From positions 1 to 34,522 of IMG/VR virus record IMGVR_UViG_3300027494_000010: a stretch of DNA of 34,522 bases. The stretch is one strand, 5' to 3'. The first letter of the stretch is position 1. Each line of letters begins with the position of its first letter. Both the position numbers and the translations under genes were made by a program. Under the pieces are notes generated by a model. It did not search any database. It saw only the letters and a program-made list of their open reading frames with translations, and had not been told where the DNA came from. This document shows, piece by piece, positions 1-34,522 of the stretch. The stretch is from a virus.

Positions 1-6
1 TTTTTG

Positions 7-172
7 CCCGGCGGCCAGCGCCCGGCGGCCAGCGCCCGGCGGCCAGCGCCCGGCGGCCAGCGCCCGCCAGCCCGGCCAGCGCCCGGCGGCCAGCGCCCGC
101 CAGCCCGGCCAGCGCCCGGCGGCCAGCGGCCAGCGCCCGGCGGCCAGCGGCCAGCGCCCGGCGCCCGGCGCC
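7..172. repeat. GC-rich 14-bp tandem repeat array
   Basis: Direct reading shows repeats of the 14-mer cccggcggccagcg. Four perfect copies run back to back at 7-62, with more copies at 82-95 and 115-128. Between them are shortened or 19-bp variants, and the array decays into ggccagcg fragments up to about 172. The array makes an apparent open frame from position 4, but the peptide is purely repetitive (PGGQRPA-type), so I do not call it coding. There are no unique spacers, so it is not CRISPR. Function is unknown; origin iterons, a recombination tract or an assembly-limiting repeat are possible. Confidence 0.9.
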
Positions 173-179
173 TGGTATC

Positions 180-275
180 GGGCGTTCGGGCGTTCGGGCG
201 TTCGGGCGTTCGGGCGTTCGGGCGTTCGGGCGTTCGGGCCTTCGGGCCTTCGGGCGTTCGGGCGTTCGGGCGTTC
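180..275. repeat. 8-bp tandem repeat array (gggcgttc)
   Basis: Twelve uninterrupted 8-bp units are visible: seven gggcgttc, two gggccttc, then three gggcgttc. The ggccttcggg variants can form short UUCG-loop hairpins. The array ends about 20 bp before the first promoter. It has the same unit length, and the same gggc core, as the gggctgac array at the far right end of the window, which suggests the two belong to one repeat region. Confidence 0.92.
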
Positions 276-294
276 GGTAATCGTCAAACAATCG

Positions 295-324
295 TTGACA
301 AGTCTTCGGCGCCTTCGGTATTGT
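295..324 (+). promoter_or_regulatory. sigma70-like promoter of left + operon
   Basis: A perfect -35 TTGACA (295-300) is followed after 18 bp by TATTGT (319-324), a 4/6 match to TATAAT. The predicted start of transcription near 331 leaves a leader of about 24 nt before the ATG at 355. The 11-mer gttgacaagtc at 294-304 is repeated exactly at 7197-7207 in front of the other + operon, suggesting a shared early-promoter element. Confidence 0.55.
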
Positions 325-354
325 CGCACCTGTCATCAACTACGGGACGCTACA

Positions 355-600
355 ATGCTCAAAACGCGCGAATGGACTGACATCGGGGCGACTGCCCCGC
401 TGGACGCTAGCCCGGACGATCCGGGCATCATCTGGGTGGCGATGGCCGCCCTGCTGGCAGATGGCTGCGTCGCCGTCAACGTCGCGTGGCGTTCGGCTGA
501 TGCCGCCCACGGCGGCAAGGTGTTGACCAGCCGCCACTGCGCTGACGAGGCGCAGGCGCGCGCCTGGGCGGCGCAGATGCTGTCGGAGCTGTCGGCATGA
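355..600 (+). CDS. small hypothetical protein, 81 aa
   Basis: I do not recognise this protein. It starts MLKTREWTDIG and has an alanine-rich middle (IWVAMAALLADGCVAVNVAW) that could be a buried beta/alpha segment, then an acidic and alanine-rich end. The frame is open back to position 4, but only because the upstream tandem repeats lack stops; the ATG at 355 fits the promoter just upstream and a weak GGGA at 344-347. Its stop overlaps the next start (ATGA at 597), so it is the first gene of a three-gene translationally coupled operon. The position next to the repeat arrays suggests an early phage gene, which is inference only. Confidence 0.6.
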   Translation: MLKTREWTDIGATAPLDASPDDPGIIWVAMAALLADGCVAVNVAWRSADAAHGGKVLTSRHCADEAQARAWAAQMLSELSA

Positions 601-791
601 CCCGGTTCTACTGGAAGTGGGACGGCGAACAACAATTAGAAAACGCGAGCATGACCCGCTCGCGCGCGGCGGCGATGCTGCGCGCCTGGCGAGCCGACCC
701 GGACATTCGGATCACGCGCATCGACCGCCGCACCTATCGGGGCGAAACGGAAGGCGCCGGCCGCGTCGGCTGGACGATGGTGATCCGGTGA
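597..791 (+). CDS. small hypothetical protein, 64 aa
   Basis: This is a basic 64-residue protein beginning MTRFYWKWDGEQQLENAS, with many Arg residues in the second half (RIDRRTYRGETEGAG). No family is recognised. It starts inside the ATGA overlap with the upstream gene and its stop overlaps the GTG of the next gene (GTGA), the tight packing typical of early phage operons. The charge pattern could fit a nucleic-acid-binding or host-interacting small protein, but nothing in the sequence shows this. The overlapping frame from 617 is partly the next gene and partly a shadow. Confidence 0.6.
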   Translation: MTRFYWKWDGEQQLENASMTRSRAAAMLRAWRADPDIRITRIDRRTYRGETEGAGRVGWTMVIR

Positions 792-967
792 ACTGGGACG
801 GCTCTCAGACTGGCTGGGACGGGCGCTGGTATCAGCACCCGTTGACCGGGCTCCCCAGCACTCGCGACGAATGCTGGGACTTCACACGCGAGGTAAACCT
901 TGCCGACATCGGCGAGGCTCAGGCGCTGGTGTTCAACCCGGTCGAAGGCGACTTCGAGCTAGCCTGA
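788..967 (+). CDS. small hypothetical protein, 59 aa, GTG start
   Basis: The likely product begins with GTG at 788 (VNWDGSQTGWDGRW), overlapping the previous stop as GTGA. The frame is open further upstream to 617, but that part overlaps the preceding gene completely, so the coupled GTG is preferred. The protein is acidic and aromatic-rich (five Trp in 59 residues) and ends EGDFELA. No family is recognised. It is the last gene of the left + operon; a strong intrinsic terminator begins 21 bp after its stop. Confidence 0.55.
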   Translation: MNWDGSQTGWDGRWYQHPLTGLPSTRDECWDFTREVNLADIGEAQALVFNPVEGDFELA

Positions 968-987
968 CCGCCATCAGCCGGTGAGCT

Positions 988-1015
988 AGGGGCCCCTTCG
1001 GGCCCCTTTTTTTTT
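988..1015 (+). terminator. intrinsic terminator of left + operon
   Basis: An 8-bp perfect stem AGGGGCCC/GGGCCCCT (988-995 and 1000-1007) with a CTTC loop is followed by a run of nine T residues on the + strand. It lies between convergent genes (+ gene ending 967, - gene ending 1014). There is no T-run on the minus strand, so it stops + transcription only. Confidence 0.9.
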
Positions 1016-3326
1016 ATCCCGTCACCGCCCGCAGTCCAGGCACCGTCGGGGCTTCGGTCATTCGGCGCAGGTCGGACTTGCTCAGGTCGGCAAGCTGCGG
1101 CGCGCAGTAGATCTGCTTTTTGGTCGGATGCTCCCGCGACGATACGGCGCCGCAATCGAGCCACCCGCATTCGGCTAGCGCGTGAAGAAGCGCCGCCTTC
1201 GGTATTCGGACCCCCGCCAAATTCCCGGCCTGAATGCGCGAGCATAGCGTCGAAAATGGCGACGCGATGACGCCCGTAGCGAACTCGCCGACCCGGTTTT
1301 CGATCATGTCGATCAGCAGCTCTTCGGCCGGCGAACGACCATCGGATACCAGCGTCTCCCAATACCTGGTGCGTATCGGCGCGGCGCCGGCGTTGAACCG
1401 GGACACGTCGCGCGACCACAGCAGGGCGGCCACGGCGTCGTAGCCGCCGCTCTCGTACCATGACCACAGCAGTTCGGCGTCGGCCGGATCCATCCGACCG
1501 CCGGCGCACTTCAAGGCCAGCCATCGGCGGTCGGACGAATCAATCACCAGCGGCACCTGTTCGTTCGAGTACGCGATAACCAGCATCCGGTTGATGGCAT
1601 CGTACGGCCGCAAGCCCTTTCGGTTGACCGACAGGTATTCGGGCGGCGCGGCCAGCAGCGGCTTCAGCTTATTCGCCAGCGCACGCCTGGCATTGGCGTC
1701 GGAGTCCCGCAATTCGTTCAGCACCAGCACCTCGCATTCGAGGTGATACCCAAACTGACCGTTGAGTTCATCGCCCTGCACCAGCCCTCGGTTGCGCTGA
1801 TGCGGGCCGCACACGGCTCGCAGGAAAGGCGCCATCAACGAATCCTTGCCGCAGCCGGCGTGACCGGACAGCAGCACGCCGTGGTTGATTTTGGTATCGG
1901 GGCGCTGGAGCTTGAACGCCAGCACGTCCAGCAACGCCTCGCGTTCGGCCGCATCGGGCAGCAGCGACTCTAGATGCGCCAGCCACATGCCGGCCGACCC
2001 GGCGCCTGACGGCGCAGGCGTTCGGGCGTCCTGCCACCGGTTGCCCAGCGCGTCGCCATCGCGCTCGACCAGCGCCGGCAGGCCGGGCGCGTAGGTGATG
2101 CCGGCCAGCACCCGACCGCCCCGATCATGGCGCCACTCGTCGAACCACTTCGACGCCGAAGCTACTGGATTTTTGCCGTGTCTGCTCCGGCAGGACAGCC
2201 CGGCGTACAGCGCGTTGAACGCCGCCCGCGAGATCTCGGTACGGTCGTCAAGGTTAAAATATCCATCGTCCGACACGACATAGGCCCAGTGTCGGTGCAG
2301 GTCGTCGCGCTCAATCCGGCTATGCTCTCGCGCCTGTACCGACGCCAGCGCCTCGGCGCCGGCTTCGGCCATCGGCACGTTCTGCGGCAACTTGGCGAGC
2401 GCCGCGGACATCGTCGCGGCCAGCAGTTCGTCACGCAGGCCGGGCTCACGTTGCGGGCCTCCCTGCGCCGCGACCCAGTCCAGAAACGTCCGCGAGTCGA
2501 GGTCAACGCAGTGCCCGTGCAGGCAGCAGTACGCCCGGTTGGCCGGCGAGTACCGGCCCTCCGGGTTGCCGTCGGTGTGCTCGGCCGCATTCGGGCACAT
2601 GACCCCAGCCCAGCCCTCGGCGTTCGGGCGCGAGGCCACCAGCCCCTGCTCCAGCAGCCACGACCAGACATCATCGGCGCCGTCGTCGGCCAGCCCGGCC
2701 ACGGGCGACCAGCTGGTGCGGGCCTCGTCGGGCGACGCCGGAGCGATGCCGAAGGCGTCACACAGCGCGAGGTAGCTGTACTGCCGCTCGGGGTGGAACT
2801 CAACCAGCCGAGCGGCGAAGTTGCCGCGCTTCAGGTTGATCGAACCAGGCAGTCGGAAGTTTCGGACCAGCCCGCCAGCGCCGGGGTCGGTGTACCCAAG
2901 CTCCGCCAAATTTTTGACGGTCGCCACGAACTGCGCCCCGGTCGGCACGCCGTCTTCGGTGAAGGCGTAGCCGTACTGGAAGTTGTCGGGCGACGACTCG
3001 ATGATCCAAGTCGGCGGCACTGGCGGCACCTTCGACTTCGTGCCGACATCGTCCAGCATCATCACCAGCGGGTATTCCACGCACCGCGCCTGCGCGACCG
3101 GGCGCCCCTCGGGGAAGCGGTCAATGATGAACGACCCCGTGTTGCCGAACACCGACCATGACGGGTCTACCCTGGCGCTCGGCAGCAGCGGGATGTAAGT
3201 GCATTTCGGGCTGCCGTCGGCATGGAACGCCGGCGGTCGGACAGGCTTCTGGCGCAACACCAGCGCGGTTTCGCCCTCCGGGGCGAGGCTTGCGTACCAT
3301 TCTACAAAACGGGCATAATCGCTCAC
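1014..3326 (-). CDS. D5-like primase-helicase (replicative)
   Basis: A 770-aa replication protein. The C-terminal half is a superfamily-3-type helicase: Walker A GHAGCGKDS at about 488-496, Walker B-like VLVLNE at 533-538, a sensor-type segment AYSNEQVPLV, then SSDRRW carrying a candidate arginine finger. The N-terminal half resembles primase/RepB-type domains of phage D5 proteins and holds a Cys/His cluster (CPNAAEH at 244-250, CCLHGHC at 267-273) that probably binds zinc. The expected job is fork unwinding and primer synthesis for the adjacent DNA polymerase. The start is GTG at 3326, chosen because a perfect AGGAGG lies 6 nt upstream. It is the last gene of the minus-strand replication operon. 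The family call is firm for the helicase part and weaker for primase activity. Confidence 0.88.
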   Translation of the reverse strand: MSDYARFVEWYASLAPEGETALVLRQKPVRPPAFHADGSPKCTYIPLLPSARVDPSWSVFGNTGSFIIDRFPEGRPVAQARCVEYPLVMMLDDVGTKSKVPPVPPTWIIESSPDNFQYGYAFTEDGVPTGAQFVATVKNLAELGYTDPGAGGLVRNFRLPGSINLKRGNFAARLVEFHPERQYSYLALCDAFGIAPASPDEARTSWSPVAGLADDGADDVWSWLLEQGLVASRPNAEGWAGVMCPNAAEHTDGNPEGRYSPANRAYCCLHGHCVDLDSRTFLDWVAAQGGPQREPGLRDELLAATMSAALAKLPQNVPMAEAGAEALASVQAREHSRIERDDLHRHWAYVVSDDGYFNLDDRTEISRAAFNALYAGLSCRSRHGKNPVASASKWFDEWRHDRGGRVLAGITYAPGLPALVERDGDALGNRWQDARTPAPSGAGSAGMWLAHLESLLPDAAEREALLDVLAFKLQRPDTKINHGVLLSGHAGCGKDSLMAPFLRAVCGPHQRNRGLVQGDELNGQFGYHLECEVLVLNELRDSDANARRALANKLKPLLAAPPEYLSVNRKGLRPYDAINRMLVIAYSNEQVPLVIDSSDRRWLALKCAGGRMDPADAELLWSWYESGGYDAVAALLWSRDVSRFNAGAAPIRTRYWETLVSDGRSPAEELLIDMIENRVGEFATGVIASPFSTLCSRIQAGNLAGVRIPKAALLHALAECGWLDCGAVSSREHPTKKQIYCAPQLADLSKSDLRRMTEAPTVPGLRAVTG

Positions 3327-3352
3327 GTCGATCCTCCTCTTGGTTTAGATTG

Positions 3353-3381
3353 CCCCGGCCTCACACGCCGGGGTTTTTTTT
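3353..3381 (+). terminator. hairpin with + strand T-tract between polymerase and primase
   Basis: A perfect 7-bp stem CCCCGGC/GCCGGGG (3353-3359, 3367-3373) with a 7-nt loop is followed by eight T residues on the + strand. Both flanking genes are on the minus strand, so the T-tract faces antisense transcription. In the sense transcript it is an intercistronic hairpin preceded by an A-tract, with the polymerase stop codon in that tract. Confidence 0.65.
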
Positions 3382-5314
3382 ACTTCCCGAACCGCAGCAA
3401 CACCTTCGCCCTCGCGACCAGCGGCAGGCCCTTGGCCCAATCGGGCGCGGTCTGCATGACGGACTCCAGCCGCCGGGCGGCGGCCTCGGCTTCATACTCG
3501 GGGACTTCCAGCACGATTTCGTCGTGAACGTGCAGGACCACATGCTCCAGCACCCGCAGCGCCTCGCGCAGCAGGTCGTGCGCGGTGGCCTGTACAACAT
3601 TCTCGCACGCAAGCCCACTCCAGAGCCGGGCGCGGGGCCATTCTGTGGCGTCTGCCTTAGGCTTCCAACTGGCCTTGGCGTAGGTTAGACCTTCGTCGGC
3701 GAGTTTGGCAAACGGGTAGCACAGCACCCGGCCGCTCGGCAGCATGTACCAGAGGTGCTTGCGGTCGAACAGGTAGGTCACCCGGCCGGCGGTCTGCTCC
3801 TCACCCGGCCGCCGCATGGCGGTCAGGTAGGCGTTCTCAAGCTGCCGCCAGAAGACCGGCGCCCAGGGGTTCGCGCGGCGCCACGCCGCGACGATGCGCT
3901 TCGGCTGGTCAACGGTCACGCCGTAGCCCCTGGCCATCGCGTCGAACGCCCCAACGCCCCCGGCGAATCCGAGCGCGAGTTCCTGCACCTTGCCGACCTG
4001 CCGACGCTGCACAGCCTCGGGGTCTTCAGCCTGCACGGCAGCGGCCAGCGCGCCATACGCGCCGCCAAACGTGGCCGCCGCGTTGACGATGTAGGGGTCG
4101 CGGCCAGACCGGAACACATCCAGCTTTTCCTCGCCGTCGGGTGACTGCGCCAGCCACGGGTTGACCCGGCCTTCAATAGCTGACCAGTCGGCACCGACGA
4201 AGACGTAGCCCGGCTGCGGGATGAACGCCGGCCTGAGCATTGACTTGAGCGCGTCGGTCACCCGGACGCCATGCGCCGGCACCAGCGTGTGCCCGCGCAC
4301 GATGGCCTGTCGCAGGCCCACCGGGTCCTTGGCGACCTTGCGGGGCAGGTTGTGGACCTGCGCCCCATACGACGCCGCGCGGCCCGTGGCGGCGCCGCCG
4401 GCGAAGACGAACGCACCCCGCAAACGGCTGTCCTCCTCATCGGCCAGCGCGGCGATGCGGAGGAATTTCGCGACGCTGGACGACCAGAGGTCGTCGGCGC
4501 ACTGGACGACCTCGCGCACGTCCGGGTCGAGATCATCGCAGGCCAGCAGGTTCGCCCGGACTGATTTGTCGATGCTGGCTTTGCCGTTGACATCGGTCAG
4601 GGCAAGCTGCTCGGGGGTCAGGCGGTCCAACACCCACTCGCGCATGTTGGGCGAGCGTACCGACGACACCTGGCCTTTGGTGACCTCCCAGACGGTGTTG
4701 GCGATGTCCATTGATTCTTGGTCGGCGTACTTGGTCGCGGCTCGGGCCAGCGCCACGTCCACCAGCACGCCCCGGTCGTTGATCCGCTCGTTCGCGTGGT
4801 AGTCGGCCAACTCGGTCGGCGACAGCGGGCGCAGCAGCTTGCTGACCTCGCGCATTGCGCGCACGTCCTGCGCGCAGTACGCGAACAGGTCGGCGAGGTC
4901 TTGCTCGGTGTGCCGGAAGGGCGGCACGCAGCACTTGCGGATCAAAGCGGCGCCCTTGTGGTCTTTCTTCATCGACGCGCCCATGAAGCGCCCGATATCT
5001 TCCAGCGACCCTGGCGCGCAGTTTGCACGGGCCTGCGCCGCCGTGCAGACAAACTGCTCCAGCTTGTGGTCGGTCTGGAGAACGTACCAGAGGATGAGGC
5101 GTTCAAACGTCGCGTTGTGGGCGTGGATGGGGCCGGTATGACGCAGCACGTCCGGCGGGAACGGCTGGTCGGGCGTCCACGTCAGCACATCGCCGTCGTC
5201 GAGGGCGTAGCACATGCACAGCACCTCGGTCGAACGGTGCATGGCGTAGTTGTAAACGCCTGCGTCGGTGAGGTTGCACTCGCTGCGGGTTTCAAAATCG
5301 ATATAAAGAGGCAT
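3380..5314 (-). CDS. polA: family-A DNA polymerase with 3'-5' exonuclease domain
   Basis: A 644-aa replicative polymerase. The N-terminal DnaQ-type exonuclease shows D6/E8 (YIDFETRSE), HNATFE near 66-71 and YCAQDV with D150. Polymerase motif A is GADWSAIEGR (D376, E381), motif B RRQVGKVQELALGFAGG (R438, K442), motif C HVHDEIVLEV (H597, D598, E599). The residue four after the motif B lysine, equivalent to Phe762 of E. coli Pol I, is Leu446. The start is placed at MPLYIDFETRSE; an in-frame ATG at 5350 would add 12 residues translated across a terminator-like hairpin. No clear Shine-Dalgarno precedes 5314. It is co-oriented with the nuclease upstream and the primase-helicase downstream. Identification is very secure; start choice is moderate. 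Confidence 0.95.
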   Translation of the reverse strand: MPLYIDFETRSECNLTDAGVYNYAMHRSTEVLCMCYALDDGDVLTWTPDQPFPPDVLRHTGPIHAHNATFERLILWYVLQTDHKLEQFVCTAAQARANCAPGSLEDIGRFMGASMKKDHKGAALIRKCCVPPFRHTEQDLADLFAYCAQDVRAMREVSKLLRPLSPTELADYHANERINDRGVLVDVALARAATKYADQESMDIANTVWEVTKGQVSSVRSPNMREWVLDRLTPEQLALTDVNGKASIDKSVRANLLACDDLDPDVREVVQCADDLWSSSVAKFLRIAALADEEDSRLRGAFVFAGGAATGRAASYGAQVHNLPRKVAKDPVGLRQAIVRGHTLVPAHGVRVTDALKSMLRPAFIPQPGYVFVGADWSAIEGRVNPWLAQSPDGEEKLDVFRSGRDPYIVNAAATFGGAYGALAAAVQAEDPEAVQRRQVGKVQELALGFAGGVGAFDAMARGYGVTVDQPKRIVAAWRRANPWAPVFWRQLENAYLTAMRRPGEEQTAGRVTYLFDRKHLWYMLPSGRVLCYPFAKLADEGLTYAKASWKPKADATEWPRARLWSGLACENVVQATAHDLLREALRVLEHVVLHVHDEIVLEVPEYEAEAAARRLESVMQTAPDWAKGLPLVARAKVLLRFGK

Positions 5315-5316
5315 AG

Positions 5317-5343
5317 AAAAAAAACGGGGCCTTTCGGCCCCGT
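5317..5343 (-). terminator. terminator/attenuator just upstream of polA
   Basis: On the minus strand ACGGGGCC-GAAA-GGCCCCGT forms a perfect 8-bp stem (5343-5336 and 5331-5324) with a stable GAAA loop, followed by eight T residues ending 3 nt before the polA ATG at 5314. This is a textbook intrinsic terminator placed inside the replication operon, between the 5364-6005 gene and polA. It may attenuate polymerase expression or be bypassed by antitermination or an internal promoter. Confidence 0.82.
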
Positions 5344-5363
5344 TCCCCATCAGGTTGAGGTGG

Positions 5364-6005
5364 CTAGGCGCGGCGGCGGCGGCCCGTGTCGGCCGGCGGC
5401 GGAACGTCTTCCGGCTCGGCGTCCGGGCCGTCCAGCGACATCCAGCCCGTCACCTCAAAGACCGGCGTGAAGATGCGACCGTAGCTCTTGTGCTGGTAGT
5501 GGTCCTTCTTAAGGCGCACGACCGGCACGGGCTTGGTCTGGTCTTTGTCCACCTGATGCGCGATGGCAATCGCCAGTTCCTGCACCGCCTTCTTACCCCC
5601 GACGCTGGTCACGGTGTACCGGCACTCCAGCCCTTCGTCAGCGCCGGACAGGCACTGCAACGAAAAGCCGATCTGCTTTTCCCAACCGCGCTGCGACCCC
5701 GCCGGGGCCGCGCCAACCTCAGGCAGCGGCTCGCTGACCGGCACCATCGTCTCGCCCAGCGGCTGGCCATCGCCCCACGCGATGTAGCCGTGGAGGAAGC
5801 TGAACGGATTGACCGCCCAAGTGCTGTCGGACTCGACCTCGGTCTGGTCGGCGCCGAACACCCAGTGGCCGGCGCGGTCCATCTTCAAGATGGCGACACC
5901 TTCCAGCCCCGCACCCGTGTCAAGGGTCTTGAGGGTGGTGCTGAGCGACTTGACGGACTCCACGGACGGCAGGCCAGCGCCTGCGAACTTAACAAGATTG
6001 GACAT
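5364..6005 (-). CDS. candidate ssDNA-binding/replication accessory protein
   Basis: A 213-aa protein starting MSNLVKFAGAGLPSVESVK. It has a conserved-looking core (KMDRAGHWVFGADQTEVE, then WAVNPFSFLHGYIAWGDG) and an acidic, proline-containing tail ending in a short basic patch (TGRRRRA). The type recurs between PolA and a Cas4-like nuclease in phage replication modules, where a single-strand-binding role is often assumed. I infer that role from context and from the beta-rich body plus charged tail; no diagnostic OB-fold motif can be proved by eye. The ATG at 6005 has AGGAGA 5 nt upstream, overlapping the stop of the preceding gene. Confidence 0.7.
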   Translation of the reverse strand: MSNLVKFAGAGLPSVESVKSLSTTLKTLDTGAGLEGVAILKMDRAGHWVFGADQTEVESDSTWAVNPFSFLHGYIAWGDGQPLGETMVPVSEPLPEVGAAPAGSQRGWEKQIGFSLQCLSGADEGLECRYTVTSVGGKKAVQELAIAIAHQVDKDQTKPVPVVRLKKDHYQHKSYGRIFTPVFEVTGWMSLDGPDAEPEDVPPPADTGRRRRA

Positions 6006-6014
6006 GACTGTCTC

Positions 6015-7145
6015 CTACTGAAGTTTACTGAGGGCCGCAGTCAGCTGCTGCCCGATAAGCACAACCGGCGGGCGGGCATCTGCCTCGTCTGCCAGGGTGT
6101 GACCGGAACTGATGGCGGTGATGATGCCGTCGGGCATGGCGGTCTTGGTCTTCTTCAAGACTTTCTCCACCTGCGCCGGCGACCGCAGTTCAGTCACCAT
6201 CAGTTCTGATTCGTCTACGCCGGCGGCGGTCAGCGCGGCGATTGCCGCCGCTTCGTCCGTCCACTGGCGGGTCGCCCGCTTGGCGACCAGCTTGTATCCG
6301 GGCACGGTAGCACCGGACTCAAGGCGTTGTAAAGCAAATTCGCGCACGCCTTTGATCCAATCGTCCAGCATGTCGGCCATTCGCAGGTGAGCCCCCAACT
6401 GGCGCGGGTCAATGGCGTCCAACTGCACCTTCAGCGCACGCTCGGCGGCGCCGGTCATGGCCGGGCAGATGGCCTTGGCGGGGCAGAACTTGCACCACTC
6501 GCCGGCCACGACCGGCGCCGCGCGGTCCTCGCTGGCCTTGACGGCGGACCGCAACTGACGCTCAAAGGCCAGCAGACGGGGCACGCTGACCTCCCAGCGC
6601 TTCAGCGACGGCGGCTGGATGATGACGACCTCGATGCGGTCGGCGCCTTCAAACACCCAACGGGTCTTGTCGCCGCGCAGGGCAGCGGCGGCGTAGAACA
6701 AAAGCTGTTCGTTGTCCACCGCTTCGACCGGCACACCGTCGCCGAACTTCCAATCGATCACATAGGCCGACTTGCCGACGCGCAGCAGCAGATCGCACGA
6801 CCCAAACGCGCCCGGAATGAAATCCCCGAAATCGACCTGCGCCTCGGTCATGAATTCACCGTCCTTGAACGGGTCGAGGTCGTCCAGCAGCGCCAGGGCC
6901 GGCGCCAGCTTGGTGTTGACCAAGTCCTCGGTCAGCGTGATGCCGTTGTACTGGGTGACGCCGACCAGCGACATCGGCGCCGCGCCGGTCTCAAGGCACT
7001 CGGCGATGGCGTTGTGCAGGAGCGTGCCTTCGTCAGCGTACTTGGACGACGGCGCCGGCGGCACCGACGCGACCAGCGCCGCGCTGCCGGGGCAGTTGAT
7101 AAGACGTTTGGCGGTAGAGCCGCCGACCACTGAACTGTGCTTCAC
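6015..7145 (-). CDS. Cas4/RecB-like nuclease (DUF2800-type)
   Basis: A 376-aa PD-(D/E)XK nuclease candidate. It shows the expected order: an N-terminal Cys (NCPG, C18), E102, D118 (GSCDLLLRVG), the DWK motif VIDWKFG (D131, K133), then a C-terminal CKFCPAKAIC cluster (C218, C221, C227) that with C18 could hold a 4Fe-4S cluster as in Cas4/AddB-type nucleases. The probable role is DNA end processing in phage replication or recombination. I set the start at GTG 7145 (MKHSSVVGGSTAK) because GAGG lies 5 nt upstream and the family starts there; the frame is open to 7190, but that extension would run into the promoter. It is the first gene of the minus-strand replication operon. Confidence 0.88.
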   Translation of the reverse strand: MKHSSVVGGSTAKRLINCPGSAALVASVPPAPSSKYADEGTLLHNAIAECLETGAAPMSLVGVTQYNGITLTEDLVNTKLAPALALLDDLDPFKDGEFMTEAQVDFGDFIPGAFGSCDLLLRVGKSAYVIDWKFGDGVPVEAVDNEQLLFYAAAALRGDKTRWVFEGADRIEVVIIQPPSLKRWEVSVPRLLAFERQLRSAVKASEDRAAPVVAGEWCKFCPAKAICPAMTGAAERALKVQLDAIDPRQLGAHLRMADMLDDWIKGVREFALQRLESGATVPGYKLVAKRATRQWTDEAAAIAALTAAGVDESELMVTELRSPAQVEKVLKKTKTAMPDGIITAISSGHTLADEADARPPVVLIGQQLTAALSKLQ

Positions 7146-7174
7146 GGGAACCTCACTTGATTGATTGCAGGCGA

Positions 7175-7204
7175 ACTGTATCGGAATCACAAACTAGTTG
7201 ACAA
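7175..7204 (-). promoter_or_regulatory. promoter of minus-strand replication operon
   Basis: Read on the minus strand, TTGTCA (7204-7199) is followed after 18 bp by TACAGT (7180-7175), 5/6 and 4/6 matches to consensus. Transcription would start near 7168, about 23 nt before the GTG at 7145. The -35 box overlaps the opposite-strand TTGACA at 7198-7203 within an imperfect dyad (actagttgacaagt), so the two divergent promoters probably compete or are co-regulated. Confidence 0.45.
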
Positions 7205-7228
7205 GTCCCCCAGCGAAAGATTTACGAT
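7198..7228 (+). promoter_or_regulatory. promoter of central + operon
   Basis: A perfect TTGACA (7198-7203) lies within the 11-mer gttgacaagtc shared with the left promoter. The best -10 is TACGAT at 7223-7228 with a long 19-bp spacer, or TTTACG with 17 bp; both are imperfect. The leader then carries AGGAGAG (7247-7253), 6 nt before the ATG at 7260. Confidence 0.45.
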
Positions 7229-7259
7229 TGACCCCGCAACAACAACAGGAGAGTGGACG

Positions 7260-7505
7260 ATGTCTTTCTACGGTGACTTCAAGGCCCAGCATTTTGGGAC
7301 CCCGATGACCGACGCGGAATGGCGCGTTGAGCTGATGGACTGGGTGGCGCGCCACCCGACGGAAGCGGGCGAGGAACTGGCGCAGCACATGGATGATGAC
7401 CTCGTCGCCAAGCTGGTGTCGGCGCCGGAGGAATTCGCGCGGGATTGCGTGGAGATCCTCAAGTCTCACATCATCGTCATGGCGAGCCGCGCCGATGACG
7501 CCTGA
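7260..7505 (+). CDS. small acidic hypothetical protein, 81 aa
   Basis: First gene of the central + operon. The start at 7260 (MSFYGDFKAQHFG) is fixed by a strong AGGAGAG 6 nt upstream; the frame is open to 7161 but that part is leader. The protein is helical-looking and acidic (EELAQHMDDDLVAK, DCVEILKSH). No family is recognised. It overlaps the next gene by 11 nt. Its position immediately downstream of the divergent promoter suggests early expression; function cannot be inferred. Confidence 0.7.
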   Translation: MSFYGDFKAQHFGTPMTDAEWRVELMDWVARHPTEAGEELAQHMDDDLVAKLVSAPEEFARDCVEILKSHIIVMASRADDA

Positions 7506-7710
7506 CTACCTGCGGATCCGCGCCCATCTGGACAGGATGGGCGTGCAGACGATGGCGGCGTTTCGGGCGCTCACGCCCGAGGCGCGCCAGCCGTTCATTG
7601 AGTGGCACATGCGGACGCTGGGCGGCGATGAGAACGACGCCTGGGACGCTGCGCTTGACATCCTGATTGACGACGAACTTTGGGAGGACCCGTATGGGCG
7701 CACACCATAA
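7495..7710 (+). CDS. small hypothetical protein, 71 aa
   Basis: The protein begins MTPDYLRIRAHLDRMGVQTM and continues with an alpha-helical, acidic C-terminal half (WDAALDILIDDELWEDPYG). The ATG at 7495 lies within the end of the upstream gene, implying translational coupling; the longer frame back to 7393 is entirely inside that gene and is rejected. No recognised family. It overlaps the HTH-containing gene downstream by 17 nt. Confidence 0.6.
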   Translation: MTPDYLRIRAHLDRMGVQTMAAFRALTPEARQPFIEWHMRTLGGDENDAWDAALDILIDDELWEDPYGRTP

Positions 7711-8098
7711 ACCGACGCCATCTGGCGTTCGCGACCCGCATGAAGGCCCGTTGCCGGGCGACGCCAGCTATCGGCTCCACTTCCCCGACGCCCGGTCGTT
7801 CAGCGCCGCGATGGCGCTGGCCGCCCGGCTGGACGCCAAGGGCCTGCACCGCCGCGCCTGGCGGGTGCGGTGGAATCTGGACGGTGAGCAGCCGGTGTAC
7901 GCGCCGGTCAGCGCCGTGGCGTACGACGATGACGACAGCGAGGCCCAGCGCCTCATCAAGCGGGCTCAGATGAGCCATCAGAAGATAGGCGATGCCATTG
8001 GCGTCGCCAAGCAGACCGTCACTAAATGGGGTGCGGGCGGGCAGATAGGGCCAGACAAACTTGAACGCCTGAAGGCGTTCGTGGAGGGATTGAAATGA
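7694..8098 (+). CDS. HTH-containing putative DNA-binding protein
   Basis: A 134-aa protein in two parts. Residues 1-85 or so are a mixed N-terminal domain (MGAHHKPTPSGV..., with LHFPDARSFSAAMALAARL). The C-terminal ~45 residues look like an XRE/Cro-type helix-turn-helix: QKIGDAIGVAKQTVTKWGAG, with the turn between GDAIG and AKQTVTKW. The ATG at 7694 has GGGAGG 6 nt upstream. It is the only obvious HTH regulator candidate in the window, so it could act on the divergent promoter region or on the palindrome upstream of terS, but this is speculation. The N-terminal domain could instead bind another protein or the host machinery. It overlaps the next gene by ATGA. Confidence 0.7.
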   Translation: MGAHHKPTPSGVRDPHEGPLPGDASYRLHFPDARSFSAAMALAARLDAKGLHRRAWRVRWNLDGEQPVYAPVSAVAYDDDDSEAQRLIKRAQMSHQKIGDAIGVAKQTVTKWGAGGQIGPDKLERLKAFVEGLK

Positions 8099-8502
8099 GC
8101 TACACACCGGGGCCGTGGATCGTGTGTGAGCAACGTCATCCGTACAAAGATGGCAGCAAATATCACGTTGAGCGCGGCATTTACACGCAGCGCATTCACC
8201 CGCAACTCAAAGATCATGCGCCAATTGTCTGCTTAAGCATTGGCATTGGTATGGAGGGAGAAAAAGCCGTTTCGTTTGTCCACATCGAGGAAGCGAACGC
8301 CCGGCTGATTGCAGCCGCGCCGGAACTATTGGAGGTGCTGAAGAACGTCACCGCGCATTTGGTCGCGGCGCACAGTCTTCTTCAGCGAGGCGGCAAGAGT
8401 GCGGCAGCGTCCGACGCCGTGTTTAACCTGATGTTGTCGGACTACGAGAAATCTTTTGAAAGCGGCCGCGCCGCCATAGCCAAAGCGGAGGAAGTGAAAT
8501 GA
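8095..8502 (+). CDS. phage hypothetical protein with ANARLIAAAPELLE motif
   Basis: A 135-aa protein beginning MSYTPGPWIVCEQRHPYKDG. The segment HIEEANARLIAAAPELLEVL is a recurring motif in small accessory proteins of many Gram-negative phages and prophages whose function is unknown. The N-terminal part (TPGPWIV followed by beta-type segments) is typical of the same family. It starts in an ATGA overlap with the HTH gene and ends in an ATGA overlap with the next gene. Recognition is of the family type only; no activity is implied. Confidence 0.75.
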   Translation: MSYTPGPWIVCEQRHPYKDGSKYHVERGIYTQRIHPQLKDHAPIVCLSIGIGMEGEKAVSFVHIEEANARLIAAAPELLEVLKNVTAHLVAAHSLLQRGGKSAAASDAVFNLMLSDYEKSFESGRAAIAKAEEVK

Positions 8503-8894
8503 AAAAACTGAGAGAAGCGGCGCAGGCCGTGATGTCGGCGGAATCGCTGGGCGAGATGGCGACGGCGCTTGATTCTTTGCGCGACGCGCTGGCCGAGGAA
8601 CCGCCCCTCTCGGCACAGGAACTCCACGCCGCTGGCTGGCGACGCTGCGCCGAGGGGCAGGGTGAGACGCAGCACTGCGCACTGCTAGAGGCTGCGGTGC
8701 TGGCCGAGCGCGAGGCGTGCGCCAAGGCTGTGGAGCGTTACGCTGGGGCTTGGGACGATGAGGGCTACGCGATTGCCCAAGCAATCCGCGCAAGGGGGGA
8801 AGAGGACAAATTTGAAATCAAGGAAGATCGAATTCACCGCGACGCAGGCGGTACGCGGGCTGCAACTGCAATCCGCGCAAGGGGGAACACATGA
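8499..8894 (+). CDS. IRARG-family small protein with duplicated C-terminal module
   Basis: A 131-aa helical protein (MKKLREAAQAVMSAESLGE). It contains AEREACAKAVERYAG and AIRARG, shared with the two following genes. Unusually the IRARG end occurs twice, at about residues 96-100 and again just before the stop (AIRARGNT), separated by EEDKFEIKEDRIHRDAGG. At the DNA level the same 15-mer occurs at 8784 and 8871. The extra 29 residues look like the remnant of another gene of the array fused by recombination between repeats. Function is unknown; the family is seen in accessory regions of proteobacterial phages. Confidence 0.7.
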   Translation: MKKLREAAQAVMSAESLGEMATALDSLRDALAEEPPLSAQELHAAGWRRCAEGQGETQHCALLEAAVLAEREACAKAVERYAGAWDDEGYAIAQAIRARGEEDKFEIKEDRIHRDAGGTRAATAIRARGNT

Positions 8895-9438
8895 AAAGGG
8901 AAGATGTTATCCGGCTTGCCGAGCAGGCGGGATTTGAAATTGAGCAGCCGTCGGACGGGCACAACGTGAGCGGTGACAACGCTTGCCTTGAACGCTTCGC
9001 GGCTCTAGTCGCCGCCGCCGAGGGCGAACGAGTAACGCTAGCTGCTTTGCAAGCGGCAGAGCAAACCACTGCGGTTGTCGTTGAAGGAATCCAAGCAGCA
9101 GTTCTGGCCGAGCGTGAGGCGTGTGCGAACGTACTTCAGGCCGGAATCGATGAGTGGGTTCCGGCACCCGATGCAGTATCCGCGCTTCGGTGGGCGCTTG
9201 AGGACATCCGCGCAAGGGGGCAGGAATGAATAGGGAACGCATTCTCAAAATGGCGAGCGTGGCGGGGGTTTACATCTACGAAGGGAGTTCTTTCGCTGAA
9301 GATTGCTATTTGAATCTTCTGGACGACGTTGCCGCCGCTGCCGCCGCTGAAGAGCGAGAGGCGATTTGCCGGCTGGTTCAGGACATGTTTTGCGGGGCCG
9401 ATGCGGACAAGATGGTCAAAGTAATCCGCGCAAGGGGG
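8784..9438 (+). repeat. four dispersed copies of atccgcgcaaggggg
   Basis: The 15-mer occurs exactly at 8784-8798, 8871-8885, 9206-9220 and 9424-9438. It encodes the C-terminal IRARG of successive small genes. Three of the copies lie a few bases before the next ATG, so the aaggggg end also serves as the ribosome-binding site for the following gene. Two copies (8871, 9424) continue identically through aacacatgaa. Confidence 0.92.
8891..9229 (+). CDS. IRARG-family small protein
   Basis: A 112-aa protein beginning MKREDVIRLAEQAGFEIE, with FAALVAAAEGERVTL, AEREACANVLQ and a C-terminal ALEDIRARGQE. The order matches the modular small proteins of phage accessory operons: an N-terminal 'xIxxLAxxAGF' helix, a 'RFAALVAAAE' segment, an 'AEREACA' helix and a terminal IRARG. 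It starts within ATGA from the previous gene; the repeat-encoded aaggggg 6 nt before the start is its ribosome-binding site. Function is unknown. Confidence 0.72.
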   Translation: MKREDVIRLAEQAGFEIEQPSDGHNVSGDNACLERFAALVAAAEGERVTLAALQAAEQTTAVVVEGIQAAVLAEREACANVLQAGIDEWVPAPDAVSALRWALEDIRARGQE

Positions 9439-9447
9439 AACACATGA
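9226..9447 (+). CDS. IRARG-family small protein, 73 aa
   Basis: The shortest member of the local family: MNRERILKMASVAGVYIYEG at the N-terminus, VAAAAAAEEREAICRLVQDM in the middle, and VIRARGNT at the end. It lacks the longer central part of its neighbour, consistent with module loss or exchange at the shared repeats. It starts in an ATGA overlap, with the repeat-derived GGGGG and AGGA (in gggggcaggaatg) upstream. Function is unknown. Confidence 0.7.
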   Translation: MNRERILKMASVAGVYIYEGSSFAEDCYLNLLDDVAAAAAAEEREAICRLVQDMFCGADADKMVKVIRARGNT

Positions 9448-9668
9448 ACCGCGACGTTTGCGGCTCATGCTTCGCCCCGGCGGCGCTGTGTGAATGCAAT
9501 AGGAGGATAGGAATGACCGACAACGAATTCATTGAGGCGCTGCTGTTCAAGGCGCCGGTCCGGGACGAAGCGCCCGACCTTGACGAAAAGCGCCGCGCGG
9601 CGCTGGACTGGCTGGGCGAGCGGTGGCTGCTGCACCAGGCGAACAGCCCGGCGAAGCGCAATGAGTGA
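9444..9668 (+). CDS. small protein with Cys-rich N-terminus (alternative start 9513)
   Basis: From the ATG at 9444 the product is 74 aa and starts MNRDVCGSCFAPAALCECNR, a C-x2-C-x6-C-x-C cluster that could bind zinc. A second in-frame ATG at 9513 (MTDNEFIEALLFKAP) has a perfect AGGAGG 6 nt upstream and would give a 51-aa product without the cysteines. The 9444 start also has the repeat-derived aaggggg in front, so both forms may be made. The C-terminal part is helical and charged. It overlaps the VRR-NUC start by 8 nt. No family recognised. Confidence 0.55.
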   Translation: MNRDVCGSCFAPAALCECNRRIGMTDNEFIEALLFKAPVRDEAPDLDEKRRAALDWLGERWLLHQANSPAKRNE

Positions 9669-9936
9669 GAAGGTCGTCGAGCAGTACCTGGTCAAGCGCG
9701 TCAAGGCGGCGGGCGGGGTGGCGTATAAGTTCGCCAGCCTGAGCCACCGGGGCGTGGCGGACCGCATCGTCTGCCTGCCCGGCCAGACGTGGTTCATCGA
9801 ACTCAAAACAACCGGCGGGCGCCTGTCTGAGCTGCAAAAGGTCTTTGCGGAGGACATGCGCCGGCTGGGCCAAAAATATACGGTCTTGTGGACCAGAGAG
9901 GATGTGGACGAATGGATCTTAGACAATACCAAATAG
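9661..9936 (+). CDS. VRR-NUC domain nuclease
   Basis: A compact 91-aa VRR-NUC nuclease of the PD-(D/E)XK superfamily. The catalytic pattern is visible: E7 in the first helix (SEKVVEQYLVKRVKAAGG), D34 in HRGVADRIVCLPG, and ELK at 47-49 (WFIELKTTGG), followed by LSELQKVFAEDM. Single-domain VRR-NUC proteins are common next to SNF2-type helicases in phage replication modules, and that is the arrangement here: the helicase start lies 25 nt inside this gene's end. Its role is probably structure-specific cleavage of branched DNA together with the helicase. The start at 9661 matches the usual family start; the frame open to 9532 is rejected as overlap with the previous gene. Confidence 0.92.
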   Translation: MSEKVVEQYLVKRVKAAGGVAYKFASLSHRGVADRIVCLPGQTWFIELKTTGGRLSELQKVFAEDMRRLGQKYTVLWTREDVDEWILDNTK

Positions 9937-12119
9937 AAGCTGCCCAGTTCCTGTTCTCGACACCGCGCAGCATGGTGCTGGCGCCCGTCGGCGCCGGCAA
10001 GACCGCCACCGCGCTGACGGCCATGCAGGCCGCGCTGGCGACCGGGCAGGTACGTCGGTGGCTGGTCGTCGCGCCGAAGCGCGTGGTGACCGCTGTGTGG
10101 CCCGTAGAGGCGCCCATCTGGGCGCCCGGCATGACGGTCGCCCTGTCCATCGGCACGCCGGCCCAGCGGCTGGCTGCTGTGCAGTCGGACGCGCAGGTCG
10201 TGGTGACCAACTACGATAACCTGCAATGGCTGGCGACGCAGCGGATGGACTTCGACGGCGTGGTGTTCGACGAACTCACCCGGTTGAAGAACCCGTCCGG
10301 TAAGCGGTTCAAGGCGATTGAGAAGGCGTTGGCGCCGATACAGGTGCGCTGGGGTCTGACCGGGTCGTTCACGTCCAACGGGCTGGAGGATGTGTTCGGG
10401 CAGTGCAAGATCGTGGACGAACGTCTGCTCGGCCGCAGCAAGGGCGCGTTCCTGCAACAGTACTTCTACTGCATCAGCCGCGATTTCAACGACTGGGCAC
10501 CGGTGCCGGGCTCGCTGGAAAAAGTCATGGCCCGCATCAAGCCGGCCACCTTCCTGCTCGACCCTGGCATCTACACCACCACCCTGCCGCCGCTGCACGT
10601 CGTGGAACTGACCACGCGCATCGCCGACCGGGCGCCGTATGAGTCGATGAAGAAGAAGTTCGTAGCGGAGTTCGGCGACACCCGCGCCATCGCCCAGACC
10701 GCCGCTACCGTCACCGGCAAGCTCCAGCAGATGTCCTGCATAGCACACGACACCCCTGTGCTGACAGATGCCGGATGGATGCCCATACAAGACGTCACTT
10801 CCGCGCATTGCGTATGGGACGGCGAAGAGTGGGTTAATCAGGACGGGTGCATTCCCAAAGGAGTGCAACTAACTGACGTCTGTTTTGGCGTGCGGATGAC
10901 GTATAATCACGAGGTGTTAACCGTAGCAGGTTGGAAAACCGCCAAAGAGGTGATTGATGGGAATGCCGGCAAAAGATTTGACAGGGCAGCGGTTCGGTTA
11001 CCTGACCGCATTGCGGCGCCACGGGTCGAACGGGAACTATTGCGCGACATGGCTTTGTCAATGCGATTGCGGGGTGCAAGTCGTGCGGCAAAGTCAGTAT
11101 TTGCGGGACTCGACCCGCAAGGGGGCGCGGAGTTGTGGGTGTCGCCACAACAACACCGATCATGGAATGTCTGCCAGCCGACCGTTTCGCATCTGGACGC
11201 ATATGCGCCAGAGATGCTTGAGCCCTCGAGACAAAGATTTTCCTCGCTACGGCGGCGCGGGGGTAAGCATTTGCAACTCGTGGGCAGAGTCTTTCAATGC
11301 GTTTTGGGCCGACATGCAGCATGGGTACGCCGACAACTTAACAATAGACCGCGTGGATGGGTCGAAAGGCTACTGCAAGGAAAACTGCCGGTGGGCAACT
11401 ATGCGGGAACAGCAAAACAACCGAAAGGACAATGTGTGGCTGGACACGCCGAAGGGACGAATGACCGTTTCGCAAGCCGCAGCGGCGTATGGGCTTCGTT
11501 CTGTAACGCTGCACGCGCGGCTTTTTCGGTACAAATGGGATTTAGCCCGCGCACTGAGTACGCCCGGACGTACGACTTGTTGAATTGCGGGCCGCGCAGT
11601 CGATTCGTGGTTTTAGGGGAGGATGGCCGCGCGCTGGTCGTCCACAACTGCGGGTTCGTCTACGCCGACGGCGCCACGCACTGGTATTCGGAACACAAAT
11701 TAGAACGGCTGGATGAGCTACTTGAAGAAAATCAGTTCGCGCCTACAATAATCGTTTACAACTATCAGGCCGAGTTGGCGGCGCTGAAGGCGCGCTATGG
11801 GGCCAGAGCCGTAACGATGGAGGATCCTCGTGCTGTCGAGCGCTGGAACTGCGGAAAAGTATCCATCCTCCTGCTGCACCCCAAGTCAGCCGGACATGGC
11901 CTTAACCTACAGCACGGCGGGAGCAAGATGGTTTTTCTGTCGCTGCCTTGGTCGCTGGAACTCTTTGAGCAGACCGTCGGCCGGCTGCATCGCAGCGGGC
12001 AGCAACACGCCGTCTGGTGCTATGTCATTCTGGCGGAACAGACGATAGACCAGACCATCTGGCGCGCACTGCACGACAAACGAAACCTGTCCGATATTGC
12101 CTTGGAGGCACTGAAATGA
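9912..12119 (+). CDS. SNF2-type DNA helicase interrupted by an intein
   Basis: Superfamily-2 (SNF2-like) helicase. Precursor of 735 aa: N-extein 275 aa, intein 304 aa, C-extein 156 aa, giving a spliced helicase of 431 aa. The N-extein has MDLRQYQIEAAQFL, Walker A APVGAGKT (24-31), the DExx box DELT (120-123) and motif III LTGS (149-152). The C-extein has motif V SAGHGLNLQHG and motif VI QTVGRLHRSGQQ. The intein is inserted between the two RecA-like lobes, after MS and before CGFVYADGA, where uninterrupted relatives run straight through. The start at 9912 gives the family-typical N-terminus; AGAGAGG lies 10 nt upstream. Without splicing the two lobes would be separated, so activity should depend on the intein. 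Confidence 0.93.
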   Translation: MDLRQYQIEAAQFLFSTPRSMVLAPVGAGKTATALTAMQAALATGQVRRWLVVAPKRVVTAVWPVEAPIWAPGMTVALSIGTPAQRLAAVQSDAQVVVTNYDNLQWLATQRMDFDGVVFDELTRLKNPSGKRFKAIEKALAPIQVRWGLTGSFTSNGLEDVFGQCKIVDERLLGRSKGAFLQQYFYCISRDFNDWAPVPGSLEKVMARIKPATFLLDPGIYTTTLPPLHVVELTTRIADRAPYESMKKKFVAEFGDTRAIAQTAATVTGKLQQMSCIAHDTPVLTDAGWMPIQDVTSAHCVWDGEEWVNQDGCIPKGVQLTDVCFGVRMTYNHEVLTVAGWKTAKEVIDGNAGKRFDRAAVRLPDRIAAPRVERELLRDMALSMRLRGASRAAKSVFAGLDPQGGAELWVSPQQHRSWNVCQPTVSHLDAYAPEMLEPSRQRFSSLRRRGGKHLQLVGRVFQCVLGRHAAWVRRQLNNRPRGWVERLLQGKLPVGNYAGTAKQPKGQCVAGHAEGTNDRFASRSGVWASFCNAARAAFSVQMGFSPRTEYARTYDLLNCGPRSRFVVLGEDGRALVVHNCGFVYADGATHWYSEHKLERLDELLEENQFAPTIIVYNYQAELAALKARYGARAVTMEDPRAVERWNCGKVSILLLHPKSAGHGLNLQHGGSKMVFLSLPWSLELFEQTVGRLHRSGQQHAVWCYVILAEQTIDQTIWRALHDKRNLSDIALEALK
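10737..11648 (+). mobile_element. intein in the SNF2 helicase
   Basis: 304-codon intein read in the helicase frame. The N-terminal block starts with catalytic Cys1 (CIAHDTPVLTDAGW). Block B is VRMTYNHEVLTVAGW with the T-x2-H motif (Thr codon at 10899, His codon at 10908). The C-terminal blocks are TYDLLNCGPRSRFVV and ALVVHN, with penultimate His, terminal Asn and Cys as the +1 extein residue. The position normally filled by an in-frame endonuclease, between block B and the YDLL block, instead holds about 200 residues of Arg/Ala-rich, unfamiliar sequence. That segment is the overprint of an HNH gene in the +1 frame. Boundaries follow from the standard Cys...HN/Cys rule. Confidence 0.92.
10957..11583 (+). 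CDS. HNH homing endonuclease nested out of frame inside the intein
   Basis: 208-aa endonuclease in the +1 frame relative to the helicase-intein. It has an N-terminal LTGQRFGYLTAL segment, a zinc-type cluster WLCQCDCG plus CGC (C34/C36/C38, C60/C62), the nuclease core LTIDRVDGSKGYCKENCRWA with REQQNNR (about 128-155), and a C-terminal SQAAAAYGLRSVTLHARL segment like a NUMOD/HTH DNA-binding module. Its own Shine-Dalgarno AAAGAGG (10944-10950) sits 6 nt before the ATG. An in-frame TGA at 10951 just upstream excludes a simple read-in fusion. An ATG at 10963 is an alternative start. Its stop (11581-11583) falls within the codons of intein block F. The expected role is to cut intein-less helicase alleles and spread the element. 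Confidence 0.9.
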   Translation: MGMPAKDLTGQRFGYLTALRRHGSNGNYCATWLCQCDCGVQVVRQSQYLRDSTRKGARSCGCRHNNTDHGMSASRPFRIWTHMRQRCLSPRDKDFPRYGGAGVSICNSWAESFNAFWADMQHGYADNLTIDRVDGSKGYCKENCRWATMREQQNNRKDNVWLDTPKGRMTVSQAAAAYGLRSVTLHARLFRYKWDLARALSTPGRTTC

Positions 12120-12289
12120 AGACCTGGCGAAAACTGTTGGCCGACATGCCAAACATGACCGAGAACGAAATCAAGGAAATGCTGATGGAAGAACACGCAG
12201 GCCGGCGCCGCGTGACCGTCATGCTGCGCCTGCACCAGCGGTTCTGCGCGATGCGCGCCGAGCGCGAGCGCAAGGAACTGATGGCATGA
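12116..12289 (+). CDS. small hypothetical helical protein, 57 aa
   Basis: The protein reads MKTWRKLLADMPNMTENEIK at the N-terminus and continues as one long charged helix (EEHAGRRRVTVMLRLHQRF). It is short and basic, and begins in an ATGA overlap with the helicase stop, so it is translationally coupled to it. The pattern 'TENEIKEMLMEE' followed by an Arg-rich helix is common in small phage proteins of unknown role sitting after SNF2 genes. No function assigned. Confidence 0.65.
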   Translation: MKTWRKLLADMPNMTENEIKEMLMEEHAGRRRVTVMLRLHQRFCAMRAERERKELMA

Positions 12290-12558
12290 CCGACACGGTC
12301 AACCACCCGCCCCACTACACCGCAGGTGGGGTCGAGTGCATTGACGCGCTGGAGGCCGCCACCGTCGGTCTGACGGGCATTGAGGCGGTCTGCACCGCCA
12401 ACGCCATCAAGTACCTGTGGCGGTGGAAGCGCAAGGGCGGGATCGAAGATCTGCGGAAGGCCCGCTGGTACTTGGACCGGCTTATCGCGCGAGGAGCGCC
12501 ACCAGCCCCGCCACCGCCGCCCCCCGGCCGACCTCCATCCAAGCCCATCGACTGCTGA
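12286..12558 (+). CDS. DUF3310 protein (nucleotide-kinase-like fold family)
   Basis: Residues 1-69 match the DUF3310 signature: VNHPPHYTAGGVECIDALEA, then AIKYLWRWKRKGGIEDLRKA and WYLDRLI. This domain is widespread in phages and forms part of T7 gp1.7, a nucleotide kinase, but a kinase role is not shown by the short form alone. The last ~20 residues (RGAPPAPPPPPPGRPPS and on) are low-complexity proline and are encoded in the overlap with the convergent minus-strand gene at 12482-12949, so the tail may simply reflect codons imposed by the opposite strand. Start in ATGA overlap. Last gene of the + operon. Confidence 0.85.
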   Translation: MTDTVNHPPHYTAGGVECIDALEAATVGLTGIEAVCTANAIKYLWRWKRKGGIEDLRKARWYLDRLIARGAPPAPPPPPPGRPPSKPIDC

Positions 12559-12949
12559 CCGGCACCCCCTGCGCGGCGATAGCGCCCAGCGCAGGGGCCA
12601 CCCCCGCCGCCACGACCATCGGCCAGTAGGCTAGGTCAACCGCCAGCATCGGTGCGGTGACGGCGGCGAAGACCGCGCCGATCCTGAGCTGCCCCAGCCA
12701 TCCCTTGAGCCGTCGCCCGTCCGGGCGGATGAGTTCGGCCATGACGGACATGTCCTGTCGGTCGCCTTGGGCGTACAGGACGCCGGCCAGCAGGCACCAC
12801 CAGTCGGGGCGGATGAGCATGGCGACCAGCGCGCCACTGGCGTACCAGGCGGCCATGCGGACGATGTCGCGGCCCCAGAAGCGGCGCTCCGGGAAGCCGC
12901 CGCGCATCCGGTCGGCGAGCGCCGCGAACAGGATGACGAGCGGAGTCAT
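12482..12949 (-). CDS. phage integral membrane protein near lysis genes
   Basis: A 155-aa protein with several hydrophobic segments: MTPLVILFAALADRM at the start, AAWYASGALVAMLI near 35, WWCLLAGVLYA near 50, then IGAVFAAVTAPMLAVDLAYW and VVAAGVAPALGAIAA. It fits a four- or five-pass inner-membrane protein. It begins in an ATGA overlap with the small holin-like gene and is the most downstream gene of the minus-strand late operon. This is a recurrent hypothetical membrane protein in phage lysis regions. Its last 77 nt overlap the 3' end of the convergent DUF3310 gene, with no terminator between them. Confidence 0.75.
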   Translation of the reverse strand: MTPLVILFAALADRMRGGFPERRFWGRDIVRMAAWYASGALVAMLIRPDWWCLLAGVLYAQGDRQDMSVMAELIRPDGRRLKGWLGQLRIGAVFAAVTAPMLAVDLAYWPMVVAAGVAPALGAIAAQGVPVSSRWAWMEVGRGAAVAGLVALLAR

Positions 12950-13107
12950 CCGCGCCGGATGACCTCGATGAGGCCGATGGCGGCGGTGACCGCAGCGCCG
13001 ATGGCCGGGATGAGGTCAGGGGCGACTTGGACGCCGAAGCCACCCACGATAAGGGCAACGCCGCGCCAGGTGCTGGCTTCTCTCAAACGAGCAAAAACAT
13101 ATTCCAT
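12946..13107 (-). CDS. small holin-like membrane protein, 53 aa
   Basis: This gene is short: MEYVFARLREASTWRGVALI, then VGGFGVQVAPDLIPAIGAAV and a final TAAIGLIEVIRRG. The pattern of a charged N-terminus, REASTWRG, a hydrophobic stretch, a short Pro-containing turn, a second hydrophobic stretch and a basic end is that of a widespread family of small holin-like phage proteins. AAGGA lies 8 nt before the ATG. The stop overlaps the next start (ATGA). It lies directly after the endolysin gene, the usual place for a holin. Which of the two small membrane proteins here is the functional holin cannot be settled from sequence. Confidence 0.78.
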   Translation of the reverse strand: MEYVFARLREASTWRGVALIVGGFGVQVAPDLIPAIGAAVTAAIGLIEVIRRG

Positions 13108-13118
13108 GTAAAATTTCC

Positions 13119-13625
13119 TTACGTCAGGTTGATGAGGTTCTCAGCCACGCGTCGTGCCCAACCGCGACCGAAGGTGTTGAACGTCTGGAGTTCAGTCAGG
13201 AATTTAAGCCGCACGCCGTTAAACCGCGCCGCCAGCTTGTACTGATCCATTGCCCGCACCGCCGCTAACGTCCCCTGACCGATAATCCCGTCATCCTTAA
13301 CCCCCACGGCCCGCTGAAGCCATTTCGCAGCCTGACCCACACCGGAGTTCACCGCCCCATCAAACACAGCAAAACGCACTTGCTTGGGGAGATCGTCAGC
13401 GTGCAATTTGTCCCAATAGTCTCGGCGATAAATCTGCTGCGCTCGCTCAAGCGTCAAGTTCTTGATGTCCTCCATCGGATAGGAGTTAGCGGCGACGCCA
13501 TACTTGGTGCCCAACATTTCGCCAACGCCTACTTTGCCGCCAGTCCAGTTGCCGGGGTCGTTGCGGTCGTCGCTGTACCCACCTTCATGGCCGATAAGTA
13601 CCTTGAAAGATTCCTCGAAAGTCAT
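13119..13625 (-). CDS. endolysin, glycoside hydrolase 108-type muramidase
   Basis: A 168-aa cell-wall hydrolase. The N-terminal HEGGYSDDRNDPGNWTGG contains the catalytic Glu of the GH108 family (E14) and the family-typical NDPG and GGxxxVGE elements; the C-terminal half (FDGAVNSGVGQAAKWLQRAV, DGIIGQGTLAAV) matches the peptidoglycan-binding part of this family. Length is normal for the family. There is no signal peptide or N-terminal anchor, so release should depend on a holin. The start overlaps the stop of the upstream small membrane protein (ATGA). Confidence 0.93.
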   Translation of the reverse strand: MTFEESFKVLIGHEGGYSDDRNDPGNWTGGKVGVGEMLGTKYGVAANSYPMEDIKNLTLERAQQIYRRDYWDKLHADDLPKQVRFAVFDGAVNSGVGQAAKWLQRAVGVKDDGIIGQGTLAAVRAMDQYKLAARFNGVRLKFLTELQTFNTFGRGWARRVAENLINLT

Positions 13626-13840
13626 AGTTTGTCATCCGAGGCTATTTTGATACCAGTAATCAACCCAATAAACCCACCGACGATGGTTTGAAACGCGGGA
13701 AGTACCGCTTCAAAGATTTTGTTGTTATCCACTTTTTCGTCGAACAACCCCACCATCATTCCAGCAACCATCGCTAAAAGAATTGCAGCTAGCGTGATTG
13801 TGGCGATCAACGTCACCCACACGCTCAGCTTTTCTTTCAT
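13622..13840 (-). CDS. two-pass membrane protein, candidate holin
   Basis: A 72-aa protein, MKEKLSVWVTLIATITLAAI, with a long first hydrophobic segment (about residues 8-32), a charged loop (FDEKVDNNKIFEAV), and a second hydrophobic segment (TIVGGFIGLITGIKIA), ending in DDKL. The topology fits a class II holin. It is coupled to the endolysin by an ATGA overlap and follows a one-pass coiled-coil protein. Its base composition is visibly more AT-rich than neighbouring virion genes, which may reflect separate acquisition. Confidence 0.75.
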   Translation of the reverse strand: MKEKLSVWVTLIATITLAAILLAMVAGMMVGLFDEKVDNNKIFEAVLPAFQTIVGGFIGLITGIKIASDDKL

Positions 13841-14082
13841 CGGTCAGCCTTCCCATCGAGTTTGTCAAAGATTTTGCTGAGCATGTCTTTGATCTCGTAG
13901 ATGTCGCGGCGGTAGTCCTCTTTCAGGACGTAGGTGCGCGGCAGATCTTCGCGCAGCTTGCCGAGGTCAGTCTTCAGTTCTTTGACCGCGCTCCACATCT
14001 CCATTGCCAGCCAGCACAGCAGGGTGATGAACGACCCCAGCAGGATGTTGATGATGCCTTGCACGTCGATCACCCAGTTCAC
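13837..14082 (-). CDS. one-pass membrane protein with coiled coil (lysis-associated)
   Basis: An 81-aa protein with an N-terminal transmembrane segment (IDVQGIINILLGSFITLLCW) followed by a charged heptad-like region (EMWSAVKELKTDLGKLREDL and KDMLSKIFDKLDGKADR). This resembles XhlA-like or spanin-like lysis accessory proteins, but there is no lipobox or Rz-type signature, so the exact role is open. It has a GTG start at 14082 with a perfect AAGGAGG 5 nt upstream. First gene of the lysis cassette, overlapping the next one by ATGA. Confidence 0.72.
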   Translation of the reverse strand: MNWVIDVQGIINILLGSFITLLCWLAMEMWSAVKELKTDLGKLREDLPRTYVLKEDYRRDIYEIKDMLSKIFDKLDGKADR

Positions 14083-14130
14083 GAAAACCTCCTTATACCG
14101 CGCCCAGCGGCACTGCGATATGGGAAAAAC

Positions 14131-16881
14131 TCACGGCTGCTGGTTGCCCATCAGCGCGTTAATGTTGACCGCTGCCGGCGCCAACTTATTGACCGCCCCG
14201 ACTGTTTTTGTCGTCGCGTCAACCGCCCGCTGAGTGATGTTGCCTTTGGCCGCTTTTTGCATAGCCTCCGCGAGCGCCTTGGAGTCTATCATCGCCAGCG
14301 CCAACCGTTGCGCCAGCCGAGCGTTTACGTTTTTGGACAACTCGGCGACCGTGTTGTTGACGATGATTTCAGTGCCGATGCCAACCGGAATTTTGACGCT
14401 GCGGTACTTTTCCCACAGCGGCATCTTGAGCTTGGCGCCGGTTTCGGCCAGCGCCGCCGCCGTTGTCTGGTGGTACAGCGCCGTTTGAACCTGGTCTACG
14501 ATGTTTTTGGCGGCGGGTACGTCGGCGACGATGTCTGCCACGGTTTCTTTTTCGGGGATGTTCAGGCGCTTGCGGAGCGCGTCAATATCGGCGTTGACCT
14601 TGTCAAGGTCAGCGGTTGCGACTTTGGCCGCCTGCTTGGCTTGCTCAAGCTCACGCGCCCGATCAGCAACATCTCCGACCAACGCTTCTTTATTTCGCGC
14701 CGACGCTGCTTTACGGGCGGCGGCCTCGGCTTCTACTTCCGCCACCGTTTTGCGAACGGCAGGCAAGCCGCCCTCAATTGTCGGTACGGGCGCTTGAGGC
14801 GCAGGGCCTAACTTGTCTTGCAGCTTTTGAATCTGCGACGTGGTTTCAGAAATGTCCGCCGCCATGCGCGGGTAGACAGTCGCCGGCAGCGTTCGCAGGT
14901 TGATGTTGGTGAAGTCAACGCCGGCGTCTTTCAGAATCCGCATGTTGTCTTCGTACTTGGACATGAAGCGGGCGTGCGCGGTGGGGTCAACCACGTTGTT
15001 CTTGACCACTTGCTTGCGGTAGAAATTCTCAATCGCTAGCTGTAGCTGCGCGCGAGCCGCCGGGTCTTTTTTCACCATCCGCGCCATCTGCTGCGTGGCG
15101 TCCAGATTGCCGCTGCTGAAGAACGAAGGCACAATCGCGTCGGGCCGCATGTTGCCGGTAAGCAGTTTGCGGGATTCATCGCCTGACTTGTACACGTCTC
15201 CGATCAAAGTCTTGTACGCCGCACGCGCGTCATCCGCCGCTTTGATAGCGTCGGGCGGGAACGTGGTGCTGTTAGCGATTACGCCGTCAATCGCCTCCTG
15301 CATCTTCGCCAGCGCGGCTAATTTGGTCGCTTGCGCTGGATCGGTAGCAGCGCGGATTGTCCGGGCGTAGTCAGCGTTCAAGGCTTTGCGAAGGTCAATC
15401 AAGTCTTCCATTGACGCCATCGGCGTCTCAAACGTAGTTGACCGACCCGTCAGGCCCATAGGCCCGGTGCCGGTGGTGGTGGCCTTGCCTCGAAATCGAT
15501 TGAGGATGGCAGCGGTGGCCGACGGAAGCATGTCCGGCGCAAATTTAGCCAGCGGCGTGCCCATAGCCTGCGCCGCGACGTTAAAGATGTCGCTGGCGTC
15601 GGTTTTGGTTCCCTTCGCCAAATCCCGCGCGGAGTCGTACAGCGGGTCTACTTTGGACTGGGTCACGCTAGTTTTGCGACGGTCGATCATGTCCGTCAGC
15701 ACTTGGCCCTGTTGCTCTGGCATTGTCTTAGGCAGCGTTCCCGCCTCGGCCATGCGCGTTTGTTCTAGCTCTGACGACAGCCGGCCAGCGGCTTGCCGAG
15801 CCCCTTCAAGCTGAAGCAACATGTTAGGGGGCATGGGTTGTTCGCCAGCCAGCCCCGCCGCCCGTTTTGCGTCGTCCAGCGCAGACTGTTGGAGATTGAC
15901 AGACCAGTCGGATAGCGCGTTGACAGAACCGATTTCCTGATTGATCGCCTGCTGGGCTCCAGCAAGTTGATTGGCCTGCGCGCTACGCTGCGCCAGCGCG
16001 GGGTCTTCGTAGAACTTCTTCTGTATTGCCCCGCCTCCCATGAACTCCGCTTCCCGCGCGGCCCACGCCAGCGTAGGCAAGTTCATTTCGGTGGCGATTT
16101 GGTCAATAGATTGCCCCGCCGCAGCACGCGAAGCGATTTCGTTCATTCTGTCGGGGTTGATGCGCTGGCGCCCGCTGCGGTCAAGAACGTCGTTAAACAG
16201 CCCGATTTCGCGAAGCGCGCGGTTAAACACCGCCGTTTCGCCACCAGGCACGACATATGGTTCAGCAAAATTGTACGCGCTGCTGATTACCGGATTGACC
16301 AGCTTTGCGGCGGGGCGCAGCGGATCTGTAAACTGCCCGGCCGTAGATAGCACAGCGCCGGCTTTTGATAACTTACCCGCCGCGCCGGTAGCACCCGCCG
16401 CCTGCGCCGCCGCGCCAGTCGCGCGAACCGCCCCCGCGCCGCCCGTGAGAACCGTAGATATGTCGGCCATCGCGCCGACCGGATCGGTCTGGATGGTCTT
16501 GACGAAGTTGTCCCATCCGCCGTACCGCTCGCGGTACATGGAGTTCAAACTTTTCGCAAGCTCAACCGACTTGGCTTTTTCAGGCTGCTCCGAATAGTCC
16601 AGCCCGGTAGCCAGCAACGCCTCGCCCTGCGCGAGTTTGCCGAGCATGGTTGCGGTGTCCACGGGGTGCAGCACCATGTCCACCAGACTGCCGTAGAAAT
16701 TGATGGCGCTGCTGGGGATGTTACCTGCGGTGGTCTTGACGCCTTTCCATACGCCGTCCAGCGTTACAGGCGGCGACGGCGAAGACTCAGGCTCAAATGT
16801 AGCCGTTGATAAGTCAAACGCAGATGGCTGCGGCGAAGAAGACGCGGGCTCAAATTTAGCCGTTGACAGGTCAAAAGCCAT
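14131..16881 (-). CDS. large internal virion / DNA-ejection protein
   Basis: A 916-aa protein, alanine- and glutamine-rich and largely helical, with no enzymatic motif I can recognise. The N-terminus has a near-perfect direct repeat (AFDLSTAKFEPASSS then AFDLSTATFEPESSP), followed by a conserved-looking segment (WKGVKTTAGNIPSSAINFYG) and long coiled-coil candidates, for example around KQAAKVATADLDKVNADIDA. It is the last and largest of three consecutive proteins in the place where P22-type phages encode ejection proteins gp7/gp20/gp16, so it probably lies inside the capsid and enters the host with the DNA. The start overlaps the previous stop by one base. Function is by position and composition, not by motif. 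Confidence 0.75.
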   Translation of the reverse strand: MAFDLSTAKFEPASSSPQPSAFDLSTATFEPESSPSPPVTLDGVWKGVKTTAGNIPSSAINFYGSLVDMVLHPVDTATMLGKLAQGEALLATGLDYSEQPEKAKSVELAKSLNSMYRERYGGWDNFVKTIQTDPVGAMADISTVLTGGAGAVRATGAAAQAAGATGAAGKLSKAGAVLSTAGQFTDPLRPAAKLVNPVISSAYNFAEPYVVPGGETAVFNRALREIGLFNDVLDRSGRQRINPDRMNEIASRAAAGQSIDQIATEMNLPTLAWAAREAEFMGGGAIQKKFYEDPALAQRSAQANQLAGAQQAINQEIGSVNALSDWSVNLQQSALDDAKRAAGLAGEQPMPPNMLLQLEGARQAAGRLSSELEQTRMAEAGTLPKTMPEQQGQVLTDMIDRRKTSVTQSKVDPLYDSARDLAKGTKTDASDIFNVAAQAMGTPLAKFAPDMLPSATAAILNRFRGKATTTGTGPMGLTGRSTTFETPMASMEDLIDLRKALNADYARTIRAATDPAQATKLAALAKMQEAIDGVIANSTTFPPDAIKAADDARAAYKTLIGDVYKSGDESRKLLTGNMRPDAIVPSFFSSGNLDATQQMARMVKKDPAARAQLQLAIENFYRKQVVKNNVVDPTAHARFMSKYEDNMRILKDAGVDFTNINLRTLPATVYPRMAADISETTSQIQKLQDKLGPAPQAPVPTIEGGLPAVRKTVAEVEAEAAARKAASARNKEALVGDVADRARELEQAKQAAKVATADLDKVNADIDALRKRLNIPEKETVADIVADVPAAKNIVDQVQTALYHQTTAAALAETGAKLKMPLWEKYRSVKIPVGIGTEIIVNNTVAELSKNVNARLAQRLALAMIDSKALAEAMQKAAKGNITQRAVDATTKTVGAVNKLAPAAVNINALMGNQQP

Positions 16882-18134
16882 TACCGAATTTCCTCGTAGG
16901 AGGTTCCGTCTGGGCTGACATACGCTTGATTTCCTTTAGCGTCGGTCGCTATCTTCCATCCTTTAGCATTTGTTGCGGGGATGGCGGGCCGCGCCGCAGC
17001 GGCGGGCGCTGTGGCTGGCGCCGCGCCGCCAGAAGGTACAGGGGGCGGCAAAGCGTAAGTTTCGTTGCCCAGCCCAGTATCGGTCAAAATTCCGGCGGGC
17101 AGGGTTTTCCGCCGGCTGTCCCAAGCGGAAACTGACTGCTGTGCTGCGCGGTATTGAAGATCCGCCAACCGCCGAATGTTTTCAAGGCTCATGTTAATTT
17201 TTCCGCCGGCAGCGGTTTGCAAGAACACCAAGTCTTTATCGGTAAATCCTTGCCCAGACCCTAGCCCAGATGATTTTATGGAGTTAAGCGTAGACTGCCC
17301 CATGCTTGAAATCAGTGCTTCAGTGTTGGCAATTCCTGCGTCGGGCGTATTGCCAGCTAGATCAAGCGCTTTAGCAAGGCTTAATCTTATGTCAGCACCC
17401 GCGCCGGAAATAAGCCCTGGGCTGTTAAGCGCGGCCATAATATCTACCGCACTCTGAGCCAATTTCGGTGCAACTCTAGCTGCCGATAACATTTCTGAAT
17501 CTTGCGTGGCGACGTTTTTGCCAAATTCTTCGCCGTATTTCTTTTCCGTGCCGGTATTAAGACTAATAGACGTGCCCGCCGCGCGAGTCTGCTCGTACTT
17601 AATCTGATTATTGATTTCTTCAAGTTTGGTGGCGTACATCGGGTCGTTTCGGTCAAGCTGATCCCGCGCCATCTGAAGCTGACCCAGCGTGGTCGGCGGC
17701 TTGGCAAGGTCAGCTTCTTCTTTCGCCGTCATCCCACGCATCCGTCGCGCAAGCATTGTGACTTTCGCAGGGTCGTTCAGCTGACTGCCGATGAACTGAA
17801 CGTGCTGCGGGCCAAGCCCCAACGCCTCGGATAGTTCCGGGTCTTGCGCAGCTGTGGTCAGCAGGCCCATCAGCGTCTTGGGGTCTTCGCCAGCCATCGC
17901 GGCACCGTTGCGGAACGCATTGACCTTGGCCTCTAGTCGGGTCTTGCGTTCCGTCGCCTGACTGGTGGCGATGTCCTGCTGATACTTCTGCGCGTTCAGT
18001 TGATTGGACTGAATGCCGCTCTGCAACTCTTGCATCTTCATCATCATGCCGAGTTGGTTCACCGCAGCGTTGGGGTCGCGCTCCGGCATGGCAATGGGCG
18101 TCAGGCCCCGGACAAGCGTCGGATCTAATGGCAT
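16881..18134 (-). CDS. internal virion / ejection protein candidate
   Basis: A 417-aa helical protein. The N-terminal region (QLGMMMKMQELQSGIQSNQLNAQ) is Met/Gln-rich and likely a coiled coil; the middle has MLARRMRGMTAKEEADLAKP and the C-terminal part is rich in Ala, Pro and Ser with a final WKIATDAKGNQAYVSPDGTS. Such Gln/Ala-rich proteins sit between the tail and lysis genes in podoviruses and are usually virion-internal. No catalytic motif is visible. It begins 1 nt after the upstream gene's stop and shares one base with the downstream start, so the trio is probably co-translated. Confidence 0.7.
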   Translation of the reverse strand: MPLDPTLVRGLTPIAMPERDPNAAVNQLGMMMKMQELQSGIQSNQLNAQKYQQDIATSQATERKTRLEAKVNAFRNGAAMAGEDPKTLMGLLTTAAQDPELSEALGLGPQHVQFIGSQLNDPAKVTMLARRMRGMTAKEEADLAKPPTTLGQLQMARDQLDRNDPMYATKLEEINNQIKYEQTRAAGTSISLNTGTEKKYGEEFGKNVATQDSEMLSAARVAPKLAQSAVDIMAALNSPGLISGAGADIRLSLAKALDLAGNTPDAGIANTEALISSMGQSTLNSIKSSGLGSGQGFTDKDLVFLQTAAGGKINMSLENIRRLADLQYRAAQQSVSAWDSRRKTLPAGILTDTGLGNETYALPPPVPSGGAAPATAPAAAARPAIPATNAKGWKIATDAKGNQAYVSPDGTSYEEIR

Positions 18135-18135
18135 G

Positions 18136-19851
18136 TCAGCCCACTCCCGAGTAGTCGAGCATACTCCGACTGCGACCGCTGCCGCCGCCAGCCTGACGAA
18201 TCAGCGCGTTGATGTAGTCCCGCTGCAACTGCTCATCCTGCGTGGTGCCTCGGGACAGGGCGCTGTTGATCGCACGGTTCCACCCCTCCTGCGCCCCCAA
18301 GTACCCAGACGCCCGCGCATCCGCCGCGCTGGTCACCGCGCCAGCCTGCGCCTGGCCCGCGTTGCCCATGTAGTTGGCGACGTTGGTGCCCATGTTCTGA
18401 CCGGCCTGCGACAGCGTGTTGACTGCCGTCTGGCCTGTGCCCGCAATCGCCTGCAACGGGTTCAGCAGGTTCGTCCGGTTCGTCTGGAAGCGGTTGAAGG
18501 CGTTCATGTACTCCTGCGACGCCAAGTCCTGACCGTAGCCCTGCGACGCCTTCAGCGCGGCGCCAGAGATAAGCCCGCCTCGCGCCGCCGCCTGCCGGTC
18601 TAGCGCCTTCAAGCCCTCCGACATGCGGAACGCATAGCCGGGGTCGGCTTGGAAGTCGGCCATCGTGAAGTTCTTTGACAGCGAGCCGTAGCCCGGCGCC
18701 TTGCGGTTACCGCTCAGGCCCAGCAAGTCCTGCATCCGGTTCAGCGCGTTGACGCCGCCCTGGCGGAACGGTTCGTTCAGCGCGGTCTGCGCGGCAAAGA
18801 TTTCGCGGGCCAGATCCATCTGCTCTCGCGAGGTCTGCGAGCCGATGTTAGCGGCCTGCTGCGCGGCGTTGGCCTGCATCTTCGCGGCGTTCTCAACGGC
18901 ATTGGCATTACGATAGCCAGACACCACGTCGATGCCCATGCGAAGCAAATCGCCCTTGCTGACGCCGAAGTCGTCCATCAAATCGGTAAACCAACCCATG
19001 TTGCTGCCTCCGGGGCCTGCGCCCGCTGTACTGCCGACCGCACTGCGGCCGGGGATGTTCAAAGACCCTACTGCGCCTGCCGCACGCGCCGCGTTCGACA
19101 TGCCGGCGGCGGTGCCAGACGCCACCCAGCTAGGCATGTTGCTGGCGAACTGCGCGCTGCTCAGTTCAGGGCCGTACCTCAGATAGTTTAGCGCGTTGCT
19201 TGGGGCGTTGGCGATCGACGACCCGATACTGCGCGCGTAGTTGGCCCAGCCACCGGCGGCGTTCACGCCGGACGCGATGTTGGCGCCGGTGCCGCCCGCG
19301 AAATAGCCCTGCCCGGCAGACAATATAATTTCCCCGATGTCGCCGCCTTCGCCTGCCGTGCGGCCCCCTAGATATGCCGCGCCGGCCCAGGGGCCAAGAA
19401 AGTACCCTGCCGTCGCCGCGATGATAGGGTCTAGGATCGTCATGATGTCGAAGTCACGCGGCGGCAGGGCGTTCTGCGCCTGATAGTTCCGCGCCGTCAT
19501 GTCGAACAGCTTATGCACCGGCACGCCGGGGTTCTGCGCCATCAGCGTCTGCAAGCCGGGCTGGCGGGCGTCGTCGCGGCCGTACTCGGCTTCGCTGAAC
19601 GCCCGGTTATAGCCCGGCTGGCCTTTGCGGTTGTTCGGGTTCGCGCTGTACCGCTTCAACCAGGCAATCGTGTCCTGCTCGACTGTCGGTGAGTTGGGGT
19701 CAATCCCGCGAGCCCACAGCCCTGCGCCGTCGGACGTGGCGAACCGCTTCACATCCTCATCGTGCTTGAACCCACCCGACATGCCAAAGCGGACCTTCAC
19801 GCCGTTGAAGACGCGGACATCCCCCTTCTTTGGCCGGCGGTAGACGCTCAC
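18136..19851 (-). CDS. DNA-injection-type internal protein
   Basis: A 571-aa protein. The N-terminus is soluble and basic (MSVYRRPKKGDVRVFNGVKV). Next comes a Gly/Ala-rich hydrophobic region (ILDPIIAATAGYFLGPWAGA, GYFAGGTGANIASG) that could insert in a membrane, and a C-terminal Gln/Asn-rich part (MQANAAQQAANIGSQTSREQ, NRMQDLLGLSG, FQADPGYAFRMSEGLKALDR). That C-terminal unit recurs in many phage virion proteins near tail genes. I interpret it as an ejection protein forming part of the envelope-crossing channel; this is inference. GTG start overlapping the stop of the 41-aa gene. Confidence 0.72.
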   Translation of the reverse strand: MSVYRRPKKGDVRVFNGVKVRFGMSGGFKHDEDVKRFATSDGAGLWARGIDPNSPTVEQDTIAWLKRYSANPNNRKGQPGYNRAFSEAEYGRDDARQPGLQTLMAQNPGVPVHKLFDMTARNYQAQNALPPRDFDIMTILDPIIAATAGYFLGPWAGAAYLGGRTAGEGGDIGEIILSAGQGYFAGGTGANIASGVNAAGGWANYARSIGSSIANAPSNALNYLRYGPELSSAQFASNMPSWVASGTAAGMSNAARAAGAVGSLNIPGRSAVGSTAGAGPGGSNMGWFTDLMDDFGVSKGDLLRMGIDVVSGYRNANAVENAAKMQANAAQQAANIGSQTSREQMDLAREIFAAQTALNEPFRQGGVNALNRMQDLLGLSGNRKAPGYGSLSKNFTMADFQADPGYAFRMSEGLKALDRQAAARGGLISGAALKASQGYGQDLASQEYMNAFNRFQTNRTNLLNPLQAIAGTGQTAVNTLSQAGQNMGTNVANYMGNAGQAQAGAVTSAADARASGYLGAQEGWNRAINSALSRGTTQDEQLQRDYINALIRQAGGGSGRSRSMLDYSGVG

Positions 19852-19973
19852 GACGGTTCGTTACCCTCGGCTAGCCAGCGCAGGTATTCCTGCCAATCGC
19901 GGTTGTCAGGGTCGTTCGGAACGAACGCGCCGTCCGACCGCAACACACCATTCTCGCGTTTCTGATACGTCAT
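19848..19973 (-). CDS. 41-aa protein, tail-fibre-assembly-like
   Basis: This short gene reads MTYQKRENGVLRSDGAFVPN and then DPDNRDWQEYLRWLAEGNEPS. The segment 'IPxDPxNRDWQEYLxWLAEGN' is a common ending of small proteins found directly after tail-fibre genes, some of them annotated as fibre assembly or host-specificity accessories. The start lies in an ATGA overlap with the tail-fibre stop, and the end overlaps the GTG of the next gene (GTGA). It is too short for automatic detection but the family resemblance and coupling make it credible. Confidence 0.75.
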   Translation of the reverse strand: MTYQKRENGVLRSDGAFVPNDPDNRDWQEYLRWLAEGNEPS

Positions 19974-21577
19974 AGCTCTGCATCCGCTGTGTGCGTCCAA
20001 GAGTAATAGTTACCCGCTGTCAGCGATACGCTGCCTTCCAGATATGCGTACCCGCCGACATACGTCGCGACTGGCGCATAAGTAGTACCGATGGCAACGC
20101 CGGCCGCGTTGTATGCTGCGACGGCGCCGGAGGTAGTCGTGGTGCCGGCGTAAATCGTGACAGTAGGCGCGATTCGCATAGGCACGGGGAATAGGAACCC
20201 AGCGTTGACGCGAGAGGTTGTAATCGCAGCGTTCGTCAAATACTGCCGACTAGGCGAATTAGCGGTCGTTGATTGATAGTACCGCTGGCACAACTGGGTT
20301 TCGGTGGTGATCGGACGGTTCTCAAACGTCGGAACAGTGGCGCCGGGGAACAACTGCACGCCGGTCAGCAGGAACGTGTTGCCTGCGGTGTCGCCAAGAT
20401 TAACTTGTGCGCTGGTGGCGACGTAGTTGCCGGCGTTCCACGCGCCACCCGTGGTCTGATACGTCGCGCCCGCCATCAGAGCCCATTGCACCCATAGACC
20501 AATGCCGTTGGTGATGTTCCACGATATGGTGTTGGGCAAACCGTTGGTGATAGTGACGGTCTTGTATTCCCAAGTGTTCACGGCGTTGATGGTGTACGTC
20601 GCGATGTAGGTGTGCGTGGTAGGACTATTGTTAAGCGCCACGCAATGCGTGCCGAGTTTGCTGGAACGCACCCAGAAGGACAGCGTAAAGGTCTGCCCGA
20701 TCAAATCGGTGATGTTGTAACCCTCTACTTTTTGTGCGATGAACGCAAAATCACCAATCGCCACCGTAGGGTGCGCGGTCGTGCAGTTCCAAAGACCGGA
20801 ATATTTAGCCGCTACGGGCGGGCCGGGGTTAGCAGTTTGTGTTTGAAGGTTAGCCACCAGCGCGGGTGCGGCGGGAGCGGTGAAATAGTACTGCCAGCGG
20901 TCGGCTATAAAGGATGCTGTCGTTCCAGTAATCGCAACGCCGTTGTTGCGCTGGTCGATCATGAAACCGCCGTTGATGATGCGGTTGTTGTTGTTTTGCA
21001 GCCCAGTGCCGACCGGGACGTAGGAGTAATTGACGTACTGGAACCGCGTGCCGTCGTACTCCACCAGCACAATCTGGCCAACCTGAATGTCGCCAGCAAC
21101 CAGCGGATTGGTGCCCTGCTTGGTCAGCGATTTAACGCCCAGCCCATTTAGGTTTAGTGACGTTGCGCCGGTGTTAGTCGCTGCCGCCACGAACGAAAAC
21201 TGTTGCCCGGTGGCGTATGCAGTAAAGTTAGGCGACGTGACGACAGCGGTGATTGCGTTGGCAGTTCCGCCGACGCTAGTCAAAAACTGCGACGCGCCGA
21301 ACGTCTCGGCGCTGCTGATGTTGTCCACCGTCCAGATTTCAACGTCGTCCGCTGTGGTCAGCTTCAGCTTGTACGCCGCCGACGCCAGCCACACGCTGGC
21401 CTCACCCCGCGAATCAAGGATGATGGGGTTGGTGTTGGCAATCGTCCCGGCCTGCGTCGTGTACGTTGCCAGCGGGGTCGTCGTGCCCGCAGCGTAGGAG
21501 TAGAGCTTGCCTCCGACCAGCGGAGCGCCTCCGGTGGAGAAAAACTGCATCTTCGGCAGCGGACTCAGAATCGCCAT
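19970..21577 (-). CDS. tail fibre / receptor-binding protein
   Basis: A 535-aa beta-rich protein. The N-terminus (PLPKMQFFSTGGAPLVGGKL, YSYAAGTTTPLATYTT) is the widespread phage tail-fibre/spike attachment segment. A central region with NRIINGGFMIDQRN and IADRWQYYF, then a lectin-like body (QKVEGYNITDLIGQTFTLSF, LLTGVQLFPG), is typical of carbohydrate-binding fibre domains. Codon use and the high Thr/Asn/Ser content fit a trimeric adhesin. This is the most likely host-recognition protein of the phage. The region is somewhat less GC-rich than the flanking genes, as often seen for exchanged fibre modules. Confidence 0.85.
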   Translation of the reverse strand: MAILSPLPKMQFFSTGGAPLVGGKLYSYAAGTTTPLATYTTQAGTIANTNPIILDSRGEASVWLASAAYKLKLTTADDVEIWTVDNISSAETFGASQFLTSVGGTANAITAVVTSPNFTAYATGQQFSFVAAATNTGATSLNLNGLGVKSLTKQGTNPLVAGDIQVGQIVLVEYDGTRFQYVNYSYVPVGTGLQNNNNRIINGGFMIDQRNNGVAITGTTASFIADRWQYYFTAPAAPALVANLQTQTANPGPPVAAKYSGLWNCTTAHPTVAIGDFAFIAQKVEGYNITDLIGQTFTLSFWVRSSKLGTHCVALNNSPTTHTYIATYTINAVNTWEYKTVTITNGLPNTISWNITNGIGLWVQWALMAGATYQTTGGAWNAGNYVATSAQVNLGDTAGNTFLLTGVQLFPGATVPTFENRPITTETQLCQRYYQSTTANSPSRQYLTNAAITTSRVNAGFLFPVPMRIAPTVTIYAGTTTTSGAVAAYNAAGVAIGTTYAPVATYVGGYAYLEGSVSLTAGNYYSWTHTADAEL

Positions 21578-21578
21578 A

Positions 21579-21983
21579 TTAGTTAGCCTGCAAGGTTATC
21601 CAGTTGGTGCCGTCGTTCTGTAGCATAGCAAATTTACCCGCCGTCGCGGCAAGAATGGCGGTGCCTGGTGTCGTGCTGCCCAGCGGCACCACGTTCGCCT
21701 CCGCTGATGTGACGGCGCTGGCCGTGAGCGTGCTGAGCAGTAGCACCCGCCCTGTCGCCGCCGGCGGTAGCGTGACCACGCAGGCAGCCTGAAACTGCAC
21801 TGCCACGTCGGTGTCGTTGATCGAATAAGTGGCCGCCGACACGGTAGCCGGCACCTGCCAGATGACCGCGTTGCTGCGGATGAACAGGTTGTAGAAGAAC
21901 CGATACCATTGCCGCGACATCAGGCCCGTCGTGCCGTCCAGCACAGGGACGCGGGGCGCCGGGATGTTGGTGGTGTTAAGCAT
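21579..21983 (-). CDS. virion-associated protein upstream of tail fibre
   Basis: A 134-aa protein beginning MLNTTNIPAPRVPVLDGTTG. It contains LMSRQWYRFFYNLFIRSN, a motif repeatedly found in small virion proteins encoded beside phage tail genes, and then a beta-rich body (VQFQAACVVTLPPAATGRVL) resembling a small adhesion/collar domain. It overlaps the gp10-like gene stop by 8 nt and ends 2 nt before the fibre gene. It may be a fibre adaptor or the counterpart of the P22 tail needle region; I saw no gp26-like coiled coil, so the role stays open. Confidence 0.7.
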   Translation of the reverse strand: MLNTTNIPAPRVPVLDGTTGLMSRQWYRFFYNLFIRSNAVIWQVPATVSAATYSINDTDVAVQFQAACVVTLPPAATGRVLLLSTLTASAVTSAEANVVPLGSTTPGTAILAATAGKFAMLQNDGTNWITLQAN

Positions 21984-23406
21984 TGGTCGGGGACAAAATG
22001 AGTTCGGCGCCGGTGATGGCGACCTTGACCGGGTCGGTGCCAGACACCTCGTAGACCCGGTCGCGGATCTTCAGCGTCATCCCCAGCCGCCGCCAGATGG
22101 CCCGCGTGCCAAACGCCCCCATAGCGCCCATCGAGGTCCAGTGTTCGTTCGACCAGGTGTGCCCGGCGTCGTCGGACCAGCGGAGCATTAGCTGCGGGTC
22201 TGACCCCTGCCCGGTTGCCAGCCCCGTGCCTGTCTCGCAGTCCAGTTGCAATGCGTGCTGCGTTGTGCGCTTCAGCGTGTTCTGATCTGCCGGTAACGCC
22301 CGCCACGACCGCAGCCACTTCTGTTCAGCGCCATTGTCGGTAAACACGTCCAAGTCAAAGGCGTACAGGTTGCCGTTGCTGCTGTCGCCCACCACTACCT
22401 CGTTGTTGTACCGCATCTGGCAGTTAGACTGATGCCGGTAGAACTGACCGTTCTCGAACCTGGCACGCTCATGCCAGCCACCGGTCGCCACATCGTACAC
22501 CCATGTCGCGTTGCCCGTCGGGAACGTCAGCACATAGAACGAATGGCCGTCCTGCTGGTAGGTGTAGCCGATGGCATCCGAGATGTTGGCGTAGCTCTGG
22601 ATGGCGTACTCAATCGCGTGCGTACTGATGCGCTGGCCGGTGTAACCGTTCGCCCGGTAGACCATGCCGCCGCCACGGGCGTCTGAGCCCAGCCAGAACA
22701 GCCCGTTGTCCATCTTGGCTACCGAGTACGGCGCCGCGCAGCCTAGCTCGTTGTAGGCGCCCTGAATGCGCGACAGCGGGAACTGCGCCTCGCCGGAGTC
22801 GTACCAGACCTCAACCGAGTTGGTGCCAAACAGCCACGCCTCGCGGTGGTCCACGATCAAAGCCACCAGCCCGTCGGTCGCGCCCTCCGCGCTGGCAAAC
22901 TCCAGCGGGTCAATCGACGTGCCGTCCAGCAGCGAGGTAATCCACACTCGCTGCGAGTTGGGCTCGTTGAAAACGAAGTAGCCGTCCAAGTAACCGACCG
23001 TCACCGCGCCGGGGAAGTCGGGGTCGGAAATCTCGCCAAACGCATTCGTGCTGACGTTGTAGATGTAGCCGCGGGGGTTGCAGGCGATGAACAACTGCGT
23101 GCCGTTGTCGGCCATGCTGACCGGCCTAGTGCCGGACACCGTGCCCAGCAGGGTGGCGTTCCATGCGGCGTCTACGCGGTAGAGGTCGTTGCCGGACACG
23201 ACGTAGCCGTAGCTGCCGAACTGCCACAGCCCGCGCACGGGGCCGGAGCCGACCGAGGCCAGCAGGCGAAGGCCAGGGGCGCGGACAAGGAAGCCAGCGG
23301 ACTTGGCACCCTCGGGGGTGGCTTCGGGGTAGAGGTTGATCATGCGGTTGTCTACCGCATTGATGCTCCGCGCCACATACGCCTGCCCGAGGATGGGGGT
23401 CTTCAT
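21976..23406 (-). CDS. packaged-DNA stabilisation protein, P22 gp10-like
   Basis: A 476-aa protein beginning MKTPILGQAYVARSINAVDN and continuing RMINLYPEATPEGAKS, the hallmark N-terminus of P22 gp10-type tail hub proteins. A long beta-propeller-like body follows, with repeated WYDSGEAQFPLSRIQGA, GLFWLGSDARGGGMVYR and CQMRYNNEVVVGDSS units. In P22, gp10 closes the portal after packaging and forms the tail hub. I chose the ATG at 23406: it overlaps the upstream stop as ATGA and AGGA lies 7 nt upstream; the in-frame ATG at 23427 is inside the upstream gene. Confidence 0.88.
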   Translation of the reverse strand: MKTPILGQAYVARSINAVDNRMINLYPEATPEGAKSAGFLVRAPGLRLLASVGSGPVRGLWQFGSYGYVVSGNDLYRVDAAWNATLLGTVSGTRPVSMADNGTQLFIACNPRGYIYNVSTNAFGEISDPDFPGAVTVGYLDGYFVFNEPNSQRVWITSLLDGTSIDPLEFASAEGATDGLVALIVDHREAWLFGTNSVEVWYDSGEAQFPLSRIQGAYNELGCAAPYSVAKMDNGLFWLGSDARGGGMVYRANGYTGQRISTHAIEYAIQSYANISDAIGYTYQQDGHSFYVLTFPTGNATWVYDVATGGWHERARFENGQFYRHQSNCQMRYNNEVVVGDSSNGNLYAFDLDVFTDNGAEQKWLRSWRALPADQNTLKRTTQHALQLDCETGTGLATGQGSDPQLMLRWSDDAGHTWSNEHWTSMGAMGAFGTRAIWRRLGMTLKIRDRVYEVSGTDPVKVAITGAELILSPTNA

Positions 23407-23648
23407 AAAGAATCCTGATACACCCATTGAGGGCTATCATCAATCCAAATATCTGCTTGAACACAAGACGCTTTTGCTTTTCGGCTAGTGTACAAAACTT
23501 CTACTGGGACCGATTCTATCGGCTCGCTTGGGTAACGCATACTGACAATTTTTACTGCATGACCACGATCTTTAGCAGACTTAATAAAGCCATCCCACAA
23601 GATTGGGTCAGCGGTATAAGTCTTATCGTAGTCAAGCGCGATAAACAT
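23403..23648 (-). CDS. small HAD-like hydrolase (phage moron candidate)
   Basis: An 81-aa protein beginning MFIALDYDKTYTADPILWDG. ALDYDKTYT contains the HAD motif I DxDxT (two Asp), and IWIDDSPQW near the end supplies the motif IV acidic pair, so a minimal HAD phosphatase core without cap is likely. The role is unknown; substrates of such tiny phage HAD proteins are not inferable. It lies between gp4-like and gp10-like tail genes, coupled to both by ATGA overlaps. Base composition is clearly more AT-rich than the flanks, which suggests a later insertion in the structural operon. Confidence 0.8.
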   Translation of the reverse strand: MFIALDYDKTYTADPILWDGFIKSAKDRGHAVKIVSMRYPSEPIESVPVEVLYTSRKAKASCVQADIWIDDSPQWVYQDSL

Positions 23649-24358
23649 CAATAGTTGCCACTAAAGACGTTAAACCGCTGGCGGGTGCCAACGATGCTGT
23701 ACGGCAGCCCCATGATGTCGCCGGGGTTGTTGATGCGCTTCAGGTTGCGTTTGCTGGTCATTGCGATGCGCTTGACCGTCTGCGACGGCTCAACGCCGAA
23801 CTCCGGCGCCAGTTCGCAGGCCAGATTATACCGGAACGCCCGCAGGTAGCCGGGCGGAAAGGCCAGCGTAGTGACCAGCGTCGCCGGCTGAGTGAGTTCT
23901 TCCACCGAAATGAAATGCCACTCCAGCGCCCGTGTCGGCACGGGATAGACGTACATCTCGATGTCGGGATAAGTCATGTTAATCCAGATGATTTGCGGGT
24001 AGGTGCTGGTGACCGTCTTGACCGCAATGCCATCGTACTGCTGCTGGTTAATCATCTTGATGCCGAACGAGATGCCGGTGGTGGCATCGCGGAAGTACGT
24101 TGAGTCATCAAGCTGGATGGGCCGGTTGCCGACGAAGTTGCCGGTAGGGCCTAACGTGCGGCTGATTTGACCAGCAGGCCAAGTGAACACCTGGTCTTGC
24201 GTGGAGAAGATGCTGAGGCGCTCAGTGTTCCATGAGTCGATCATCTGATTCAGCGCAGTGAGCGCGTCAGATGCAGTCGCGGCTGACGGCACTTCGCCTT
24301 CAGCTAACTGACCAATCAGCCGCAAGGCCCCATTGATTTGTTCGCCTGCGGTTGACAC
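23648..24358 (-). CDS. tail accessory factor, P22 gp4-like
   Basis: A 236-aa protein. AGEQINGALRLIGQLAEGEV near the start, ALTALNQMIDSWNTERLSIF, and a C-terminal FPPGYLRAFRYNLACELAPE with SKRNLKRINNP are the expected pattern of gp4-type head-completion proteins, which bind the portal and join it to the gp10 hub. Length is normal for the family. The order gp4-like then gp10-like along the transcript matches P22. No peptidoglycan-hydrolase motif is apparent by eye, although P22 gp4 has such activity. Confidence 0.86.
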   Translation of the reverse strand: MSTAGEQINGALRLIGQLAEGEVPSAATASDALTALNQMIDSWNTERLSIFSTQDQVFTWPAGQISRTLGPTGNFVGNRPIQLDDSTYFRDATTGISFGIKMINQQQYDGIAVKTVTSTYPQIIWINMTYPDIEMYVYPVPTRALEWHFISVEELTQPATLVTTLAFPPGYLRAFRYNLACELAPEFGVEPSQTVKRIAMTSKRNLKRINNPGDIMGLPYSIVGTRQRFNVFSGNY

Positions 24359-24369
24359 TAATCAGCCTC

Positions 24370-24534
24370 CTAGCAGCGGGCGACAGCCCCTTGAATGCGT
24401 CGGCGCTTAGGCGCCAGTTCGTTCACCACCTGCTCAGGTCCACGCACCCATCCTTCGCGCGCATCCGCCTCGGCTTCTGCCTCGGAGATGGCTATCTTGG
24501 TGCCGTGTACCGGGTGGTAGAGCTTGATTACCAT
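24370..24534 (-). CDS. small conserved structural-operon protein, 54 aa
   Basis: The product starts MVIKLYHPVHGTKIAISEAE and continues with AEADAREGWVRGPEQVVNEL. Short proteins of the form 'MVxMYHPxHG...A...E...GW' occur between coat and tail-accessory genes of many P22-like podoviruses; their role is not known. The frame is open farther upstream, but that would cross the stop region of the preceding gene. No strong Shine-Dalgarno is visible. Confidence 0.65.
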   Translation of the reverse strand: MVIKLYHPVHGTKIAISEAEAEADAREGWVRGPEQVVNELAPKRRRIQGAVARC

Positions 24535-24574
24535 AAGGTCAGGGGGCGGTTGCCCGCCCCCGTTCCTAACTGCA

Positions 24575-24964
24575 TCAAGCCAGGCGGTACAGCGACCAAG
24601 CGCCGTCGCCCGTTTTGCGGGCGCGGAACCGACCGGACGTGTTGGTCGCGGCGGTAGCCAGACCAACCAGCGTCCAACCCGTACCGGCGGCAACAGTCGC
24701 CGTGGTGCCGGCGGTGTTGACCAGCGAGAAATCAAACCCGCTGTCCACCTTCGCGTTGATCAGAGTGGCCTCAAGCACCGCAACAGTCGGCAGCGTCTGA
24801 GTGCCCGGCGTGCCGCTGGCGACAATCAGGCCGGTCAGCAACTGCGCCGCAGTCAGCGTACCAGCGGCGGAAACCGCCGCCGGCGCGCCCTGAAGGACCA
24901 GCTGGACTTCGTTGACGTTACCGTCAGTGACCTGATACCCGTTTCCAGTAGAAGGAAATGCCAT
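24575..24964 (-). CDS. beta-rich head protein, possible decoration protein
   Basis: A 129-aa protein, MAFPSTGNGYQVTDGNVNEV, rich in Ala, Thr, Gly and Val, with alternating beta segments and a basic C-terminal third (NTSGRFRARKTGDGAWSLYR). It lies directly after the coat gene, has a strong AAGGAG in front of its ATG, and is expected to be expressed at a high level. These traits suit a capsid decoration or head-stabilising protein. No specific homology can be proven by eye. Confidence 0.65.
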   Translation of the reverse strand: MAFPSTGNGYQVTDGNVNEVQLVLQGAPAAVSAAGTLTAAQLLTGLIVASGTPGTQTLPTVAVLEATLINAKVDSGFDFSLVNTAGTTATVAAGTGWTLVGLATAATNTSGRFRARKTGDGAWSLYRLA

Positions 24965-24976
24965 GATGTTTTCTCC

Positions 24977-26191
24977 TTAACCCCAGATGCGGCAGGCCAT
25001 CGGCGCCCGGATGACTGAGTAGCCATACAGAACGTCTACGCGGCAAGGCATACGGTCGTTGTTGATGTCGTACTGACGGACGATACGCAGGCTGATGCCG
25101 TTATGCACCTGCCGGGAGGCCATATCGACGCCCTGCGGGAGCAGAAGGTCGGCGGTAGCCAGCGAGATTGCGTCCTTGTGGTACACCAGGTTCTGCGGGT
25201 ACTGGGTCGAAGCCGCACCGACGAAGGTGATGGCCGCGTTGTCCGCAGGGAACGAATCCACCGTCGCCAGCGCGTTGCTGCTGGTGTAGATGGGCGGCGA
25301 GATAGCCACGCTCGTCCAAGCGCCGGCAGCGGCAGTGGCGGTCGCGGTGACCGTGAACTGCTGAAGCGAGCCAGTGGACTGACGGGTCTGCGGGTTGACC
25401 GAGTAGACGTTCGCGATGGTGAACACGTCGCCAACCGCAATCGTCGCCGAGCCGGTGCCGCCATCAAGGTTGATGGTGCTGGCGCCCTGGGTGCTGATCG
25501 CGCCGTTCACCAGAATGGTGTCGGTCGTGGACCGCGAACCAGTGGTGTGCTGGACGATGGACTGAGACATGTTGACCTCGTCCAGACCCAGAATACCTTC
25601 GCCCATCATGCCGTTCTTGAACTGGCGGCTGATGGTGCCGGTCGGGTTGAAGAGGCCCTTCATGCCTTCAACCAGCGCAGCGTTAGCCGCCGGGTTGACG
25701 GTGGCGTAGCGCGGCGACATCGGCGCGGCGTACTCGTTCAGCTTCTGCTGGCCCTGCAACAGCACCAGCGAGGTCGCCGGGGTGGTGCCGGGGGTGCCGA
25801 CAGAGCTGTAAATGCTCTTGTAGGCGTTCGCCACGTCGGCGTCCACGCTGGCAGCCAACTGGCTGATACGCGGCTTCAGCACGCGCTCGGCGAAGTCGTC
25901 AAGCTGCATGGTCAGTTCGGCCGAGGTGAAGTTGATGCCGATGTGCTTCTGGCTGGTGACGGCGAGCGTGGTGTACTGCTCGTTGTCGTCCTGCACCTGA
26001 AGGGCGGCACCGTCGGTCACCAGAGCGCGGTCCGGCAGACGGATGCGGAGGGTGGAGCCGATTTTGGCTCCTTCAACCGCGAAGGAATCGTCGTACTGAC
26101 GGTTCACGTTGCGGGAAATCACCAGGTTGTTCTCGAGGATTTCGAGAGACTTCCGAGTGATCATATCAATCGTAAGCAATGAGTTAGCCAT
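24977..26191 (-). CDS. major capsid protein, P22 coat-like (gp5)
   Basis: A 404-aa coat protein. The N-terminus LTIDMITRKSLEILENNLVI, SRNVNRQYDDSFAVEGAKIG and LRIRLPDRA is the P22-type coat signature; later FTSAELTMQLDDFAERVLKP and the terminal YSVIRAPMACRIWG also fit. It forms the icosahedral HK97-fold shell, assembled on the scaffold encoded just upstream. AGGAG precedes the ATG and overlaps the scaffold-coat gap. One of the firmest identifications in the window and the basis for classing this phage as P22-like. Confidence 0.95.
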   Translation of the reverse strand: MANSLLTIDMITRKSLEILENNLVISRNVNRQYDDSFAVEGAKIGSTLRIRLPDRALVTDGAALQVQDDNEQYTTLAVTSQKHIGINFTSAELTMQLDDFAERVLKPRISQLAASVDADVANAYKSIYSSVGTPGTTPATSLVLLQGQQKLNEYAAPMSPRYATVNPAANAALVEGMKGLFNPTGTISRQFKNGMMGEGILGLDEVNMSQSIVQHTTGSRSTTDTILVNGAISTQGASTINLDGGTGSATIAVGDVFTIANVYSVNPQTRQSTGSLQQFTVTATATAAAGAWTSVAISPPIYTSSNALATVDSFPADNAAITFVGAASTQYPQNLVYHKDAISLATADLLLPQGVDMASRQVHNGISLRIVRQYDINNDRMPCRVDVLYGYSVIRAPMACRIWG

Positions 26192-26203
26192 GATGGGCTC
26201 CTG

Positions 26204-26956
26204 TTAGCGTTGTGCCTCCAGCTTCCGAATCTGCCGTAGCCGCTCTGCCTCAATCCACTGGCTGGTCGTCATGCTCTTGATAGAGCGCGGATCAGTCGTG
26301 TCCAAAACAGGTGCGCTCGCACTGCGCGGCTTGTTCGGCGAAATCGGTTCCGGGGCGTTGGACACCTTTTTCGTCATCGGCTCGGTGGTCAATTTGACCT
26401 CCAGCCGCCCAATCTCTTTGGCCTGCAAGTACGGCGACAGTCGGGAAATGCGGTCGGCTTCCTTGGGGTTCGCCCCCAGATAGTAGGCCAAATCCGGCCC
26501 AATATCGGACGCCTGAATCGTTTCCGCCATCACGTTCGTAATCGGAAGGTTCGGGTTGTACGCGACCTGTTCAAAGTCATCGTACTTGGCCCTGGCCTCT
26601 TCTTCACGGTCGTGATAGGCGTCAAGCAATTCCGCTTGTCTGGCGCTTTGCTCCCGCTGCTGGATCAGTTGTTCCGCCTTGCGGGCGGCTAGCGCGTCGG
26701 CGTATGCCTCAACGCTTTCAAACTGATCTGCCGGCGGTAGCTCACCAACAGGCTTTACAACCTGCTGTTGCTGCTGCCGCTCCCACTTACGCTGTTCTCT
26801 CGCAAGCCGCTTGCTGACAATCGCGTCCAGTTCCTCCTGTGTGAAGGTCTTGGGCGCAGACTCAGCCTCAACTTCCGGCGCTGAAACATCGGGTTCAGGT
26901 GCTGCCGTCGCTACCTGTTCCGGCGCGGGTGTGTCCGCTAACAGTTCATCTGACAT
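26204..26956 (-). CDS. capsid scaffolding protein
   Basis: A 250-aa protein starting MSDELLADTPAPEQVATAAP. The N-terminal third is acidic and Ala/Pro/Glu-rich, followed by AIVSKRLAREQRKWERQQQQ, a long charged coiled-coil-like middle (REQSARQAELLDAYHDREEE) and a basic C-terminal part (SQWIEAERLRQIRKLEAQR). This composition and position directly before the coat gene are characteristic of P22-type scaffolds; the basic helix at the end would bind the coat. The start at 26956 has GGAG 6 nt upstream; the frame is open to a TTG at 26968. Confidence 0.85.
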   Translation of the reverse strand: MSDELLADTPAPEQVATAAPEPDVSAPEVEAESAPKTFTQEELDAIVSKRLAREQRKWERQQQQQVVKPVGELPPADQFESVEAYADALAARKAEQLIQQREQSARQAELLDAYHDREEEARAKYDDFEQVAYNPNLPITNVMAETIQASDIGPDLAYYLGANPKEADRISRLSPYLQAKEIGRLEVKLTTEPMTKKVSNAPEPISPNKPRSASAPVLDTTDPRSIKSMTTSQWIEAERLRQIRKLEAQR

Positions 26957-26997
26957 CTTTGGCTCCAAAAAGCCCCCGGTGAACCTCGCCGGTACGG

Positions 26998-27111
26998 TTA
27001 GACGCTAAGCGCCGCAACCTTATCTTGGAACGCTTTGACCCTCGCGTCAAGCGCGGCCAAAACTTTTGCCGCCTCGTCGCGCATTCTGCTCGCGTCTTCC
27101 ACAGCGGACAT
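26998..27111 (-). CDS. 37-aa helical protein
   Basis: MSAVEDASRMRDEAAKVLAA followed by LDARVKAFQDKVAALSV, a single amphipathic alpha-helix. It lies in the 285-bp gap between scaffold and the 27242 gene, on the coding strand, and ends 42 nt before the scaffold start. No family is recognised. The helical coiled-coil pattern could mean a small scaffold or tail-assembly partner. No clear Shine-Dalgarno (only cgcc before the ATG), so I rate it below its neighbour. Confidence 0.45.
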   Translation of the reverse strand: MSAVEDASRMRDEAAKVLAALDARVKAFQDKVAALSV

Positions 27112-27117
27112 GGCGCC

Positions 27118-27234
27118 CTAGCGCACTTCTAGCTCGTCTCGAAGCGCCGCAAGCCGGGCCAAGTCTTGAGGAAGCTGCTTGGTAAAGTAGGTGAGGTAAT
27201 CCACGCCGCTGGTGGTGTCGTTGCTGATAATCAT
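27118..27234 (-). CDS. 38-aa hypothetical protein
   Basis: MIISNDTTSGVDYLTYFTKQ then LPQDLARLAALRDELEVR: a short polar N-terminus and one amphipathic C-terminal helix. It starts 7 nt after the stop of the upstream 101-aa gene, with GAGG around 7-11 nt before the ATG, and ends 6 nt before the 37-aa gene. The tight packing with no competing frame supports translation. Together with the neighbouring 37-aa frame it looks like two split helical peptides; whether they once formed one protein is unknown. Confidence 0.5.
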   Translation of the reverse strand: MIISNDTTSGVDYLTYFTKQLPQDLARLAALRDELEVR

Positions 27235-27241
27235 GGCGACC

Positions 27242-27547
27242 TCAAGCGTAATAGGTGATGTTGAGCTTGGCGCTGGCGGCCTGCTCAATGAATTGGATTT
27301 TGGTCAGGTCGCCGTCGTATTGCAACGTAACGCCAGCAGCCAGCGGCATACCGACAGCAGCCGTAGGTGCTACGCCGTCATCCCGCCAGCGCACGCCCTG
27401 CGTTTCCGGCGTGATCAAAGCCATCGTGGGGCGGCAGCTAAGCCCATTGAGGTCTTTATTTGGAACCGTGAGCCCAACCGCCGCAGACAGCGTGGTGATC
27501 TGCTGATAGCCCAGGCGGGTGGTGATGGATTTCAAGGTCAAAGCCAT
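27242..27547 (-). CDS. conserved phage structural-operon protein, 101 aa
   Basis: The protein starts MALTLKSITTRLGYQQITTL. Its C-terminal half (GVRWRDDGVAPTAAVGMPLA, IQFIEQAASAKLNITYYA) matches a small beta-sandwich protein type repeated in many phage head operons, sometimes of decoration or collar character. AAGGAG overlaps the stop of the preceding 30-aa frame and lies 8 nt before the ATG. It sits between the portal-side helical gene and the scaffold. The product is likely a virion protein; the exact location is unknown. Confidence 0.7.
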   Translation of the reverse strand: MALTLKSITTRLGYQQITTLSAAVGLTVPNKDLNGLSCRPTMALITPETQGVRWRDDGVAPTAAVGMPLAAGVTLQYDGDLTKIQFIEQAASAKLNITYYA

Positions 27548-27559
27548 AACACGGCTCCT

Positions 27560-27652
27560 TTACGCAATTTGCAGTAGTTTGGTGAGCGTTTCTTCTGTGG
27601 TCGATAGCTCTTGGTCGATCCGCGACGTTTGGTCAGCGTCGCCAAGACGCAC
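27560..27652 (-). CDS. possible 30-aa peptide, GTG start
   Basis: In the gap 27548-27668 the coding strand has an open frame read from GTG as MRLGDADQTSRIDQELSTTE and ETLTKLLQIA, one amphipathic helix. The stop TAA overlaps the AAGGAG used by the next gene, a coupling arrangement. Against it: no Shine-Dalgarno is visible before the GTG. Low-confidence gene call. Confidence 0.35.
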   Translation of the reverse strand: MRLGDADQTSRIDQELSTTEETLTKLLQIA

Positions 27653-27668
27653 CGCTGATTTGCATGGA

Positions 27669-28031
27669 TTAGCTCAAAAACTTCAGTTTGTAGAGCGTGG
27701 ACAGGTACAATTCGACAATCCCGTCGATCAGATTCTGCAACGGCGTGTCTTTGCGGTCGCAGACTTCGTACCGCATGGCCTCAATGGCTTCAACCTGATC
27801 CTGCAAAAACTCCACCACGTTGCTGGTCTTCTTGGCCGATTGTAGCGAGATAGGGCCAATCAGGCCATGCCTGCCCTGGTACGCCTCGGCGAACCCGTCC
27901 GCGAGGTCAATAATGCCCTCGTAGAACTCCTGCAACGCCTTGTGCTTGGCGTAGCTGCGTGTATTTAGGTGAACGCTATGCGTCACATCCCGCGCCAGAA
28001 AGAACAGCCCTACGAACTCGGCGCACTTCAT
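27669..28031 (-). CDS. helical phage protein, DUF5856-like
   Basis: A 120-aa all-helical protein: FVGLFFLARDVTHSVHLNTR, YAKHKALQEFYEGIIDLADG, FAEAYQGRHGLIGP. The pattern of an H-x2-HLNTRSYAKHKAL helix followed by FYEGIIDLADGFAEAYQG is that of a ferritin-like or Dps-like four-helix family annotated as DUF5856 in several phages. The His/Glu/Asp placement (H17, H21, H29, E35, D42, E49) could bind metal, which I infer and cannot prove. The start overlaps the portal stop (ATGA), so it is in the head operon. A role in protecting DNA or in head assembly is open. Confidence 0.68.
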   Translation of the reverse strand: MKCAEFVGLFFLARDVTHSVHLNTRSYAKHKALQEFYEGIIDLADGFAEAYQGRHGLIGPISLQSAKKTSNVVEFLQDQVEAIEAMRYEVCDRKDTPLQNLIDGIVELYLSTLYKLKFLS

Positions 28032-30184
28032 TGCATTGGCTCCTGCTGCATCATTTCTGGTGGCATTTCACCCATCATTTCCTGCGGCGGCATCTCGGGC
28101 ATCCCGCCGCCCTGCGTCATCAGGTCGCCCGACTCCATCATGCCGTGGATGGTGCCCAGCACCACGTCTTGCACTTGGTCTGGGGTCATGCCGGCCATCG
28201 TGGCGCTGATCCGCTTCGTCTCCGCATCGTACGCCTTAATCTTCAGTTCCTGCGCTTCCATCGACTGCGCCACGCTCTGAAGCATCTGGTGCATCTGCTC
28301 CATTTCCTGACCCATCGCCTGCATCTGCTGCTCGGCCTGCATCAGCGCCGGCGTCTTGTCGTCGTCTTCCAGCAGTTTAGGATCAATCGTCTTGGAGAAC
28401 CGCTTCGCCATCTCCTGCGCGCCCGGCCAATCCATGTTCTTGATGAACAAGTCGCCAGCCACCGCCCATAGCTGCGGGTTGCCTTGCAGAATCTGACTCA
28501 TCGCGTCCATCGCTTCCTGACGCTTGGTCATGTAGCTCGGACCCGTGGTCACGCACACGTCATAACGGCCGACACCGGGGTTGTAAATCTTCTCAATGAC
28601 GTTGCCCATGTCGTCTTCAACCTTCCGCACCGGCATCGGCTGCGTAGGATCAATCTTCGCCATCTTCGTGTCGCCGTCCATCCCGATAATCCGCGCAATT
28701 CGCTGCGTATCGTAGATTTTCGGTATCAGGTCCACGATCTGACGGGTGCAGTACCGAATAGCACGCGCCAGGTTGTCCACATAGTGGTACGTCCCCGTGT
28801 CGCCCTGCTTCTCCCGCGCCAGAATGGCCTTGCCCGACCGCTCGTTGCTGGTCGCGCCAAGGCTTGAGTCATACTGCCCAGTGGTTGATTTAATGTCGTC
28901 GGAGGCGCCCATCTTGGCCTGAATCAGCCCAGTCTGCGCCATCGGCGGCAACGCACGCTGCGGCAGCGGCAAAACCGACCCCTGACCGTCCGTTACGTCG
29001 GGATTGACCTCCAAATACGGCCAATTGGTCGTGTTTGCGGTCTTCCACTGCTGTTCGTAGCCCTCAAACTGCCCGCCGTAGCCAATAAATGGCGCTTTTG
29101 GCGCCAGCGCGAGCATTTCGGCTTCCTGACTGACCCAGTAGTTGTACATCCGCTGGGCATCTTTGGCGTTTCGGACGATGCCGGACAGAAAAACCCGCCC
29201 ATCGACCTCAAATTCGTTGCCGACAACCCGAATTACCGGAATCCACTTGCCCGCCCAGTCCCGTTCCTCCAGCACTTCAAACCCATTGATGCGACACCAC
29301 TTGATTTTGCGGCGCTGCACCTTGCGGGTCTTGATGGGACGGTAGCCCATGGCCTTAATCTGGGCCATTTCGGGCGCGTCATCGTACAAAACGATGTTGC
29401 CGGGGAACATGAGCAGGGTGGCCGGCTCGTAGTCGGCGTAGAAGTACTCGGCGATGCGGACGGTGTCTTCGTTGATCCACTGACTCAGCGACTGGTCGCC
29501 CACGCCCTGCTGCTCAATGCTCGACAACGGTCTAGCGTCAGGATATTGACGCTCAAATTCTTCCTTCAGCAGGTCTTCTGTGATGAAGCACCACTCGGCG
29601 TCGGCGCCGCAGGGGTCTTGAATGGTCGGGTCCATGTAGACCGAGAAGGAATTGCGGACGCGCCCAATGCGGATGTCCTGATCAAACGACTCATCGTCGC
29701 AATACTCAGTCAGAATCCGCAGGTACCCCTCGCCGTAGGTCACCTGGTTCTCGCAAGCCGTGTCATACGCCACATCGGCGTCGCTGATGTACTCGATATG
29801 ACGGACCATCCCGTCAAATATCTCCGCAACCTCAACGTCCGCCTTGTCATCCGCCGGGATGACCTTGCCCGACGGCCGGTTCTGGCGCTGGTCGTTCGTG
29901 ACCTGCTTGATGTGCTGCGGCAGCTTGTTGATGGTCAGGCACGGCCGCGCGTTGATGGTCTGGCCCTGCACCGACCCGCGAGTCGCCAGCACGTCCGCCG
30001 GCCACTGCCACTGGTTGTCGGGCGACCCTGCGGAGAACCGCAGGTCATCCAGCTCATCCTCACGCGACTCCGAATAGGCCGCCACCGCCAAGGTCATGCG
30101 ATGGCGGGCCTGCGACAGCAGGTCGGACTTCGCCGTCCCGCCGTTTGCTACCGATAGGACGGCGTCTTTACTTCTTGGCGCCAC
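28028..30184 (-). CDS. portal protein, P22-type
   Basis: A 718-aa portal protein, the size of P22-type portals. The N-terminal half contains LTINKLPQHIKQVTNDQRQN, NRPSGKVIPADDKADVEVAE and DACENQVTYGEGYLRILTEY-like segments found in this family; SGKAILAREKQGDTGTYHYV is a strong portal motif. The C-terminal 150 residues are a Met/Gln-rich helical barrel (MQAEQQMQAMGQEMEQMHQM), like the P22 portal barrel. It forms the dodecameric gate for packaging and ejection. The GTG start at 30184 overlaps the small upstream gene by 17 nt. Confidence 0.93.
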   Translation of the reverse strand: MAPRSKDAVLSVANGGTAKSDLLSQARHRMTLAVAAYSESREDELDDLRFSAGSPDNQWQWPADVLATRGSVQGQTINARPCLTINKLPQHIKQVTNDQRQNRPSGKVIPADDKADVEVAEIFDGMVRHIEYISDADVAYDTACENQVTYGEGYLRILTEYCDDESFDQDIRIGRVRNSFSVYMDPTIQDPCGADAEWCFITEDLLKEEFERQYPDARPLSSIEQQGVGDQSLSQWINEDTVRIAEYFYADYEPATLLMFPGNIVLYDDAPEMAQIKAMGYRPIKTRKVQRRKIKWCRINGFEVLEERDWAGKWIPVIRVVGNEFEVDGRVFLSGIVRNAKDAQRMYNYWVSQEAEMLALAPKAPFIGYGGQFEGYEQQWKTANTTNWPYLEVNPDVTDGQGSVLPLPQRALPPMAQTGLIQAKMGASDDIKSTTGQYDSSLGATSNERSGKAILAREKQGDTGTYHYVDNLARAIRYCTRQIVDLIPKIYDTQRIARIIGMDGDTKMAKIDPTQPMPVRKVEDDMGNVIEKIYNPGVGRYDVCVTTGPSYMTKRQEAMDAMSQILQGNPQLWAVAGDLFIKNMDWPGAQEMAKRFSKTIDPKLLEDDDKTPALMQAEQQMQAMGQEMEQMHQMLQSVAQSMEAQELKIKAYDAETKRISATMAGMTPDQVQDVVLGTIHGMMESGDLMTQGGGMPEMPPQEMMGEMPPEMMQQEPMQ

Positions 30185-30296
30185 GCTTCACCGCGTAGGC
30201 AATCGCCACCGCCTGTTTCGGAGGCTTGCCAGCCTTCACTTCGGCCTTCACGTTGGCCCGAAACGCCTCTTTGCTGCCCGATTTCTTGAGCGGCAT
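30168..30296 (-). CDS. 42-aa conserved basic phage protein
   Basis: The peptide begins MPLKKSGSKEAFRANVKAEV and ends KAGKPPKQAVAIAYAVKRGAKK. This 'MPLxxSGSxxAFxxNVxxExxAGKPxKQAVAIAYxxKR' type is a recognisable small basic protein family of phage genomes, of unknown function. The high Lys/Arg content suggests nucleic-acid contact. It overlaps the portal gene start by 17 nt and lies 5 nt after the 137-aa gene. It is short enough to escape standard ORF detection. Confidence 0.78.
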   Translation of the reverse strand: MPLKKSGSKEAFRANVKAEVKAGKPPKQAVAIAYAVKRGAKK

Positions 30297-30301
30297 AGCG
30301 G

Positions 30302-30715
30302 CTAGGCGTTGTGAATCAGCGCGAAGTTAATGACCACCGCTTCCGCCAGCGCGCCGGCAGTGGTGTTACGCAGCGTAATGCCAGCAGAGCCGTTGTTGAG
30401 CGAGTCAACCCACAGGTTGTAAGACGCCGCAGTAGCGCCCGCCGCGACGTTCAGAATCAGCACGTCGTTGGTGCTGATGAGGCTGTTGTTGAACGTGAAC
30501 GACACGTTGGTCGTCGCCGCCAGCGACGCCGCGTTCAGCGTGATGCGCCCCGCCGACTTGTTCAGCGTCACGGCGGTGGACTTGCTGGTCGCCTGCGTGA
30601 CGGTGCCCTGCGCGGCAGGGGTGTAGCCCAGTTCGCGTTCGGTCAGAATGCGCTCAGCGCCGATAATGTTCTGGTCTTCATACGCAACGCCAATCGGCTT
30701 CGTATTAACGCTCAT
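30302..30715 (-). CDS. beta-rich virion protein, head fibre/decoration-like
   Basis: A 137-aa protein. The N-terminus MSVNTKPIGVAYEDQNIIGA, ERILTERELGYT, then a repetitive beta-rich body (QATSKSTAVTLNKSAGRITL, AASLAATTNVSFTFNNSLIS, VVINFALIHNA). The KSTAVTLNKSAGRITLN segment is a common phage head-fibre/structural element. Its place between terL and portal is unusual for a fibre but has been seen for decoration proteins. AGGAA stands close to the ATG (in the terL-to-gene gap). Confidence 0.7.
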   Translation of the reverse strand: MSVNTKPIGVAYEDQNIIGAERILTERELGYTPAAQGTVTQATSKSTAVTLNKSAGRITLNAASLAATTNVSFTFNNSLISTNDVLILNVAAGATAASYNLWVDSLNNGSAGITLRNTTAGALAEAVVINFALIHNA

Positions 30716-30718
30716 TTC

Positions 30719-32248
30719 CTAAGCCCCCATCCAAGAGTTGATGACGCCGCCCGCGCCTTGCGTGACCATGCGTCGTGGTTTCTCAACATACTCCCGGTGC
30801 GCTACCGGAAAGGCAAACGTCACCGCCAATGCGTCCGCAGCGTCCGGCGATGCCAGCCCCCGCGCCTTCATGTCCTTTTTCGACTCCAGCTGGATGACTC
30901 CAGATGAGGTCGGCTTGATCATAACACCCGTCAGGTCGGACTTGAACCTGCGGTCGTCCGGGATGCTAGCACCCCTTAGCCACTCTTTCATAGCCCCCCA
31001 TAGCTCAGCCCGCTTGTTGGCGTACATCACCCCGTTCTTCGCCTTCCACCCGAAGTTCACGCCCCTTACCACCTTGTACCGCTGCTCGTGCAGCCTGTCC
31101 AAGATGCCGTAGCCCAGCCCGCCCTCGTCGATGACCGCCAACACCGGCTTGTACTCTTCGATGGCCTCGATCACACGCCCCACCGTCGCCATCGTGTCCT
31201 CGCCGTGGTACCGCTTGATGGCCTTGATGTCGCGCCCCTGGCGCACCACGATGACCGTCGAGTCGGCCCCGCCGCGCGCCGGATCTATCCCCAGCACGAC
31301 CGGCGCCGTCTCGTCCTTGTACGCAGGCCGGCGGATGGCGTCGTCCACCAGCCCCGGCGAGATGAACTGGTCGTCCCCTTCCGTCGGGAACTCACCGTAC
31401 ACCTCGACCCGCGCCTGCGGCGAGTCCGGGCCGTACTCCGCTATGATCTGCTCATACACCTGCTTGTCGGTGTCCTCCACCGTCCGCGCGTCCACCTGCT
31501 TCGTCCGCCAGAAGTCACGCTTCGCGTTGAAGCACTCAAAAAAGTACCCCTGATTGCGCCGGGGGTTGCTGAACGCCATCCAGTATCGGTCCAAGATGTT
31601 CTCCGTGAAGAACCCCGCGCCCACCGACCAGATGCCGTCCGGTATGCCTGACGCCTCGTCGAATATCAGCATCATCCCATCATGGTTGTGAACGCCCGCG
31701 TACGAGTCCGGGTTCTCCTCGCTCCACAGCTTGCCCTCAGCCGCCCAGTAGCGCGTGCCCTTCTTCAGGTCCCGCTCCACAATGTCGGTCAGCCACGTCG
31801 CCGGCACCAGCTTGGTCGCGCTCACCTCCCACCAGTGCGAATTGATGAGCATCGCCGCCCACTTGCTCAACTCGCCCCAGGTCACCGACCTTAGCTGCGC
31901 CTCGGAGTTAGCACTCACTACCACGCTGGACCCTATCCGGGTGCTCAGCATCCACAGGATGAGCCAACTGACCAGCGCCGACTTGCCAATACCGCGCCCC
32001 GACGCCACGGCTTGCCGCAGCGTCTCCATGTTCGGCTGACCCCGGTTGCGCTTGATGTGGTCGCTGATTTCGCGCAGCGTCTCCCGCTGCCACTGACGCG
32101 GCCCCTTGAAGCGGGCCAGCGGTGTGTTCGGCTGGCCCCATGGGTACGCGAACAAAACGAACGCTTCGGGGTCGTCCGCCAGCGCGGGCGACCATAGCCG
32201 AGTCATGAGCGTCTGCTCCTCGTCGGCGCTGTAGATGGGGCGCTGCAT
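30719..32248 (-). CDS. terL: terminase large subunit
   Basis: A 509-aa DNA-packaging motor. Walker A is SGRGIGKSA (83-91), Walker B MMLIFDEAS (192-200). The RNase-H-like nuclease has its acidic residues in GIDPARGGADS (D322), AVIDEGGLGYG (D374) and SPDAADALA (around 467-475). It drives ATP-dependent packaging and cuts the concatemer. The start is ATG 32248, whose first base is shared with the previous TAA (TAATG); a TTG at 32260 is not used. The headful or site-specific packaging mode is not readable from this protein alone. Confidence 0.96.
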   Translation of the reverse strand: MQRPIYSADEEQTLMTRLWSPALADDPEAFVLFAYPWGQPNTPLARFKGPRQWQRETLREISDHIKRNRGQPNMETLRQAVASGRGIGKSALVSWLILWMLSTRIGSSVVVSANSEAQLRSVTWGELSKWAAMLINSHWWEVSATKLVPATWLTDIVERDLKKGTRYWAAEGKLWSEENPDSYAGVHNHDGMMLIFDEASGIPDGIWSVGAGFFTENILDRYWMAFSNPRRNQGYFFECFNAKRDFWRTKQVDARTVEDTDKQVYEQIIAEYGPDSPQARVEVYGEFPTEGDDQFISPGLVDDAIRRPAYKDETAPVVLGIDPARGGADSTVIVVRQGRDIKAIKRYHGEDTMATVGRVIEAIEEYKPVLAVIDEGGLGYGILDRLHEQRYKVVRGVNFGWKAKNGVMYANKRAELWGAMKEWLRGASIPDDRRFKSDLTGVMIKPTSSGVIQLESKKDMKARGLASPDAADALAVTFAFPVAHREYVEKPRRMVTQGAGGVINSWMGA

Positions 32249-32469
32249 TATTCCGGCCAAACCACAATCGGGGTATGAACGCCAGTGTAGGCGCCTTCAA
32301 TGTTGAAACTTATGTAGTCGCAGGCGTCTTCATAACTGGCGCCGTCCCGCTCCATCAGAATGCCAGCAATTTTGTCGCCGTCGTACACATACGCTTCGTA
32401 TTGGCTTCCGTCGCGCCAGACATTGGAAATCCCGACCAAAGCGGCGTCAAGGTCGTCTAGCTTAATCAT
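32248..32469 (-). CDS. small acidic protein, 73 aa, between methylase and terL
   Basis: The protein reads MIKLDDLDAALVGISNVWRD and then GSQYEAYVYDGDKIAGILME, ending in VHTPIVVWPE. It is strongly acidic (pI low) with mixed alpha/beta pattern. It overlaps the methyltransferase stop by ATGA and the terL start by TAATG. No family recognised. I considered a methylase partner (restriction or immunity protein) because of the position, but no nuclease motif is present. More AT-rich than its neighbours. Confidence 0.65.
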   Translation of the reverse strand: MIKLDDLDAALVGISNVWRDGSQYEAYVYDGDKIAGILMERDGASYEDACDYISFNIEGAYTGVHTPIVVWPE

Positions 32470-33722
32470 CGGGGGAAAAACTTATCCAGTATCGGGTTTA
32501 CCACATGCTGGGTCATAGCCGGTGCCATACCGTTGCCCACAATGGTTTTGGCGAGCCTACCGCTTTCCGGCAGCGGATATTCGTCGGGCAAGCCCATCAA
32601 CCTAGCATAGGCGCGGGGGTTCAATGTGTAGGTTGTTCCGTCGGGCATTACGATGCGGTCGGCCCCAAATTCTTTGGCGGTGGCTTTTACCGGAAACGAA
32701 GGTTCGCCTGCATATGCGTATGGTATCTGACCTTTGAACCCCGAGCCGCCACCTACAATGATCGGGCGGTCCAGGTTTTCTACGTCTACGCCCTGCGCCG
32801 CCAATCGTTTCCGCTGCCAGGGCGCAAGCTGCGACTTTTTCATTGTCGGCAACAGGTCTTCCACTGCCGCAAGCCAATCTGACTGTTGTGGCGCTACCGT
32901 AGCCGGCACCGGCAGGTCTTCGCGGCTGGCTCGCAGCATGATGCGCTCGCGACGGCTGGGCGAGCCCAGCGCGGCGGCGTCGTGAACATCAATGTTCCAT
33001 TTGTACCCAAGGTCGTCCAGCTTGTCGGTGATGATCTTCAGCGCGTCTTTCCCTTTGCTTTGGTACGCAGGGACGTTCTCTAACGTGAATACGCGAGGCT
33101 CAATGTCTTGCAACGCCCGCGAAGTTGCTTGCGCCGTCATGATGTCTAGCGGCGTCTCGCCCGCGCCGCATTTAGCGCCAGAGTAGTTTTTGCACACCGG
33201 GCTGGCGTGAAGAATGTCTACCTGGTCTTTGAACTTGCTGAAGTCAATGTTTCGCACATCATCGATGTTGATGTGGTCGCCGTGAACCGATTTGTAGTGC
33301 GCCCCAATGTCCGGGTCAAACTCCACCGCCGCCACCGGCTTGACCCGACCTTTTAACGCCTGCTCATACGTCCCGCCGCCAGAGAACAACGTCATCAGCC
33401 GTGGCAGTCCTGTCGTCACTGTTCCCGCTCCTGCTTTAGGCCCGAACGGCATACCGCCGGTCATGGCCGCGCCTGCGAACCCCATCGCGTCGTCCGGTGT
33501 GGTCTGACGGCCCATCAGCGCCTGTCGGGGCATACTGATCGTGGCGTCTATGCCTTTCAGCAGCTTCGCCAGCACGGCGTTGCCTGTCGCCTGATACCCA
33601 GACGCCTGCGGCTGCGGCGCGAACCGGCTAAAGATGGGCGTGACCGGATAGTTGATGTTGCCATCCTCGTCCATCGTCACTAACGCATTCTGCGCCGGGG
33701 GCGCCAACATGTTACGCGGCAT
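32466..33722 (-). CDS. C5-cytosine DNA methyltransferase with N-terminal extension
   Basis: A 418-aa protein. The C-terminal ~310 residues are a DNA C5-cytosine methyltransferase: motif I LMTLFSGGGT (FSGGG 113-117), motif IV SPVCKNYSG (catalytic C177), motif VI TLENVPAYQ (ENV 215-217), motif VIII GSPSRRERIML (256-260), motif X VGNGMAPAM (395-403). The first ~105 residues are not part of the enzyme fold: they contain ISMPRQALMGRQTTPDDAMG and FAGAAMTGGMPFGP, a low-complexity pattern I associate with virion or polyvalent phage proteins. The target sequence cannot be read. It likely protects phage DNA from restriction. No cognate endonuclease is adjacent. It lies between terS and terL, overlapping terS by 11 nt. 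Confidence 0.9.
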   Translation of the reverse strand: MPRNMLAPPAQNALVTMDEDGNINYPVTPIFSRFAPQPQASGYQATGNAVLAKLLKGIDATISMPRQALMGRQTTPDDAMGFAGAAMTGGMPFGPKAGAGTVTTGLPRLMTLFSGGGTYEQALKGRVKPVAAVEFDPDIGAHYKSVHGDHINIDDVRNIDFSKFKDQVDILHASPVCKNYSGAKCGAGETPLDIMTAQATSRALQDIEPRVFTLENVPAYQSKGKDALKIITDKLDDLGYKWNIDVHDAAALGSPSRRERIMLRASREDLPVPATVAPQQSDWLAAVEDLLPTMKKSQLAPWQRKRLAAQGVDVENLDRPIIVGGGSGFKGQIPYAYAGEPSFPVKATAKEFGADRIVMPDGTTYTLNPRAYARLMGLPDEYPLPESGRLAKTIVGNGMAPAMTQHVVNPILDKFFPR

Positions 33723-34116
33723 CGATGACCCTCGCTTCGCCGTTGATGACTCTGGCCTGCGCCTGCGCCAGGGCGTCGGTGATGGAGATCTGCTGCGCTA
33801 CGTCAACCTGAACGTGCGTCTTGGCCACCCAGTCATACCGGTGCTTCAGTATCTCCAGCGCCACCTTAGTGTCGCCGTCCAACGCCGCTGCGTGCAACAC
33901 ATTCGACAACGCAATCTCCGCATCCGCCCGACCCTTCGCTATCGCTAACTCAACCAACGGGTCGGCCGACGACAGCCGACGGTACTCAGCCGGCAACATC
34001 CCAGCCGCTAACGCCAGCGAATCGCCCTTCAACCCCCGGTGCGCCGCTGCGTACAACGCCTCCAGATGCGCCTCGGTCGCGTTGATGTCGCGGATGGTAA
34101 GCGGAAGACCTCGCAT
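33712..34116 (-). CDS. terS: terminase small subunit candidate
   Basis: A 134-aa helical protein beginning MRGLPLTIRDINATEAHLEA. The N-terminal region (TEAHLEALYAAAHRGLKGDS, LALAAGMLPAEYRRLSSADP) is HTH-like; then LVELAIAKGRADAEIALSNV, LHAAALDGDTKVALEILKHR and YDWVAKTHVQVDV form the oligomerisation part. The order 'HTH, AIAKGRAxxExxLxxxLxxAA, DxxxALxILKxRxxW' is the usual terS type. It would select the packaging site. Position first in the late operon, ahead of methylase and terL, supports the call. The leader carries only a weak CAGG Shine-Dalgarno. Confidence 0.85.
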   Translation of the reverse strand: MRGLPLTIRDINATEAHLEALYAAAHRGLKGDSLALAAGMLPAEYRRLSSADPLVELAIAKGRADAEIALSNVLHAAALDGDTKVALEILKHRYDWVAKTHVQVDVAQQISITDALAQAQARVINGEARVIDAA

Positions 34117-34126
34117 AAATGGCCTG

Positions 34127-34158
34127 TTGCTGTAGAACTGCTGGCAGTTCTACAGCAA
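34127..34158. promoter_or_regulatory. perfect 15-bp inverted repeat, operator or + strand terminator
   Basis: TTGCTGTAGAACTGC, a TG spacer, and GCAGTTCTACAGCAA are exact reverse complements (34127-34141 and 34144-34158), a 32-bp palindrome. It covers the -10 region and predicted start of the late promoter, which fits an operator. On the + strand it is followed by eight T residues (34160-34167), which would also make it an intrinsic terminator for antisense transcripts entering from the right. Both readings are possible. Confidence 0.85.
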
Positions 34159-34175
34159 ATTTTTTTTGATGTCAA
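34147..34175 (-). promoter_or_regulatory. late operon promoter upstream of terS
   Basis: On the minus strand a perfect TTGACA (34175-34170) is followed by exactly 17 bp and TAGAAC (34152-34147), a 4/6 -10. The spacer is A/T-rich. The predicted start lies near 34140, about 24 nt before the terS ATG. The -10 box is inside one arm of the perfect palindrome at 34127-34158, so a protein bound there would block it. Confidence 0.62.
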
Positions 34176-34199
34176 CTATCAAGAAATGCTTGACAGTTG
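34173..34199. promoter_or_regulatory. imperfect inverted repeat with divergent TTGACA boxes
   Basis: CAACTATCAAG and CTTGACAGTTG (34173-34183, 34189-34199) are 11-bp inverted arms with one mismatch and a 5-bp spacer. The left edge touches the late -35 box (34170-34175), and the right arm contains a + strand TTGACA (34190-34195), though no convincing -10 follows it. A second regulator-binding site is plausible. Confidence 0.6.
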
Positions 34200-34388
34200 G
34201 GGGCTGCAAAAAAAATTCTGTGCGGCACCTACTGTAACTGTAGCCGCAGCCGCAGGGCCCTGCCCGGGGGCCTCCCCGCTCACTGCCACAAGCATCCAGC
34301 ATGCAGGCCCTACGCCCCTGCACACCCCCTCTCGCGCCCCACGAAGCCCTACAGCGCTCGCTAGCGGGCAGGGTGCTACTAGGGTGGC

Positions 34389-34410
34389 ACAAGGCGCTTG
34401 CGCGCCTTGT
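34389..34410. other. perfect 9-bp hairpin in right non-coding region
   Basis: ACAAGGCGC, a TTGC loop, and GCGCCTTGT (34389-34397, 34402-34410) form a perfect stem without a following T-run. It lies in the non-coding stretch 34200-34454, which otherwise shows only GC-rich sequence and no credible gene. Possible structured RNA, protein-binding or replication-origin element. Confidence 0.6.
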
Positions 34411-34454
34411 AGGCGATTGTACGCGGCCGGACGGGCAGCTGGTGGCGGGCCGGC

Positions 34455-34522
34455 GGGCCGACGGGCCGACGGGCTGACGGGCTGACGGGCTGACGGGCTG
34501 ACGGGCTGACGGGCTGACGGGC
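34455..34522. repeat. 8-bp tandem repeat array at right end (gggctgac)
   Basis: Two gggccgac units are followed by six full gggctgac units and a partial gggc that is cut by the window end. The unit length and gggc core match the left-end array (gggcgttc). The array is truncated by the contig edge, so its true length is unknown. Confidence 0.92.

Follow-up and report, generated by a model that had tools for sequence, protein, structure and literature searches.

An HNH gene nested in a second reading frame of a predicted phage helicase intein

In HNH and LAGLIDADG maxi inteins, the endonuclease is an in-frame domain situated between splicing blocks B and F. At one phage helicase locus, this same interval is occupied by an HNH gene that is a separate, overlapping reading frame, which raises the question of whether an intein and its endonuclease can share one stretch of DNA without being parts of one protein. 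Our analysis makes it very probable that the phage SNF2 helicase gene at this locus contains a mobile intein of the class 1 type and that the homing endonuclease of this intein is encoded separately, by a gene nested in the +1 frame of its linker.

Architecture of the helicase intein and its nested gene

The window analysed here is a stretch of 34,522 nucleotides corresponding to IMG/VR virus record IMGVR_UViG_3300027494_000010, in which a SNF2-type helicase gene forms one continuous frame at positions 9912-12119 of the plus strand, which also carries all window features described below. The N-extein (9912-10736) is supported by matches to SNF2-rel_dom (PF00176, 6.3e-11) and to the DNA helicase family phrog_62 (2.9e-108), and the C-extein (11649-12119), whose first residue is Cys+1, by a match to Helicase_C (PF00271, 2.4e-6). 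Between them lies a stop-free intein of 304 amino acids (10737-11648, Cys1 to Asn304), recognised from its motifs, from matches to the sequence profiles of the NEQ068 and Mtu RecA inteins in the PDB, and from a modelled HINT core. Following Cys1, block A reads CIAHDTPVLTDAGWMPIQDV, block B GVRMTYNHEVLT (T-x-x-H), block F TYDLLNCGPRSRFVV and block G ALVVHN, with Cys+1 at 11649 directly after the latter; the motif series CIAHDTPVLTDAGWMPIQDV, T-Y-N-H, YDLLNCGPRSRFVV and VHN|C thus appears in order. The sequence criteria for a class 1 intein, namely a nucleophile at residue 1, TxxH, a C-terminal HN and Cys, Ser or Thr at +1, are all fulfilled, and the spliced helicase is predicted to have 431 amino acids. 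Residues invariant across 47 relatives include C1, T6, G13, T55, H58, D280, G285, H303 and N304.

An AlphaFold model of the intein frame comprises two splicing halves, mostly with pLDDT of about 90-98, separated by a region mostly below 50. The N-terminal half (blocks A and B, residues 1-97, 10737-11027), which contains the invariant C1, T55 and H58, scores mostly about 95-98 as far as residue 70 and about 78-90 from there to residue 90, and the C-terminal half (blocks F and G, residues 272-304, 11551-11648), with D280, G285, H303 and N304, scores 91-96. The intervening frame-0 linker (11028-11550) is open, unconserved in sequence and predicted to be disordered. A Foldseek search with the model returned intein structures, the best being the Ssp DnaB mini-intein, and together with the profile matches this predicts a HINT fold.

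The nested gene (10957-11583, including its stop codon) lies in the +1 frame relative to the intein and encodes 208 amino acids that belong by profile to the HNH endonuclease family phrog_374 (1.1e-58). Its ATG at 10957 is preceded, at a spacing of 6 nt, by the Shine-Dalgarno (SD) sequence AAAGAGG (10944-10950; anti-SD pairing of -10.1 kcal/mol), and a TGA in the HNH frame is found just upstream of the start (10951-10953); TTG at 10954 and ATG at 10963 are alternative starts. Although PHROGs gave matches, Pfam and NCBIfam gave no informative match to either the intein or the HNH protein, and the PF01844 model gave no hit in the window record, which places the family of this HNH protein outside that model. 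The protein is modelled with confidence (mean pLDDT 88.7), and a PDB fold search with the model returned no convincing match. Like the group I intron HNH endonucleases, of which I-HmuI (PDB 1u3e) is an example, it has an HNH-core-like segment; however, the similarity to I-HmuI is only a weak sequence match (E 0.22), the first HNH histidine aligns with an Arg, and the host element is an intein. This Arg is present in nested and free-standing relatives alike. Given the Arg and the absence of a fold match, we regard nuclease activity only as an inference from family membership.

A reading made from the sequence only had claimed both a complete set of splicing blocks in a continuous 304-residue frame and a 208-residue HNH gene in +1 with its own AAAGAGG, 6-nt spacing and upstream in-frame TGA. 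Both claims are borne out, the former by sequence and motifs and the latter by sequence and phrog_374. A group I intron was also considered for the insert and rejected, since an Rfam search gave no intron match up to an E value of 1. No plasmid matches were obtained in a search with the intein.

Recurrence and selection on two reading frames

Contigs of IMG/VR and GTDB were searched with a profile, and with loci added from GenBank this gave 94 related intein loci. The HNH frame is +1 in 86 loci, +2 in six, in frame in none and absent in two, such that the out-of-frame layout is present in 92 of the 94. None has a stop in the intein frame, although nested examples were gathered with a frame-0 query and broken frames may be under-sampled. 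One locus counted among the 86 (L230) has its HNH match beyond a mini-intein of 148 amino acids. The +2 group consists of Jerseyvirus polymerases plus L243, L246 and L250. Three further nested helicase cases (L003-L005) were found with an HNH query.

Over all 304 residues, the frame-0 protein matches DNA polymerase inteins of Caulobacter phages GB2A, RW, RLK and KcrB, Shewanella phage SFCi1 and Hamiltonella APSE phages at 32-34% identity, and the nested HNH protein matches these same polymerase loci, again in the +1 frame. Hosts of the layout include APSE, Caulobacter, Shewanella and Salmonella (Jerseyvirus) phages, and the interrupted genes are polA and several helicase sites. The site in the window is the SNF2 helicase site KLLQIS|CGxVY; HPM|SMGHG is a second helicase site, GGKL|CEN, xEN|CxQ and AxLA|CGYGG are several further sites in polA, and there are other sites besides these. 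The nested layout was also encountered in bacterial assemblies (Sphingomonadaceae, Opitutae, Lachnospiraceae and Aggregatibacter kilianii; L252-L255), presumably as prophages. In polA of Streptococcus phage Javan104 (L258), an HNH gene lies inside the polymerase gene in a frame that differs by its coordinates from that of the polymerase, and is probably another nested case.

Selection acts on both frames. In all 54 nonredundant +1 cases the intein frame is open, over about 192 codons each, where the third frame averages 10.4 stops; the equivalent frame of other HNH genes averages 19.6, and that of free-standing HNH genes with a GC content of at least 0.48 has 6-22. The signature is also visible at the level of codons, because an HNH codon ending in T creates a stop in the intein frame when the next codon begins with AA, AG or GA. 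At such sites T is never used (0/1646), as compared with 1567 of 6168 sites (25%) elsewhere in the same nested genes (Fisher 6e-183), whereas control HNH genes use T at 49.1% and 48.7%, respectively (p 0.74). The window alone displays the same pattern (0/32 versus 37/128). These contrasts should be read with the frame-0 query behind the nested set in mind.

The two frames are not constrained in the same manner. When L174 and L183 are compared, substitutions in the overlap are distributed 17/13/60 among HNH codon positions, mostly the third, and change 22 amino acids in the HNH protein versus 65 in frame 0, while the non-overlapped N-terminal intein has the distribution expected of normal frame-0 constraint (7/5/27). 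This accumulation at HNH third positions indicates that selection preserves the protein sequence of the HNH gene but, in the linker, no more than an open frame. That the frame-0 linker is conserved as a functional protein was considered and rejected, as the HNH third position is the frame-0 first position in the overlap, where the changes gather, and only freedom from stops is retained.

Translation, mobility and competing explanations

As a rule, nested HNH frames are preceded at a short distance by a stop, and an ATG or GTG is located near the start of the HNH region. The best SD pairing per locus has a median of -7.3 kcal/mol versus -3.1 for random starts nearby (p 5e-18), and 89% of nested loci versus 31% of such random starts reach -5, with the caveat that conserved block-B codons (HEVLT, GAGGTG) may supply part of this signal. 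No clear SD is evident in the +2 group, which makes the mode of initiation less certain there.

Several observations concern mobility. In the closest intein-free helicase, which is 91% identical, the sequence KLQQMS|AGFVY corresponds to KLQQMS|intein|CGFVY in the window, and the +1 residue is Ser or Ala in most of the 80 intein-free relatives. The site is thus empty in close relatives, and L098, with a junction of the KLQQMS|AGFVY type, lacks the +1 Cys. Inteins are more alike than their flanking exteins in many pairs, for example 84% versus 61% and 56% for L182 and L185. In an HNH tree, which is a quick tree with modest supports, nested genes group largely by insertion site, with four label changes versus about 44 in shuffles. 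On this basis, two to four origins of the nested HNH layout are likely. Decay is also represented. By comparison with its close relative L244 (93-95% DNA identity), L249 is missing exactly 438 nt in the central part of the HNH gene, a loss that destroys the endonuclease and keeps the splicing frame. HNH remnants are also present in L229 and L230, two similar mini-inteins, and all three belong to the family of the window intein. Such mini-inteins represent the homing cycle at its decay stage, with the splicing frame retained.

Two side observations bear on exchange near these genes. L210 and L213 have near-identical exteins and N-terminal intein (one change in 195 nt) and differ by 14.5% in the HNH part, a mosaic that suggests exchange of the endonuclease segment. 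In L095 (2969-4820) and L099 (4001-5852), a partial copy of the helicase start is fused to a different HNH-like ORF directly before an intact intein-free helicase gene.

The mechanism we propose would begin with readthrough of the long frame to give a helicase-intein precursor, in which both halves of the HINT domain (about residues 1-97 and 272-304) may fold together across the floppy linker. The joined halves would then splice out the intein to yield the 431-residue helicase, a step inferred in the absence of any experiment. From the same mRNA, the HNH ORF would be translated separately from its own SD and ATG into a free endonuclease, internal initiation being equally an inference. The free protein would presumably cut helicase genes that have no intein, at the point of insertion, although neither this activity nor its target has experimental support, and repair after the cut would copy in the whole 912-bp unit.

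Four alternatives need to be weighed against this proposal. A sequencing or assembly error could conceal a canonical in-frame endonuclease, as the sequence-only reading had itself cautioned, and a single indel would bring the HNH gene into frame. A second IMG/VR record is identical to the window over 8,447 bp, though its independence as a sample is uncertain. An assembly error is implausible in view of the recurrence of the layout in dozens of divergent phages: two compensating indels would be needed in each of these separately sequenced genomes, and codon choice avoids frame-0 stops exactly. In addition, when synonymous codons were permuted while the HNH protein and its codon usage were kept, none of 20,000 shuffles of the window gene left the intein frame open (mean of 7.8 stops); in the converse shuffle, in which frame 0 was kept synonymous, the +1 frame stayed open in 13 of 20,000. 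The shuffles in both directions exclude chance as the origin of the overlap and, with the recurrence and the codon choice, lead us to reject a hidden single-base error; we assign frame error a negligible probability. Similarly little credence can be given to a non-splicing insertion that stays in the helicase protein. In mycobacteriophage methylases, an out-of-frame HNH (the 'ShiLan domain') has been described that its authors expressly distinguish from inteins (Arsenault et al. 2025, PMC11855218), and the principle is shared with the window: an HNH out of frame within a phage gene whose own frame stays open, with a sporadic distribution. However, the ShiLan element has no splicing motifs or residues, HINT fold, intein profile matches or detectable ribosome-binding site, whereas the window HNH has an SD and is surrounded by a full intein with splicing residues all invariant in 47 relatives, a HINT-fold model and intein profile matches; a splicing element, which the ShiLan type is without, is present in the window.

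The remaining two alternatives accept the intein and reinterpret the HNH gene. Ribosomes might slip into +1 within the intein to produce a fusion of the intein N-terminus and HNH without any internal start, which would suit two frames overlapping on one mRNA and account for an HNH start close to block B. Although we made no slippery-site analysis, the stop usually found in the HNH frame shortly upstream, the ATG or GTG with strong SD pairing near the HNH start, and the needlessness of so strong an SD signal for frameshifting leave this explanation with a slim chance. We are only marginally more receptive to the idea that the HNH gene is a free-riding or dead endonuclease gene that parasitises the intein and drives homing no longer, or never did. 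The Arg at the first catalytic His and the persistence of mini-inteins with HNH remnants could be read in this way; yet the Arg is common to free-standing relatives and hence is not a mark of decay, the HNH frame is under strong purifying selection, HNH clades follow insertion site, and intein and HNH move jointly between divergent host genes.

A continuous splicing frame with an independently translated out-of-frame endonuclease, as the sequence-only reading had interpreted the locus, is thus supported by layout conservation, selection on two frames, the ribosome-binding-site signal and the structure models. Its contention that the layout differs from in-frame and fractured inteins also stands: between blocks B and F the HNH does not share the frame of the intein, either in the window (+1) or in any of the 94 loci, and the unbroken frame at 9912-12119 is not a pair of half genes. 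The layout is not a singular case, however, as it recurs and was already present, unrecognised or wrongly described, in GenBank. We find no support for the further suggestion that the layout marks a stage through which mobile inteins arise, since it looks stable, old and repeatedly evolved. A broader proposal, which we judge to have even odds of being correct, is that these loci constitute a widespread class of phage inteins, so far unrecognised, in which the endonuclease gene overlaps the intein and is initiated independently, that the class arose more than once, to judge from the two relative frames and the separate HNH clades, with both frames co-selected, that deletions preserving frame 0 yield mini-inteins, and that endonuclease dose and evolution are physically separate from splicing.

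Relation to known elements and database annotation

Fractured (split) inteins, as Dassa is said to have set out in 2009, have a free-standing endonuclease between their halves. The endonuclease is a separate protein there as well, but the intein frame of the window is continuous and the gene is nested rather than placed between two genes. As with mini-inteins, the excised protein would be only a splicing domain; the DNA, in contrast, still encodes an endonuclease in the other frame. An out-of-frame HNH within a phage gene is already known from the ShiLan domain (PMC11855218), and what appears to be new here is the surrounding intein. Our literature searches found no other account of an intein with an out-of-frame or overlapping endonuclease. 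A 2025 preprint on actinobacteriophage inteins of 'non-canonical architecture', cited in PMC11855218, may already describe similar overlaps. At L054 (4006-4423), a same-family HNH lies out of frame in a 2807-residue open frame with no obvious intein motifs and is possibly ShiLan-like.

If our interpretation is correct, annotation has missed the endonuclease in many phage polymerases and helicases that are labelled 'intein-containing'. The layout would offer a way for an endonuclease gene and an intein to become one mobile unit without protein fusion, a long-standing question of intein evolution, and the uncoupling of endonuclease dose is directly testable by mutating one start codon. It also ranks among the cleaner natural examples of coding in two frames, and selection on both leaves a direct signature at the codon level.

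The polymerase inserts of APSE-1 (P45/P46), Salmonella phage Ent1 and Sodalis phage SO-1 have the nested architecture of the window, yet none of their GenBank records labels the insert as an intein with a nested endonuclease gene. For APSE-1, P45 and P46 are both recorded, as overlapping ORFs, and for Ent1 the intein is annotated and the HNH is not. GenBank phages include 163 records with a Jerseyvirus-type copy at 80% identity or more; among the records examined, most bear a polymerase annotation and nothing else. GenBank describes the SO-1 insert (GQ502199.1, L256) as a type I self-splicing intron; the HNH it encodes shares 82% identity with the one nested in the Jerseyvirus intein, and by this resemblance the insert is probably a mis-annotated intein.
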